This document shows, one piece after another, positions 1 through 63,768 of a stretch of DNA of 63,768 nt (its first letter is position 1; each line of letters starts with the position of its first letter). Under the pieces are notes generated by a model that made no database searches, was not told the DNA's origin, and saw only the letters and a list, made by a program, of their open reading frames with translations. Both the position numbers and the translations under genes were made by a program. The DNA is from an uncultured beta proteobacterium. GTDB taxonomy: Bacteria; Pseudomonadota; Gammaproteobacteria; Burkholderiales; Burkholderiaceae. Location of the stretch: positions 1 through 63,768 of the forward strand of contig CAISYI010000035.1 in NCBI GenBank assembly GCA_903889595.1, given 5' to 3'.

Positions 1-875
1 AACTTGATGTTTTTGACTGTGTATTGTTCACCTTCAAAAATTTTAATGGTTAAGAAAACCCCTTTTTTATCAGGAGAAATGGATACTTGAGTTGATTCGA
101 TATTAAATTCAAGATAACCCTGATTTAAATAAAATGACCTTAGGGTTTCCAAATCAGCGGTCAACTTTTGCTTGGAATAAAGGTTGTTCTTGGTATACCA
201 AGAAACCCAGTTTCCTACTGACAACAGCATTTCTTCCCGCAACTTACTTTCTGGAAAAACTTTATTTCCAATAATATTAATTTGAGCAATCTTAGAAACT
301 AAACCTTCTTCAATATTCATGAAAACTGAAACTTGATTACGCTCCCCTGGGGTCACTGTTGTCACAATTTCAGAATCATAAAAACCCTTACTAACGTATT
401 GGCGCTTAATTTCCTGCTCAGCACGATCAACCATAGATTTATCGTAATAACGAGCCTCTGCAAGTCCAATGGCACGCAATGCTTTAAGGATAGCTTCCTT
501 ATCAAACTCTTTCATACCAGTAAAGTCAATCTTCGAGATTGTGGGTCGTTCTTCCACAATTACAACTAAAACACTCTTATCGTTTCTGATTTGAACATCT
601 TTAAAAAATCCAGTATTGAACAAGCTTCTAATCGCATCGGAGCCTTTTGAATCATTAAAGGTATCGCCAACTTTAACAGGTAAATAACTAAAAATAGTTC
701 CAGCCTCTATCCTTTGAAGTCCCTCAACGCGGATATCTTTAACCACAAAAGGATCTGCCGCAAAAGCAGATGACATAGATAATAAAGAACATACAAAGCA
801 TGCCCAAAGCGCAACAATATTTTTTAAGTTATTTTTAGTATTCAACGGAGAGCTCTTCAATTCATTAGGAATCAT
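1..875 (-). CDS. bamA: BamA, outer-membrane assembly factor (5' part; gene runs off the left edge)
   Basis: The first 291 codons of the essential barrel protein of the BAM complex, which folds and inserts outer-membrane proteins. Translation from the ATG at 873-875 gives a signal peptide ending AFA|AD near residue 40. Repeated POTRA-type segments follow, the first opening with FVVKDIRVEGLQRI. About three POTRA domains and the start of a fourth (GEQYTVKNI) are visible; the beta barrel lies outside the window. No convincing Shine-Dalgarno precedes the start. It sits 56 bp downstream of rseP, the usual order in beta- and gammaproteobacteria (rseP-bamA-skp-lpxD). Identification rests on the POTRA sequence and this context. 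Confidence 0.93.
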   Translation of the reverse strand, partial: MIPNELKSSPLNTKNNLKNIVALWACFVCSLLSMSSAFAADPFVVKDIRVEGLQRIEAGTIFSYLPVKVGDTFNDSKGSDAIRSLFNTGFFKDVQIRNDKSVLVVIVEERPTISKIDFTGMKEFDKEAILKALRAIGLAEARYYDKSMVDRAEQEIKRQYVSKGFYDSEIVTTVTPGERNQVSVFMNIEEGLVSKIAQINIIGNKVFPESKLREEMLLSVGNWVSWYTKNNLYSKQKLTADLETLRSFYLNQGYLEFNIESTQVSISPDKKGVFLTIKIFEGEQYTVKNIK

Positions 876-931
876 TTAGTTAATTTAATATTGTATAAGG
901 TTAATGGAACGGTATTTAAAACTTGAATCAA

Positions 932-2047
932 TTATCCATTAAAAACTTTTAAAAAATCATTATAAAAGGCGATGCAAGTCACCGTAATAATCCCTACAAG
1001 GCCAAGTTTAATGGCTAAAGCTCTAAACTGCTCAGAAACTGGACTGCCGGTCACAAATTCCCAAGCATCAAAAACTAATTGCCCACCATCTAGCATCGGT
1101 AAAGGGAGTAAATTCATAAGTCCAAGACTAATGCTAATGAGGGATAAAAAACCAAAATACGCAATAATTCCCGATTGAGCAGATTTACCAGCCATTCCAG
1201 CAATGCCAATTGGGCCAGTTATTTGTCGAACGGAGGCATCTCCAGAAATTAATGCCTTGATACTCATCAAAGAAACATATGAAATATCATAAACTCGCTC
1301 TGAGGATAGTAAAAGTGCCGTCGGAACATCAACTTCTAATTTAAATAGCAAATCCATATCAGTTTTCGACGGAATTAAACCTAATTGCCCAAATAAGTCG
1401 CCTTGAAAATTAATTTTCTGAATTTGTTCAGCTGTGAATTGAACACGATATAAACCCTTACCCTCGTGATCTAACTCTAATACGAAGCCCTTTTTTTCAA
1501 ATACAGTTTTTAAAAGCTTCCAACGTAATCTATTCCAACTTTTAATCGAATCTGTTTGAATAATTTGTTCTGTTGTTGAATCAAGTTCAGCAAAGCCTCT
1601 GACTTCATCTCCCTCAGTAATACCAAGCTCTGCAGCGATGGAGTTGACAGTAGGCTCACTCAAAATTGGCCTCAACTGGATCGGTGAACTTAAAAATAGT
1701 GCCGTTAATAATAACCAAGCAAGAATAAAATTTGCCATCGGGCCTGCTAACACTACGAGAGAACGTTTCCAAAGCACTTGATGATTAAAAGCACGAAGCT
1801 TTTGCTCCTCAGTAAAAATCTCTCCATTTCGATTGTCGAGCATTTTTACATAACCACCAAGGGGTATAGCTGACAATACAAACTCTGTGTCGTAAACATT
1901 CTTTGGTTTTTTGCGCCATAACACTGGACCAAACCCTATCGAAAACCTCTCAACAGTAATACCGCACCATTTTGCAGTGATAAAGTGTCCAAATTCGTGA
2001 AATCCCACCAAAATAAAAATGGCAATCAGAAAAGCCAATAGAGACAT
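932..2047 (-). CDS. rseP: RseP-like site-2 zinc metalloprotease, unusually short
   Basis: An intramembrane protease of the S2P family, which in relatives cleaves anti-sigma factor RseA and leftover signal peptides in the inner membrane. The zinc motif HEFGH is at residues 17-21 in the first membrane segment. The third ligand motif LPMLDGG is at about 316-322. The GGYVKM and AGPMANF motifs are also typical. At 371 residues it is about 80 shorter than E. coli RseP (450). Only one PDZ-like stretch (around IAAELGITEGDEV) seems to lie between the second and third membrane segments, where two are usual. It starts 2 nt after the dxr stop, so it is probably translationally coupled. Function is secure at family level; the effect of the missing domain is unknown. 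Confidence 0.93.
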   Translation of the reverse strand: MSLLAFLIAIFILVGFHEFGHFITAKWCGITVERFSIGFGPVLWRKKPKNVYDTEFVLSAIPLGGYVKMLDNRNGEIFTEEQKLRAFNHQVLWKRSLVVLAGPMANFILAWLLLTALFLSSPIQLRPILSEPTVNSIAAELGITEGDEVRGFAELDSTTEQIIQTDSIKSWNRLRWKLLKTVFEKKGFVLELDHEGKGLYRVQFTAEQIQKINFQGDLFGQLGLIPSKTDMDLLFKLEVDVPTALLLSSERVYDISYVSLMSIKALISGDASVRQITGPIGIAGMAGKSAQSGIIAYFGFLSLISISLGLMNLLPLPMLDGGQLVFDAWEFVTGSPVSEQFRALAIKLGLVGIITVTCIAFYNDFLKVFNG

Positions 2048-2049
2048 AG

Positions 2050-3231
2050 TTAAAAAGTTCTTTGTATATGTTTAGAAGTAAAGTCTCTGACTATTTTATC
2101 TGTCTCTAAAATTGTTTCAAGATTTTCAACATTACTAATCTCTAGTGTATTTAAGACATGATCAACGACTTCATTAATGTGGGTAAATTTAATTTGTAAG
2201 TTTAAAAAAGCAGCCACTGCAATTTCATTTGCAGCATTCATCATTGTGGGGGCTGTGCCTCCTTGACCAGCCACCAATCTTGCTAGCTTTAAAAGTGGGA
2301 ATCTTTGATCATCTAGTGCATGAAAGTTTAAGTTCGATATCATTTCAAAGTCTAATTCCCGAACTCCAGAGGATATTCTATTCGGCCAACCAAGTCCGTA
2401 AGCAATGGGTGTGCGCATATCTGGAGCACCCATTTGGGCAATGATTGAACCATCGATATAACGAACCATCGAATGGATAATACTTTGGGGATGAATAACT
2501 ACTTTAATTTTTTCTGGCGGAGTATCAAACAACCACATCGCCTCAATTAACTCCAGCCCTTTATTCATCATGGTTGCGGAATCAACAGAAATTTTTCGAC
2601 CCATCGCCCAGTTGGGATGTTTACAAGCTTCAGAAGGTGTAATATCTGGAAAACTACTCAAGTCTCTGTGTAAAAAAGGCCCGCCAGATGCAGTCAGTAA
2701 TAACTCTTTTACTGCAAGATGTTGTTGAGTTGAGTCTTGACCAATTTGTTTTTGAGGCAAACATTGAAAAATTGCATTGTGTTCACTATCAATTGGCAAT
2801 AATTCTGCGCCAGTTTTTCGAACTAAATTAATCATTAACTCGCCTGACATTACTAATGCTTCTTTGTTAGCCAGTAGTATTCTTTTGCCAAGTTGTGCGG
2901 CTTCTAGAGTGGGTAACAAACCTGCAGCCCCAACAATTGCAGCCATTACAGTATCTACTTGAGTTAATCGAACGGCTTCAATTAATCCATTTGGACCATG
3001 TAATACAGTCGTTTTAGTGGAACCGATTAAGTTCCTTAACTTGTTTGCTAAATCGAGGGTACTTACCACAGCAATCAAAGGTTTGAACTCAATGCATTGA
3101 ACTGCTAATTTTTCTATTTGAGTATTTGCTGATAATGATGCGACACAAAACTGATCAGGATGTTGACGCACCACATCCAAAGTATTTTCACCAATTGAAC
3201 CGGTTGATCCTAAGATACAAAGTTGTCTCAT
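2050..3231 (-). CDS. dxr: 1-deoxy-D-xylulose 5-phosphate reductoisomerase
   Basis: Converts DXP to 2-C-methyl-D-erythritol 4-phosphate with NADPH, the committed step of the MEP isoprenoid pathway. The NADPH-binding GSTGSIG motif is at residues 8-14. The substrate and metal region with LLPIDSEHNA and the serine/asparagine-rich loop follow, and 393 residues is normal. The ATG lies in an ATGA overlap with the cdsA stop, with AAGGGTG upstream as ribosome binding site. It belongs to the run cdsA-dxr-rseP-bamA, so isoprenoid and undecaprenyl supply and envelope assembly are transcribed together. Confidence 0.97.
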   Translation of the reverse strand: MRQLCILGSTGSIGENTLDVVRQHPDQFCVASLSANTQIEKLAVQCIEFKPLIAVVSTLDLANKLRNLIGSTKTTVLHGPNGLIEAVRLTQVDTVMAAIVGAAGLLPTLEAAQLGKRILLANKEALVMSGELMINLVRKTGAELLPIDSEHNAIFQCLPQKQIGQDSTQQHLAVKELLLTASGGPFLHRDLSSFPDITPSEACKHPNWAMGRKISVDSATMMNKGLELIEAMWLFDTPPEKIKVVIHPQSIIHSMVRYIDGSIIAQMGAPDMRTPIAYGLGWPNRISSGVRELDFEMISNLNFHALDDQRFPLLKLARLVAGQGGTAPTMMNAANEIAVAAFLNLQIKFTHINEVVDHVLNTLEISNVENLETILETDKIVRDFTSKHIQRTF

Positions 3232-4064
3232 AAAATCACCCTTAATAAAAGCGCAGCAATTGGTAAAACAGGCAAGATGGCATCTATCCGATCAAGCACC
3301 CCTCCATGTCCTGGTAACAAATTACTACTGTCTTTAACTTTAGCGATTCTTTTTAATAAAGATTCAAATAAATCACCCACCACACTCATAAATGCCAAGA
3401 ACACACCGATTAGAAGTGCACTGAACAGAGAAAAACTAGGATCACTCAGCATTGAAAAAATAAGAAATATAAATAAAGAAACGATTAGAACTCCGCCAAG
3501 CACTCCCTCCCAAGACTTTCCGGGACTAATATTTGATGCTAACTTATTCTTACCAAATTTTCTTCCAACAAAATAGGCCCCTATATCAGCACACCAAACA
3601 ATTCCTATTGTGCCTAAAAATAACCATCGGCCCTCGTCTCGGATAACCATGGCTGCACAAAATACACCAATAAAAATAATAAAACCTAGAATGGATAAAA
3701 AGGTAATCCATTCTGTTAATGGCACGCTTAAACTCTTTTTTAAGAAAAAAGGAACGATAAATATCCACACAAATGCCGAAAGGTAAATTGGATAATGGAA
3801 CAGATAATTCTTTGATAAGAGAAAATTAGATTCAAAAGAATCTTGATGTTGGCCGAGCAGAAATACTAAACAAACAAAAATAAGAAAGGCATATATTACT
3901 GGCGAAGATTTATTAGAAGGCCAAAGAAACCTCCCCCACTCCCAAGCTGCAATCGACAGTATAACGATGAATGAGAGATACAAATCCAGCGCTGGCAATA
4001 AGAGAAAGATCGGAGCAAACAGAATCAAAAGTACAAGTGCAGTTAAAACTCTTGCTTTAAGCAT
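3228..4064 (-). CDS. cdsA: Phosphatidate cytidylyltransferase (CDP-diacylglycerol synthase)
   Basis: Makes CDP-diacylglycerol from phosphatidic acid and CTP at the inner membrane, the branch point for all phospholipids. The 278-residue protein is a chain of hydrophobic segments. It ends with the CdsA signature: GKSWEGVLGG around residue 180, then a conserved aspartate region and GHGGVLDRID near 252-261. It overlaps uppS by 8 nt and dxr by 4 nt, which indicates tight operon coupling. Confidence 0.96.
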   Translation of the reverse strand: MLKARVLTALVLLILFAPIFLLLPALDLYLSFIVILSIAAWEWGRFLWPSNKSSPVIYAFLIFVCLVFLLGQHQDSFESNFLLSKNYLFHYPIYLSAFVWIFIVPFFLKKSLSVPLTEWITFLSILGFIIFIGVFCAAMVIRDEGRWLFLGTIGIVWCADIGAYFVGRKFGKNKLASNISPGKSWEGVLGGVLIVSLFIFLIFSMLSDPSFSLFSALLIGVFLAFMSVVGDLFESLLKRIAKVKDSSNLLPGHGGVLDRIDAILPVLPIAALLLRVIL

Positions 4065-4845
4065 TTTTTACAATTTGACTTTCCAATAGTTGATGACCTG
4101 TTTGTCCGAATCTTCTTTCACGGAAGCGATACCAAGTTAGTGCATCAGCAAAGGCTTTTTGATCAAAGTCTGGCCAAAATATCGGTGTGAAGTACATTTC
4201 GGTATAAGCTAATTGCCATATTAAGAAATTACTTATACGTTGCTCCCCACCGGTCCGAATAAATAAATCTGGCTCTGGGGCATAGGACATCGACATGTAA
4301 GGAGCTAACCATTCTTCCGTCATGTTCTCAGGAAGAATATCTGGGTTATTTTCATAAGCTAATCGCATTGCATTCAGAATATCCCAGCGACCACCATAAT
4401 TAGCTGCAATGGTCAAAACAAGACCCGTATTATTTTCAGTTAGTTGTTGAGCATTGGCAGCACTTTTACGAATCGGCTCAGGAAAAGCAGATAAATCTCC
4501 AACTATCACTAACTTCACATTATTTTTGTTAATAAGATTAATTTGCCGCTTTAGAACTTTAAAAAACAATCTAATTAGAAAACTAACTTCATGAGAAGGC
4601 CGACGCCAATTCTCAGTGCTAAACGCAAAAAGAGTTAAGTATTTAATGCCGTATTTAGAACACTCTTCGACAATAGTCCTAACAGTTTCTACCCCTTTTG
4701 AATGGCCTGCCACTCTGGGTAAAAAACGTTGGTTCGCCCAACGGCCGTTACCATCCATAATGATGGCAACATGCGATGGAATCGCCTTAGGTGGAGGAAC
4801 TGCGAGTGTAGAACTCTTAATCGTTGTCGTCATAAATTGAATCAT
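4057..4845 (-). CDS. uppS: Undecaprenyl diphosphate synthase (cis-prenyltransferase)
   Basis: Condenses isopentenyl units onto farnesyl diphosphate to make the C55 lipid carrier for peptidoglycan and O-antigen. The catalytic aspartate is D31 in the IIMDGNGRW motif. FAFSTENWRRP and DLFIRTGGEQRISNFL are the other hallmark motifs. The N-terminus is about 20 residues longer than in E. coli, and Met5 is an alternative start; neither ATG has a clear Shine-Dalgarno. It lies 11 nt after the frr stop and overlaps cdsA. Confidence 0.96.
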   Translation of the reverse strand: MIQFMTTTIKSSTLAVPPPKAIPSHVAIIMDGNGRWANQRFLPRVAGHSKGVETVRTIVEECSKYGIKYLTLFAFSTENWRRPSHEVSFLIRLFFKVLKRQINLINKNNVKLVIVGDLSAFPEPIRKSAANAQQLTENNTGLVLTIAANYGGRWDILNAMRLAYENNPDILPENMTEEWLAPYMSMSYAPEPDLFIRTGGEQRISNFLIWQLAYTEMYFTPIFWPDFDQKAFADALTWYRFRERRFGQTGHQLLESQIVKNA

Positions 4846-4856
4846 TAGAGAAAACT

Positions 4857-5417
4857 CTAAACGGTCATAATTTCTTTTTCTTTATCTTGCACTAATTTAT
4901 CAACTTCCGCTACAAATTTATCAGTTCTTTTTTGGACATCATCTTGGCTACGACGCTCTTCATCCTCTGAAATCAACTTGTCTTTCGTTAATTTCTTTAG
5001 GGATTCATTTGCCTCACGACGCAAATTACGAATTGCAATTTTGGCATCTTCTCCTTCGGACTTGACAAGTTTAGCTAAATCTTTTCTTCTCTCTTCTGTG
5101 AGAGCTGGCATTAGTACACGAATCACATTACCCTGAGCTGCTGGATTAAGTCCTAAGTCAGAATCTCTGATTGCTTTTTCTACTACTTGTAACATGGGTT
5201 TTTCCCAAGGAGTTACAGTAATCGTTCGCGCGTCAGCAAGACCTAATGCCGCTACTTGAGAAATAGGAGTTAGATTACCGTAATAATCGATTTGAATATG
5301 CTCGAGTATTCCCGTATGAGCTCTACCAGTTCGAATCTTAGCCAAAGACCCCTTAAAGGAGTCAATCGACTTGATCATTTTTTGGTCTGCATTTGAGATA
5401 ACTTCACTTGATGACAT
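4857..5417 (-). CDS. frr: Ribosome recycling factor
   Basis: Splits post-termination 70S ribosomes together with EF-G. The 186-residue length and the whole sequence ([22 protein letters not shown], the [20 protein letters not shown] helix) match the RRF family end to end. A strong AAGGAG lies 7 nt before the ATG. It follows pyrH after 14 bp and precedes uppS, as in most proteobacteria. Confidence 0.97.
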
Positions 5418-5431
5418 TTATTACTCCTTCG

Positions 5432-6142
5432 TTAGACATGTACTAGGGTCCCCTCAGGTTCCCCATTGACCACTCGCATTAATGCGCCTGGTTTCAAAAT
5501 TGAAAATACTTTGATTGGTAATTCACGGTCACGACACAAGGCAAAAGCAGTAGCATCCATCACCTGTAAGTTTTTAACAATAGCCTCATCAAAAGAAATC
5601 GTATCGTAGCGGGTTGCATCAGGATCTTTTTTAGGATCACTTGAGTAGATTCCATCGACTTTTGTTGCTTTGAGCACAATATCAACATTCATTTCAGCTC
5701 CACGAAGCGCCGCAGCAGTATCGGTCGTAAAAAATGGATTGCCTGTACCTGCTGCAAAAATGACTACTTTACCTTCATTCATGTAGCGAATCGCTTTGGG
5801 ACGAATATAAGGCTCAAGCACTTGGTCCATTCTAAGTGCTGATTGCACTCTAGCTTCAACACCTTTTTGACGAAGTGAGTCTTGCAGAGCTAAGGCATTC
5901 ATCATTGTTGCTAACATACCCATGTAATCTGCAGTTGCCCGATCCATTCCAGCGGCTCCACCAGCAACTCCACGGAATATATTTCCGCCGCCAATCACAA
6001 TCGCCAACTTAACGCCCGATTCAACTACCTCAGCAATTTCTAAAACCATCGCTTCGATCGTTGAGGGATTAATACCGTAAGAATCATCTCCCATGAGGGC
6101 TTCACCAGATAATTTTAATAAAACACTTTGATAAACTGGCAT
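5432..6142 (-). CDS. pyrH: UMP kinase
   Basis: Phosphorylates UMP to UDP; bacterial UMP kinases are hexamers of the amino-acid kinase fold. Visible are LKLSGEAL near the N-terminus, the glycine-rich [10 protein letters not shown] loop, and the [15 protein letters not shown] segment; the length (236) is standard. GGGAG sits just before the ATG. A terminator-like hairpin (6191-6220) separates it from tsf, so it may be made both by read-through and from its own promoter; TATAAT lies at 6178-6183 on this strand but lacks a good -35 element. Confidence 0.97.
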
Positions 6143-6190
6143 AAACTCCCTTTTCTTTAGAGGTACAGATAATTACTATTATAAATCGCT

Positions 6191-6220
6191 AAAAAATAGG
6201 CGCTATAAAAAGCGCCTATT
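6191..6220 (-). terminator. Intrinsic terminator downstream of tsf
   Basis: Reading leftward, a perfect 10-bp stem (AATAGGCGCT paired with AGCGCCTATT, arms at 6211-6220 and 6195-6204) with a 6-nt loop is followed by an uninterrupted T run (TTTTTT including the stem end). It lies in the 101-bp gap between tsf and pyrH and is the best intrinsic terminator in the window. It would end or attenuate the rpsB-tsf transcript. Confidence 0.85.
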
Positions 6221-6243
6221 CAGATAATGCTATAAGCGTCTAT

Positions 6244-7131
6244 TTAAGATGCGTTTTTTGCTGCTGCGACTTGCGCTGCAACTTCTGCAGCAAAGTCGTC
6301 CTGACGCTTCTCAATACCTTCACCAACAATATACATCGTAAAAGATTGCACTGTTGTGTCATTTGCCTTTAACATTTGCTCAACAGTTTGTTTGTCATTC
6401 TTTACAAAAGTTTGATTCAAAAGTGATACTTCTTTTAAGAACTTCTGTACTGAACCTTCAACCATCTTCGCTACGATCTCAGCAGGTTTACCTGATTCGG
6501 CCGCTTTTTGCTCAGCAACACTTCTTTCAGCAGCAATCTTGTCAGCTGGAACATCAGCTGTTGATAATGCAACTGGTTTCATTGCTGCAATGTGCATTGC
6601 TACGTCTTTAGCGGCGACTTCATTACCTTTGAACTCCACTAGAACACCGATACGGGTACCGTGGATATATGAGACTAATTGGTTTTCACCAGTAATTCTC
6701 TTAAAACGACGAATTGAAATGTTCTCGCCAATACGGCCAATTAATTCAGCACGAATTTCTTCAATCGTTTTACCATCGATTGTTAAAGCAGATAAGGTAG
6801 CAATATCATCATTCGCAATATTGTTCTTAACTACTAATTCAGCGCAATCTTTTGTAAATTTCAAGAAGTCATCGTTTTTAGAAACGAAGTCTGTTTCGCA
6901 ATTAATTTCGATTAAAACACCGGAGTTACCATTAATAAATGAAGTAATTACACCTTCAGCCGTAACTCTAGAAGCTGCCTTGCTAGCTTTACTGCCTAAC
7001 TTAACTCTTAAAATTTCTTCCGCTCTAACTAAATCACCATCTGCTTCAGTTAAAGCTTTTTTACACTCCATCATTGGTGCGTCAGTTTTTGCTCTTAACT
7101 CACCTACCATCGCTGCTGTAATTGCCGCCAT
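6244..7131 (-). CDS. tsf: Elongation factor Ts
   Basis: Guanine-nucleotide exchange factor for EF-Tu. The N-terminal UBA-like helices carry the family motif [12 protein letters not shown] (residues 16-27). The core exchange domain follows with [14 protein letters not shown] and the two-subdomain structure, and 295 residues is normal. Its ATG overlaps the rpsB stop by one base (TAATG), with AAGGA just upstream inside rpsB, so the two are translationally coupled. Confidence 0.97.
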
Positions 7132-7874
7132 TATTCCTTCCCTTCTTCAATAGCCACTTCATTTTCTTTAATAGAATTAAGCACTTGTGTTACAGCGCTT
7201 GCCTTCCCTTCAAGAATTACATCAGCCATTTCACGAACATATAAAGCAACAGCTTTACTTGAGTCATCGTTTCCAGGAATAATATAATCAACTCCTTCAG
7301 GGGAATGATTAGTATCCACTACTGCTATGACAGGAATACCAAGCTTTTTAGCTTCAGTTAAAGCAATTTTGTGATAACCGATGTCAACAACAAAAATAGC
7401 GTCTGGAATACCTGCCATATCTTGGATACCGCCCAAAGATTTGGCTAATTTCTCAACATCACGCTCATTCATTAAAGCTTCTTTTTTAGATAAACGTTCC
7501 CAATCGCCGGCTTCACGTGCTGCGGTCATTTCTTTTAAACGCTTAATCGAACCTTTAACAGTTTTAAAGTTAGTTAACGTACCGCCTAACCAGCGTGCAT
7601 CAACATAAGGCATGCCAGCGCGTGCAGCTTCTTCAGCAATAATTTCTTTTGATTGACGCTTTGTTCCAACAAAAAGGATTGTTCCGCGATTTGCTGAGAT
7701 AGATTTAGCAAATTTAAGAGCATCTTGGAATAAAGGAAGCGTCTTTTCTAAATTGATAATATGGATTTTGTTGCGATGACCATAAATATATGGGGCCATT
7801 TTTGGGGACCAGAAACGGGTTTGATGGCCAAAGTGGCAACCAGCCTCGATCATTTCGCGCATGGATACTGACAT
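7131..7874 (-). CDS. rpsB: 30S ribosomal protein S2
   Basis: Ribosomal protein of the small-subunit platform; recognised end to end ([17 protein letters not shown], the TRKG-like [16 protein letters not shown], and [18 protein letters not shown]). The length is 247. A strong AGGAG lies 7 nt before the ATG. The promoter must lie in the 167-bp gap shared with the divergent map gene. In many bacteria S2 represses its own rpsB-tsf mRNA through a leader structure, but I could not identify such a structure here. Confidence 0.98.
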
Positions 7875-8008
7875 TTTTTTCTCCTAAGGGTTTAAACTAA
7901 AGCCAAATCCTGATTACGCTAAATAACGTCACCCCGGATGGTTTGGCTTGCGATTCTTTGAATATGAAATAATTAATAATTAATTAGACCGTTGTTCAAA
8001 GTTTCAAT

Positions 8009-8014
8009 ATTATA
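8009..8014 (-). promoter_or_regulatory. Candidate -10 element for rpsB-tsf
   Basis: A perfect TATAAT on the minus strand, about 135 bp upstream of the rpsB start. The matching -35 position 17 bp away reads TGGTAA, a weak match (3 of 6). The distance would leave a long untranslated leader, which is common for rpsB. This is a pattern match only. Confidence 0.35.
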
Positions 8015-8041
8015 AGACATTTTTGAGATAATTACCACATA

Positions 8042-8863
8042 ATGAAACCATTGTTTACCAACACAAAAGATCTCGACGGCATGCGAGAAGCAGGTCGATT
8101 AGCTAGTGAAGTGCTTGATTTCATTACTCCTCATCTGCAAATTGGCATTAGTACTGAGTCAATAGACCGCCTTTGCCATGAATACATGAGAGATGTGCAA
8201 AAAACAATTCCAGCGCCGCTCAACTATCAACCGCCTGGTTACCCTCCTTTTCCTAAGTCAATTTGTACTTCAGTTAATGATGTCATTTGTCACGGCATAC
8301 CTAGTGATCGCATCCTGAAATCTGGAGATATCGTCAATTTAGACATCACTGTAATTACCGAAGCAGGCTTTTATGGTGATACAAGCCGGATGTTTTTAAT
8401 TGGTGAACCCTCCATACTTTCTAAACGTCTTTGCCAAATTACCTACGAATGTATGTGGTTAGGTATCGCTGTGGTTAAGCCAGGAGCTCGTTTAGGCGAT
8501 ATTGGCTATGCCATTCAAAACCACGCTGAAAAATCAGGATATTCCATTGTTAGAGAGTATTGTGGACATGGTATTGGTAAAGTATTCCACCAGGACCCTC
8601 AAATTCTTCACTATGGCCGCCCAGGTCAAGGAGAAGAATTACTAGAGGGGATGACATTCACGATTGAACCAATGATTAATGCAGGACGCAGAGATATTCG
8701 TACTATGCCTGATATGTGGACAGTCAAGACTAAGGATCGAAGTTTGTCAGCGCAGTGGGAGCACACCGTCTTAGTCACAGCAACTGGCGTTGAAGTCTTA
8801 ACCAAATCAGATGGTTCTCCAAAGCCGCCAGAGATTGTTAAGAACAACATCAACATAGCTTAA
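8042..8863 (+). CDS. map: Methionine aminopeptidase, type I
   Basis: Removes the N-terminal methionine from nascent proteins. The five metal ligands are in place: the aspartates of NLDITV and YGDTSRMF, the histidine of GHGIGKVFH, and the glutamates of FTIEPMI and QWEHTV. The length (273) fits the family with a short C-terminal tail. It is divergent from rpsB, as in most proteobacteria, and lies 14 bp before glnD, so the two probably share a transcript. No clear Shine-Dalgarno precedes the ATG. Confidence 0.97.
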   Translation: MKPLFTNTKDLDGMREAGRLASEVLDFITPHLQIGISTESIDRLCHEYMRDVQKTIPAPLNYQPPGYPPFPKSICTSVNDVICHGIPSDRILKSGDIVNLDITVITEAGFYGDTSRMFLIGEPSILSKRLCQITYECMWLGIAVVKPGARLGDIGYAIQNHAEKSGYSIVREYCGHGIGKVFHQDPQILHYGRPGQGEELLEGMTFTIEPMINAGRRDIRTMPDMWTVKTKDRSLSAQWEHTVLVTATGVEVLTKSDGSPKPPEIVKNNINIA

Positions 8864-8877
8864 AAAGACTTTTACTG

Positions 8878-11445
8878 ATGAATAAGTTTGCAACCCTTAA
8901 GAGTTTTATCTTCAAAGAATTTAGTGCCAGTGGAAAAGTAAACCTTCTGACAAAACAACTCAGCAGAGCAGCCCAAACTATCTTAGAAGAAGCTTGGGTT
9001 GAAGCTGGACTCTCTGACTTTCCAATTGCAGTATCACCTTGTTTGGTTGCAGTTGGTGGGTTTGGACGAGATGAGTTATTTCCTTATTCAGATGTTGATA
9101 TTTTGGTTTTACTCAACTTTGGTATCGACCAGCCTGAGTTTAACCTTTATAAGGATAAGTTAGAAAAATTCATTACCCTTTGTTGGGATTATGGATTAGA
9201 AATTGGTTCATCAGTAAGAACAGTAGATGAGTGTATCGAAGAATCTAACAAAGACATTACAATCCGTACCGCACTTTTAGAATCCAGGTTTCTCTGTGGT
9301 AACCGAAAACTTTACCAATCGTTTACGTCCAAGTATGACGCCGAAATGGACCCAAAATCTTTTTTCCTCGAAAAACTTTTAGAGTTGCGTCAACGTCATC
9401 AAAAATATCAAAATACCCCTTACTCTCTAGAGCCGAACTGTAAAGAAAGTCCGGGGGGATTAAGGGATATCCAAGCGATTCTTTGGATGACTCGAGCTGC
9501 TGGCTTTGGCTCAACGATTAATGACTTAAGTATTAGGGGTATATTAACTCCAAGGGAGACGAGAGAGTTAAATAAAAACTTTAAACTCCTACAAACCATT
9601 AGAGCCCACTTGCATCTAATTTCGAATCGTCGCCAGGATCAATTGATTTTTGAAGTACAAACGCCTTTAGCGGCATGTTTTGGTCTTGAAGCAACCTCAG
9701 CAAAGAGGGCTAGTGAACAAATAATGCGCAGGTATTACTGGGCAGCAAAAGCAGTAAATCAACTGAATGAAATTCTCATTCAAAATATTAAGGCATTAAT
9801 CTTTCCAAAAGAGGCTTCGCGCTCCATACCCATTTCAGAACATTTTGTAGAGAAAAACAATCAATTAGATATTATTGACCCTTTATTTTTTGAGCGTCAT
9901 CCAGAGTCAATTTTCTTGGCATTTTTGACATTCTCTCAACATTTATCGCTAGACGGATTCTCTAGCCAAGCTCTGAGGTCTTTATATAACTCGAGAGAGT
10001 TAATGGATAAAAAATGGCGCGAAGCCCCTCAAAATAGAGCTCAATTTATCGAAATCATTAAGCAGCCAAAAGGTCTTACACGCACCCTTCAATTAATGAA
10101 TCAAACGAGTGTGCTGGGTCGATATCTACCACCATTTAGAAAAATTGTTGGTCAAATGCAGCATGATTTATTTCACGTTTATACAGTTGATCAGCACATA
10201 TTGACCGTTCTTAAAAATGTACGTCGATTCTTTGTTCCTGAACTAGCTCATGAGTTCCCCTTTTGCTCTCAGTTAGCAGCTAATTTTGATAAACCATGGT
10301 TATTAGTCTTGGGCGCACTCTTTCATGACATTGCCAAGGGTCGTGGAGGCGATCATTCAGATTTAGGTAAAAAGGATGTTCGTATATTTGCCAAGCAACA
10401 TCAATTAGCATCTGAAGATTCAGAACTCGTATCTTTTTTAGTTGCTGAGCATTTATCGATGAGTCAATTTGCTCAAAAACAAGATATCACCGACCCTGAA
10501 GTAGTCCAAGCATTTGCTAATAAGGTAAAAGATGAGAGACATCTAACAGCACTTTATTTACTGACGGTAGCTGATATTAGGGGGACAAGTCCCAAAGTCT
10601 GGAATGCTTGGAAATCGAAATTATTAGAGGATCTTTATAGGATAACTCTCAAATTTTTGGGTGGCGCAAGATACGATACCCACTCTCAATTAGAACAATG
10701 TCAGCAAAAAGCACAAGAAATTCTCAGATTACATGGTTTAAGAAGTGATGCGCATCTTGAACTTTGGCAGCAATTAGATATTGGATTCTTCTTAAAACAC
10801 GATCCGGAAGATATTGCATGGGTAACTAGACATTTGTTCAATAAAGTTAAATCTGAAAGATCGATTGTCTGTGCTCGAATTTCTCCAATTGGAGAGGGTT
10901 TGCAAGTATTTGTCTACACAGCAGATCAAGGCGATTTGTTCGCTAGAATTTGCTCATATTTCGACAAGAGTAAATTTAACATCTTAGATGCCAATATTCA
11001 AACCACTAAACATCACTATGCTTTAGATACTTTTCAAATCAGTTATCTTGATGGTTCTGAAATTGCTTCTTACAGAGATTTGATTCAAATGATTGAACAT
11101 GATTTGACAGAAATAATCACTAGAAACCTGGCTTTACCTGAGGCTTTTAAAGGCAGAATTTCAAGACAGTCCAGAACCTTCCCTGTACAACCTTTAGTTA
11201 GCTTAGTGCCTGATGAAAGAGGAGATTCTTTTATTCTTTCTTTATCAGCAAGCGATCGAGTTGGTTTACTTTATGGAATTTCTAAAGTACTGGTTAAACA
11301 TCAAATTTCACTTAAATCAGCTCGGATTAATACTCTTGGCGAACGAGTTGAAGACACATTATTACTCGAAGGTGAGAAATTAAAGCTAAATCCTAAATTG
11401 CAAATTCAATTAGAAACCGAGTTATTTGAAGTACTAAGTGTTTGA
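8878..11445 (+). CDS. glnD: Bifunctional [protein-PII] uridylyltransferase / uridylyl-removing enzyme
   Basis: The nitrogen sensor that uridylylates PII (GlnB/GlnK) when glutamine is scarce and de-uridylylates it when glutamine is plentiful. Domain order: nucleotidyltransferase with GGFGRDELFPYSDVDIL at about 60-76; the helical GlnD linker with SPGGLRDIQ; an HD phosphohydrolase domain with FHDIAKGRGGDHSDLG near 480-495; two C-terminal ACT domains (about 665-740 and 775-850) for glutamine sensing. At 855 residues it is full length, so PII signalling appears intact in this small-genome-like lineage. Confidence 0.96.
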   Translation: MNKFATLKSFIFKEFSASGKVNLLTKQLSRAAQTILEEAWVEAGLSDFPIAVSPCLVAVGGFGRDELFPYSDVDILVLLNFGIDQPEFNLYKDKLEKFITLCWDYGLEIGSSVRTVDECIEESNKDITIRTALLESRFLCGNRKLYQSFTSKYDAEMDPKSFFLEKLLELRQRHQKYQNTPYSLEPNCKESPGGLRDIQAILWMTRAAGFGSTINDLSIRGILTPRETRELNKNFKLLQTIRAHLHLISNRRQDQLIFEVQTPLAACFGLEATSAKRASEQIMRRYYWAAKAVNQLNEILIQNIKALIFPKEASRSIPISEHFVEKNNQLDIIDPLFFERHPESIFLAFLTFSQHLSLDGFSSQALRSLYNSRELMDKKWREAPQNRAQFIEIIKQPKGLTRTLQLMNQTSVLGRYLPPFRKIVGQMQHDLFHVYTVDQHILTVLKNVRRFFVPELAHEFPFCSQLAANFDKPWLLVLGALFHDIAKGRGGDHSDLGKKDVRIFAKQHQLASEDSELVSFLVAEHLSMSQFAQKQDITDPEVVQAFANKVKDERHLTALYLLTVADIRGTSPKVWNAWKSKLLEDLYRITLKFLGGARYDTHSQLEQCQQKAQEILRLHGLRSDAHLELWQQLDIGFFLKHDPEDIAWVTRHLFNKVKSERSIVCARISPIGEGLQVFVYTADQGDLFARICSYFDKSKFNILDANIQTTKHHYALDTFQISYLDGSEIASYRDLIQMIEHDLTEIITRNLALPEAFKGRISRQSRTFPVQPLVSLVPDERGDSFILSLSASDRVGLLYGISKVLVKHQISLKSARINTLGERVEDTLLLEGEKLKLNPKLQIQLETELFEVLSV

Positions 11446-11461
11446 CACAATACAAATTGAA

Positions 11462-14756
<3,295 letters not shown>

Positions 14757-14775
14757 TCGTTACATCATTCTAAAG

Positions 14776-17700
14776 TTAAGCAATTTGAAGCAAATTAGAT
14801 GCGGATTGCAAATCAACTGCTACAACCCTCGAAACTCCCTGCTCTTGCATGGTAACACCGATTAATTGGTTAGCAATTTCCATCGTAATCTTATTGTGTG
14901 AAATAAATAAAAATTGCGTATTTTTTGACATTTTGGCAACAATATCTGCATACCTAGCAGTGTTTGCATCATCCAAGGGTGCATCAACTTCATCCAACAA
15001 ACAAAACGGGGCTGGATTAAGTTGAAACATTGAGAAAATTAATGCAATCGCTGTTAACGCCTTTTCACCACCAGACAATAAATGGATTGTGGAGTTTTTC
15101 TTACCCGGAGGTTGAGCCATTACTTGCACACCAGAGTCTAATATTTCATCACCTGTCATGACTAGTTTAGCGTTACCGCCCCCAAATAAGGCAGGGAATA
15201 ACTGAGAGAAATGTTTATTGACCTCATCAAAAGTACCCTGTAAGAGTTCACGCGTTTCACCATCAATTTTTAAAATTGCATCCGTTAAAGTCTGAATCGC
15301 TTCATTTAAATCAGCGGATTGTGCATCTAAAAATCCTTTTCTCTCTCGAGAGGACTTCAATTCATCTAAAGCTGCCATATTCACTGGACCCAAAGACTGT
15401 ATGCTTTTCTGAATTTCATTGACTTGAGACTGCAAGAGATTGACCTTAACACCCTCAATGATAAGCTGTGAAATCTCCTCAATATTGGCTTGAGATTCTT
15501 CTAATAAAGCCGCAAATTGTTCAACTGTCAATCTAGCCGCTTGTTCTTTTAACTGAGCTGCAGTGATATGCTCACGTATCGGATTAATTGCTCTTTCAGT
15601 TATTAGTCTATTTTCATCGAATGATTTTATGTCGAACATTAAACCATCAAAAATAGTTCGTGCTTGAGTTAGGTTTTCTTCAGATTCGGAGCGTTGTTCC
15701 AACAAATCTTGTAGTCGGTCCTTATTCTCAACACTACTGACTTGTTCTAATTCCAACTGATTTTGTGTCGTCTTTTGATCAACGATTGTTAATTGCTCCT
15801 GAGCTGTTTGAATATCTTTGGTGAGATCAACTTGACGCTGCTTTAACGAACGCAAAGTAAAACTAGCCTCCTGCACTGAAGTCAAAATATCTTGACGTTT
15901 TTGCATGCCAATCTCGCGACTCGCAATTAAAGCTTGATTTTCATTTTGCAAAAATTCATAGGTACTTGACAGTTCTTCTAACTGTGCAGAAATTTCCTCA
16001 GACGAAGCCGTATTTTCTAACAAGGAGCTTGCATGTTCTTCAAGTGCATTCTGCGCATCTTGTAAGCTATTGTTTAACAGTTCTGCTTTTGATAAATAAT
16101 CAATCTCAGCCTGTCTTAACTGCATCGTTTCTACTTCAAAACGATGGGCATCCTTAACTGCTTGCTGAGCATATAAACGATCTTCTTGAGCTTGGGCATA
16201 AGCGGCTTGATAGTTCGACTTTGCGGAACTGTTTTCAAGCTGCGCTTCCTCAAGCATCATTAAGTCTGATTTAAGTTGTTTTTCTAGATCTTCAATTTCT
16301 TTGGCTCTGGCAATCAAACCAGCCTGTTCATTATCTTCAGCATAAACTTGAACGCCAACACGAGAAACAATATGCCCAGACTTAGTGACAAAAATTCCTC
16401 CAATTGGCAGATCCTTTCGTTTTGCCAATGCTTCACCTACAGCATCCATCACAAAAACATTGTTTAACCATTCGTTAATAACATGGGTAAGACCCAAATC
16501 CTTAACTTTTACCCGGCTCGCAAATGGAGTGAATTGGCTATTTTGTGGTGTTTTGTTAGATTCCTGTTGAGTGTTATGTTCAAACCAAGCAACCCGTCCA
16601 GGTGGTTTTTGATCCACAAAAGTAAGGACAGATTCCAGCTGTGATGACTCAATCGCACCTAATCGCTCATGCAAAATAGCCTCAATCGCAGGCTCCCATC
16701 CTGATTCAACTTGAATTTTTTGCCACAACCTCGGTAAATTAGCTAAATTATTTTTATCTAGCCAAGGTTTTAATTTTCCTTGCGCCTGAATTTGAGCTTG
16801 AATATTTTTTAAGGCATTTAATTTTGCTTGCGTTTGACTAATTGTATTATTGGCTTTTACTAAAACTTCTTGTGCCTTTGTACTTGCTTGTTCAGCTTGA
16901 GGAATATTTGCCTCTGCTTGTTGTTGCTTTAACTGGGCTTCATCTCTTTTCTTAATGGCATTTTCATTTCGATCCATCGCCATTGCAAGTGCTTCTTCAT
17001 CAGGTTTAATTAATTGATCTAATTCAATTTTTAAACGTGCAATGCGCTGTTGCGTTTGTTGCGATTGAATTGATATCCCTTGTGTTACAGCACTTAATCT
17101 GGCGATTTCTTTTTCTTGTTGGTTAATGGATTGTCGAGTTGATTCAACCTTATTCTTAGATAAATTCCATTGCTCCTCAGTAATAGACATATCTGATAGA
17201 TGCTGAGCTAATAGTTCTTGAAAAGTTGCTTCTTTTTCAAGGGACTCCTCAATTTCTTCCAAAATTAAAGAACTTTGCTCTTGAGCAAGTTGAAGTTGCG
17301 TATCCCATCGGGTTTGTTGATTTGCTAAATCTACCAATTGTTCAGTAAGTCGCTGTTTTGAGTTATCGTTAAAACGCATTTCAGACTCTATCTGAGAAAT
17401 CAATGCGTTAACTTCATAAAGCTTGCCTTGAGCATCATTGACTTCATTTTGTAAATCAAACTGAAGACTACGTTTAGCTTCTAATTCAGATTCAACAGAT
17501 CTTAACTTAGCTGTGAGTTCTTCAAAAGCTAATTGCTTTTCTCGAATTAACGCCGATTGAATACTTTGTTCTTGCTCGCCTTCTTTTTTTCTCATTAACC
17601 ATAACAAATGTTGCTTTTCTGTCATGCTTTTTTGATAAGTTTGGAACTTCTCGGCAACCTCAGCTTGAGATTCGAGTTTTACTAATTGACTATCCAGTTC

Positions 17701-18297
17701 CCGTAAAACATCCCTTACACGAGTAAGGTTTTCTTGAGTACTTTCAATACGGGACTCTGTTTCTCTGCGACGCTCTTTATATTTAGAGACACCTGCAGCT
17801 TCTTCAAGGAAAATCCTTAACTCCTCGGGCTTTGCTTCAATAATTTTAGAAATCATGCCTTGGCCAATAATGGCATAGGCACGAGGGCCTAAGCCCGTTC
17901 CTAAAAACATATCTTGAATATCTTTTCTTCTAACATTTTGTTGATTAATCAGATAGTTAGATGTGCCATCTCGTGTCAAAACACGTTTTACAGAAATTTC
18001 GCCAAATGCAGCCCATTGTCCTTGTGCTTTGCCGTCAGTATTATCGAAAACAAGTTCTACGCTTGCTCTTCCAGATGGCTTTCTGAGTCCGGACCCATTG
18101 AAAATGACGTCCTGCATGGACTCTCCACGCAATTCACTCGCCCTAGATTCTCCGAGTACCCAACGTACAGCGTCAATAATATTAGACTTACCGCAGCCGT
18201 TCGGACCTACCACGCCTATTAATTGACCAGGTAAGTCGAAGTTTGTAGGGTCTACAAAGGATTTAAAACCAGCAAGTTTGATTGATTTAAGTCTCAC
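14776..18297 (-). CDS. smc: Chromosome segregation ATPase SMC
   Basis: SMC protein that compacts and segregates the chromosome with ScpA and ScpB. The Walker A motif GPNGCGKS is at residues 31-38. Long coiled coils run from about 170 to 490 and 680 to 1000 on both sides of a hinge at about 500-650. The ABC signature LLSGGEKALTA and Walker B CLLDEVDAPLDD are near the C-terminus. At 1173 residues it is complete. The start is GTG with no evident Shine-Dalgarno. It is divergent from dapD across 135 bp and leads the smc-zipA-ligA operon. Confidence 0.97.
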   Translation of the reverse strand: MRLKSIKLAGFKSFVDPTNFDLPGQLIGVVGPNGCGKSNIIDAVRWVLGESRASELRGESMQDVIFNGSGLRKPSGRASVELVFDNTDGKAQGQWAAFGEISVKRVLTRDGTSNYLINQQNVRRKDIQDMFLGTGLGPRAYAIIGQGMISKIIEAKPEELRIFLEEAAGVSKYKERRRETESRIESTQENLTRVRDVLRELDSQLVKLESQAEVAEKFQTYQKSMTEKQHLLWLMRKKEGEQEQSIQSALIREKQLAFEELTAKLRSVESELEAKRSLQFDLQNEVNDAQGKLYEVNALISQIESEMRFNDNSKQRLTEQLVDLANQQTRWDTQLQLAQEQSSLILEEIEESLEKEATFQELLAQHLSDMSITEEQWNLSKNKVESTRQSINQQEKEIARLSAVTQGISIQSQQTQQRIARLKIELDQLIKPDEEALAMAMDRNENAIKKRDEAQLKQQQAEANIPQAEQASTKAQEVLVKANNTISQTQAKLNALKNIQAQIQAQGKLKPWLDKNNLANLPRLWQKIQVESGWEPAIEAILHERLGAIESSQLESVLTFVDQKPPGRVAWFEHNTQQESNKTPQNSQFTPFASRVKVKDLGLTHVINEWLNNVFVMDAVGEALAKRKDLPIGGIFVTKSGHIVSRVGVQVYAEDNEQAGLIARAKEIEDLEKQLKSDLMMLEEAQLENSSAKSNYQAAYAQAQEDRLYAQQAVKDAHRFEVETMQLRQAEIDYLSKAELLNNSLQDAQNALEEHASSLLENTASSEEISAQLEELSSTYEFLQNENQALIASREIGMQKRQDILTSVQEASFTLRSLKQRQVDLTKDIQTAQEQLTIVDQKTTQNQLELEQVSSVENKDRLQDLLEQRSESEENLTQARTIFDGLMFDIKSFDENRLITERAINPIREHITAAQLKEQAARLTVEQFAALLEESQANIEEISQLIIEGVKVNLLQSQVNEIQKSIQSLGPVNMAALDELKSSRERKGFLDAQSADLNEAIQTLTDAILKIDGETRELLQGTFDEVNKHFSQLFPALFGGGNAKLVMTGDEILDSGVQVMAQPPGKKNSTIHLLSGGEKALTAIALIFSMFQLNPAPFCLLDEVDAPLDDANTARYADIVAKMSKNTQFLFISHNKITMEIANQLIGVTMQEQGVSRVVAVDLQSASNLLQIA

Positions 18298-18360
18298 AGC
18301 AATAAATTTTTAGTCGAATAAACAAAGATAATAGCAAGAGTTGGCAATATTCTCTGACTT

Positions 18361-18389
18361 TTATCAATAAAAAGTCTTCACGATATAAA
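18361..18389 (+). promoter_or_regulatory. Candidate sigma-70 promoter for dapD
   Basis: TTATCA (18361-18366) is separated by 17 bp from TATAAA (18384-18389), about 44 bp before the dapD ATG. The match is 4 of 6 and 5 of 6 with optimal spacing. The -35 overlaps an AT-rich inverted repeat (GACTTTT/AAAAGTC, 18356-18376) that could be an operator. Pattern match only. Confidence 0.45.
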
Positions 18390-18432
18390 ATAGTACTTAT
18401 TATCTTACTGAAATTACTACAATTACCTAATT

Positions 18433-19272
18433 ATGACAAATACAAACAATCAGCCTTTAGAAAACCTAATTAATCATGCTTGGGACGACCGTGCCAACAT
18501 TAATCAACAAAACGTTACCGCAGAATTAAAAAATGCAGTAGCAAGCGTTATAGAAGGATTAAATAACGGCAGCTTGAGAGTTGCTACCAGAATCAGTGTA
18601 GGCAACTGGACCGTGAATCAATGGGTCAAAAAAGCTGTACTTTTATCATTCAAGTTACAAGATAACGAAGTAATGTCTGCTGGCGGTTTTACGCAGTTTT
18701 ACGACAAGGTTCCTAGTAAATTTGCAGACTATACAGCCGCAGATTTTGCAGCTGGTGGCTTTAGAGTGGTTCCACCTGCCATTGCTAGACGGGGATCATT
18801 TATTGGTAAAAGCGTTGTTTTAATGCCATCTTACGTAAACATCGGTGCTTATGTAGATGAAGGATCGATGGTTGATACTTGGGCAACCGTTGGATCTTGT
18901 GCACAAATTGGTAAAAACGTTCACTTATCAGGTGGTGTTGGTATTGGCGGAGTTTTAGAACCTGTCCAAGCTGGCCCAGTCATTATTGAAGATAACTGTT
19001 TTATTGGTGCTCGTTCCGAAGTTGTGGAAGGCGTAATTATTGAAGAAAACAGTGTTTTATCGATGGGTGTATATATTGGTCAAAGCACCAAGATTTATGA
19101 TAGAGAAACTGGTGAAGTACATTATGGAAGAGTACCTGCAGGTTCTGTTGTAGTTCCTGGTTCTATTCCTTCAAAAGATGGCAAATATAGTCTTTACGCT
19201 GCGATTATCGTTAAAAAAGTAGATGCTCAAACTCGTGCAAAAACAGCTATTAATGATTTACTTAGAGATTAA
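18433..19272 (+). CDS. dapD: Tetrahydrodipicolinate N-succinyltransferase
   Basis: Transfers succinyl from succinyl-CoA to tetrahydrodipicolinate in the succinylase branch of lysine and meso-diaminopimelate synthesis. An N-terminal helical domain of about 100 residues is followed by left-handed beta-helix hexapeptide repeats ([20 protein letters not shown], then [11 protein letters not shown]). The length (279) is standard. It starts a plus-strand cluster dapD-arsC-like-dapE-prmB, pairing this enzyme with the desuccinylase two genes on. Confidence 0.97.
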
Positions 19273-19280
19273 TTATTTCC

Positions 19281-19631
19281 ATGTCGATCAAAATTTTTGG
19301 GATACCCAATTGCAATACTGTGAAAAAGGCACGTGATTGGCTATCAAGCAATAATATTTCCTATGAATTTGTTGATTTTAAAAAACAAGAACCAACCGAA
19401 CCTCAATTGCAAGATTGGTTAGGAAAGGTTGAACTCGAAGAGCTAATTAACCGCAAGGGCACCACTTGGCGCTCACTCTCTGTAGAGCAACAACAATTGG
19501 CACAAACCCAAGCTGGAGCTATTGAATTAATGATTTCTAAACCTTCTGTCATTAAACGTCCAGTACTTCAATCTGATGATCAAATAATGTTGGGATTTGA
19601 TGATATGAAATATGCCAATTTTTTCAAATAA
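19281..19631 (+). CDS. ArsC/Spx-family protein (YffB-like)
   Basis: A 116-residue thioredoxin-fold protein of the ArsC/Spx superfamily. The N-terminal [17 protein letters not shown] has a single cysteine (C11) and the NTVKKAR helix, as in E. coli YffB. The C-terminal half has [12 protein letters not shown], the ArsC-like RPxL region. It lacks the CxxC of Spx and the extra cysteines of true arsenate reductases, so arsenate reduction is doubtful; YffB relatives are thought to be glutathione-dependent thiol reductases. It sits 8 bp after dapD and 5 bp before dapE. Family secure, role uncertain. Confidence 0.85.
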
Positions 19632-19636
19632 AACTT

Positions 19637-20809
19637 ATGTCAGAAATTCAATTAACTACTACCCAACAATTAGCACAAGGTCTTATTGCGCATCCCTCAG
19701 TAACACCCCTGGATGGCGGGATTCAACAGTTAATTGCAAGTCGATTAAAGCAATTAGACTTCAGTTGCGAAACCATTATGAGCGGACCAGACGATTTTTT
19801 GGTTACCAACTTGTGGGCTATACGCAGAGGAACTGACGGGGCTCAAGCTAAATGTTTAGTCTTTGCTGGACATACCGATGTAGTGCCGCCTGGCCCATTA
19901 GATAAGTGGGATAGTAACCCCTTTGTTCCAGTAGTTAAAGATGGCGTTTTATACGGCCGAGGAGCAGCGGATATGAAAAGCTCATTAGCCGCGTTCGTCG
20001 TGGCAACGGAAGAATTTGTCCAGCAGTATCCTTCGCATGCAGGAACAATCGCCTTTTTATTAACCAGCGATGAAGAAGGCCCCAAAAATACTGATGGTAC
20101 AGTTGTCGTCGTTAATAAATTAAAAGAAAGACAAGTTAAACTTGATTACTGTATTGTTGGAGAACCGACCAGTAATAAAGTTTTCGGTGATACGATCAAA
20201 AATGGAAGACGTGGATCACTATCGGCCAAATTAAGTGTAAAGGGAATTCAAGGCCATGTCGCCTACCCACACTTGGCTCGTAATCCAATTCATCAAGTTG
20301 CACCTGTTTTAGCTGAGTTAGCCCTTATTCAATGGGATAACGGGAATGAATATTTTCCTCCTACAACTTGGCAAACGTCTAATTTCCAAGCTGGTACTGG
20401 TGCAACTAATGTAATTCCTGCAGAGGCTGTGATTGATTTTAACTTTCGATTTGCCTCAGTAAGCACTGCATCTAGTTTAGCCAAACAAGTAGAAGATATT
20501 TTAAATAAGCATCAACTAGAGTATGAAATATCATGGAACCAAGGTGGTGAGCCGTTCTTAACTCCAAGGGGAGAATTGTGTGATGTTTTACAATCCGCCA
20601 TTAAAGAGAAAACCGGTGTAGATGCGGAGTTATCGACTACTGGCGGCACTAGTGATGGTCGCTTTATCGCAAAAATTTGTCCTCAAGTAGTTGAGTTTGG
20701 ACCAATCAACGCCACTATTCATCAAGTAAATGAAAATATCAACATAGATGATATAGAATCATTAAAGGATATTTACTTTACAGTATTAAAAAAATTAATG
20801 ATTCATTAA
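19637..20809 (+). CDS. dapE: Succinyl-diaminopimelate desuccinylase
   Basis: Zinc-dependent hydrolase that releases succinate from N-succinyl-L,L-DAP. M20 peptidase motifs are present: GHTDVVPPG (residues 78-86), [10 protein letters not shown] with the bridging aspartate, [11 protein letters not shown] with the catalytic glutamate, and the C-terminal [10 protein letters not shown] and [12 protein letters not shown] segments. At 390 residues it is complete. It is tightly packed behind the ArsC-like gene and forms the DAP operon with dapD. Confidence 0.96.
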
Positions 20810-20839
20810 GCAATCTTTATAAGAGACCTCTGTATACCC

Positions 20840-21730
20840 TTGGAAGAAGACCCACAAAGTTTTGATCAAGCCATTGATCAAATTACTGAAATTTTAAATG
20901 GCTCAAATGTCTATTTTGGTCATGGTGCACCCGAAGCGGCTAGTGAAGCGCTCTGGCTGATAGCACACTGTGTTGGAATTTCACCGGTTCAAGCACTAGA
21001 TCACATGGATGAACCTTATGATGCAGACGCTTATAGCCAAGCATTAAAAATTGTCGAGGAGAGGATTCAGACCAGAACTCCTCTCGCTTATATATTAAAA
21101 GAAGCTTGGCTGATGGGTCACTGTTTTGAATGTGATGAGCGCAGTATTATTCCCCGATCGTTTATAGCGGAATTAATCACTCAAGGTGATCTCGATGATT
21201 TCTTACCCCCCGATGGGAAAGCCTTAGATTTATGCACTGGTAATGGCTCTTTAGCAATTCTTCTTTCTTTGAATTATCCAGATATCCAAGTTTGTGCAAG
21301 TGACATCGACTTAAATGCTCTCGCCCTAGCTCAAAAAAATATTCTTAACTACGAATTGTCAGAAGTTATAGAAATTATTCATAGTGATTTATGGCTCGAT
21401 TTACCTGAGCCCAATGAAGAGAATCGATTTGATTTAATTGTTTGTAACCCACCTTATGTCAATCAAACTACGATGCAAAAGTTACCTGCAGAGTATTTGA
21501 AAGAACCTTGGCTAGCTCTAGATGGTGGTGAAGATGGAATGTATTTCATTCGCAAAATTATTCAAGATGCGAAGAATTATTTAAATGAAAGAGGAGCGAT
21601 AGTCATCGAAATTGGTAACGAATACGATAACTTCATCAACGCTTTTCCAGAATTAGAAGTCCAGTGGCTTGAAGTATCGAGTTCTAATCGTCAAGTTTTA
21701 CTCATCTTGGAAGAAAATCTTCCTCAATAA
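20840..21730 (+). CDS. prmB: Ribosomal protein L3 N5-glutamine methyltransferase (PrmB/HemK family)
   Basis: SAM-dependent methyltransferase that modifies a glutamine side chain in ribosomal protein L3. The catalytic NPPY motif (CNPPYV, around residue 203) and the SAM-binding LDLCTGNGSLAILL are clear. The N-terminal YFGHGAPEA and the ERSIIPRSF region fit PrmB better than PrmC. The only usable start is TTG at 20840-20842, because the frame upstream is closed by the dapE stop and contains no ATG or GTG. The nearest purine-rich stretch (AAGAGA) is about 14 nt away, so translation may be weak or coupled to dapE. Confidence 0.9.
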   Translation: MEEDPQSFDQAIDQITEILNGSNVYFGHGAPEAASEALWLIAHCVGISPVQALDHMDEPYDADAYSQALKIVEERIQTRTPLAYILKEAWLMGHCFECDERSIIPRSFIAELITQGDLDDFLPPDGKALDLCTGNGSLAILLSLNYPDIQVCASDIDLNALALAQKNILNYELSEVIEIIHSDLWLDLPEPNEENRFDLIVCNPPYVNQTTMQKLPAEYLKEPWLALDGGEDGMYFIRKIIQDAKNYLNERGAIVIEIGNEYDNFINAFPELEVQWLEVSSSNRQVLLILEENLPQ

Positions 21731-21755
21731 AAATTTAAATCTACTTAAGATTCAA
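21731..21755 (-). terminator. Weak AT-rich terminator after the thioesterase gene
   Basis: Read leftward, TTGAATCT and AGATTTAA pair (8 bp including one G-T) around a 5-nt loop, followed by ATTTTTATTG. It lies between the convergent prmB and thioesterase stops. The stem is AT-rich, so it is weak. Confidence 0.35.
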
Positions 21756-21756
21756 T

Positions 21757-22206
21757 TTAACTTATGTCAAATTGTCGAATAAGCTTGGTTAATGTCGTTC
21801 TTATTTCAAGTGGTATTGAGGTAGGTTTTTGATCACGACGGTCCACGTAAACATGAGTAAAACGGCCTAAGGCACATAGTTTTGGTTCGTCATTTTTAAA
21901 AACACCTAATCGGTAAACGACGCTTGAATTGCCTATTTTTTCGACGGCAATGCCTACAAAGACCTCATCAGGAAATGCGATTGATGAGAAAAATTGACAA
22001 TGGTTATCAACCACAAGACCCACTACCGGACTTTCCTCAAAATTAATATGACCCTGCTCTAACAAATTTAGATTAACAGCGGTGTCAAAAAAAGAAAAAT
22101 AGACGACGTTATTAACATGTTGATAAACGTCATTATCTGACCAACGAGTGGAGATTCTGACAATTTTTGGAAAATCATCGCGAGTTAAATGAGGTGCTTT
22201 CGCCAT
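21757..22206 (-). CDS. Acyl-CoA thioesterase, 4-hydroxybenzoyl-CoA thioesterase/YbgC type
   Basis: A 149-residue single hot-dog domain. The N-terminal RWSDNDVYQHVNNVVYFSF is the thioesterase motif with the catalytic-type aspartate, followed by the hot-dog helix. It should hydrolyse an acyl-CoA, but the substrate cannot be read from the sequence. It precedes nothing on its strand and starts 17 bp after the radA stop, so it may be the last gene of the radA transcript. Confidence 0.85.
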   Translation of the reverse strand: MAKAPHLTRDDFPKIVRISTRWSDNDVYQHVNNVVYFSFFDTAVNLNLLEQGHINFEESPVVGLVVDNHCQFFSSIAFPDEVFVGIAVEKIGNSSVVYRLGVFKNDEPKLCALGRFTHVYVDRRDQKPTSIPLEIRTTLTKLIRQFDIS

Positions 22207-22222
22207 CGTAATATTCTAAATA

Positions 22223-23584
22223 CTAAAAATCACGAACCAACTGTAAAGCAACTTCAATTCTTTCAACAGCATGAATTTCCATTGACTCAAACTGAACACC
22301 TTTAGGCATATTGGCTTTTGGAATAATCGCTTTTTTGAAGCCTAACTTAGCTGCTTCCCGCAATCGTTCTTGCCCTCTAGGACAAGCTCTAATTTCACCG
22401 GCAAGACCTACTTCACCAAAAACGACTAAGTCTTTAGGTAGGGCTTTATTTTTCAACGAGGATTGAATTGCAAGTAATACAGCTAAGTCTGCAGCAGGTT
22501 CTGAAATTTTCACCCCACCCACCGCATTTAAAAAAACATCTTGATCAAAGCATGAAATTCCGGCATGACGATTCATCACAGCTAATAACATTGCCAAACG
22601 ATTTTGTTCTAGGCCAACTGCCAGTCTTCTAGGATTAGGGATGTGAGAACTATCAACTAGGGCTTGAATTTCTACTAGGATTGGCCTACTCCCCTCTTGC
22701 GTAACAAGAACACAAGCTCCGGGTACTGAATCACTACTTTGGGATAAGAAAAGTGCCGATGGATTATTGACACCCTTTAACCCTTTTTCTGTCATAGCAA
22801 AAACGCCTAGCTCATTGACTGCGCCAAAACGATTTTTAATTGCTCTAACTAATCGAAACGAAGATTGCGTGTCCCCTTCAAAATATAGAACGGTATCTAC
22901 AATATGCTCCAAAACACGTGGTCCGGCAATATTACCTTCTTTAGTAACGTGACCGACTAGGATTAAAGAAATCCCGGTTGATTTAGCTAATCGAGTTAGT
23001 TGAGCAGCACATTCACGAACTTGCGCAACTGAACCTGGAGCTGAAGTTAATTGATCAGAATAAACGGTTTGAATCGAGTCAATGACAGCAACTTTTGGCC
23101 TGGCTGTTTCAAGAGAATGTAATATTTTATCTAACTGAATTTCTGGATATACGACTAAATCTGGGGCGTCGCTATCGATTCTTTTTGCTCTAAGTGCAAT
23201 TTGAGCTGCAGACTCCTCACCACTGACATACATTACTGGAATGGATTCAAGACTAAGATTTGCGAGAGTTTGTAATAACAAAGTGGATTTTCCAATACCA
23301 GGATCTCCACCTATAAGAACTACTCCAGCATCCACAAGTCCACCGCCTAAGACACGATCAAACTCAGAAATCCCTGTTGAAATTCTTCCAAAATCCTCAA
23401 GCGCAATTTCTGAGAGCTTTTGGTTAGGGGTAGTTTTAGCAATACTCGCATACCGATGCTGGGTCTTTTGCTCAATGGTTTCTTCTAGGGAGTTCCACTC
23501 ATTACAAGCAGGACATTGGCCCTGCCACTTTGGGAAGTCAGCACCACAGGCATTACAAACATATTGAGTTTTATTTTTAGCCAT
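22223..23584 (-). CDS. radA: DNA repair protein RadA
   Basis: RecA-like ATPase and branch-migration helicase acting in recombination. An N-terminal C4 zinc finger (C10, C13, C24, C27), Walker A GGDPGIGKST near 92-101, the RadA-specific KNRFG motif in the middle, and a C-terminal Lon-like domain (about 290-450) are all present. The 453-residue length is typical. It is immediately downstream of a coiled-coil exported protein (2 bp gap). Confidence 0.96.
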   Translation of the reverse strand: MAKNKTQYVCNACGADFPKWQGQCPACNEWNSLEETIEQKTQHRYASIAKTTPNQKLSEIALEDFGRISTGISEFDRVLGGGLVDAGVVLIGGDPGIGKSTLLLQTLANLSLESIPVMYVSGEESAAQIALRAKRIDSDAPDLVVYPEIQLDKILHSLETARPKVAVIDSIQTVYSDQLTSAPGSVAQVRECAAQLTRLAKSTGISLILVGHVTKEGNIAGPRVLEHIVDTVLYFEGDTQSSFRLVRAIKNRFGAVNELGVFAMTEKGLKGVNNPSALFLSQSSDSVPGACVLVTQEGSRPILVEIQALVDSSHIPNPRRLAVGLEQNRLAMLLAVMNRHAGISCFDQDVFLNAVGGVKISEPAADLAVLLAIQSSLKNKALPKDLVVFGEVGLAGEIRACPRGQERLREAAKLGFKKAIIPKANMPKGVQFESMEIHAVERIEVALQLVRDF

Positions 23585-23586
23585 GG

Positions 23587-24072
23587 TTAAAAAGGAGAAG
23601 TGTTGCGGTTTTCTTGGGCTCGTTTTGCAGCATCTTTTCGACGCTCCTCAACTTCCGCCTCGCGGAGTGCTTTTTCACGTTGCTTTTCCTCAAAACTTGC
23701 ACGGTTGTTGGCTCTAATTTGCACTTGCTTTGGGTCAGCCCTTTCAGCCAATCTTTGCTGCTCCTCCTCATCTTTAAGGGCCTTTTTTATATCCCTTTGA
23801 CGTGTATGTAGGAGGTTTTCTTGTTCAAAAAGATCTTTTTCTTCTCTTTGTAATTGTTTTTTTGCCTTAGTCGTGCACCTTGTCGTAAAAAACAAATCTT
23901 TGCAAGCTTGAACATCTGAATCATATCGAAACTTTAACCAATCTCTTTTTAAATCCAACTGATCTTGAATTTGATCTAAGTTTAGAAGTTCATTATCCAA
24001 GCTTGGATTGGCCTTTGCAAATGTAATAAAACCACAACATATCAAAAAGCTAACAAGCCAATGTTTGAGCAC
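23587..24072 (-). CDS. Exported coiled-coil protein of unknown function
   Basis: Not assigned to a function. From a GTG at 24070-24072 (AAAGGA about nine bases upstream) the protein has 161 residues: a signal peptide (LKHWLVSFLICCGFITF, cleavage probably after AKA) and then an extremely charged, helical Glu/Lys/Arg/Gln-rich body predicted by eye as coiled coil. There are two cysteines (ACKDLFFTTRC) spaced for a disulfide. A longer form from TTG at 24091-24093 would overlap the next gene by 8 nt but has no ribosome site and breaks the signal-peptide geometry. Similar proteins occur next to radA in relatives, as I recall. Confidence 0.7.
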   Translation of the reverse strand: MLKHWLVSFLICCGFITFAKANPSLDNELLNLDQIQDQLDLKRDWLKFRYDSDVQACKDLFFTTRCTTKAKKQLQREEKDLFEQENLLHTRQRDIKKALKDEEEQQRLAERADPKQVQIRANNRASFEEKQREKALREAEVEERRKDAAKRAQENRNTSPF

Positions 24073-24085
24073 TGATTTTGATCCT

Positions 24086-24430
24086 TTAACCAAGCTGCAA
24101 GGCTAATTGGTAAAGATTAGTTGATCTCGCGCCGCTTCTGCAAAACGCCAAAATAGGTTTTGGTAACGTGTCCAAAAATTCTGCCATCTGTTGGACCTGA
24201 GCTTGAGTAATCTGACCGCTGATGACTGGTAGGTAAGCAAAAGATAACCCAGCAGATTTAACCACTTGTTCGATATCAGTGTGTAAGGGTTGATCTAGCC
24301 CACCTTCGAAATCAGGTCTGTTATCGATCACGGTCTTATAGCCTGCAGCTACAATTCCTGGAATATCCTCAGCAAAAATCTGCCCAGCAGTTCCAAATTG
24401 GCTATTATGTGAAATGATTGATACTGACAT
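24086..24430 (-). CDS. TIGR01244-type phosphatase/sulfurtransferase-like protein
   Basis: A 114-residue protein of the beta-lactamase-hydrolase-like phosphatase family (dual-specificity phosphatase fold, also called TIGR01244 sulfur transferase). The phosphate or sulfur loop is C97-RSGA-R102, the CX4R/CX5R-type signature near the C-terminus. KTVIDNRPDFEGGLDQP is the typical N-terminal segment; relatives are often fused to a SoxR-like or rhodanese/MBL module, but this one stands alone. AGGA precedes the ATG. Substrate unknown. Confidence 0.75.
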   Translation of the reverse strand: MSVSIISHNSQFGTAGQIFAEDIPGIVAAGYKTVIDNRPDFEGGLDQPLHTDIEQVVKSAGLSFAYLPVISGQITQAQVQQMAEFLDTLPKPILAFCRSGARSTNLYQLALQLG

Positions 24431-24486
24431 GTTGATTCCTTTATATAAAGTAGGCGTTAGGTTATTTGATTAATACTAGCAAACAA

Positions 24487-25683
24487 TTACTGAATCTGAG
24501 ATAGCCCTAGAGACAAGTCGTTGATTAAATCATCAACATGTTCAAGGCCAACGGATAAACGAACTAAACCTTCAACGATTCCAGCCTTTTCACGATCTGC
24601 TGGAGGCATCCGACCGTGCGTGGTCGTAGCAGGATGGGTAATTGTTGTTCTCGTATCACCTAAATTTGCTGTAATAGAACAAATTTTCGTTTGATCAATC
24701 ACGGTCCAAGCATTTGGTCGTCCACCCTTGACAATAAATGAAATCACTGCCCCGCCCATCTTTTGCTGCTTCATGGCTAGAGCGTGTTGTGGATGTGACT
24801 CAAGACCTGGATGCAAAACACGTTCAACAGCAGGTTGATTTTCTAGCCATTTAGCAAGCTCTAAAGCATTTTGACTTTGCTTCTCAACACGCAGACTTAG
24901 GGTTTCAAGGCCTTTCAACAAAACCCAAGCATTAAATGCTGACATGGTAAAACCAGCACTCCGATTAAGGGTAAATACTTTAGAAATAAATTCTTTTGAT
25001 CCTAAAATAGCACCTCCAAGAACACGCCCCTGCCCATCTAAAAATTTAGTTGCTGAATGGGTTACAACATCTGCTCCAAGTTTTAAGGGCTTTTGAAGTA
25101 TAGGCGAACAAAAACAGTTATCCACTACAAACAGTGCATCATGCTTTTTAGCAATTTTAGAAATACCTAAAATATCTGCAATTTCAGTCAACGGATTAGA
25201 AGGACTCTCAATAAAAACCATCCTTGTATTCGGACGCATTGCGTTTTCAAATGCCTGCAAATCGACTAAATCAACGTAACTTGTTTCAATACCAAAACGG
25301 GAGAAAATATTACTAAATTGCTGGATAGTTGACCCAAAGACAGCCCTAGAGCAAACAATATGATCACCCGTCTTAAGATGTGCAGCAGTAATAGCAAAAA
25401 TAGCAGACATACCTGAGGATGTGGCAATACAAGCCTCAGCTTCTTCTAAAGCTGCTAAACGATCTTGAAACATCGACACCGTCGGATTTGTAAATCTTGA
25501 ATAAATAAACCCTGTTTCAGCGTTGGCAAATTTTTCTGCAGCCTCTGCAGAGTTCGCATAGACAAAACTGGAAGTAAGAAATATTGCCTCTGAGTGCTCA
25601 TTAAAATTAGATCTTAATGTACCAGAGCGAACAGCTAATGTTTCAGGGTGTAAAGGCTTAGAAGAAAAGGAATCAGTCGTCAT
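24487..25683 (-). CDS. metZ: O-succinylhomoserine sulfhydrylase
   Basis: PLP enzyme of the Cys/Met metabolism family. It makes homocysteine directly from O-succinylhomoserine and sulfide, bypassing cystathionine. The Schiff-base lysine lies in SATKFLDGQGRVLGG near residue 210. The N-terminal HPETLAVRSG and C-terminal RLSVGLEHVDDLI are typical, and the length is 398. Its position right after purF is the standard burkholderial context for MetZ rather than MetB or MetC. It follows purF by 15 bp and is the last gene of that run. Confidence 0.92.
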   Translation of the reverse strand: MTTDSFSSKPLHPETLAVRSGTLRSNFNEHSEAIFLTSSFVYANSAEAAEKFANAETGFIYSRFTNPTVSMFQDRLAALEEAEACIATSSGMSAIFAITAAHLKTGDHIVCSRAVFGSTIQQFSNIFSRFGIETSYVDLVDLQAFENAMRPNTRMVFIESPSNPLTEIADILGISKIAKKHDALFVVDNCFCSPILQKPLKLGADVVTHSATKFLDGQGRVLGGAILGSKEFISKVFTLNRSAGFTMSAFNAWVLLKGLETLSLRVEKQSQNALELAKWLENQPAVERVLHPGLESHPQHALAMKQQKMGGAVISFIVKGGRPNAWTVIDQTKICSITANLGDTRTTITHPATTTHGRMPPADREKAGIVEGLVRLSVGLEHVDDLINDLSLGLSQIQ

Positions 25684-25698
25684 GGAACTTCGCTTTGA

Positions 25699-27240
25699 TT
25701 AATCTTGTTGGGTTAATTGAAGATGTAGTTGTGATCTCGAAAAATCAGAACTGTCACTAGCTCGATCAGCCATAGATTCTGGATTAATTCTAGAGGCCTC
25801 AAGAGCATCTAAGTAAGACGCGCTAATGTTTCCAGTAACATAAACGCCGTCAAAACAGGATGCATCAAAATTTGTGATGATGGGGTTAATATCTCTGATG
25901 GCTTGTTTTAAGTCCTCAACATCTTGATAAATCAGTTGATCAGAACCAATCATGTCATTGATCTCCTCTGTAGTGCGACCATAAGCGACTAACTCACTAC
26001 GTGTTGGCATATCGATACCGTAGACGTTTGGAAAGCGAACAGGTGGTGCTGCTGAGGCGAAAACAACTTTTCTAGCACCTGCCATCCTAGCCATTTGCAC
26101 AATTTCATAAGAGGTCGTTCCACGTACGATTGAATCATCAACAATTAAAACAGATTTATTTAGAAATTCAACACGCATAGCATTTAACTTTTGACGCACA
26201 GATTTCTTTCGAACAGCTTGACCAGGCATAATAAAAGTTCTACCGATATAACGGTTCTTAAAAAACCCCTCTCGATATTCAATCCCTAAATGTTTGGCAA
26301 CTTGCATCGCTGCCGGACGACTTGAATCAGGAATTGGCATTACAACATCAATGTCACTAACATCAGTTTCACGGCTAATTTTTTTAGCAAGATAATCACC
26401 CATCTTCATACGTACATCAAATACAGATACCCCATCTATACAAGAGTCTGGTCTGGCTAAATATACATACTCGAAAATACAAGGATTTAATTCAGCATCA
26501 GCCACAATTTGACGACTAGCAAAATTACCGTCTAGGTCAACAAAAATTGCCTCTCCTGGTGCAACATCTCTGACGAAGTCGTATCCAATACCTTCAATTG
26601 CAACAGATTCAGAACTAACCATCCATTGAGTTTTACCTTGGCCAATATCCATTCTGCCAATACATAAAGGACGTATACCATTTGCGTCACGAAAAGCCAG
26701 TAGGCCATAGCCAGCAATCATACTAACGACCGCAAAAGATCCTTCAAGACGACTATAAACTTTTTCAAGTGCAGTAAAAGCAGAATTTGCATCTAATGCA
26801 ATTCCTTCTGTTGAGTGCTGAATTTCATCTGCTAGTACATTAAGTAGTACCTCAGTATCAGAACTTGTATTGATGTGCCTACGATCCCGATAAAACATCT
26901 CATCACGAAGAGTCGCTGCGTTAGTCAAGTTTCCGTTATGTGCCAACACGATGCCAAATGGTGCATTAACATAAAAAGGCTGAGCCTCTTCTTCACTACT
27001 CGCAGAACCAGCTGTAGGGTAACGAACTTGGCCAATTCCAGCTTTACCGATAAGGCTTCGCATATTTCTAGTTCGGAAAACGTCCCTAACTAAACCGTTC
27101 GCTTTATGCATATAAAAAGATCGGCCATCAGTTGTCGCTATTCCAGCTGCATCTTGCCCACGATGCTGTAATAGTAGTAAAGCATCATAGATTAATTGGT
27201 TTACAGGTTCATTTGCAACAAAACCGACAATTCCACACAT
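25699..27240 (-). CDS. purF: Amidophosphoribosyltransferase
   Basis: First committed step of purine synthesis: PRPP plus glutamine to phosphoribosylamine. The N-terminal MCGIVGF exposes the catalytic Cys2 of the class-II glutaminase domain after Met removal. The PRPP loop VLIVDDSIVRGTTS is near residue 365. The length (513) is complete. The cvpA-purF pair is conserved as in E. coli; the gap is 15 bp. Confidence 0.97.
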   Translation of the reverse strand: MCGIVGFVANEPVNQLIYDALLLLQHRGQDAAGIATTDGRSFYMHKANGLVRDVFRTRNMRSLIGKAGIGQVRYPTAGSASSEEEAQPFYVNAPFGIVLAHNGNLTNAATLRDEMFYRDRRHINTSSDTEVLLNVLADEIQHSTEGIALDANSAFTALEKVYSRLEGSFAVVSMIAGYGLLAFRDANGIRPLCIGRMDIGQGKTQWMVSSESVAIEGIGYDFVRDVAPGEAIFVDLDGNFASRQIVADAELNPCIFEYVYLARPDSCIDGVSVFDVRMKMGDYLAKKISRETDVSDIDVVMPIPDSSRPAAMQVAKHLGIEYREGFFKNRYIGRTFIMPGQAVRKKSVRQKLNAMRVEFLNKSVLIVDDSIVRGTTSYEIVQMARMAGARKVVFASAAPPVRFPNVYGIDMPTRSELVAYGRTTEEINDMIGSDQLIYQDVEDLKQAIRDINPIITNFDASCFDGVYVTGNISASYLDALEASRINPESMADRASDSSDFSRSQLHLQLTQQD

Positions 27241-27255
27241 AATTTACTTTCTAGT

Positions 27256-27786
27256 TTATTTGGATTTTCTAATATCAGTAGAATTTAACAATTGATTCGC
27301 CCAATCCTCGGGAAGCCAACTATGAAAAACTCCGACGAGAGTCTCAATTGGTGGTCTCGTTATAGCATCTTGCCATTCATTTGATTTTGGAAGGTCAGTT
27401 AACGCTACTAAAGCTGAAATGACAACAACGATCAAGACACCTCTAAATGCGCCAAAAACACCACCCAACAAACGATCAAATAAGGACAGGCCAACGGAAG
27501 ATATTAATCTTCCCAGAAAGCCTGTAAGAATTTTTCCTAAAATCAAAGCACCTAAAAATACTAATGCATAGGCCAAAACCACTTTAATCGTATGACTAAC
27601 GGCTAAGCTATTAAGTGCAAGATCAATTGCTTTTTGGTAATACGTTCCTGACACATAAGTAGCTAAAATCAAGAAAACTAATGATAGAGCTTCTTGAATT
27701 AAGCCACGAACCAAACCCACTAGAATTGATAAAAGCACAATTCCAATAACAAAAAAATCAATGGTTGTGAAGGCGATATTACTCAT
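27256..27786 (-). CDS. cvpA: CvpA family inner-membrane protein
   Basis: A 176-residue, four-segment membrane protein with the family opening IDFFVIGIVLLSILVGLVRG and the glycine-rich DRLLGGVFGAFRG loop. CvpA is needed for colicin V production and tolerance of bile and envelope stress in enterobacteria; its molecular role is unknown. It lies 5 bp after the dedD-like gene and 15 bp before purF. Confidence 0.92.
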   Translation of the reverse strand: MSNIAFTTIDFFVIGIVLLSILVGLVRGLIQEALSLVFLILATYVSGTYYQKAIDLALNSLAVSHTIKVVLAYALVFLGALILGKILTGFLGRLISSVGLSLFDRLLGGVFGAFRGVLIVVVISALVALTDLPKSNEWQDAITRPPIETLVGVFHSWLPEDWANQLLNSTDIRKSK

Positions 27787-27791
27787 AAAAT

Positions 27792-28631
27792 TTATTTATT
27801 GATTTCAACAATTGTGGGAGAAAGCTTCAAACCTACTAGTGCACTAATTTTTTTATCAGCACTAACCGCTTCTTCTTTTGATGCAAAAGGACCAGCTTGA
27901 ATAAAATACATAACTCCTGAATCGGGAGCTTCTCTTTTTTTCTCAGATACTTTAGTCGGTATATTCAACTCTTTAATCTTAGCTGTTACTTCTTTAACAC
28001 GATCGTAATTCGATAAAGTAGCGACTCGTAAAATAAACTTTGCACTTTTATTATCCAACTTGGGTGCAGGACTCTGCGAATTTACAATCACTTCACCTGG
28101 ATCAGTTTGAATGCTCCCTTTCTTAGGAACCGATTTCAAAGATTCGTTACTTTCAGTGCTTGCTTTCGATTTTTCCTGAACAGGAACTGCTGAGTTTGAA
28201 TCTGGTTTATCTTCAACAGATTTTTTAAGAGATAAAACTTTTTCATTAGCTGGATCAATTAGAGACGGCTTAGCTGTATTAGTTTGAGGATTTGTATCAA
28301 TGGCATTTTTAGAGATTACCTTTTCTTCTTCCAAAGGGGTATCCATATTATTAGGGTTGTTCGTAACTGACTGAACTACCTTTATAACAACATCATTGTT
28401 AATTTTTTTGGGTTGTGCATCAAATAATTTAGGCAAGCCAATTACGGCAATTAACAATAATAATCCTGCACCAATCAATCGGTGTCTGGCTCTTTGTACC
28501 TCAGGATTTTCGGTCAGAACATCTTCATTTTCCAATTCAACTTTGGATTGACGTGGCCGAAAACCAGGCTCAATTTTAGCCTGCGTTGGCTCAGGGGATT
28601 TCTTTTTGAAAAAAGATGAAAGTGAAATCAT
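27792..28631 (-). CDS. dedD: SPOR-domain cell-division protein (DedD-like)
   Basis: A bitopic protein with a cytoplasmic N-terminus (about 50 residues) and one membrane segment (LIGAGLLLLIAVIGLPKLF, about 51-69). A Ser/Lys/Asn-rich low-complexity periplasmic linker follows, then a C-terminal SPOR domain (about 198-276, with FILRVATLSNYDRVKEV and YFIQAGPFASKEEA). SPOR domains bind denuded peptidoglycan at the septum. The position between folC and cvpA is the one dedD has in E. coli. It lies 107 bp from folC, so a promoter may fall in that gap. Confidence 0.88.
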   Translation of the reverse strand: MISLSSFFKKKSPEPTQAKIEPGFRPRQSKVELENEDVLTENPEVQRARHRLIGAGLLLLIAVIGLPKLFDAQPKKINNDVVIKVVQSVTNNPNNMDTPLEEEKVISKNAIDTNPQTNTAKPSLIDPANEKVLSLKKSVEDKPDSNSAVPVQEKSKASTESNESLKSVPKKGSIQTDPGEVIVNSQSPAPKLDNKSAKFILRVATLSNYDRVKEVTAKIKELNIPTKVSEKKREAPDSGVMYFIQAGPFASKEEAVSADKKISALVGLKLSPTIVEINK

Positions 28632-28738
28632 GCAGTCAAGTAGTCGTATTTACAATAGCAAACACAAAGTTTTTTATTCATTAACAAAATTTTCCAATAC
28701 CTATTTTTAAACGCTTAATTAGAAAGCTTATTAGTAAA

Positions 28739-30052
28739 TTAATGTTTTTTATTCTTTCGGAACTCTAATACACCAGATACAGTGAAGAAAGATCCAAACA
28801 CTACAATTCTATCATTTTGATTGACCTGATTAAGGCTTTTTTCGTATGCTGTTGCTGGTGCGTTAAAAACTTCGACACCTGAAATATCACTATCTTTTAC
28901 ACCAAGCTCCCTCAAACACTGAGATAAATGCTCAGCTGAAGCAGCACGAGGAGTTGGCAAATCAACACAATACCAAAAATCCACTATTTCCAGCATGGGT
29001 TTTATTACAGCATTAATATCTTTGTCTTGCATCATCCCAAAGATTGCATAGGTATAAGGGAAATAACCCATCTTATCCAAACTTTTAGAAAGAGTTGCAC
29101 TAGCATGTGGATTATGAGCGACATCTAAAACAATTGTTGGCTGACCGGGAATAATCTGAAACCTACCTGGAAGCTCAACCATTGCAAACCCATTACGAAT
29201 AGCTTGGACACTAACAGGAAGTTTATCTCGTAACGCACATAGAGCAGCTAATACGCCTGAAGCGTTTAGAAGCTGATTTGCTCCTCTTAACGCTGGATAT
29301 CCGAGCCCTGAAAATCTTTTACCTCGGCCATTCCAAGCCCATTGTTGTTGATCACCTTGAAAATTAAAATCAACGCCTAATTGCCAAAAGTCCGCTCCAA
29401 TAGCTTTAGCATAATCAATCAGGGTTTTAGGTGGCAATGGATCAGCACAAATCGCTGGCCTACCAGCTCTGAAGATTCCTGCTTTTTCTAAAGCAATTTC
29501 TTCACGTGTATTACCAAGGAAATGTTGATGATCAATATCAATGCTTGTCACAATCGAACAGTCAGCATCAATGATATTGACTGCATCTAGACGGCCGCCA
29601 AGGCCCACCTCTAAAATCACAACATCAACTGGAGCCATTGAAAAGCAAAACATGATTGCTAGGGTTGTAAATTCAAAATAAGTTAAGGTTACTTCGGGAG
29701 CAATACTTGCTCTTGCTTGTTCTACAAGCCGAAAATACTTCAGTAAAGTCTCAGAGCTGAGGTTTTCGAGATTGATTCTTGCTCTCTCATTAAAAACGGA
29801 TAAATGAGGAGACGTGTGGCAAGCGACTTTATAACCGGCATTTGCAAAAATTGATTCAAGGAAAGCGCAAGTTGAACCTTTTCCATTCGTACCACCAACG
29901 ATAATGACCGGCACCTTAAATTGAAGTTCTAATTTTTCTTTTACTTGATTGATACGGGTTAGTCCCATATCAATTCCAACAGGATGGGCTGACTCTAAAT
30001 GAGCTAGCCATGCATCTAAATTGTCAAAATACATCGGGGTCACAGCATTCAT
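28739..30052 (-). CDS. folC: Bifunctional folylpolyglutamate / dihydrofolate synthase
   Basis: Adds glutamate to dihydropteroate and to folates. The ATP loop GTNGKGSTCAFLE is at about 54-66, followed by the Mur-ligase-type LEVGLGGRLDAVN and VLDVAHNPHA motifs. The 437-residue length is usual. It starts 37 bp after the accD stop in the accD-folC-dedD-cvpA-purF order shared with many proteobacteria. Confidence 0.96.
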   Translation of the reverse strand: MNAVTPMYFDNLDAWLAHLESAHPVGIDMGLTRINQVKEKLELQFKVPVIIVGGTNGKGSTCAFLESIFANAGYKVACHTSPHLSVFNERARINLENLSSETLLKYFRLVEQARASIAPEVTLTYFEFTTLAIMFCFSMAPVDVVILEVGLGGRLDAVNIIDADCSIVTSIDIDHQHFLGNTREEIALEKAGIFRAGRPAICADPLPPKTLIDYAKAIGADFWQLGVDFNFQGDQQQWAWNGRGKRFSGLGYPALRGANQLLNASGVLAALCALRDKLPVSVQAIRNGFAMVELPGRFQIIPGQPTIVLDVAHNPHASATLSKSLDKMGYFPYTYAIFGMMQDKDINAVIKPMLEIVDFWYCVDLPTPRAASAEHLSQCLRELGVKDSDISGVEVFNAPATAYEKSLNQVNQNDRIVVFGSFFTVSGVLEFRKNKKH

Positions 30053-30089
30053 AAAAAGTTTATCAACAATTCAAATTTCAAACTGTGCT

Positions 30090-30962
30090 TTATGCAATCA
30101 ATTCTTGGGGTTGTTTAAGCAAAAGTCCCAAAAGCTGAACGATTTCTGTCCGCATTTCTCTTCTGTCAACAATCATATCAATCCCACCTTTTTGTAGCAA
30201 AAATTCAGCTCTTTGAAAACCTTCAGGTAACTTTTCGCGGACAGTTTGTTCAATCACTCGTGGGCCAGCAAAACCTATTAAGGCACGAGGCTCTGCCATT
30301 ACAACGTCTCCCATAAAAGCAAAACTAGCTGAAATACCACCCATCGTTGGGTCGGTTAAAACGCTAATGTAAGGTAGCTTTGCTTTTGATAATAAAGTTA
30401 ACATTGAGTTTGTTTTAGCCATTTGCATCAACGATAAAAGGCTTTCCTGCATTCGAGCACCCCCCGTTGAGGATACACAGATAAACGGTACTTTCTGTTC
30501 AATTGCCATTTGTACGCCTCGAGCAAATCGTTCTCCGACTACCGAGCCCATTGATCCACCCATAAACTCAAACTCGAAACAGGCAATTACTACCGGCAAA
30601 CCATGCATCGTGCCACCAAATACAACCATTGCGTCAGTTTCACCGCTAGACTCCATCGCTTCTTTGAGGCGATCGGGATATTTTTTTGTATCTTTAAATT
30701 TTAAAGAGTCAACCGGAAGAATTTCTTGTCCAATTTCATATCGCCCTTCAGGATCGAGTAAAAAATCTAGCCGAAAGCGTGCTTTAATTCGCATGTGATG
30801 GCTGCATTTAGGGCAAACAGACAAATTAGCTTCTAAATCAGTTCTGTATAAAACGTCTTCACAAGATGGGCACTTAACCCACAACCCCTCAGGCACAGAT
30901 TTCCGATTAGCAGGATTGCTTGGTTGGATATGCGGTGGAAGTAATTTATCAATCCAACTCAT
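30090..30962 (-). CDS. accD: Acetyl-CoA carboxylase carboxyltransferase subunit beta
   Basis: Half of the carboxyltransferase that makes malonyl-CoA for fatty-acid synthesis. The N-terminal zinc ribbon has C31, C34, C50 and C53. The crotonase-like core shows [12 protein letters not shown] and [11 protein letters not shown], the oxyanion region. The length (290) is normal. It lies 20 bp after the trpA start gene region, in the conserved trpB-trpA-accD-folC arrangement. Confidence 0.97.
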
Positions 30963-30982
30963 TTGATTACCCTAAAATAAAG

Positions 30983-31780
30983 TTATGCATCTAGCGCGGC
31001 ACGAATTTCTGTCAGAAATTCTTTGAGTAATTTTAACCCTGTTTCAGGGGGCGCAGACTCTAATAATTGAACAATTGCACTCCCAATTACTACTGCGTCA
31101 GCGGTTTGACTCACAGCTTTTGCAGTGACTGCATCCCGAATTCCAAAGCCAACTGCAATTGGAGTATTCGTTTTCGCACGAATATCACCAATAATGGAGG
31201 TAATACTCGTTGTATTTAAATTAGCAGCTCCAGTAACACCTTTTAAAGAGACATAATAAATATAGCCTTGGGCAGCATGCGCAACTTGTTCAATGCGACC
31301 AATACTAGATGTTGGAGCTAACAAGAAAATAGGATCAATCCCTACTTTTTTGAGTTCATCAGTAAATTCAACACACTCCTCTGGCGGATAATCGACGATT
31401 AAAACACCATCCACGCCAGCCTTAAAGGCAGTATCAGCGAAATGAGTCCATCCCATACGTTCAATGGGGTTGGCGTAGCCCATTAAAACAACTGGAGTGT
31501 GATTATTATTTAAACGAAACTCTTTTACCATCCCAATACATTTTTCTAGATTGACCCCTTTTACTAAAGCACGCTCAGAGGCTCTTTGAATGACTGGACC
31601 ATCTGCCATTGGATCTGAAAATGGGATACCAAGCTCAATGACATCCGCTCCAGAGTCAACTAAAACATGCATCATTTCAACGGTTATTCCAGGATCAGGA
31701 TCACCCGCAGTAATAAACGGGATTAGTCCCTTTCTTTTATTTTTTGCTAAATCTTCAAATACTTGTTTTATTCTCGACAT
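30983..31780 (-). CDS. trpA: Tryptophan synthase alpha chain
   Basis: Cleaves indole-3-glycerol phosphate to indole, which is channelled to TrpB. The catalytic glutamate and aspartate are in [16 protein letters not shown]; the phosphate-binding [11 protein letters not shown] and GSAIVQ segments follow. I start it at the ATG 31778-31780 (MSRIKQVF), giving 265 residues; a TTG three codons upstream is also open but less likely. It follows trpB by about 25 bp. Confidence 0.96.
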
Positions 31781-31805
31781 GGACTTCAATTTCCGTTTTT
31801 TATAT

Positions 31806-32999
31806 TTACAGTTTTACTTTGGTATGTTGAGCGACAGTATGCATATCTTTGTCACCACGTCCCGAAAGATTGACTAAGATAGTTTGATCCTTAGGCAATG
31901 TTTTTGCTAATTGACAAGCATAAGCGATTGCATGACTTGTTTCGAGGGCCGGAATAATCCCTTCGATGCGACAACATTGATGGAAGGCTTCAAGGGCATC
32001 ATCGTCAGTAACGGCAGTATATTGTGCGCGGTTAATATCTTTTAACCAAGCATGCTCGGGACCTACTCCAGGATAATCAAGGCCTGCAGAAACCGAATGA
32101 GTTTCCATAATTTGGCCATTTTGATCTTGAATTAAATAAGTACGGTTACCATGTAAGACCCCCGGAGTTCCAGCACATAAGGCTGCAGCATGGCGACCTG
32201 TAGCAATACCATCACCCGCAGCTTCCACACCAATTAATTTAACATCAGGATAATTAACATAAGGATAAAAAATACCCATTGCATTAGATCCACCACCGAC
32301 ACAGGCTAAAACATAGTCAGGCTGCCTACCTGTCATCTCAGGCATTTGTGTAATGCACTCTGTACCGATGACACTTTGAAAATCTCTGACCATCATAGGA
32401 TAAGGATGTGGACCGGCAACAGTACCAATAATATAGAAAGTATTTTCTACATTCGTTACCCAGTCACGCATTGCTTCATTTAAAGCGTCTTTTAATGTTT
32501 TAGAACCCGATTCAACAGGGACTACTGTCGCGCCTAATAAACGCATTCTATAAATGTTTTGAGCTTGACGCTCAACATCAACACTACCCATGTAAATAAT
32601 ACATTCCAGTCCAAAGCGCGCGCAAATGGTGGCTGTTGCAACTCCATGTTGACCTGCACCAGTTTCAGCGATGATTCTTGGCTTACCCATTCTTTTGGCA
32701 AGTAATGCTTGACCGATCACATTATTGATTTTATGAGCGCCTGTGTGGTTTAGATCTTCTCTTTTGAAATAAATTTGCGCACCACCAATCTCCTCACTCC
32801 ATCTTTTTGCATGATAAATAGGGCTTGGTCTGCCAACAAAATGTTTTAGCTCACTATTAAACTCCGCAACAAACTCAGGATCATGTTGATATTTTGCATA
32901 AGTTTGTTTTAACTCTTCTAAAGCAAACATTAGGGTTTCAGAGACAAATACCCCACCGTAGGGACCGAAATGACCGCGTTGATCTGGAAAATCGTACAT
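31806..32999 (-). CDS. trpB: Tryptophan synthase beta chain
   Basis: PLP enzyme that joins indole and serine. The PLP lysine is K90 in [16 protein letters not shown] binds the cofactor phosphate and the C-terminal [10 protein letters not shown] is typical; 397 residues. It lies 16 bp after trpF, forming the trpF-trpB-trpA block. Confidence 0.97.
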
Positions 33000-33015
33000 A
33001 TTAACTGCCTTTAAA

Positions 33016-33684
33016 TTATTTGAATTGATCTGTTAAACGAACTGCATCCACGAATTGTTGCATTAAATTAACTTCTTTATTTCCCCGGCTGATTTCAACA
33101 CCACTAGAAATATCAACGCCTAAGGGATGAAAATGAGCAATTGCCTCAGCTACATTGTGAGAGTTCAATCCACCACTCAAAACGACCCGATGCGCGTTTT
33201 CTTTTATCCATATCTTTGGTATTAACTGCCAATTAAAGGTTTCTCCACCACCGCCGTATCCCTCGACCACTGCATCAAGGATCCACGCAGTACTATCATT
33301 ATATTCAAGGCAAAAATCTTGCAGTGAAAACTGATGATCAATTCTCGCAGCTTTCATCCAAGGTGTTGATTGAGCAATTTCAGCACACCGCTTTGCTGAT
33401 TCATTACCGTGAAATTGCCAAATATCAACCCTCACCTGGGAACGAATTTCTGCGATTAGTTCATCACTCGGATCTACAACTAGAGCAACGACCTGGATCT
33501 GATCATTTAATATAGAAGTCAATTGTAATGCTTGTTGGGGTGTGACGTATCGTGGACTAGGTGGAAAAAAAACAAGGCCAATTGCCTCAATGGCGAGAGT
33601 ATTGGCAGCAATCATATCCTGTGGCTTACTTAAGCCACATATTTTAATATTGGTATAACCATCCTGACGTTGAAGTAGTCCCAT
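33016..33684 (-). CDS. trpF: Phosphoribosylanthranilate isomerase
   Basis: Amadori isomerase of tryptophan synthesis with a TIM-barrel fold. The catalytic cysteine is in NIKICGL and the catalytic aspartate in [14 protein letters not shown]. Two starts compete. The ATG at 33697-33699 overlaps the truA stop (ATGA); the ATG five codons on (33682-33684) has AAGGA seven bases before it and is preferred here. The difference is 227 versus 222 residues. Confidence 0.94.
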
Positions 33685-33695
33685 TAATACGTCCT

Positions 33696-34571
33696 TCATA
33701 CTTGATTTGGATTGTCTAAACGGTCTGAAAATGCAAGTTCTAACAAGTGTGGTGGAATCACGCTATAACCCAAATTAGGCTCTGGTATTTCAAAATTGTT
33801 AGGATACTGTACTTTTACTAAGTAAAGCCCGTCTGCTGAGAAAGTTGGCGCTGCAATCTTGCGACTGCGTTGCTTAATTAAGTAAGCTATCCACTCTGGA
33901 GACTGCCTTCCTTTACCCACCTCAATCAAACTTCCCACGATGTTTCTGACCATATGGTGTAAAAATGCATTCGCTCTTAGAAAAAAATAAAGCCTTTTAT
34001 CCTCTTCAACAATATTAACTTGATAAACCGTCTTAATTGGCGTTTTGCTTTGACATTCTGATGACCTAAAGCAACTAAAATCTTGTTCACCAATTAAATA
34101 TTGAGCCCCTTTGCGCATCGCTTGTAAATCTAAACTTTTGCCAAAAGGCAACATTACATAACCTGCTTTTTTATTTAATAACGGTATCTTAACTGCAGAC
34201 GAAACTAAGACGTATGCATAAGATCTCTCATGAGCACTGAACCTAGAATGAAAATCGAATGGCACTTCTTTTGCCCACTCTACGCTTACAGTAGATGGTA
34301 AATAGGTATTTATACCTCTTATCCAAGACCACATTGGGCGGTTAATTGAGGTGTCAAAGTGCACGACTTGTCCCAAAGCGTGTACACCAGTATCCGTGCG
34401 ACCGGCCACAGTTACTCGAAATGTATCATCAAGCTTACCGCCAATGAATTTAAGAATTGCTGCTTGCAAAACGTCCTGCACCGTATTTTTGTGTAATTGA
34501 CTTTGCCAACCTAAAAAACCGGTTCCATCATATTGAATACCTAGAGCAACTCGATAAAGATTGTCTTGCAT
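33696..34571 (-). CDS. truA: tRNA pseudouridine(38-40) synthase
   Basis: Makes pseudouridine at positions 38-40 of the tRNA anticodon arm. The catalytic aspartate is D60 in the AGRTDTGVHALGQVVHF motif. The second conserved stretch FLHHMVRNIVGSL is near residue 205. 291 residues with a slightly long C-terminal tail. It follows fimV by 15 bp and overlaps trpF when the longer trpF start is used. Confidence 0.96.
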   Translation of the reverse strand: MQDNLYRVALGIQYDGTGFLGWQSQLHKNTVQDVLQAAILKFIGGKLDDTFRVTVAGRTDTGVHALGQVVHFDTSINRPMWSWIRGINTYLPSTVSVEWAKEVPFDFHSRFSAHERSYAYVLVSSAVKIPLLNKKAGYVMLPFGKSLDLQAMRKGAQYLIGEQDFSCFRSSECQSKTPIKTVYQVNIVEEDKRLYFFLRANAFLHHMVRNIVGSLIEVGKGRQSPEWIAYLIKQRSRKIAAPTFSADGLYLVKVQYPNNFEIPEPNLGYSVIPPHLLELAFSDRLDNPNQV

Positions 34572-34586
34572 CCGATCTTCGACAGT

Positions 34587-35960
34587 TTAGGCAATTTGAA
34601 GCAAATATTTTTTTGCTTCACGAACAACATCAGAACTACCATCTGAGCCCAAACCAACAATTTCTTGTAAAAGAATCTTGGCCGTAGGATAGTCATGGAT
34701 TTTTATGTAAGATTTTGCAAGATTCAAGCGTAATTTTTGATCAGAAATACTGGGGATATTTCTATGAGGCTTAGCATTATTAATTGCAATACCATGATCT
34801 TCGTTTTTTAATGAATTCAAGGGTGTAGAAGTCGACGATGAAAGAGGCGAATCCAAGTTCAAATCGAGCGTTTGAAAGATATTTTTTGCAAAGCCAGGTA
34901 TTTCTTGGGCTGAATTACTTAATGGAGATTGCCTCATCAAATGGGAATTGCCTTGGCGAAAGAAATTCCCATAAACAAAAACAACGAATAAGCCAAAAAC
35001 AGCGAGTAACTCCCAAAATGCATTTGTATGACTGCTAAAAAACGTAGATATCTTATCCCAGTAAGAACTGCTATCTGACTGTTTCTTTAAATCTGCGATA
35101 TTTTTTTTGATTTCTGTAATTCTGATTTGCGCTTGTTCAATCACCTTCTTCTGAGCAATCAATTCTTCTTCTAGCTTTGTCTCTAGCAATGCTTTGTCAG
35201 AAACAGCTTCTGATGAACTCAACAATAATCTATCTTGGCCAGTTGAACCAGAAGAGTCAATAATTTTCTCGGAAGGCTCCTTCCATAACTTGAGCTGGAA
35301 GTTTTCCTGAGCATTTGAGCTAAAAGTTTTTGCTTCATCAATCGGGATGGATTCAATCATGGATTGACTAGGAATTTCTAATTGTGCACCTACTTTTAGT
35401 CTATGAATATTACCAGCGATAAAAGCTTTGGGATTTAATCTAAAGATGGCAGTTAGAGCTTGTTCAAAAGATGCCTGCGGTAATTCCGGCATCAGAGACT
35501 GAGTAATTCTCGAAAGATTATCACCTGGATTGACAGTAACTGGCGTTTTGTTTGAGTTTAAAATTGTATAAACTCTGATTAGTTTCCCCCCTGTCCAACT
35601 AACCTCTATCAGTATTTCATTAAATAATTCTTCAATTGGAATCGGTTGATCCGTTTTAACCAAAATGACGGTGGGCAGTTGATTTGAGGTTCTTTCTATT
35701 GATAAAGAAAAATTATCTATATCTGTCGGCTCTTTTAATCCATATTGCTCATAGACTTCACGTGCAGGAAAATTCACTTTGAGTTGAGATAACTGCCTCA
35801 ACTCTTGCTCATTTCCTAAAAAAGCAATCTTTGCATTAAAGGGCTCTGACCCATTAGATAAGACCTGGATATTTCCCAAAGTCAGACACCAAACACTCGA
35901 GCTCAAACAAACCCCTACCAACAGGATTAGTTTAGTGAACCATTGTGTTTTTGTGTGCAA
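34587..35960 (-). CDS. fimV: FimV/HubP-like polar or pilus-assembly protein, compact
   Basis: Starts with TTG (35958-35960), one base after the asd stop and six bases after GAGG. Signal peptide residues 1-24; then the FimV N-terminal domain (LTLGNIQVLSNGSEPFNAKI); a LysM-like peptidoglycan-binding segment at about 155-205 (VNPGDNLSRITQSLM); a coiled coil at about 260-295; one membrane segment near 310-330; and a cytoplasmic tail ending in the FimV C-terminal TPR-like motif (LRLNLAKSYIKIHDYPTAK). At 457 residues it is short, as HubP/FimV proteins often exceed 800. Relatives organise cell poles and type IV pili or type II secretion. Confidence 0.85.
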   Translation of the reverse strand: MHTKTQWFTKLILLVGVCLSSSVWCLTLGNIQVLSNGSEPFNAKIAFLGNEQELRQLSQLKVNFPAREVYEQYGLKEPTDIDNFSLSIERTSNQLPTVILVKTDQPIPIEELFNEILIEVSWTGGKLIRVYTILNSNKTPVTVNPGDNLSRITQSLMPELPQASFEQALTAIFRLNPKAFIAGNIHRLKVGAQLEIPSQSMIESIPIDEAKTFSSNAQENFQLKLWKEPSEKIIDSSGSTGQDRLLLSSSEAVSDKALLETKLEEELIAQKKVIEQAQIRITEIKKNIADLKKQSDSSSYWDKISTFFSSHTNAFWELLAVFGLFVVFVYGNFFRQGNSHLMRQSPLSNSAQEIPGFAKNIFQTLDLNLDSPLSSSTSTPLNSLKNEDHGIAINNAKPHRNIPSISDQKLRLNLAKSYIKIHDYPTAKILLQEIVGLGSDGSSDVVREAKKYLLQIA

Positions 35961-35961
35961 T

Positions 35962-37110
35962 TTAAGCCTCTATCAAAATACGTAAAATTCTTCGAAGAGG
36001 TTCAGCAGCTCCCCAAAGAAGTTGATCGCCAACTGTAAATGCGCCTAGATACTCTGGTCCCATAGCAAGGTGATGAAGCCTACCTACTGGAATTTGCATC
36101 GTTCCGCTTACGGCTGCTGGAGTAAGAAATTTCTCAGATTGCTCACGATCGTTTGGCACAACTTGTACCCACTCATTGGCAGAAGCAATAATCTGCTCAA
36201 TATCTTGAATGGCGACATGTTTTTTTAACTTAATTGTCAAGCCTTGAGAATGACAACGCATGGCGCCAACACGAACACATAATCCATCAATTGGAATACT
36301 TCCGGGTTGTCTAAAAGGTGGCATACCTAAGATCTTGTTACATTCTGCCCCCCCTTTCCATTCTTCCTTGCTTTGCCCATTATCAACTGGAACATCAATC
36401 CACGGAATTAAGCTTCCTGCAAGAGCTGTATTTCTAAAATTCGATTTAGGAAAAGATTCAGAACGCATAGTTTGAGTTACTTTACGATCAATATCTAAAA
36501 TTGCAGAACTAGGTGTACTCAAATCATCCTGGACACTTTGATATAAAGCACCCATTTGGTTTAATAACTCACGCATATTTTGCGCACCAGCTCCTGATGC
36601 AGCTTGATAAGTCATGGCAGAGACCCACTCTACTAAATTAGCATTAAATAAGCCACCAAGACCCATTAACATAAGACTAACTGTACAATTTCCACCAATC
36701 CAATTATTACGACCATCAGCTATTGCTTGATTAATCACAGGGCGGTTAACTGGATCCAAAACAATTACGGCATCATCTACCATTCTCAAGGTACTTGCAG
36801 CGTCAATCCAATGTCCTTGCCACCCAGCACTTCTCAGTTGACCAAATACTTCTTTGGTGTAGTCGCCACCTTGGCATGAGATGATGTAATGACATTGTGA
36901 CAATGCTGCAATGTCGTATGCATCTTTGAGTTTTTTTTCATTTTTAGTAAGGACTTGACCGTTGATTAATGGTACATCACCACCAACGTTACTCGTGCTA
37001 AAGAAAATAGGCTCGACATGATCGAAGTCCTTTTCCGCAATCATACGTTCCATGAGGACGCTTCCAACCATACCGCGCCAACCGACAAGACCTAATAATG
37101 GAATCGACAT
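35962..37110 (-). CDS. asd: Aspartate-semialdehyde dehydrogenase
   Basis: Reduces aspartyl phosphate to the semialdehyde, the shared precursor of lysine/DAP, threonine and methionine. The nucleophile is C142 in [24 protein letters not shown] is the NADP-binding start and 382 residues fits the gammaproteobacterial-type enzyme. It is preceded by a 215-bp gap from leuB. AAGGA is about ten bases before the ATG; a promoter probably lies in that gap. Confidence 0.97.
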
Positions 37111-37325
37111 ACAACAACAGTCCTTAAAAAAATGAAAAAGATTTCCTATTTTAATACCAGAGTCATATAAGACCCTATCAAAAATAGAATAAAACGACAG
37201 AAAACCAATAATTAGCTAAATTTGTCGATGATTAAACAGGAATGAACTACCCTAGATATTTAAAACTAATAGGAATTCACACTTAGAGTAAGTTAAAAAA
37301 TTCAAGAGCGCTTCAAAAAAGATAC

Positions 37326-38399
37326 CTAATTTGACAGCGCATCTAGAACTGCTTGACCCATTTCTCTAGTGCCCACCTTTTTCGTACCATCGGTATAAAT
37401 ATCACCAGTACGATAACCTTGAGCTAAAACCTTTTGCACAGCATTTTCAATTCTAGTGGCTTGCTCTTCAAGTCCAAGCGTGTACCTTAGCATCATGGAA
37501 GCAGACAATATAGTGGCTAGGGGATTAGCGATTCCCTTACCCGCTATATCTGGCGCGGAACCATGACTCGGCTCGTACAAGCCCTTATTGTTAGCATCTA
37601 AAGAAGCTGAAGGTAACATCCCAATAGAGCCCGTTAACATGGATGCTTCATCGGATAAAATATCTCCGAATAAATTACCTGTTACAACAACATCAAATGC
37701 TTTTGGCGCTCTAACGAGTTGCATAGCGGCATTATCCACATACATATGGGTTAACTCAACGTCTGGATATTCTTTACCCAACTCAGTCATGACATCACGC
37801 CACAATTGTGAAGTTTCTAAAACATTTGATTTATCAACGCTACAGAGTCGACGTTGCCGCTTTCTAGCTGCATTAAAGGCAACTTGGCCAATCCGAATAA
37901 CCTCAGGCTCACTATATCTCATGGTGTCAAAACCTTCTCTGGTTCCTGGAAACAAACCATCGGTAGAAGTTCTAATGCCTTTTGGAGAGCCAAAATAGAC
38001 GTCACCATTTAACTCTCGGACAATTAGGATATCTAAACCAGCAACAATCTCGGGCTTCAATGAAGATGCAGCCGTTAGTTCTTTATAACAAATAGCAGGA
38101 CGCAGATTAGCAAATAAAGACAGGTGTTTACGCAAACCAAGAATTGCCTGCTCAGGCCTTAATTCTCTCGGTAGATTATCAAACTGAAAATCACCTACTG
38201 AACCAAATAAAATGGCATCAGCATCTTTAGCAAGTTGTAAAGTTGCATCAGGTAATGGATGGCCAGAAGCTTTGTAACCTGCACCACCAACTGGTGCTTC
38301 TTCAATTTCAAAAGACTCTCCTAAAGCATTTAATACTAATTTTGCTTCAGCAATTATTTCAGGACCAATACCATCACCAGGTAATACTGCAATTTTCAT
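37326..38399 (-). CDS. leuB: 3-isopropylmalate dehydrogenase
   Basis: NAD-dependent oxidative decarboxylase of leucine synthesis. [10 protein letters not shown] at the N-terminus, the LFGSVGDF and [10 protein letters not shown] loops, and the metal aspartates of [16 protein letters not shown] are diagnostic; 357 residues. It lies 49 bp after leuD. The chain is leuC-lipoprotein-leuD-leuB, with no leuA in the window. Confidence 0.97.
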
Positions 38400-38448
38400 A
38401 AAAACTTTCTATCAAACTTCTAAAGGAATAATGAGCTATTTGTTAACG

Positions 38449-39096
38449 TTAAGGTAACTTTGTGTCTAACCAAGGCATCTTTAAAATGCGCTCAGCTTCA
38501 TAAGACTTGATCTTTTCAGAGTGAAGAAGCGTTAGCCCGATATCATCAAATCCATTGAGTAAACAGTATTTTCTAAAGGGAGTCACGTCAAATTCGTAAC
38601 TTGTTCCATCACCAACAATCACTAACTGCTTATCGAGGTCAATAGTCAGTTGAAAACCATTGAATGCAAAGGTCTCATTAAATAAACGATCAACTTCAGA
38701 ATCTTTTAAAACAATTGGCAAAATACCATTTTTAAAACAATTGTTCATAAAAATATCTGCATAACTTGGCGCGATCAAAGCACGAATACCGTACTGACCG
38801 AGTGCCCAAGGAGCATGTTCACGAGAACTACCGCAACCGAAGTTCTTTCTTGCGAGCAAAATACTACCTTGTTTATAACGAGGTTGGTTTAATACAAAAT
38901 CAGGATTAATAGGACGAACTGAACAATCTTGTCCGGGTTCACCTAAGTCGAGATATCGCCATTCATCAAATAAATTTTGACCGAAACCAGTCCTTGCGAT
39001 AGATTTGAGAAATTGCTTCGGAATAATTGCATCAGTGTCTACGTTCTCTCTATCTAAGGGAATCACAATACCTTGATGAACAGTAAAAGCTTGCAT
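38449..39096 (-). CDS. leuD: 3-isopropylmalate dehydratase small subunit
   Basis: Swivel-domain partner of LeuC in isopropylmalate isomerisation. The characteristic [14 protein letters not shown] and the [13 protein letters not shown] substrate loop are present; 215 residues. It is separated from leuC by a small lipoprotein gene and starts 15 bp after it. Confidence 0.97.
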
Positions 39097-39111
39097 ATAA
39101 ATCTTTCTATC

Positions 39112-39336
39112 TTATCGAACAGGGGTAACAACAGCACCACTTGTGGCTGGCTGGTTACTCTCTGAAGGAGTTACAGGAGTTGTTGATTTTTTCCCAGTTG
39201 CTGATGAAGAGGTTTTTTCAATCGCACGACCGAGCCCTTGCACATCTTTACCAATCCCCTCAACGGTTGAGCAAGAGGTAAATGCAAATGTGAAAAGTAG
39301 ACCCAAAATTTTGGGTAGAGAGTTATTAGTTTTCAT
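39112..39336 (-). CDS. Entericidin-like small lipoprotein
   Basis: A predicted lipoprotein of about 74 residues. From the ATG at 39334-39336 it has a short basic N-terminus, a hydrophobic stretch (ILGLLFTFAF) and a lipobox ending TSC with C22 as the lipidated cysteine. CSTVEGIGKDVQGLGRAIEK is the entericidin-type motif, and a Ser/Thr/Pro-rich tail follows. An in-frame ATG six codons upstream is possible; any longer form would overlap leuC. Such lipoproteins sit between leuC and leuD in many Burkholderiales; their role there is unknown. Confidence 0.8.
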   Translation of the reverse strand: MKTNNSLPKILGLLFTFAFTSCSTVEGIGKDVQGLGRAIEKTSSSATGKKSTTPVTPSESNQPATSGAVVTPVR

Positions 39337-39361
39337 CTTTATCTTTTTAATCATGGATGAA

Positions 39362-40771
39362 TCAAGAAATCTTTCTAACATCTACAAAATGACCTTCAAT
39401 AGCAGCCGCAGCAGCCATGGCAGGACTCACTAAATGGGTACGACCACCGGCACCTTGACGTCCTTCAAAATTACGATTTGAGGTAGAAGCACAACGCTCA
39501 CCAGGTTCTAAGCGGTCTGCATTCATCGCCAAACACATTGAACATCCGGGTTCGCGCCATTCAAAACCTGCCGCCTTAAATACTTTATCTAGACCCTCTT
39601 TTTCAGCTTGGGCTTTGACTAATCCTGAACCTGGAACAACCAGAGCTAATTTCACATTAGAAGCAACTTTTTTACCGATACGTTCAACTACTTTTGCTGC
39701 ACTTCTAATATCTTCTATACGACTATTGGTGCAGGATCCGATGAAGACTTTATCAATTTGAATTGACTCAATTGGCATATTAGGTTGCAACCCCATATAT
39801 AAAAGAGCGCGTTCAATTGCAGATCTTTTGTTCGCATCTTTTTCTTTGTCAGGATCAGGTATACGATCGTCAATTGCAAGAACCATCTCAGGGGATGTGC
39901 CCCAGCTAACCTGAGGTTTAATCTCTTCAGCGCGTAAAGTCACAGTCTGATCAAATGATGCGCCAGAATCAGTGTGTAAATTACGCCAATATTGAATTGC
40001 AAGATTCCAAGCTTGTCCTTTTGGTGAGTACGGACGATTTTGAACATATTCAATCGTCTTTTCATCTACCGCCACCAAACCGGCTCTAGCTCCTGCTTCT
40101 ATGGCCATATTACAAACAGTCATACGGCCTTCCATTGATAATTGTGAAATCGCTTCTCCAGCGAACTCAATAGTATGCCCAGTTGCTCCAGCAGTACCAA
40201 TCTTACCAATAATCGCCAAAACTATATCTTTAGCTGAACAGCCTAAAGGTAATTTACCATCCACCTTTACCAGCATATTTTTACTTTTCTTCATCAGAAT
40301 CGTTTGCGTAGCTAATGTATGCTCGACTTCTGAGGTACCTATACCAAAAGCTAAAGCGCCAAATGCACCGTGGGTACTTGTATGAGAGTCACCACAAACA
40401 ACTGTCATTCCTGGTAAAACAGCACCTTGTTCAGGGCCAATCACGTGAACGATACCCTGACGCAAATCATTCATCTTGTATTGGGTGATACCAAGTCGAT
40501 CACAATTAGAATCTAGAGTATCAACTTGTAATTTAGAAATAGCATCTGTGATGCCATTAGAACGATCTGTTGTAGGAACATTGTGGTCAGATACAGCTAA
40601 ATTGGCAGAATTACGCCAAATAGGACGATGGGCTATTGCAAGTCCTTCAAATGCTTGAGGACTAGTTACTTCATGTAATAGATGACGATCGATGTAGAGG
40701 ATGGAAGTACCATCCTCTTCTGTATGAACCACATGGTCGTCCCAAAGTTTGTCATATAAGGTACGTGCCAT
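39362..40771 (-). CDS. leuC: 3-isopropylmalate dehydratase large subunit
   Basis: Aconitase-family enzyme. The [4Fe-4S] cysteines are in FIGSCTNSR (about 347) and in [13 protein letters not shown] (two cysteines, about 407-410). The catalytic-region [14 protein letters not shown] is present; 469 residues is complete. It starts 18 bp after the gltA stop, so leucine synthesis and citrate synthase appear co-transcribed. Confidence 0.97.
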
Positions 40772-40789
40772 GTATTCTCCTGTTTTAAA

Positions 40790-42091
40790 TTATTTTGATT
40801 CGATAGTCCGAGTAGTATAACCGTTGAATAATTGGCGCGGACGACCAATTTTGTACTCTGGATCTGTAATCATTTCTTCCCACTGCGCAATCCAACCAAC
40901 TGTTCTTGCTAAAGCAAAAACACAAGTAAACATATCAGTCGGGATACCTAATGCACGTTGCACAATACCAGAATAAAAATCAACGTTTGGATAAAGTTTA
41001 CGGCTTACAAAATACTCATCTTCTAAAGCGATTTTTTCTAAAGTCATCGCTAATTTGAAGAGAGGATCATCACCTAAACCAAGCTCGTTCAAAACCTCAT
41101 AACAAGTTTCGCGCATTAGCTTTGCTCTAGGATCAAAATTCTTGTAAACGCGGTGTCCAAAGCCCATTAAACGAACACCAGAATCCTTGTCCTTGACTTT
41201 AGCAATGAAGTCGCCAATTTTTTCTACGCCACCATTTTTTTGAATATCTTCAAGCATTTGCAAACAAGCTTCATTTGCGCCGCCGTGTGCAGGACCCCAT
41301 AGACATGCAACACCAGCTGCAATTGCTGCAAATGGATTAGCACCTGAAGAACCTGCTAAACGAACAGTTGAAGTTGAAGCATTTTGCTCATGATCAGCAT
41401 GCAAAATGAAAATTCTATCTAGGGCTCTAACTAAAACTTCATTCACAACATAATCTTCACAAGGCGTTGCGAACAACATTCTCATAAAGTTTGCAGTGTA
41501 AGAAAGATCATTTTTTGGATAAATGAATGGTTGACCAATTGAATATTTATAAGACATTGCTACTAAGGTAGGCATTTTAGCAATGAGGCGAATCTGAGCA
41601 ATTTCACGAACCTTAGGCTCTGAATAATCTAAACCATCATGGTAGAAAGCAGCCATGGCTCCAACTAAGCCAGTAAGGACAGCCATAGGATGTGCATCAC
41701 GACGAAAGCCTCTCAAGAAAAATTGCATTTGCTCATGCACCATTGTGTGATGCATTACTAAATCAGAAAATTCTTGTTTTACCTTAGCAGTTGGCAAATC
41801 GCCATTGAGGAGCAAATAACATGTTTCCAAGAAATCGCAATTCACTGCAAGTTCTTCAATTGGGTAACCTCTGTATAACAACTCACCCTTGTCACCATCA
41901 ATAAATGTAATCTTCGAATTACAAGAAGCCGTTGACATGAAGCCTGGGTCGTAAGTAAATTTACCTGTTTGACCATATAACTTACGAATGTCGATTACAT
42001 CTGGACCAACAGTACCTTTATAAATTGGCATCTCAATTGCAGGAGATCCATCAGAAAAAGATAAAGTAGCTTTAATATCAGAGGGTGTCAT
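40790..42091 (-). CDS. gltA: Citrate synthase
   Basis: Condenses oxaloacetate and acetyl-CoA. Type II hexameric form (433 residues) with catalytic histidines in [14 protein letters not shown] and [14 protein letters not shown] and the aspartate in [14 protein letters not shown] is seven bases before the ATG. It lies 83 bp after sdhE; that gap holds a candidate promoter and an inverted repeat, so gltA may have its own control within the sdh-gltA-leu run. Confidence 0.97.
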
Positions 42092-42114
42092 TGTTATGTC
42101 CTTACGTTATATTT

Positions 42115-42143
42115 TGTTTATTTTAGTTCAAGATAGATGTCAA
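42115..42143 (-). promoter_or_regulatory. Candidate sigma-70 promoter for gltA
   Basis: Read leftward, a perfect TTGACA (42143-42138) is followed after 17 bp by TAAACA (42120-42115), about 25 bp before the gltA ATG. The -35 is consensus, the -10 poor (3 of 6). The -35 lies inside the inverted repeat at 42130-42162. Confidence 0.45.
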
Positions 42144-42162
42144 AACTAAAAACCTCTATCTT
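42130..42162. repeat. Inverted repeat in the sdhE-gltA gap
   Basis: AAGATAGA (42130-42137) and TCTATCTT (42155-42162) are exact 8-bp complements separated by 17 bp, extending by two further A-T pairs after one mismatch. The spacer contains the TTGACA of the candidate gltA promoter. With no T run it does not look like a terminator; an operator or a mid-operon RNA hairpin is more likely. Confidence 0.55.
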
Positions 42163-42174
42163 CAACATGAATCC

Positions 42175-42432
42175 TTACACTTGACGCATTTGTTTCAATA
42201 CTTTTAATACATTTGGCTGATCTAGATGACCTGTCGGCTCTTTACGACTTAAAAACAAATCCAACAAATCATTATCACTCAAGTCAAATAGTTGATCGAG
42301 AGAATACACATCATCCATGGTCAAATCTTGTGCAAAACGATTAAAAAATCTTTCAATTATTAAATCGTTTTCCAACAAACCCCGCCGAGCACTCCATCGA
42401 AGCCTTGAAAGAATACCCGGATCGATTGTCAT
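42175..42432 (-). CDS. sdhE: Succinate dehydrogenase assembly factor SdhE
   Basis: An 85-residue protein of the SdhE/YgfY family, which helps attach FAD covalently to SdhA. The conserved RGLLEND (RGxxE) motif is near residue 18, with the aromatic and acidic helices after it. It overlaps the sdhB stop by 4 nt, which fits its role with the neighbouring complex. Confidence 0.93.
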   Translation of the reverse strand: MTIDPGILSRLRWSARRGLLENDLIIERFFNRFAQDLTMDDVYSLDQLFDLSDNDLLDLFLSRKEPTGHLDQPNVLKVLKQMRQV

Positions 42433-43136
42433 ATAGCGCGACGAACCATTAACTCTTTAATTTTACCAATTGCTTTAGTAGGATTGAGTCCTTTTGGACA
42501 AACATCCACACAATTCATAATTGTATGACAACGGAATAAACGATATGGATCTTCTAAATTATCTAAACGCTCGCTCGTTACTTCATCACGACTATCGGCG
42601 ATAAAGCGATAGGCTTGTAATAAACCAGCAGGTCCGACAAATTTATCTGGGTTCCACCAGAAAGATGGGCATGCTGTTGAACATGAAGCACATAAAATAC
42701 ATTCATACAATCCATTTAACTCATCTCTTTCTTCAGGAGACTGTAAGCGCTCTTTTTCTGGAGGTTGAGTTTCGTTAACTAAATAAGGACGAATTGAATG
42801 ATATTGCTTAAAGAAATTAGTCATATCGACAATCATGTCACGCACAACTGGCAATCCAGGTAATGGGCGCAAGGTAATCTTCTTTGGCAAGGTAAGCATG
42901 TTTGTTAAACAAGCTAAACCATTTTTACCGTTGATATTCATTGCATCAGAACCACATACACCCTCACGACATGAGCGACGGAAAGATAAGGACTCATCTA
43001 ACTTCTTGAGCTTCATGAGCGCATCAAGCAACATTCTTTCACTACCATCTAACTCTAATTCATAAGTTTGCATGCGTGGTGCCGCATCCTTATCAGGGTC
43101 ATAACGATAAACTTCAAATATACGTATTTCACTCAT
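42429..43136 (-). CDS. sdhB: Succinate dehydrogenase iron-sulfur subunit
   Basis: Carries electrons from FAD to quinone. [2Fe-2S] cysteines in SCREGVCGSDA and GLACLT; [4Fe-4S] in CILCASCSTACPSFWW; [3Fe-4S]/[4Fe-4S] C-terminal set in CHTIMNCVDVCPKGL. 235 residues is standard. It follows sdhA by 11 bp and overlaps sdhE. Confidence 0.98.
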   Translation of the reverse strand: MSEIRIFEVYRYDPDKDAAPRMQTYELELDGSERMLLDALMKLKKLDESLSFRRSCREGVCGSDAMNINGKNGLACLTNMLTLPKKITLRPLPGLPVVRDMIVDMTNFFKQYHSIRPYLVNETQPPEKERLQSPEERDELNGLYECILCASCSTACPSFWWNPDKFVGPAGLLQAYRFIADSRDEVTSERLDNLEDPYRLFRCHTIMNCVDVCPKGLNPTKAIGKIKELMVRRAI

Positions 43137-43147
43137 AATAATTCCTT

Positions 43148-44926
43148 TTAGAATGTTCTAACTTTTGGTGGAATAGACTCTGCAGTCAAAGGCTTAAGAT
43201 TTACTGGCTTATATTCAAGTCGGTTGCTATCTTTAAACCATAAAGTATGTTTGAGCCAATTAACATCATCACGTTCTGGGCAGTCATCATGTGCATGAGC
43301 ACCGCGACTCTCTTGACGAGCAGCTGCAGAAATCATGGTGGAGTTAGCCGCTTCAACTAAATTAGCCAACTCTAATGCTTCAACTCTTGCAGTGTTAAAT
43401 GTCTTAGATTTATCTTTTAAGTGGATATGATTTGCTCGCTCTGTAAGCTCAGCCATCATTGCAACACCCTCATCCATAATTGCTTGAGTTCTAAATACGC
43501 CACAATGTTTTTGCATTGCGTTGCGAATCTCATTGGCGACATCTTGGGTATACTCACCAGCGGAAGAATCGTCTAATTTAGCGACTCTGGCTAAAGAGTA
43601 ATCAGCTGCGTTTTCAGGTAATTGCTTATGTTCTTTCTTCTTAATATCAGAAGCGACAATATGATTACCTGCTGCACGACCAAATACTAACAAGTCTAAA
43701 AGTGAATTAGTACCCAAGCGATTAGCACCGTGGACTGATACACAGGAACATTCACCAACAGCGTAGAAACCATTTACGACTTCATTCGGATTACCATTTT
43801 TCGGCGCAACAACTTGTCCGTAGATATTTGTAGGGATACCACCCATTTGATAGTGAATCGTCGGTACCACTGGAATTGGCTCTTTAGTTACATCAACGTT
43901 TGCAAAGTTAATTCCAATTTCATACACTGAAGGCAAACGTTTATGAATTGTTTCAGCACCAATATGTGTTAAATCGAGCACTACATAATCACCGTTTGGT
44001 CCACAACCACGACCTTCTTTGATTTCCTGATCCATACAACGAGACACGAAGTCCCTAGGGGCTAAATCTTTCAGAGTTGGAGCATAACGCTCCATAAAAC
44101 GCTCACCATCTTTATTTCTTAAAATACCACCTTCACCACGACAACCTTCAGTCAGCAACACACCAGCTCCGGCTACGCCAGTTGGGTGAAATTGCCAAAA
44201 CTCCATATCTTCTAGAGGTATTCCTGCACGGGCAGTCATACCCATACCATCACCAGTATTAATGAAGGCGTTAGTGGAAGCTTGCCAAATACGACCAGCT
44301 CCACCGGTTGCAAACATCGTAATCTTTGCTTCTAAAATATGAATTTCGCCTGTTTCCATTTCCATGGCAGTTACACCGACTACGTCACCGTCTGCATCAC
44401 GAATCAAATCAAGTGCCATCCACTCAACGAAAAATTGTGTTTTTGCACGAACGTTTCTTTGGTATAAAGTATGCAACATCGCGTGACCAGTTCTATCAGC
44501 AGCGGCACATGCGCGTTGAACTGGCTTTTCACCATAATTTGCAGTATGACCACCAAACGGACGTTGGTAAATAGTACCGTCGGCATTACGGTCAAAAGGC
44601 ATACCAAAGTGTTCTAATTCGTAAACAACTTTAGGCGCTTCACGACACATAAATTCAATCGCATCTTGGTCACCTAACCAATCAGAACCTTTAATCGTGT
44701 CATAAAAGTGATAATGCCAATTATCCTCACTCATGTTGCCCAAGGAAGCACCAATACCACCCTGTGCAGCCACAGTATGTGAGCGAGTTGGAAAAACTTT
44801 TGAAAGAACAGCTACATTCAATCCAGCTTCAGCTAATTGTAAGGATGCACGCATACCTGCGCCACCAGCACCAACAATAACAACATCAAAACGACGGCGT
44901 GGAATTGCCGAATTTATCGCACCCAT
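43148..44926 (-). CDS. sdhA: Succinate dehydrogenase flavoprotein subunit
   Basis: Oxidises succinate to fumarate. GAGGAGMRASLQLAE binds FAD, and the covalent FAD histidine is in RSHTVAAQGGIG. The catalytic region has FHPTGVAGAGVLLTEGCRGE. 592 residues is complete. It begins one base after the sdhD coding end (stop at 44927), so the two are coupled. Confidence 0.98.
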   Translation of the reverse strand: MGAINSAIPRRRFDVVIVGAGGAGMRASLQLAEAGLNVAVLSKVFPTRSHTVAAQGGIGASLGNMSEDNWHYHFYDTIKGSDWLGDQDAIEFMCREAPKVVYELEHFGMPFDRNADGTIYQRPFGGHTANYGEKPVQRACAAADRTGHAMLHTLYQRNVRAKTQFFVEWMALDLIRDADGDVVGVTAMEMETGEIHILEAKITMFATGGAGRIWQASTNAFINTGDGMGMTARAGIPLEDMEFWQFHPTGVAGAGVLLTEGCRGEGGILRNKDGERFMERYAPTLKDLAPRDFVSRCMDQEIKEGRGCGPNGDYVVLDLTHIGAETIHKRLPSVYEIGINFANVDVTKEPIPVVPTIHYQMGGIPTNIYGQVVAPKNGNPNEVVNGFYAVGECSCVSVHGANRLGTNSLLDLLVFGRAAGNHIVASDIKKKEHKQLPENAADYSLARVAKLDDSSAGEYTQDVANEIRNAMQKHCGVFRTQAIMDEGVAMMAELTERANHIHLKDKSKTFNTARVEALELANLVEAANSTMISAAARQESRGAHAHDDCPERDDVNWLKHTLWFKDSNRLEYKPVNLKPLTAESIPPKVRTF

Positions 44927-45292
44927 TTAAACCCTCCAAAGAATTTGTGCAGCGTACGCAGTACAACCAAATAACCACAAAACAGTCAAAGTTTGTAAAA
45001 CTAAACGCAAACCTGCGGAACCAATATAGTCCATCCAAATATCACGGATACCTACCCAAGCATGGTAAAACAATGATGCAAGTGTCAAAAAGGTCAAAAT
45101 TTTCATCAATTGATTAGCAAATAATGATGCCCAGCCTTCGTAGCTTGCATTTCCGTAAGTTAGATACACCGCGAGCAGAACTACAGTGAAAACGATCATG
45201 ATGACGGCAGTTACTCTTTGTAGTAACCACTCAGTCAGTCCGTAGTGAGCCCCAACGACTAAGCGCTTGGAACCAATATTGTTATTAGCCAT
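44927..45292 (-). CDS. sdhD: Succinate dehydrogenase membrane anchor subunit SdhD
   Basis: A 121-residue protein with three membrane segments. FYHAWVGIRDIWMDYI is the SdhD quinone/heme-region motif. It anchors SdhAB together with SdhC and helps bind ubiquinone. The N-terminal VGAHYGLTEWLLQRVTA is typical of proteobacterial SdhD. Confidence 0.93.
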   Translation of the reverse strand: MANNNIGSKRLVVGAHYGLTEWLLQRVTAVIMIVFTVVLLAVYLTYGNASYEGWASLFANQLMKILTFLTLASLFYHAWVGIRDIWMDYIGSAGLRLVLQTLTVLWLFGCTAYAAQILWRV

Positions 45293-45300
45293 GATTTTCC

Positions 45301-45726
45301 TTAAAACAAATTAAATAATTTAGCGCCAAGAACGAGTGTTAAGGCTAGACTAATAGCCAAAACTGCAATTGCCGACTTTTGAATTTGATGTTTTTCTACA
45401 CCATGATGTGTATCTAGCATCAAGAAACGAATACCCGCGCAAAAATGATGTAAAAAACCCCAAATCAGAGCAAGGATAAACAATTTAATAAGTGGGTTTG
45501 CCACCATTTCAGAAAAAGTTAAAAAACTAATTTCCGAAGTAATACTTTTATCAAAAAGATACAAAATGAAAGGGAGTGATAAAAATAATAATGCTCCACT
45601 TACACGGTGCAAAATCGATACTTTTCCAGACCAAGGTAACTTGTAAGAAGTCAGGATTTGTCCATAACCAATATTTTTAAATTGGGGACGGGACTTACGG
45701 CCGCTAGAGTTGATATTTTCAGACAT
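45301..45726 (-). CDS. sdhC: Succinate dehydrogenase cytochrome b556 subunit SdhC
   Basis: A 141-residue, three-helix heme-b anchor. SILHRVSGALLFL is the SdhC signature; the heme histidine lies in the HHFCAGIRFLMLDTHHG region. It is the first gene of the sdhCDAB-sdhE operon. The promoter must be in the long AT-rich gap to its right; a weak candidate is TTGAAT with TATGAC 18 bp apart on this strand. Confidence 0.94.
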   Translation of the reverse strand: MSENINSSGRKSRPQFKNIGYGQILTSYKLPWSGKVSILHRVSGALLFLSLPFILYLFDKSITSEISFLTFSEMVANPLIKLFILALIWGFLHHFCAGIRFLMLDTHHGVEKHQIQKSAIAVLAISLALTLVLGAKLFNLF

Positions 45727-46149
45727 TAAATAACCTTATGTGTTAAGCATGGGGTGTAAATATTTAATTACATTACAAATTTTTGACCTCAAAATTAAAA
45801 AATCATTTGATCATCAAGAACTGTTAGGCTCTATTTTGTCATACTCTTTTGATCTTTTGGTATTCAATCAAATAAAAAAAAATAACGTAAATAAATCAAT
45901 GATTTGCAAAATTCGACAACAAAATTGAAAAAACAAACACTTGTTTAGATTCCATAAAATATTAAAAAAAATAGTTTATTCTTAAAGGAATAAAAGAAAA
46001 GCTTATGTAAATAAGTCTAACAACTCGATGTAAAAAATTTATGACGACAAAAATTATCTTTGGATGAAGACTTGATGGTTAAATTATGGAAAAATTAACA
46101 TTTGGTAATTGACTTATTGACTAAATATTTTCATGAAATGCAAATTATT

Positions 46150-46175
46150 AGGGCATTTTAGCAACTAACCGCCCT
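46150..46175. repeat. Nested dyad symmetry upstream of mdh
   Basis: Outer arms AGGGC (46150-46154) and GCCCT (46171-46175) enclose an inner perfect hairpin TTAG-CAA-CTAA (46158-46168). No T run follows on either strand, so not a terminator. It may be an operator or a structured leader if transcription starts upstream. Confidence 0.4.
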
Positions 46176-46214
46176 TAAAAAGTATCTTCAACCACAAAAT
46201 TTTTATTATGTCTT

Positions 46215-46266
46215 TTGATATTGCTTATCATCAATGGTTATAGAATTTATTTTAAAACTCTATAAT
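46215..46266 (+). promoter_or_regulatory. Candidate promoter region for mdh
   Basis: TTGATA (46215-46220) lies 18 bp before TATAGA (46239-46244). A perfect TATAAT at 46261-46266 is a second possible -10 but lacks a good -35. GGAG lies nine bases before the mdh ATG at 46310. Confidence 0.4.
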
Positions 46267-46309
46267 TCAATAGATTTTATTTTTTTATCGACAACACGGA
46301 GTTAATTTC

Positions 46310-47296
46310 ATGGCAAAAGCACCTTTAAACGTTGCAATCACCGGAGCCGCCGGTCAAATCGGATATTCACTATTGTTTCGTATTGCCAATGGCGATATGC
46401 TGGGTAAAGATCAACCCGTTAACCTCCAGTTATTGGAAATTCCAGATGAAAAGGCTCAAAATGCACTGAAGGGTGTCATGATGGAGTTGGATGATTGTGC
46501 ATTCCCACTCTTAAATAGTATGAGCGCCCATGGCGATGCAATGACTGCATTCAAAGACATTGACTACGCAGTGTTAGTTGGCGCACGTCCACGCGGTCCA
46601 GGAATGGAGCGTAAAGACCTATTACAGGCAAATGCAAAAATCTTTACGGCTCAAGGCAAAGCATTGAATGCAGTAGCTAAAAGAACGGTGAAAACGCTAG
46701 TAGTTGGTAATCCAGCAAATACTAATGCCTATATTGCTATGAAGTCTGCTCCAGATTTACCAGCAAAAAACTTTACTGCAATGTTACGTTTAGACCACAA
46801 CAGAGCCCTTTCCCAATTAGCAGCTAAAGCAAATATTGCTGTTGCAGATATTGAGAAATTAGTAGTTTGGGGTAACCACAGCCCAACAATGTATCCAGAT
46901 TACCGCTTTGCGAATGTTGCTGGTAAGTCTATTAAAGAAATGATTAATGACGAAGAATGGAACAAGACTGTCTTTTTACCTACTGTAGGTAAACGTGGTG
47001 GAGCCATCATTGAAGCCCGTGGGTTATCTTCAGCAGCTTCTGCTGCGAATGCTGCAATTGATCACATACATGATTGGCACGTTGGTACAAATGGTAAGTG
47101 GGTCACAATGGGTATTCCTTCAGATGGTTCTTACGGCATTCCAGAAGGCATTATTTACGGAGTTCCAGTTACATGCGAAAACGGCGAATATCAATTGATT
47201 CAAGGTCTCGAGATTGATGCTTACTCTCGTGAAAGAATGGATTTCACCTTGAATGAGTTGTTAGAAGAAAAAGCTGGAGTTCAAGATTTACTGTAA
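46310..47296 (+). CDS. mdh: Malate dehydrogenase
   Basis: NAD-dependent TCA enzyme oxidising malate to oxaloacetate. The NAD loop is GAAGQIG (12-18). The substrate arginines are in [13 protein letters not shown] and the catalytic histidine in [13 protein letters not shown] (about 190). It is of the 328-residue cytosolic-type group common in Burkholderiales. Divergent from the sdh operon, it probably shares control with it, and is followed after 17 bp by a CitE-like lyase. Confidence 0.97.
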
Positions 47297-47313
47297 TTAA
47301 TTAAAGGTTCTCC

Positions 47314-48288
47314 ATGACTCCATCTGAAGTGTTATTTGACGGTATTGCCCCAAAGACAATACCTGTTTGTGATCATTATTGCGGTACTGAATTACGAATG
47401 AAAAAGGCAATGACACTCCAGAATGACATGGGGCCTTGCTTCGACATTACTTTTGATTTAGAAGATGGTGCTCCCATTGGTCAGGAGTCTGAACATGTCA
47501 ACTTAGTGTGTCAGTTAATTGCTAGCCCTGCAAATCAATTCAACCGAATCGGCGTTCGAGTTCATGACCCGAAAAGTCCACACTTTATTAATGATGTAAA
47601 AACAATCATCAAGGCAGTTGGTAACGTGGTTGCTTATATCGTCATCCCCAAAATTGATTCAGCCTCCCAAACCATTGATTTAATTAGTAAGATTAATGAA
47701 TATGCTCAACAGCTTGACTACAGAAGAAATATTCCAATCCATGTTTTAATTGAAACCAACTTAGCACTTGCCGATGTTTTCAATATTGCTGCAATTCCAC
47801 AAGTGGAATGTTTAAGTTTTGGCTTAATGGATTTTGTGTCTGGTCATTATGGCGCTATTCCAAGTAGTGCCATGGCTCAGGACCAGTTTGAACACCCTTT
47901 AGTAAAAAGGGCTATGTGTGAAATCTCGGCAGCTTGCCACACCTATGGAAAAATTCCATCACATAATGTGTGTACAAATATTCACTCCGCAGATGTGGTT
48001 ACCTCAGACAGTTTACAAGCTAAAAATCATTATGGATACACTAGAAAGTGGAGTATTCATCCGATGCAGATCCCTCTCATCGTTCAAGCTTTCAGCCCTA
48101 GTGATCGACAAATTTTAGAAGCTATTAATATTTTGACTAGTGCAGCAGCAGCAAATTGGGGGCCGATTCAATATGAAGGACGATTGCATGACCGTGCAAG
48201 TTTCAGATATTTTTGGATGATTTTGCAAAAAGCACATCAGACGGGTAGTAAAAATTTAACGGAAATTGAAAATTTAGGATGGTTTTAA
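47314..48288 (+). CDS. HpcH/HpaI aldolase-type CoA-ester lyase (CitE-like)
   Basis: A 324-residue TIM-barrel protein of the citrate-lyase-beta/malyl-CoA-lyase family. FDLEDGAP (about 47-54) carries the metal-binding acidic residues and LSFGLMDFVSGHYGAIP the other conserved strand. Members cleave citryl-CoA, malyl-CoA, beta-methylmalyl-CoA or citramalyl-CoA; this sequence alone does not decide which. No citrate-lyase alpha or gamma partner is nearby, which argues against citrate lyase. It follows mdh, which fits a lyase producing glyoxylate or acetyl-CoA. Confidence 0.8.
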   Translation: MTPSEVLFDGIAPKTIPVCDHYCGTELRMKKAMTLQNDMGPCFDITFDLEDGAPIGQESEHVNLVCQLIASPANQFNRIGVRVHDPKSPHFINDVKTIIKAVGNVVAYIVIPKIDSASQTIDLISKINEYAQQLDYRRNIPIHVLIETNLALADVFNIAAIPQVECLSFGLMDFVSGHYGAIPSSAMAQDQFEHPLVKRAMCEISAACHTYGKIPSHNVCTNIHSADVVTSDSLQAKNHYGYTRKWSIHPMQIPLIVQAFSPSDRQILEAINILTSAAAANWGPIQYEGRLHDRASFRYFWMILQKAHQTGSKNLTEIENLGWF

Positions 48289-48785
48289 TGAAATCAAGTG
48301 TAATGATTAATAAACAGAGTCTATTTATTAATAACTCAGTAGATGTTAGACGTTTAGTTGGTTTAATATTAGTTTCATGTTTTGCTATTGTTTTTAGTAT
48401 AAGTGCATATGCTGTGGAAAAGAAAGTTGCAAAAAACACCTCCACTGCTACAACATCCAAAACTGACTCCGGTAAATTTGACGAACTAAAATTAACTGCT
48501 GCGAACGTATGGCGCTGCGAAAATAACGTTATTGTAAAAACAGCTGAATCTTCTCAGGGGTATCTGATGCTCTGGAACAATAAACTCTTCATCATGAACA
48601 AGATAGATGCTTTAAGCGGTGTTAATCGCTATACCAATGATACCTATCACCTCAATTGGATTGAAATACCTGACAAGGCGATGTTATTTGATTTCAAGGT
48701 CGGTCAGCGCGTTCTAGACTACTGTAAAACTCCGGAACTTGCCTCACAGGCACCGAGCAAAAATCAAGAAGATTTATTAAAGTAA
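48288..48785 (+). CDS. Exported protein of unknown function
   Basis: Not recognised. I start it at the ATG 48288, which overlaps the preceding stop by one base (TAATG) and has AGGA eight bases upstream; a start three codons earlier is also open. The 165-residue product has an N-terminal region of about 20 residues before a hydrophobic stretch (LVGLILVSCFAIVFSIS) ending AYA, likely a long signal peptide. The soluble domain contains VWRCENNV and VLDYCKTPE, with two cysteines that could pair. It is probably translated with the lyase. Confidence 0.7.
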   Translation: MKSSVMINKQSLFINNSVDVRRLVGLILVSCFAIVFSISAYAVEKKVAKNTSTATTSKTDSGKFDELKLTAANVWRCENNVIVKTAESSQGYLMLWNNKLFIMNKIDALSGVNRYTNDTYHLNWIEIPDKAMLFDFKVGQRVLDYCKTPELASQAPSKNQEDLLK

Positions 48786-48786
48786 A

Positions 48787-50001
48787 TTAGTGAAACAATA
48801 TCTGCTGAGCAGGTGTATCAATCGGCATTTGTGCATGAACCACCTCAGCAGACCGATTCGGGAATAAAGGCACACCACAGTCCTCACACATTTCTGGTGT
48901 AAACAACATTGCATGTTTAAATACATCACCTACTCCAGAATCAACTAAGGTAGCAGAAATCAATTGAATCGTGGCATCACGATCCCCTCCTGCTTCAATA
49001 TCCTCACTAGATACTGATTCACGATCGTACAAAGGCCAAACAACACCATAAATAATATCGGGGTGGCCTTTTATTGCAAAAGAAATCCTAAACTCATCTG
49101 CGATTTCTGAGCCAAATGGTGCGACGACACAAGATAACTCTGAAGGTTTCAAACCTAAGGTTGTTTCCAAGTAATTTACTGCAGCTCTGAGGCTAAGCGG
49201 TCGAACACGTTTGTCTGCATCTCGACAATTTGTATAAAAAGCATCTGGCAGCATAAGCTCAAACTCACAACCTGGAAGTAAATTGACAAGTGTAGGTTGA
49301 ATCACTTCTTGAAGGTTCTTTAAGCTCTGTGAGCGTTCGATTCGTTCAGCTTCTTCCTCTTGCCAAACAAAGAAAGGCTGACCTTTCTCAGTAGCAATAG
49401 CACATAAAATAAATCGAGGATCAGCCAAAACAGCAATAGTATCTGGCATCTCTTTCAAGTCATAAGATAGGTCAGTTTGCTCAACGGCACAGGTCGCCAT
49501 TTTCTCGAGTAGTTGCCGAGTCTGAGAATGTGATTGTGGAATTTGATCAATACTATAAAGCCAAGGAGCAATACTTAACTTTACATTATTAGCCATCACA
49601 AATTCATTTAAGCAATCGACAATAGTCGCTGCAGTGTCATTAGAAATGGCCCCAAATGGAATCGTATATTTAGTTTGAGCAATGATTGGTAGGGAAATCA
49701 ATAGTACATCATATGATTTCCCATCAAACTCATAAACAAAAGACTCAGCAGCTGTTTCAGCAGCATCTGCAAGAATTTCAAAAGCTGTTGTTTGGCTTTT
49801 AAACGTAATATCCAGTGAACTATCTATGACATTTTGGTAATGCCCTTTAAGGAGTCTTGAGAGTCTTTCAAAAATTTTACCTTCCCAAAAAATATCTTCT
49901 ACCTTACTTCCTGAAGATGCCAAAGCTAATACTTCTGAAACTAGCTTTTCAACCTCTGGAGAGGTTCTTGCTTTGGAACGAATTCTTGAAGTACTCATCA
50001 T
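48787..50001 (-). CDS. DUF2863 family protein
   Basis: A 404-residue protein I recognise as the DUF2863 family, restricted to betaproteobacteria as far as I know. There is no signal peptide and no membrane segment. The C-terminal part has ECDCGVPLFPN-like cysteines (CEDCGVPLFPN), a possible half zinc site near residue 380. AGGGG precedes the tandem ATGs; the second (49998) has the better spacing. It is the last gene of a short minus run behind yaaA (8 bp). Function unknown. Confidence 0.8.
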   Translation of the reverse strand: MMSTSRIRSKARTSPEVEKLVSEVLALASSGSKVEDIFWEGKIFERLSRLLKGHYQNVIDSSLDITFKSQTTAFEILADAAETAAESFVYEFDGKSYDVLLISLPIIAQTKYTIPFGAISNDTAATIVDCLNEFVMANNVKLSIAPWLYSIDQIPQSHSQTRQLLEKMATCAVEQTDLSYDLKEMPDTIAVLADPRFILCAIATEKGQPFFVWQEEEAERIERSQSLKNLQEVIQPTLVNLLPGCEFELMLPDAFYTNCRDADKRVRPLSLRAAVNYLETTLGLKPSELSCVVAPFGSEIADEFRISFAIKGHPDIIYGVVWPLYDRESVSSEDIEAGGDRDATIQLISATLVDSGVGDVFKHAMLFTPEMCEDCGVPLFPNRSAEVVHAQMPIDTPAQQILFH

Positions 50002-50009
50002 TTAGCCCC

Positions 50010-50786
50010 TTATAAAGTTGCTTTACGCTTAAAAACTGGCCGTATTGGAGTAGATTCCGACACGGAATATTGATACCCTTCATAATCAAATTGAATCAAC
50101 TGTGCTGGAGATTTCACTTGTTGATCAATAATAAATCGAGCCATTAATCCTCTGGCTTTTTTTGCGTAAAAAGAAATAATCTTATATTTACCCTCTTTTT
50201 CATCCAAGAAGACAGGAGAAATAACCGGGTATCCCAGCTCTTTTATATCAAGAACCTTAAAGTATTCTTCAGATGCTAAATTTATTAGGAACGGATGCTT
50301 TTGACTTGACAATTCACTTTGCATATCAGCGGTTAACTTGTTCCGCCAAAAGGCATACAAATCCTTACCGGCTTTATTGACTAGTGAAGTTCCCATTTCT
50401 AATCTGTAAGGTTGCATTAAGTCCAGTGGTTTTAAAATACCATACAAACCAGATAGAATTCTAATGTGCTCTTGAGCGAATTTAAGTTGCTTTTTATTGA
50501 GTGAACTTGCCTTTAGTCCCTCGTAAACATCCCCATTAAAAGCAAAAATTGCAGGTCTACTATTTTCACTTGAAAAGTTTTTTTGCCATGAGGAGAACCT
50601 CACAGCATTTAATGTAGCAAGCTTATCTGAAATATCCATCAATTTAGATATTTCTAGGGGAGAAAATTTTTTCAGTTGATTGACTAATACAGCAGACTTT
50701 TCAATGTAGGCAGGCAATGTTGTGGGAACATCGAGCATTTGTGACTCGAAATCCAAAGTTTTAGCAGGTGATAGAACAATGAGCAT
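50010..50786 (-). CDS. yaaA: Peroxide stress protein YaaA
   Basis: A 258-residue protein of the YaaA/UPF0246 family. It opens with MLIVLSPAKTLDFES and has the family motifs FNGDVYEGL and LNLASEEYFK. In E. coli YaaA lowers free intracellular iron under H2O2 stress and is OxyR-controlled. The start lacks a Shine-Dalgarno. An imperfect inverted repeat with an embedded TATAAA lies 22-58 bp upstream. Confidence 0.93.
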   Translation of the reverse strand: MLIVLSPAKTLDFESQMLDVPTTLPAYIEKSAVLVNQLKKFSPLEISKLMDISDKLATLNAVRFSSWQKNFSSENSRPAIFAFNGDVYEGLKASSLNKKQLKFAQEHIRILSGLYGILKPLDLMQPYRLEMGTSLVNKAGKDLYAFWRNKLTADMQSELSSQKHPFLINLASEEYFKVLDIKELGYPVISPVFLDEKEGKYKIISFYAKKARGLMARFIIDQQVKSPAQLIQFDYEGYQYSVSESTPIRPVFKRKATL

Positions 50787-50807
50787 GATTTTTAAAATTT
50801 TGGAGAT

Positions 50808-50844
50808 ACTTCATTTATACCAAACTTTTTATAAATAATGAAGT
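50808..50844. repeat. Imperfect inverted repeat at the yaaA promoter
   Basis: ACTTCATTTATA (50808-50819) pairs with TATAAATAATGAAGT (50830-50844), a 12-bp stem interrupted by a three-base bulge. Read leftward it includes TATAAA, the likely -10 for yaaA. This is not the classical OxyR spacing, but it is a plausible operator. Confidence 0.45.
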
Positions 50845-50892
50845 TGGGGGTATTTGACTACCAAAGTAGCACATTTTTTCTGTTCGTAAACT

Positions 50893-51813
50893 TTAGAAAA
50901 TAATTGTACTTTTACCATTCAACAGAATACGGTGCTCTGCATGCCACCTTACAGCTCTTGCTAAAGCCATGCATTCTGCATCACGCCCTGCAGCAGCTAA
51001 TTGATCTGGATCCATCGAGTGATTGACTCGTTGCACTTCCTGTTCAATGATGGGTCCCTCATCTAAATCAGAAGTCACATAATGCGCTGTAGCACCGATT
51101 AACTTCACACCTCTTTGGTGAGCTTGCCAGTAGGGTTTAGCTCCCTTGAAGCTAGGTAAAAATGAATGATGGATATTGATGACTTTACCCGTTAATTTCT
51201 CACATAGTTTCGTAGACAAAATCTGCATATATCTAGCTAGAACAACTAGATCGAATTTTTCTTGATCAATTAATTCCAATAGTCGGTCTTCTTGATCAGA
51301 TTTTTTTTCGTCTTGAGATGAGCTAATTGGAAAGTAATGGAATGGAACTTTGTAGGATTTAGCTAACTCTGCAAAATCATGATGATTAGAACCAATTCCT
51401 TGAATATCAATTGGTAGACTACCACTATTACTTCTAAATAATAAATCATTTAAACAATGACCAAACTTAGAAACCATCACTAGTACTTTTGGTTTTTTTT
51501 GTGCATCATAAAAATGACTGTCCATAAAAAAACGTCTAGCGATAACGGCAAAATCATCCTCAAGCCCAGCCAAGGTAACACTCGGTTCGGCTTCAATAAA
51601 ATGAACTCGCATAAAAAAACGTCCAGTGAAAGTATCACTGAATTGGGCTGAATCAAGAATATTCGCACCCTTCAAATGCAAAAACTCACTCACAGCGTGG
51701 ACAATTCCAGGTCGATCAGGACACGAAATCGTTAAGATATATCCAGAATGCTGAATGTTCTCAATGATTGAGGTTTGATTTGGAGAAATAAGGTTTGAAG
51801 TAGGTTGATTCAT
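50893..51813 (-). CDS. purU: Formyltetrahydrofolate deformylase
   Basis: Hydrolyses 10-formyl-THF to formate and THF, balancing one-carbon pools. An N-terminal ACT domain (about 27-105, LTISCPDRPGIVHAVSEF) precedes a formyl-transferase-like domain with the catalytic asparagine, histidine and aspartate in NIHHSFLPSFKGAKPY and TSDLDEGPII. 306 residues; complete. Divergent from rarA. Confidence 0.95.
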   Translation of the reverse strand: MNQPTSNLISPNQTSIIENIQHSGYILTISCPDRPGIVHAVSEFLHLKGANILDSAQFSDTFTGRFFMRVHFIEAEPSVTLAGLEDDFAVIARRFFMDSHFYDAQKKPKVLVMVSKFGHCLNDLLFRSNSGSLPIDIQGIGSNHHDFAELAKSYKVPFHYFPISSSQDEKKSDQEDRLLELIDQEKFDLVVLARYMQILSTKLCEKLTGKVINIHHSFLPSFKGAKPYWQAHQRGVKLIGATAHYVTSDLDEGPIIEQEVQRVNHSMDPDQLAAAGRDAECMALARAVRWHAEHRILLNGKSTIIF

Positions 51814-51958
51814 GAATATTTTTGTGAGTTAAAAGCAAAGAAAAAATAACATCAGACTATCCAAAATGACTCAAGGGATAGCTAATCACCTAATTTTCAT
51901 AATGGAGAAAAGTTCGTATATTCTAGTATTATAAATCCAAAGGTTTTTTACGTACTCC

Positions 51959-53290
51959 ATGTCTAAATTACAAAAGTCTACCATTTTACAAACTAGCCAA
52001 TGGCCAGCGATTCCCCTCGCAGAAGCACTTCGACCAAAATCGATTGCAGATGTTGTTGGTCAGGAGCATTTATTAGGACCTGGCAAGCCACTCCAACTTG
52101 CATTTGAGTCTAGAAAACCCCATTCTATGATCTTATGGGGTCCTCCAGGTGTCGGTAAAACAAGTCTCGCTAGATTGATGGCGGCGTCTTTTGATTGTGA
52201 CTTTATCTCGATATCAGCTGTACTTGCTGGGGTAAAAGAAATCCGTCAAGCGATTGAACAGGCTGAACAAAATCTTGCACAATTTGGTACTAGAACCTTA
52301 CTTTTTGTAGATGAAATACATCGTTTTAATAAAGGTCAACAAGACGCCCTATTACCATTTGTAGAGTCTGGTCTGATTACGTTCGTTGGTGCAACCACAG
52401 AGAATCCTTCTTTTGAAGTCAACTCTGCGCTTCTTTCTCGAGCTCAAACCTATGTCTTAAAATCGTTGAACCAAGACGATATGCAAAAACTACTAGAAAA
52501 GGTCAAAGCCTTCGTTAATATTGATATCACTTGGGATCAAGATGCTGTGACGATGCTCTGCGCATTTGCTGATGGAGATGCTAGACGTTTTTTAAATATT
52601 ACTGAACAAATCCTGCAAGCAGCAGTGACTAAAAATTTACAAGTCATTACCTTAGCTTTTGCAGAAAATCTCCTTAGTACAAAAAGCCGACGATTTGATC
52701 ATGGAGGAGAATATTTTTATGATCAAATTTCTGCCTTACATAAATCAGTTAGGGGATCTAATCCTGACGCGGCTCTTTACTGGCTTTGTAGAATGCTAGA
52801 TGGCGGAGCAGACCCGCTCTATCTAGCGAGACGAATTATAAGAATGGCTTGGGAAGATATTGGACTAGCAGATCCAAGAGCTATTCAAATAGCCAATGAT
52901 GCCATTAGCACTTTCGAAAGATTAGGTTCACCAGAAGGCGAGCTAGCCTTGGGACAAGCTGTTATTTACTTGTCAATGGCAGCAAAAAGTAATGCTGGTT
53001 ACAAAGCATTTAACGCTGCAAAAGCATTTGTAAAAAATGATCAGACTAAGGAGGTCCCCATCCATCTGCGCAACGCTCCAACTAAATTAATGAAAGAATT
53101 AGGCTATGGACATGCCTACCGGTATGCCCATGATGAACCAAATGCTTATGCTGCTGGAGAGAACTATCTTCCTGAAAATATGCAAGCCCCCAATTGGTAT
53201 CAACCAACCGACAGGGGATTAGAAAAACAAATACAAGAGAAAATGCAGTTTTTAAAAAGTCTTGACACTAAAGCAAACGAAAAAAATTAA
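51959..53290 (+). CDS. rarA: Replication-associated recombination protein RarA (MgsA)
   Basis: AAA+ clamp-loader-like ATPase acting at stalled forks. Walker A GPPGVGKT is at 61-68, Walker [18 protein letters not shown] near 118-134 and sensor 1 GATTENPSF follows. The C-terminal tetramerisation region has [15 protein letters not shown]. 443 residues; complete. Confidence 0.95.
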
Positions 53291-53305
53291 TCCAACACAT
53301 TAATT
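53279..53305 (-). terminator. Possible terminator of the FAH-pca-nitroreductase operon
   Basis: Read leftward, AATTAAT and ATTAATT (7 bp) close a 7-nt loop and are followed by TTTTTTT. It lies between the convergent nitroreductase and rarA stops, overlapping the last rarA codons. The stem has only A-T pairs, so strength is doubtful. Confidence 0.4.
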
Positions 53306-54004
53306 CTCATCAAAGAATTTCACAAAGTCATTTAGTTCAGCACGCTCAGTAACTAGTTGATTTACGGTTACAGAAGTATCTTCATATCCGAGGCTAATCG
53401 ACATCACATACTGCTCATCTTCTGGAATTTCAAGGATTTCAGTAATGACTTTGTGATAAGAAATAAAGGCCGCTTGAGGGCAACTTGCAAGACCTCTAGC
53501 AGTTGCTGCAATCAAAATATTTTGTACAAACATCCCGTAGTCAAGCCAACTCCCCTGCTCCATAACTCTCGGAATAGTTAACATCAAGGCGACAGGTGCA
53601 CCAAAAAATTCATAATTTTTGGCATGTAACTGATGCATTTTTTGGTGTTCACCACGTTCAATACCTGCAAGAGCGTAGAGGTCATAACCTACTTTCCTTC
53701 TGCGACTTAAAAAAGGCTCTGTCCAATTTTTAGGATAATAAATATACTCTGGTCGGTGCTGTAAATTCTTTTCAGGATCATTAAAAATTTCTAAAACAGC
53801 ATTAGTAATTTCTTGTTTTTTGGCACCCGATAAAACATAAACCTTCCATGGTTGAATATTTGACCCAGAAGGAGCTTTAGAAGATACCCGCAAAATATCC
53901 TCAATCATTTGACGAGGAATTGGCGTTGATAAAAACCCCCTTACCGAACGCCGTAATTGCATTACCTCATCGACAGCCTTCGTTACTTGCGATATATCCA
54001 TCAT
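53300..54004 (-). CDS. Nitroreductase family flavoprotein
   Basis: FMN-dependent oxidoreductase of about 234 residues. RRSVRGFLSTPIP (FMN phosphate arginines), SKAPSGSNIQPWKVYVL and the C-terminal MSISLGYED mark the family. I start it at the ATG 54002-54004, 11 bp after the thiolase stop; the frame is open upstream but that part lies in thiolase coding. Family members reduce nitroaromatics, quinones or enones; the substrate is not evident. As the last gene of an aromatic-type operon it could act on a nitro- or quinone-like intermediate. Confidence 0.88.
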   Translation of the reverse strand: MMDISQVTKAVDEVMQLRRSVRGFLSTPIPRQMIEDILRVSSKAPSGSNIQPWKVYVLSGAKKQEITNAVLEIFNDPEKNLQHRPEYIYYPKNWTEPFLSRRRKVGYDLYALAGIERGEHQKMHQLHAKNYEFFGAPVALMLTIPRVMEQGSWLDYGMFVQNILIAATARGLASCPQAAFISYHKVITEILEIPEDEQYVMSISLGYEDTSVTVNQLVTERAELNDFVKFFDEN

Positions 54005-54015
54005 TAAAAGTCTAA

Positions 54016-55236
54016 CTAAACACGTTCGATCACAATAGCGATACCTTGACCTACACCAATACACATGGTGCAAAGAGCATATCTTCCACCTTTTTGCTCA
54101 AGCTCATATAGTGCTGTTGTGACTAGTCTTGCCCCACTCATGCCTAGTGGATGACCTAAAGCAATTGCCCCGCCATTAGGATTGACCCGTGCATCATCAT
54201 CGGCAACACCAAGATCTCTGAGAGTTGCTAGACCTTGAGAAGCAAACGCCTCATTGAGTTCAATCACATCCATCTGTGAAATATCGAGCCCCAACATATT
54301 TAACACTTTTTTACTCGCAGGAGCAGGACCAAACCCCATGATACGAGGGGCGACACCAGCTGTGGCAAGACCTAAGATTTTAGCCCTAGGTTTCAGTTGA
54401 AATTGCTCCACAGCATCAGCAGAGGCAATCAATAAGGCACAAGCACCGTCATTGACACCAGATGCGTTACCGGCAGTAACCGTACCGTCAGGTTTGACAA
54501 TTGGTTTTAATTTTTGTAAGGCCTCAATCGTGGTTGCTCTTGGATGTTCATCTTGACTAACAACAACAGGTTCACCTTTTTTTGAGGGAATCGTTACTGG
54601 AGTAATTTCTAAAGCAAGACGTCCATTTTGTTGAGCCTCAGATGCCTTTGATTGTGATCTTAATGCAAAAGCATCTTGATCTGCTCTTGAAATATTAAAA
54701 TCTCCAGCGACGTTTTCAGCTGTTTCAGGCATTGAATCAACGCCGTGTAATTGTTTCATTAGAGGATTAATAAAGCGCCAGCCAATTGTTGTATCGAATA
54801 CTTGATTAGTTCTAGAAAAAGCAGTGTCAGCTTTAGGCATGACAAATGGTGCCCGACTCATACTCTCAACGCCGCCAGCTATACCTAAATGGATTTGGCC
54901 AGAAATAATACCTCTAGATACAACTCCAATTGCGTCCATTCCAGAACCACATAGGCGATTTACAGTTGAACCAGGAACTTCAACTGGTAAACCAGCTAAT
55001 AACAAGCTCATCCTAGCTACATTTCGATTATCTTCACCAGCTTGGTTAGCATTACCGTAAACCACCTCATCAACTTTAGTCCAATCGACTTGAGGATTAC
55101 GCTGCATTAAGGCCTTGATTGGTACAGCGCCTAAATCATCCGTTCTGACACTCGATAATGACCCGGCATATCGACCGATTGGGGTTCTAATAGCATCACA
55201 AATATAAGCAACATTTGGTTTTAATTCATTTGACAA
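54016..55236 (-). CDS. pcaF: 3-oxoadipyl-CoA thiolase (acetyl-CoA acyltransferase)
   Basis: Cleaves 3-oxoadipyl-CoA into succinyl-CoA and acetyl-CoA. The nucleophile is C96 in NRLCGSGMD; the histidine and second cysteine lie in GGAIALGHPLGMSG and CTMCIGVGQG. The N-terminal ICDAIRTPIGRYAGSL closely resembles PcaF/PaaJ. It starts with TTG (55234-55236) eight bases after AGGGG; no in-frame ATG is near. Directly behind the CoA-transferase pair, it would complete the beta-ketoadipate route into the TCA cycle. Confidence 0.92.
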   Translation of the reverse strand: MSNELKPNVAYICDAIRTPIGRYAGSLSSVRTDDLGAVPIKALMQRNPQVDWTKVDEVVYGNANQAGEDNRNVARMSLLLAGLPVEVPGSTVNRLCGSGMDAIGVVSRGIISGQIHLGIAGGVESMSRAPFVMPKADTAFSRTNQVFDTTIGWRFINPLMKQLHGVDSMPETAENVAGDFNISRADQDAFALRSQSKASEAQQNGRLALEITPVTIPSKKGEPVVVSQDEHPRATTIEALQKLKPIVKPDGTVTAGNASGVNDGACALLIASADAVEQFQLKPRAKILGLATAGVAPRIMGFGPAPASKKVLNMLGLDISQMDVIELNEAFASQGLATLRDLGVADDDARVNPNGGAIALGHPLGMSGARLVTTALYELEQKGGRYALCTMCIGVGQGIAIVIERV

Positions 55237-55248
55237 TTTAACTACCCC

Positions 55249-55917
55249 TTAATTTTTTAAGAGTTTCGCATCTGTTACAGATTGCAATAACTCAAAGGAC
55301 ATATCATTAAAAATTTCTTTGACGAGTAATCCTCCAGGGACTACTTCAAAAACGCCTAAATCAGTAAAAATCATTGCTACACAAGCAACGCCTGTTAACG
55401 GATAGGCACATTTTTGGACTAATTTACTGCTACCTTCTTTAGTTAAGTGATCCATCATCACAAAAGTTTTATTGGCGCCAACGGCTAAATCCATCGCTCC
55501 ACCGACTGCCGGAATAGCATCTGCATCACCTGTATGCCAATTGGCTAAATCCCCTGACTCTGAAACTTGATAGGCACCCAATACACAAATATCTAAATGA
55601 CCACCACGCATAATTGCAAAGGAATCTGCCTGATGAAAATAGGAACCACCAGTTAGTAAGGTTACTGGCTGTTTACCTGCATTAATCAAATCCCAATCTT
55701 CTTCACCCTTTGCAGGTGCTGGCCCCATACCCAAAATACCATTTTCGGAGTGTAAAAATATTTCTTTATCTTCCGGTAAGTAGTTTGCGACGATAGTTGG
55801 CATACCAATCCCTAAGTTCACATAGGCACCTTCTGGTATGTAGGAAGCAATTTTGGCAGCGACTTCATTACGAGTGACTGGCTTTAATGAAGATAGTTCT
55901 GTTGGTTGACTCATCAT
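55249..55917 (-). CDS. pcaJ: 3-oxoadipate CoA-transferase subunit B
   Basis: Beta subunit of the succinyl-CoA:3-oxoacid CoA-transferase family. The catalytic glutamate is in HSENGILGMGP; the N-terminal YVNLGIGMPT and GGAMDLAVGAN are typical. 222 residues; overlaps pcaI by 4 nt. The 3-oxoadipate assignment is from sequence impression plus the pcaF neighbour; an acetoacetate-type substrate is the alternative. Confidence 0.9.
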   Translation of the reverse strand: MMSQPTELSSLKPVTRNEVAAKIASYIPEGAYVNLGIGMPTIVANYLPEDKEIFLHSENGILGMGPAPAKGEEDWDLINAGKQPVTLLTGGSYFHQADSFAIMRGGHLDICVLGAYQVSESGDLANWHTGDADAIPAVGGAMDLAVGANKTFVMMDHLTKEGSSKLVQKCAYPLTGVACVAMIFTDLGVFEVVPGGLLVKEIFNDMSFELLQSVTDAKLLKN

Positions 55918-56591
55918 TTTTCCCCTTTATTGCCCATTGGCACGACGTATTTGACAAAAATACCTGGTGTCACAACAGTTTCTGGATCAAGTTCGCCAAG
56001 TTCTACTACGTGATTAACTTGGGCAATCGTATTTTTTGCAGCCATCGCCATGATTGGACCAAAATTTCTAGAAGCTTTTCGATAGACTAGATTCCCCCAA
56101 CGATCACCTTTGTCCCCTTTAATTAGGGCAAAATCTGCACTTAAGGGAGTTTCAAAGACATAGTTTTTGCCATTGATCAGTCTAGTTTCTTTACCTTCTG
56201 CAAGTAAAGTACCGTAGGCGGTTTGCGTAAAAAACCCGCCTAAACCTGCACCCTCTGCTCTGATTCTCTCCGCCAAATTACCCTGAGGGGTTAATTCCAA
56301 CTCAATTTGTTTAGCTTTAAAAAGATTATCAAATACGTAAGAATCAGCCATGCGCGGATAAGAGCAGATAATTTTTCTGACTCTACGCGCTTTTAATAAA
56401 GCTGCGATGCCTGTTTCTCCACTACCGGCATTATTCGTAATGATCACCAAGTCTTTAGCATTTTGACCCACTAAACCCTCAATCAATTCATGCGGAATAC
56501 CAGAGCCACCGAAACCACCAATCATGATGGTCGCACCATCTTTGAGACCAGCAAAGAGCTGGTCCATATCTACTGAAACTTTATTTATCAT
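55914..56591 (-). CDS. pcaI: 3-oxoadipate CoA-transferase subunit A
   Basis: Alpha subunit of the CoA-transferase. The CoA-binding glycine loop GGFGGSGIPHELI, NNAGSGETG, and FFTQTAYGTLLAEGKETR match PcaI/CatI-type proteins rather than ScoA; 225 residues. It follows the FAH gene by 9 bp in one transcript. Confidence 0.9.
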   Translation of the reverse strand: MINKVSVDMDQLFAGLKDGATIMIGGFGGSGIPHELIEGLVGQNAKDLVIITNNAGSGETGIAALLKARRVRKIICSYPRMADSYVFDNLFKAKQIELELTPQGNLAERIRAEGAGLGGFFTQTAYGTLLAEGKETRLINGKNYVFETPLSADFALIKGDKGDRWGNLVYRKASRNFGPIMAMAAKNTIAQVNHVVELGELDPETVVTPGIFVKYVVPMGNKGEK

Positions 56592-56600
56592 AGGATTTTT

Positions 56601-57296
56601 TTATTGCTTTGGTCCAATAGTAAGTTCAAGGGTTGGTAAATGATCGATCGTACCAACTAAATAATCACCCACCTCTACTTTGCCTACACCTTCAGGAGTT
56701 CCTGTATAAATCAAGTCACCCTCTTTAAGGTGGTAAAACTGGGATAAATTAGAAATTACTTCTGCAACACTCCAAATCAAGGCATTCAGATCAGAGGATT
56801 GTTTGACTTGACCATTTACAGTCAATTCAATCTTGCCGTTATTTAGTGGACCTGTCACAGATTTAGGGATGATTTCAGAAATGACAGCAGAGTCTTCAAA
56901 GGCCTTACCAAAGTCCCATGGACGTCCCATTTCACGGCTAGCAATTTGAAGGTCACGACGTGTCATGTCCAATCCGGTAGCATAACCATAAACACAATCC
57001 TCTGCATCTTCAACAGCCACTCTAAAAGCAGGCTTACCAATGGCAATCACTAATTCCATTTCATAATGTAAGTTATTTGTGCTTAGAGCATAAGGGGTTG
57101 TTGCTGGACTTAGAACAATTGCGTTTGCTGGCTTCATAAAATAAAAAGGTGGTTCACGATCTGGATCAAAGCCCATTTCTCTAGCATGCGCCGCATAATT
57201 ACGGCCAACACAAAAAATTCTTGAAACTGCGTAGGAAGCGTCCGTACCTTTTACTGGCACACTTGGAATGGCTTCTGGGTTAAATACATAATTCAT
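56601..57296 (-). CDS. Fumarylacetoacetate hydrolase-family protein (fumarylpyruvate hydrolase-like)
   Basis: A 231-residue FAH-fold C-C hydrolase. IFCVGRNYAAHAREMG, PFYFMKPANAIV, LHYEMELVIAIG (metal glutamates) and YTGTPEGVGKVEVGD are the family motifs. It strongly resembles NagK-type fumarylpyruvate hydrolases of the gentisate pathway, though similar proteins act as oxaloacetate decarboxylases or acylpyruvases. AAGGA lies six bases before the ATG. First gene of the pcaIJF operon; gentisate dioxygenase and maleylpyruvate isomerase are not in the window. Confidence 0.85.
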   Translation of the reverse strand: MNYVFNPEAIPSVPVKGTDASYAVSRIFCVGRNYAAHAREMGFDPDREPPFYFMKPANAIVLSPATTPYALSTNNLHYEMELVIAIGKPAFRVAVEDAEDCVYGYATGLDMTRRDLQIASREMGRPWDFGKAFEDSAVISEIIPKSVTGPLNNGKIELTVNGQVKQSSDLNALIWSVAEVISNLSQFYHLKEGDLIYTGTPEGVGKVEVGDYLVGTIDHLPTLELTIGPKQ

Positions 57297-57366
57297 GATT
57301 CATCCTTAAAAAAATTTGTCTCAAGCTCACAATAATAAACCACTTAGCAGTTCACATTCCCGATAT

Positions 57367-57429
57367 GGGATGAATTACCCCCATGCTTGAACTAACTTCG
57401 CTTATTTTAAAAAACAGGATGAATTGCCT
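57367..57429. promoter_or_regulatory. Two copies of a GGATGAATTnCC motif in the FAH/dehydrogenase divergent gap
   Basis: GGGATGAATTACCC (57367-57380) and AGGATGAATTGCCT (57416-57429) share GGATGAATT-N-CC in the same orientation, 49 bp apart, and each has complementary ends. They lie upstream of both divergent genes and about 40-100 bp from a possible FAH-operon -10 (TATTAT on the minus strand at 57332-57337), where an activator could bind. A shorter GGATGAAT at 57298-57305 on the minus strand coincides with the FAH ribosome site. Confidence 0.45.
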
Positions 57430-57500
57430 AAGTTAATCTAAAAAAATTAATTGCTTTGTGATTTGTGTAAAAATCAATTGAAATAAATTATTTTGAAAAG

Positions 57501-58646
57501 ATGATTCAAATGTCACATATTCAATATTTAACTCAAATTTACCTCGAATCAGGCGCTATCCAACGCATCCAATCTGAATGCATCAGACTGAATATCCAAA
57601 AACCTTTGATTGTTACCGACCAAGGAATTAAATCGGCTGGAATTTTATCGAAAATTGAGCAGGTTTTAGGGGGCATGGAATATGTTGTGTTTGATCAAAC
57701 TCCATCAAACCCCACCCAACATGCAACTGAGTTAGGTAAAGCACTCTATGAAAAGAATAACTGTGATGGCTTAATTGCACTTGGAGGAGGCTCTTCTATT
57801 GATTGCGCAAAAGTAATCTCAATCCTAACATCACATCATGAACCACTAAAAAACTATGCCACCATTGAAGGCGGATCTAACAAGATTACTGCCCAAGTTG
57901 CCCCCTTAATAGCAGTGCCAACGACCAGTGGCACGGGGAGTGAAGTGGGAAGAGGAGCCATCTTAATTTTGGACGATCAACGTAAAGTGGGATTTCACTC
58001 TTGGCATATTTTGCCTAAATCAGCTATCTGCGATCCAGATCTCACTTTAAATTTACCCCCCTACCTTACGGCGGCTACCGGGATGGATGCGATTGCACAT
58101 TGTGTCGAGACTTTTTTAAATCCCCCTTTCAACCCAACAGCAGATGCCATTGCTTTAGATGGTTTAGAAAGAGCTTGGCAAAATATTGAATTAGCAACTC
58201 AAGATGGTCAACATCAAGAAGCAAGACTGCAGATGATGACCGCATCCATGCATGGTGCGATGGCCTTTCAAAAGGGACTGGGTTGTATCCATAGCCTTAG
58301 TCATAGTCTTGGTGGTTTATTTCCAAATCTTCATCACGGCACTCTTAATGCTGTCTTCTTACCTGCTGTATTGCGTTTTAATGCAAAGGCGCAATCAGTA
58401 ATTGAGCAAAAAAAAATGGCGACGATTGCCCAAAAGATTGGTGTCTCAGACGAGAGTATTTTGCCCGAAGCGATGTTGAATCTTTCGAAAAGACTAGGGC
58501 TTCCAACTGGTTTAAAAGATTTAGGGATTGAAGAAGCTCATTTTGATCAGATTATTCAAGGAGCTTTAAAAGATCATTGCCACTTCACTAATCCAAGAAT
58601 CGCGACATTTGATGATTATAGAAATATTCTTCTCGAATCGATGTAA
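57501..58646 (+). CDS. Iron-containing alcohol dehydrogenase (possibly maleylacetate reductase-like)
   Basis: A 381-residue group III dehydrogenase. The NAD-binding GGGSSIDCAK near 98-107 and PTTSGTGSEVG follow family consensus. Metal ligands appear in AICDPDLT, DAIAHCVET, HSLSHSLGG and NLHHGTLNAV. Maleylacetate reductases belong to this superfamily and feed 3-oxoadipate to PcaIJ, which would suit the divergent operon. However, the length and HCVETFLNPPFNPTAD look more like a general alcohol or hydroxybutyrate dehydrogenase. Met4 is an alternative start. A run of nine A bases lies at 58408-58416, in frame. Confidence 0.85.
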   Translation: MIQMSHIQYLTQIYLESGAIQRIQSECIRLNIQKPLIVTDQGIKSAGILSKIEQVLGGMEYVVFDQTPSNPTQHATELGKALYEKNNCDGLIALGGGSSIDCAKVISILTSHHEPLKNYATIEGGSNKITAQVAPLIAVPTTSGTGSEVGRGAILILDDQRKVGFHSWHILPKSAICDPDLTLNLPPYLTAATGMDAIAHCVETFLNPPFNPTADAIALDGLERAWQNIELATQDGQHQEARLQMMTASMHGAMAFQKGLGCIHSLSHSLGGLFPNLHHGTLNAVFLPAVLRFNAKAQSVIEQKKMATIAQKIGVSDESILPEAMLNLSKRLGLPTGLKDLGIEEAHFDQIIQGALKDHCHFTNPRIATFDDYRNILLESM

Positions 58647-58754
58647 CTTTTAAATTTGTTAAAAATTTCAGATAGAATAAAAACACGACCAATGATTAAC
58701 AAAATTAAGTATTGATTTTAGTTCAAGAAGGTTTTTTAACAAACGAGAAATGCC

Positions 58755-59312
58755 ATGACATCAAAATTTCGCATCAATGCATTAATCAGTTTATTTTTAG
58801 GCTTATTACTAACATTTTTACCAGCCGATCTATTCGCCAAAGAAGCTCCCAAATATCAGAAACACCAAATTATTATTGCCAAGGTAATTGGTATTTCCGA
58901 CGGTGATACCATCACACTTCTCAATGAAGACAATACTCAGCTAAAAATTAGACTAGCAGGTATTGATTGTCCGGAGAAAAATCAAGCTTTTGGAAATCGA
59001 GCAAAACGATTACTCAGTGAAAAGGTCTTTGGTAATGTTGTGCGGGTAGAAATCAGAGGAATCGATCGTTATGATAGGGCTTTGGGGATTGTTCGATTAG
59101 GTGATGAAGATATTAATGAATACCTTATTCATGAGGGTGTTGCTTGGCATTACAAACATTATGCAAAGGATCAACCAGCAGAAGAAGCAAAACGATATGA
59201 CTTAGCTCAAGAATCTGCAAAAAAAGCAAAAAAGGGGTTGTGGATTCAGGAAAATCCTACAGCACCTTGGGACTTTAGAGAGCAACGTCGAAAAGGTGAG
59301 GTTAAACCTTAA
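58755..59312 (+). CDS. Exported staphylococcal-nuclease-like (thermonuclease) protein
   Basis: A 185-residue SNase-fold protein. There is an N-terminal signal peptide (ISLFLGLLLTFLPADLFA, cleavage near residue 29). The nuclease domain has SDGDTITLL, IRLAGIDCPEKNQAFG (calcium/arginine region), DRYDRALGIVRL and EGVAWHYKHY. The catalytic arginine-glutamate pattern appears conserved. It would cleave nucleic acid in the periplasm or outside the cell. 108 bp separates it from the dehydrogenase, with a weak ribosome site (GAG). Confidence 0.87.
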   Translation: MTSKFRINALISLFLGLLLTFLPADLFAKEAPKYQKHQIIIAKVIGISDGDTITLLNEDNTQLKIRLAGIDCPEKNQAFGNRAKRLLSEKVFGNVVRVEIRGIDRYDRALGIVRLGDEDINEYLIHEGVAWHYKHYAKDQPAEEAKRYDLAQESAKKAKKGLWIQENPTAPWDFREQRRKGEVKP

Positions 59313-59343
59313 GTTTCAAAGTTCATAGCACAACCAACACTAT

Positions 59344-59361
59344 CACCTCCCATTGGAGGTG
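59344..59361. repeat. Perfect 7-bp hairpin between the nuclease and Smr-like genes
   Basis: CACCTCC and GGAGGTG flank a CATT loop. There is no T run on either strand, so it is not a standard intrinsic terminator. It may act as a Rho-linked 3' end or processing site of the nuclease mRNA. The right arm has a GGAGG core, but no start codon follows at a usable distance. Confidence 0.5.
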
Positions 59362-59412
59362 TAACATAGGGCTTTAATAGTCATTGCTTTTTGACTAGCC
59401 AAATAAAAACCC

Positions 59413-59880
59413 ATGAACAGTCATCAAATTATTTGCTCTATGTGTGGGAACCCCCGCCAATTTACTCTCAAAGAATGCCCCTATTGTGGGGAAACTGATT
59501 TTCTTTCAGATGCCGATGCACAGGTTAAAGCATTTACGATTAACTTAGAGTCTGGCCTGCCTACAATAGATGAGGCATTTTTAAGGTTTGAACATTATCT
59601 GACTCGACTACAAAACACAGGTATTCGACTGATTAAGGTCATTCATGGTCAAGGATCGACAGGACAAACTGGGAAAATTAAAAAGGCTTTTCGGGATGCA
59701 ATGGATTATGGTAAATGGACCAATGCGATTGCTGAAGTCTATTATGGTGAGGTGTTAAAACCAGGTTTATCAGGATTGGAAGAGTTACGAAGAAGTCATC
59801 CAACCCTAGCCAAAGGAATTACCATCGATATGCATGGAAATTCTGGCATCACAGTATTAATACTTTTCAAAGACTTTTAG
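59413..59880 (+). CDS. Zinc-ribbon protein with a degenerate Smr-like domain
   Basis: A 155-residue protein without a name I can assign. The N-terminus is a zinc ribbon (C8, C11, C22, C25). The central part looks like an Smr fold: helix DEAFLRFEHYLTRLQN, strand LIKVIHGQGSTGQTGKIKKA with HGQG at 78-81, and a final strand pair (ITIDMHGNSGITVLIL). The opening LDLHG motif of Smr endonucleases is replaced by INLESG. Smr domains nick DNA or cleave mRNA at stalled ribosomes; activity here is uncertain. No Shine-Dalgarno is evident. Confidence 0.7.
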   Translation: MNSHQIICSMCGNPRQFTLKECPYCGETDFLSDADAQVKAFTINLESGLPTIDEAFLRFEHYLTRLQNTGIRLIKVIHGQGSTGQTGKIKKAFRDAMDYGKWTNAIAEVYYGEVLKPGLSGLEELRRSHPTLAKGITIDMHGNSGITVLILFKDF

Positions 59881-59883
59881 TAC

Positions 59884-61017
59884 TTAATCATCTTGCAGAG
59901 AAAACTCTTTTTCCACATCAGAGAAGATTCTCAAAGTCTGACTGGCCGAAATAAAGAATTCTCGAATTTGAGATTCGTTCTGCACATCATTGAGAAGATG
60001 ATGATTTGAGAGAATTTGACGCCAATACCTTGATCCACCAATACCATGAGCAAAGCCTAATACATGGCGTGTAATAGCCGCGATATTAAAAACATATTTA
60101 CCCTGGCTTTGTTGACAAAATCGATACCAACGAATTGCGTAATCAATTAACTTTTCTTCAACAATTTTCCAGGTTTGAGCATTTAAAAAGTAACCGTAAT
60201 TATGACCTGAGCTCTCAATCATTTGATCCCAAGCCAATAAATGCGCTGGGGTATGATACGCCGCCCGCCCTATCATAAAGCCATCAAAATCATCCCAATG
60301 GTTAGCAATATCCTGATTGGTTTCAAGACCACCATTAAGTAATACATTCACGTGTGAAAACTGATTTTTTACATCCATTCGAAGTTGCTTTGCGACTTCA
60401 TACCTTAAAGGAGGAACTGTTCTATTTTCTTTAGGAGATAAACCTTTGAGGATGGCATTACGAGCATGAATGGTAAGTTGTGAAGCCCCAGCGTCACAGA
60501 CCTTCAGCATGAAATCAAGGACAAATTGATAGTCTTGTTCTTGAGTCGGATCCATCTCGTTTAAACCTAAACGATGTTTAACACTAATCGGAATATCCAC
60601 CGCATCTTTCATAGCTTTAACACAATCAGCAACCAGATTCGGCTCAGCCATGAGACAAGCGCCAAATGAGCCTCTCTGAACACGCTCTGAAGGACAGCCA
60701 CAATTTAAATCAATCTGGTCATACCCCCATTCTTGAGCAATTTTAGCTGCCTGCGCTAAGTCAAAAGGTTCACTACCACCTAATTGCAACACAACAGGAT
60801 GTTCATCTTTATCAAAATCTAAATGCTTAGGACGATCACCATAAATAATTGCCCCAGTATTAATCATCTCAGTGTAAAGAATTGCTTTTTTAGAAAGTAT
60901 TCGATGAAATGAGCGGCAATGCCGATCAGTCCAATCCATCATCGGTGCTACGGCTAATATCTTTGGGCTTGAAATCGATATGTTTTTATTAGAATTTATT
61001 GTATCTTTAATAGTCAT
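59884..61017 (-). CDS. dusA: tRNA-dihydrouridine(20/20a) synthase DusA
   Basis: FMN enzyme reducing uridine in the tRNA D-loop. VAPMMDWTDRHCR is the FMN-binding start; the catalytic cysteine is in DLNCGCPSERVQ (C108) with SFGACLM following. ISVKHRLGL and the C-terminal helical RNA-binding domain with RHVLGFAHG match DusA rather than DusB or DusC. 377 residues, with an extra 20 or so at the N-terminus. Convergent with the Smr-like gene (3 bp). Confidence 0.93.
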   Translation of the reverse strand: MTIKDTINSNKNISISSPKILAVAPMMDWTDRHCRSFHRILSKKAILYTEMINTGAIIYGDRPKHLDFDKDEHPVVLQLGGSEPFDLAQAAKIAQEWGYDQIDLNCGCPSERVQRGSFGACLMAEPNLVADCVKAMKDAVDIPISVKHRLGLNEMDPTQEQDYQFVLDFMLKVCDAGASQLTIHARNAILKGLSPKENRTVPPLRYEVAKQLRMDVKNQFSHVNVLLNGGLETNQDIANHWDDFDGFMIGRAAYHTPAHLLAWDQMIESSGHNYGYFLNAQTWKIVEEKLIDYAIRWYRFCQQSQGKYVFNIAAITRHVLGFAHGIGGSRYWRQILSNHHLLNDVQNESQIREFFISASQTLRIFSDVEKEFSLQDD

Positions 61018-61334
61018 AAAAGGTATAAATTAGATGTAATCGAGTAAATATTGCTACCTTTTTGTCCATTTTTTTTAATGTCAAGAATCATTGAGGTCGA
61101 AGGCAACTCCTGACCCACCCGAGCTAACGATTTAACATCCAACGGCAACAAGCAATAATTCCATTTTATCCCAAGGTAAAGCACCATTTACTGGATTGGA
61201 AAATATGGCTAACAAAGGCCTTTTGTGCTTGCTGCTCATTACAAATACGATATCATAAAACAAGAAAGTGCGGTCGTTTATACTAAGACTCGAGCGGATT
61301 GACAGTAAACAAAAAAAATTAAAAAAAGACAACA
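61018..61334. other. 317-bp gap between dusA and the oxygenase genes, holding a toxin relic
   Basis: No intact gene. On the minus strand it holds a decayed hicA-like reading frame (61081-61239). On the plus strand just before the oxygenase, TATACT (61279-61284) is a possible -10 without a good -35, and TTGACA (61298-61303) is a consensus -35 without a recognisable -10. The last 30 bp are A-rich. Confidence 0.6.
61081..61239 (-). pseudogene. hicA: hicA-like toxin relic with an in-frame stop
   Basis: From the ATG at 61237-61239 the frame reads MSSKHKRPLLAIFSNPVNG, then LPWDKMELLLVAVGC, a close likeness to the start of HicA mRNA-interferase toxins (consensus-like SKHRKTLEAIF..PVSG..W.D.E.LL.ALGC). 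A TAA (61132-61134) then stops it. Past the stop the same frame continues IVSSGGSGVAFDLND, matching the next HicA segment position by position, before a TGA at 61081-61083. The TAA falls where HicA usually has glutamate, so one substitution (GAA to TAA) explains it. No C-terminal half and no HicB antitoxin is visible. Confidence 0.65.
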
Positions 61335-62612
61335 ATGACATCACAAACCATTTCGAATTTTAAAACATCCAAGACTCACCCTATCTCAAACAAAACTTGG
61401 CCCACTGAGGGTGTGAGTAGAGCTCCATATTGGCTTTATACAGACCCAGATATTTATTTATTAGAACAAGCTAATATTTTCAGGGGTAATGCTTGGCATT
61501 ATTTAGGAATCGATGCAGAGGTTCCTGAAACTGGCGACTACAAAACCACCTATATTGGAGATACTTCAGTTCTGATGGTTCGGGCTGAGGACGGCTCAAT
61601 TAATGGCATGGTGAATCGCTGTGCTCACCGAGGTAACATGGTTTGTCGGGATGCCTTCGGTAAAGCAGAATCTCTCTACTGCGTCTATCATGCTTGGAAC
61701 TATGACCTTAAGGGAAATTTAAAAAATGCTGCTTTTAGTCGAGGTATTCGGGGTGAAGGTGGTTTACCTAAAGATTTTGATAAAGCCAATCATGGTCTGA
61801 CCCAACTTCGTACCGAAGTTATTTGTGGCCTCGTTTTTGCTACATTTAGCCAAACAATCGAACCTCTAGAAGAATGGCTTGGTGATGTTGCTTACGGTAT
61901 TAAACGATTGCTAACACGACCCTTAAAAATATTAGGTTATGACACGCAGAGAATCAAATCGAACTGGAAAAATTATCATGAAAACCCCAGAGATTCTTAT
62001 CATGCCAATATCTTGCATACCTTTTATGGGACATTTGGCTTATCAAGACAATCTCAAGAGTCGGGCATGGTATTAGATAAGATGGGTCGTCATTCTTGCT
62101 TCTTCACAAAAGCGGGCACAGAAAAGAACGATACCAATTATCAAAATACCACCTCCGAGTTAAGATCACACAATGATCAACTCAAGCTAGAAGATCCCTC
62201 TATCTTAAAGTGGGTGGATGAAATTGGTGATGGTGTGAGTGTCCAAATTCTATCGACCTACCCTTCTTTTGTTCTTCATCAAATCGCTAATAGTCTTGCG
62301 ACAAGACAGTTACTACCTAAAGGACAAAATCAATGTGATTTAGTTTGGACGTATTTTGGTTTTGCTGACGACGATGAAGAAATTACACAAAGACGCTTAA
62401 TCCAAATCAACCTAGCGGGCTCCGCAGGAATGATCTCCGTTGAGGATGCGGCTGTATGTGAAATGACATATCGTGCGATTGCAGATGGTCAAGTAGGTAA
62501 CTCTTTTATTGAGATGGGCGGGAAAGATCTGACTTCCGGCGGTTCTAGTAAATTATCCGAACGTGCTATTCGTAATTTTTGGCATAACTATCGCCAAGAA
62601 ATGAACCTTTAA
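61335..62612 (+). CDS. Rieske aromatic-ring-hydroxylating oxygenase, alpha subunit (salicylate 5-hydroxylase/anthranilate dioxygenase-like)
   Basis: A 425-residue large subunit. The Rieske [2Fe-2S] ligands are C96, H98, C116 and H119 (CAHRG, then CVYHAW). The mononuclear iron site has H223 and H228 with bridging D220 in NPRDSYHANILH, spaced as in naphthalene dioxygenase. PYWLYTDPDIY, IFRGNAWHYLG and NWKNYHEN resemble NagG (salicylate 5-hydroxylase) and AndAc (anthranilate 1,2-dioxygenase). It starts with ATG without a clear ribosome site. Ferredoxin and reductase partners are not in view. The exact substrate is open. Confidence 0.88.
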   Translation: MTSQTISNFKTSKTHPISNKTWPTEGVSRAPYWLYTDPDIYLLEQANIFRGNAWHYLGIDAEVPETGDYKTTYIGDTSVLMVRAEDGSINGMVNRCAHRGNMVCRDAFGKAESLYCVYHAWNYDLKGNLKNAAFSRGIRGEGGLPKDFDKANHGLTQLRTEVICGLVFATFSQTIEPLEEWLGDVAYGIKRLLTRPLKILGYDTQRIKSNWKNYHENPRDSYHANILHTFYGTFGLSRQSQESGMVLDKMGRHSCFFTKAGTEKNDTNYQNTTSELRSHNDQLKLEDPSILKWVDEIGDGVSVQILSTYPSFVLHQIANSLATRQLLPKGQNQCDLVWTYFGFADDDEEITQRRLIQINLAGSAGMISVEDAAVCEMTYRAIADGQVGNSFIEMGGKDLTSGGSSKLSERAIRNFWHNYRQEMNL

Positions 62613-62628
62613 AACAAAGAATTTAATC

Positions 62629-63117
62629 ATGCATACTTTTTATACCAACGAAACTGACTATCGTCTCGTTGAACAGTTAATTTTTGAATGGGCTCGTCGT
62701 ATCGATGAAAATCGAGTCGAGGAAATTGCTGATTTATTAGTTCCAAATGGCCGATATACAGTGCAATCTCGTTTTAATTTAGATAGAAATTTACCTCATT
62801 GCTCCATTGACTGCCATAATACAGCCCAGTTAAGAGATCGCATTTTATCCATGCGTATCGCTAATATATATGAACGACATCATTATCGACATATGATTTC
62901 TGGGATTCAAATATTAAAAAAAGAAAATAACCTTCTTGAAGTTGTTTCTAATTTTTCAATCATCAGAACGATGGAGTTAGATGGGCAAATTCAAATCATC
63001 TTCACAGGTCAAGCGAGAGACGAAATATCGATTGATCAACAAACGATTCTTTTTACCAAAAGGCATCTTGTGTTTGACTCAAGAGCAATTGAAACATTAC
63101 TTGTTATTCCAATTTAG
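62629..63117 (+). CDS. Aromatic-ring-hydroxylating oxygenase, beta subunit
   Basis: A 162-residue small subunit of the SnoaL-like/NTF2 fold that stacks with the alpha subunit in an alpha3-beta3 hexamer. LIFEWARRIDENRVEEIADLL opens the family pattern, and LRDRILSMRIANIYERHHYR is the strongly conserved beta-subunit stretch also seen in NagH and AndAd. It lies 16 bp after the alpha gene. The C-terminal LLVIPI is typical. Confidence 0.87.
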   Translation: MHTFYTNETDYRLVEQLIFEWARRIDENRVEEIADLLVPNGRYTVQSRFNLDRNLPHCSIDCHNTAQLRDRILSMRIANIYERHHYRHMISGIQILKKENNLLEVVSNFSIIRTMELDGQIQIIFTGQARDEISIDQQTILFTKRHLVFDSRAIETLLVIPI

Positions 63118-63132
63118 GGAAGTTTAAAACTT

Positions 63133-63768
63133 ATGTCAAAACCACAAATTGATCGAAGAATTGTTCTCAAACAGTCATTAGCACTATCTGGGCTTGTTAT
63201 TTCTGGATCTGTTTTTTCTCAAAACAATTGGCCACAAAAGCCAATTAGGATAATTGTTCCAAACCCAGCTGGTGGAACAGCAGATGCCCTGCCGCGGTTA
63301 CTTGCTGAGCCACTATCCAAAGCTTTAGGCCAATCCATTATTGTTGAAAATAAGCCTGGCGCTGCCGGCAATATCGCAGCAGAATATATCTTTAATGCTG
63401 AGGCAGATGGCTACACTCTGTTTGCATCTCCGCCACCTGCCCTATCAATTAACGCTAATTTATATCCAAAGTTAAATTATCAAGCTTCACAATTTGTTCC
63501 GATTACCGTGATGGCAGCAGTACCTAATGCCCTAATGGTGCATCCATCCTTACCATTTAATACGGTTCCTGAATTTTTAAATTATTTAAAAGCAAATCCG
63601 GATAAATTGACTTATGCCTCTCAGGGTAGTGGTTCAACTGCGCACTTAACAGCGGAACTATTTAAACTTAAAACCGGCTTAAAAATGCTGCATGTTCCTT
63701 ACAAAGGCGACGCACCAGCAATTACTGATTTATTAGCTGGTCATGTGGATGTTATGTTTGGGAATATT
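63133..63768 (+). CDS. Bug/TctC-family tripartite tricarboxylate-transporter substrate-binding protein (3' end outside window)
   Basis: The first 212 codons, open to the right edge. The ATG at 63133 follows AGGGAAG. A signal peptide (basic start RRIVLKQ, hydrophobic LALSGLVISGSVF, cut near SQ|NN) is followed by WPQKPIRIIVPNPAGGTADALPR-type Bug sequence: IIVPNPAGGTADAL, ENKPGAAGNIAAE, ASQGSGSTAHLTAEL and MLHVPYKGDAPA. Bug proteins bind carboxylates or aromatic acids in the periplasm; behind the oxygenase genes it could bring in their substrate. No membrane TctAB genes are in view. Confidence 0.9.
   Translation, partial: MSKPQIDRRIVLKQSLALSGLVISGSVFSQNNWPQKPIRIIVPNPAGGTADALPRLLAEPLSKALGQSIIVENKPGAAGNIAAEYIFNAEADGYTLFASPPPALSINANLYPKLNYQASQFVPITVMAAVPNALMVHPSLPFNTVPEFLNYLKANPDKLTYASQGSGSTAHLTAELFKLKTGLKMLHVPYKGDAPAITDLLAGHVDVMFGNI

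Follow-up and report, generated by a model that had tools for sequence, protein, structure and literature searches.

Gentisate clusters such as mhbRTDHI of Burkholderia xenovorans LB400 combine a hydroxylase, a dioxygenase and an isomerase with a hydrolase of about 230 residues, and the same combination is annotated in plasmid clusters of Azospirillum and Caballeronia. The hydrolase that closes such clusters is exemplified by MhbH, an FAH-family protein of 232 residues according to a table in PMC3572157. The box pathway needs a 3-oxoadipyl-CoA thiolase, and PMC4849787 describes PcaF in that capacity in Burkholderia sp. K24. The lower beta-ketoadipate pathway is encoded by pcaIJF, an ordered CoA-transferase pair with a thiolase.

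The window analyzed here, a stretch of 63,768 nucleotides, comes from an 86% complete draft genome of a freshwater Polynucleobacter near P. rarus. Five genes are arranged on its minus strand, beginning with an FAH-family hydrolase of 231 residues (56601–57296), followed by the PcaI-type subunit A (55914–56591) and the PcaJ-type subunit B (55249–55917) of a 3-oxoacid CoA-transferase, the 3-oxoadipyl-CoA thiolase PcaF (54016–55236, TTG start as listed), and ending with a nitroreductase-family flavoprotein of 234 residues (53300–54004). An Fe-type dehydrogenase of the 4-hydroxybutyrate dehydrogenase type is encoded divergently on the plus strand (57501–58646). All six reading frames are present and open at the places given by an earlier sequence-only reading, whose description of one tightly packed unit that joins a gentisate-type hydrolase to beta-ketoadipate genes, with no ring-cleavage gene among them, was confirmed. 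The gaps are 11 bases between nitroreductase and PcaF, 12 between PcaF and PcaJ, −4 between PcaJ and PcaI and 9 between PcaI and FAH, and from this spacing we infer a single transcript. The nitroreductase starts with an ATG at 54004; an alternative, longer form with a TTG start reaches 54073 and would therefore overlap PcaF. The 204 bases between FAH and the dehydrogenase (57297–57500) are, by position, the likely promoter region for both units; promoter-like sites (15, against 14.7 in shuffled sequences) and terminator-like sites (6, against 4.3) are about as frequent as in shuffles.

The window-type FAH gene was found in 11 of 186 Polynucleobacter genomes, every time within this operon; P. 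rarus MT-CBb6A5 and P. kasalickyi VK13 are named strains that carry it. Since the order FAH-PcaI-PcaJ-PcaF with the divergent dehydrogenase is kept in all 11, it reflects more than chance; the nitroreductase follows PcaF in ten, and the contig of the other (G204) stops before that place. A foreign origin was rejected, as GC content and third-position GC of the genes are near those of 15 other, hand-picked genes of the window. A ring-hydroxylating Rieske pair is located at 61335–63117, 2.7 kb past the stretch covered by the sequence-only reading, which does not include it. Although G215 and G043 have the pair at the corresponding place, it is missing from the stretch of G146 that was read, and it was set aside as a member of the unit for that reason.

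The FAH protein scores 176.6 bits against Pfam PF01557 (cut-off 23.9) and lies under the cut-off of each NCBIfam model that it matched. Its nearest PDB entries are 6j5y and 4maq, the latter a 'putative fumarylpyruvate hydrolase'. Residues H37, E40, E79, E81, D110 and K131 align with FAHD1 and are invariant in all eight aligned relatives; we take them to be candidate catalytic and metal residues, as in FAHD1, and because conserved H..E, E.E, D and K residues are common to other FAH enzymes, they are not specific. The genomic context was surveyed in the 73 nearest FAH loci outside the genus, chosen by FAH similarity. A dioxygenase homologue lies within 7 kb in 40 of these and at least one gentisate gene lies near in 44, while a CoA-transferase A gene is near in none; since the loci were selected in this way, it says little that in 40 of 40 the nearest FAH belongs to the window type. 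Among FAHs at 60–66% identity, two of 18 are dioxygenase-linked. The window type is placed in a half of the tree that is rich in dioxygenase-linked FAHs, and its sister groups are linked in five of nine and in none of nine cases, the latter being of Roseateles type. Of 170 plasmid records, four were read for FAH context; three carry a gentisate-type cluster, and in the remaining one, from Massilia, FAH stands next to a dioxygenase homologue (48%) within an acyl-CoA gene set. Judged from sequence, the window FAH is probably a fumarylpyruvate hydrolase that completes the gentisate route.

An operon on contig C78 of the same genome encodes a 3-hydroxybenzoate 6-hydroxylase (645 bits, cut-off 459), a gentisate-dioxygenase homologue (252 bits, below the NCBI gentisate cut-off of 442) and a maleylpyruvate-isomerase-type protein (266 bits, cut-off 171), with no hydrolase gene within it. 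This genome thus keeps the hydroxylase, dioxygenase and isomerase together as in the described gentisate clusters, but differs from them in that its hydrolase gene heads the pcaIJF operon on another contig. The three-gene set is present in all 11 operon genomes, and in none of them is an FAH gene inside the gentisate cluster or beside it (at most about 1.5 kb of flank was read). The dioxygenase occurs in 14 of 186 genomes, namely the 11 operon genomes and G025, G003 and G152 (three of 175 others; Fisher test 2e-15, which ignores kinship and is not used as proof). Because the 11 genomes are close relatives, co-occurrence of the operon with gentisate and box genes is not independent. The lack of a ring-cleavage enzyme noted by the sequence-only reading, which called for a search of the rest of the genome, holds for the operon and not for the genome: the gentisate-dioxygenase homologue lies on C78. 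No dioxygenase of the hydroxyquinol type was found in the draft. FAH, one of the two genes that it had left as unexplained additions, is probably accounted for by the gentisate route; the other, the nitroreductase, is not, though it also follows PcaF in a box operon of one relative.

PcaI scores 354.6 bits against TIGR02429 (cut-off 128.5) and PcaJ 299.3 bits against TIGR02428 (cut-off 243.55), models that do not tell a 3-oxoadipate transferase from other 3-oxoacid transferases. PcaF exceeds the cut-offs of NF006551 (735 bits against 605) and TIGR02430 (720 bits against 597), and is the only match at E<=1e-150 in its own genome. An ordered transferase pair and a thiolase, all over model cut-offs, are shared with the lower beta-ketoadipate pathway; the locus differs by its added FAH and nitroreductase and by a genome in which no intradiol dioxygenase was found. 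This enzyme was not found in the 86% complete draft and was found in one of the 11 operon genomes. Both the classic catechol or protocatechuate branch and a hydroxyquinol or other intradiol route were rejected for the genome on this result, the co-occurrence of the latter with the operon also being no better than chance. A phenylacetate route was likewise rejected, as PaaA was found in none of 14 genomes.

Genes for a benzoate-CoA ligase, BoxA, BoxB, BoxC and a 3,4-dehydroadipyl-CoA semialdehyde dehydrogenase, all over their model cut-offs, are located on contig C16, together with two hydratase-like genes and a 3-hydroxyacyl-CoA dehydrogenase; no thiolase gene stands at the end of this boxCBA operon. 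BoxB is encoded in eight of the 11 operon genomes versus one of the 175 others (Fisher test 5e-11, again without regard to kinship and not taken as proof); in the remaining three (G046, the complete genome G189, and G220), no boxB, intradiol enzyme or PaaA was found. Neither PcaF nor a nitroreductase was found near the box genes in the 12–19.5 kb read in this genome, G043, G146 and G218, in contrast to one relative, G052, whose box operon continues into PcaF and a nitroreductase. In the one plasmid record read of 11 with box context, the annotation places neither a thiolase nor a nitroreductase beside boxABC. The nitroreductase of the window scores 119 bits against PF00881 (cut-off 23.5), and its nearest PDB entry is the nitroreductase 3gr3. 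Its best NCBIfam match is BluB, an identity that was rejected because the score is 55 bits against a cut-off of 150. In the four plasmid records read of 290 for nitroreductase context, the annotated neighbors of this gene include neither a thiolase nor a box gene.

The dehydrogenase passes the curated cut-off of NF058672, 4-hydroxybutyrate dehydrogenase of the Cupriavidus type (630.2 bits, cut-off 500); the window gene differs in being divergent to an aromatic operon, and its activity is a predicted one. Among solved structures, its best matches are dehydrogenases of methanol, propanediol and lactaldehyde (E from 3e-62 to about 1e-48). Entries 3jzd and 3iv7, which are named iron-containing alcohol dehydrogenase and alcohol dehydrogenase IV in the structure listing and which we take to be maleylacetate reductases, matched with E of about 5e-24 and partial coverage. 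At the maleylacetate reductase signature LHHKLCHTLGG, whose lysine is essential according to PMC5741723, the window dehydrogenase, the one protein compared, by eye, reads CIHSLSHSLGG, with serine in place of the lysine. The dehydrogenase also occurs without the operon (G015), and PcaIJF at the RarA site occurs without the dehydrogenase (G025, G003 and G152). It is probably a neighbor of the operon.

The reading that we prefer, with a probability of roughly 60%, is that the operon gathers the final steps of two aromatic routes encoded at separate loci, as would be the case if FAH hydrolyzes fumarylpyruvate and PcaF serves the box route as its thiolase. FAH would split fumarylpyruvate into fumarate and pyruvate, closing the gentisate route of C78, and PcaF would act as the thiolase of the box route of C16. 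Free 3-oxoadipate, a source of which was looked for and not found, would be activated by PcaIJ at the expense of succinyl-CoA; the nitroreductase may be an accessory flavoprotein that accompanies PcaF, and the dehydrogenase would be a neighbor only. Several observations weigh against this reading: the three operon genomes in which boxB was not found, a third FAH type in six of the 11 (in one of them in two pieces), two further FAH-family genes on C78, the many FAH relatives in genomes with no dioxygenase homologue (19 of 29 with an unlinked FAH), the rare linkage at 60–66% identity and its absence in the Roseateles-type group, the below-cut-off score of the dioxygenase, and the close kinship of the 11 genomes. 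A true shared funnel in this Polynucleobacter lineage, in which the gentisate and benzoyl-CoA routes have their terminal enzymes under one control, apart from the upper operons, and the nitroreductase is an undescribed box accessory, can be proposed only tentatively; the nitroreductase might then, for example, clear a reactive by-product of the box route.

Other assignments of FAH were considered. It might be a housekeeping acylpyruvase or oxaloacetate-type enzyme, similar to FAHD1 or YcgM, that replaces the common FAH of the genus and has no gentisate role. The common type (80–81% to its own type) is found in G025, G003 and G152, whereas all 11 operon genomes lack it; a dioxygenase homologue is missing altogether from 19 of the 29 genomes whose FAH lies away from gentisate genes; and both YcgM and FAHD1 align well with the window protein. 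In the tree, however, the common type forms a group of its own (100/100), apart from the window type, and the gentisate operon accompanies the latter in 11 of 11 genomes; such a replacement is unlikely. We consider it very unlikely that fumarylpyruvate is split by another FAH, leaving a different role to the window protein. Two FAH-family genes (285 and 288 residues; L034 15012–16811) do lie on C78, 5.8 kb past the isomerase, but their best models, 2,4-didehydro-3-deoxyrhamnonate hydrolase and HpaG, are both below cut-off, and the pair stands with an HpaD-like protein in a different gene group. A third FAH type, which the tree puts on its gentisate-linked side with weak support (94/46), occurs in G043, G046, G189, G218 and G220 and, split into two pieces, in G146. 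In those six of 11 genomes another enzyme could thus take over this step; it was not seen in the window's own genome, G215, G204, G231 or G205.

For the remaining genes, PcaIJ and PcaF could serve another acid, such as acetoacetate or a dicarboxylate like adipate, instead of aromatic 3-oxoadipate. The breadth of the transferase models, the nearest solved structures of the transferase (succinyl-CoA:3-ketoacid transferases), the three operon genomes without boxB and the failure to find a source of free 3-oxoadipate in ten of the 11 point in this direction. PcaF nevertheless passes the cut-offs for 3-oxoadipyl-CoA thiolases, PcaI and PcaJ are 63% and 64% identical to the copies in a benzoate-catechol operon (G161), and boxB is present in the other eight genomes; another acid is thus a rather improbable substrate. 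The suggestion of the sequence-only reading, a lower hydroxyquinol-like pathway with the dehydrogenase as its maleylacetate reductase, is favored by the shared protein superfamily and by adjacency to PcaIJF. The NF058672 score, the structure ranking and the divergent signature, on which our assignment is based, reject the enzyme identity, and with no intradiol dioxygenase in the genome and one among the 11 operon genomes, this one included, the pathway is highly improbable.

The enzymes themselves are ordinary and known, and it is their shared arrangement that is unusual and new. Both routes would be overlooked if a pathway were called from this cluster by itself, and either upper operon, called alone, would seem incomplete. 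The assignment favored here, of the operon to the last steps of two routes, turns a puzzling mix of genes into a testable pathway, and, by placing the nitroreductase in a context of PcaF and box genes, makes its role open to testing with cultured strains. If it is true, some Polynucleobacter would finish the breakdown of both 3-hydroxybenzoate and benzoate through a common terminal operon.

The genes that the sequence-only reading had described as one operon with a divergent dehydrogenase all have open frames: genes for a FAH-family hydrolase, PcaI-type and PcaJ-type proteins, PcaF and a nitroreductase lie on the minus strand, and that for the Fe-type dehydrogenase lies on the plus strand. The window spans all of contig C35; the draft genome to which it belongs totals 2.65 Mb over 291 contigs and is rated 86% complete. 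From FAH to nitroreductase, the intergenic gaps are 9, -4, 12 and 11 bases; FAH is 204 bases from the dehydrogenase, and the operon genes resemble 15 other window genes in composition. Among named species, Polynucleobacter rarus has the closest relative of the window FAH (98%), followed by P. kasalickyi (94%). Window-type FAH (72–100% identity) occurs in 11 of 186 Polynucleobacter genomes, including this one, and in all 11 it stands at the head of PcaI-PcaJ-PcaF, facing the dehydrogenase. In five relatives, a gene between FAH and the dehydrogenase (L106:9753-10748, and the corresponding position in L108, L109, L110 and L111) encodes a protein of about 240–345 residues that is RodZ-like as judged by eye: it has a membrane span, and its N-terminal part resembles a helix-turn-helix. 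The window has no such gene, and the relatives' copies have no NCBIfam match. The window plus strand also encodes Rieske dioxygenase alpha and beta subunits (61335-63117), with AndAc as the best model, far below cut-off, and 7vju, terephthalate dioxygenase 7q04 and salicylate 5-hydroxylase 7c8z as the closest structures. The contig ends within the next gene on the same strand, which begins at 63134 and encodes a Bug/TctC-like receptor. The Rieske pair occupies the same site in P. kasalickyi (G043) and G215.

The dehydrogenase had been proposed as a maleylacetate reductase in a lower hydroxyquinol-like pathway. It passes the NCBI model for Cupriavidus-type 4-hydroxybutyrate dehydrogenase (630 bits; cut-off 500), and the structures ranked highest for it are those of methanol, 1,3-propanediol and lactaldehyde dehydrogenases. 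A maleylacetate-reductase signature given in PMC5741723 contains an essential lysine; the window protein does not carry that signature. The maleylacetate interpretation is not supported. In G015, the dehydrogenase adjoins the same nuclease gene and the operon is absent, while G025, G003 and G152 have PcaIJF at the RarA site without the dehydrogenase. The dehydrogenase is best regarded as a neighbour that can be separated from the operon.

An intradiol (hydroxyquinol-type) dioxygenase, which such a pathway would call for, was not found in the 86%-complete draft, nor in nine of the other ten operon genomes; G204 has one. Apparently decaying intradiol frames with in-frame stops were observed in G138 (L132) and G150 (L149 and L150). 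Contig C78 carries an operon for a 3-hydroxybenzoate 6-hydroxylase and a maleylacetoacetate/maleylpyruvate-isomerase-type protein, which score above their cut-offs (645 against 459 bits and 266 against 171 bits), and for a gentisate-dioxygenase homologue, which at 252 bits falls short of its cut-off (442). Homologues of this dioxygenase (E<=1e-60) are found in 14 of 186 genomes, namely the 11 plus G025, G003 and G152. The three genes are grouped in all of the 11, with FAH absent from the flanks examined, which extend about 1.5 kb except where a contig ends sooner. In G025, G003 and G152 (loci L162, L163 and L164), the isomerase does not adjoin the dioxygenase homologue; next to the homologue in L162 and L164 is a hydroxylase-like monooxygenase that shares only about 24% identity with the C78 hydroxylase.

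Outside the genus, 40 of the 73 nearest FAH loci contain a dioxygenase homologue within 7 kb a side, and 44 have at least one gentisate gene; a CoA-transferase A gene was found in none within the same distance, and a PcaF-like match in two. Three of four plasmid records examined have a gentisate-type cluster around FAH; in the fourth, a dioxygenase homologue adjoins FAH inside an acyl-CoA gene set. A Burkholderia xenovorans hydrolase, MhbH, is listed with 232 residues in PMC3572157. A tree built from 115 FAH proteins sets the common FAH of the genus apart (support 100/100) and groups the window type (100/94) with Ottowia-type and Roseateles-type sets (98/95), which are dioxygenase-linked in 5/9 and 0/9 cases, respectively. 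The window FAH is most likely a fumarylpyruvate hydrolase by predicted function.

Several observations weigh against this assignment. In the 29 of these genomes with no gentisate gene near FAH, a dioxygenase homologue is present elsewhere in 10 and absent in 19, and dioxygenase linkage by identity band, from nearest to farthest, is 4/5, 2/18, 14/21 and 18/25 (69 of the 73 loci). Because the common FAH is present in G025, G003 and G152 and in none of the 11, the window FAH could possibly be its housekeeping replacement. A third FAH type, placed in the gentisate-linked half of the tree with weak support (94/46), is present in G043, G046, G189, G218 and G220; in P. rarus (G146), it is in two overlapping, apparently frameshifted pieces (G146:C1:483410-484071, within L294). 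C78 itself has two more FAH-family genes, of the HpaG/rhamnonate-hydrolase kind, 5.8 kb past the isomerase and adjoining an HpaD-like protein. This stretch past the gentisate operon (L034:12466-17596) holds the two FAH-family genes in tandem, together with genes for an HpaD-like dioxygenase and a glutathione-dependent oxidoreductase, and is possibly another ring-cleavage set.

PcaF passes its equivalog model and is the sole match in the genome at E<=1e-150, with weaker thiolases possible. The gene for BoxB occurs in 8 of the 11 operon genomes versus 1 of 175 others. On contig C16, the box operon consists of BoxC, BoxB, BoxA, hydratase-like, 3-hydroxyacyl-CoA dehydrogenase, second hydratase-like and MaoC-like genes and ends there, with 3,4-dehydroadipyl-CoA semialdehyde dehydrogenase and benzoate-CoA ligase on the opposite strand. 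In G052, the same order continues into genes for PcaF and for a nitroreductase that shares 43% identity with the window one; neither was found in the 19–19.5 kb around the box genes of this genome, G043, G146 and G218, the last of which also lacks detectable copies of some middle genes. The box loci of G204, G205, G215 and G231 were covered over 4.4 kb only. PMC4849787 describes PcaF acting as the box thiolase in Burkholderia sp. K24. BoxB, an intradiol enzyme and PaaA were all not found in three operon genomes (G046, G189 and G220), yet G189 is a single contig rated 100% complete. Beside the C16 box locus, genes of a LIV-type transporter precede another alpha/beta pair of Rieske type (L304:9500-11257), named from its translation.

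The window PcaI and PcaJ share 63–64% identity with copies from G161; the operon there also encodes BenA, BenD and an enol-lactonase, each of which passes its model. In a PcaF tree built from 31 of the 55 listed copies, the 11 operon genomes share one group (98/91) with G025, G003 and G152, whose copies are nested within it (85/87), and 13 of the 14 adjoin RarA; the G204 contig ends before that place. Therefore, pcaIJF is old at the RarA site in this lineage, and FAH and the nitroreductase were either gained once and then lost in G025, G003 and G152, or gained more than once.

The gentisate-dioxygenase homologue is present in all 11 operon genomes versus 3 of 175 others; since the 11 are close relatives, this and the BoxB count describe one lineage rather than independent trials. 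The enzyme classes of the operon are all already known. The arrangement was not found in the literature searched, mostly at abstract level and with thin coverage of subscription journals, which is no proof of absence. The mixture of genes seen in the sequence-only reading is real, and its maleylacetate explanation is not supported; two pathway operons in other parts of the genome account for the window FAH and, less certainly, for PcaF. Unlike the clusters used for comparison (gentisate, pca and box), the window operon would join terminal genes of two routes, apart from their upper genes.
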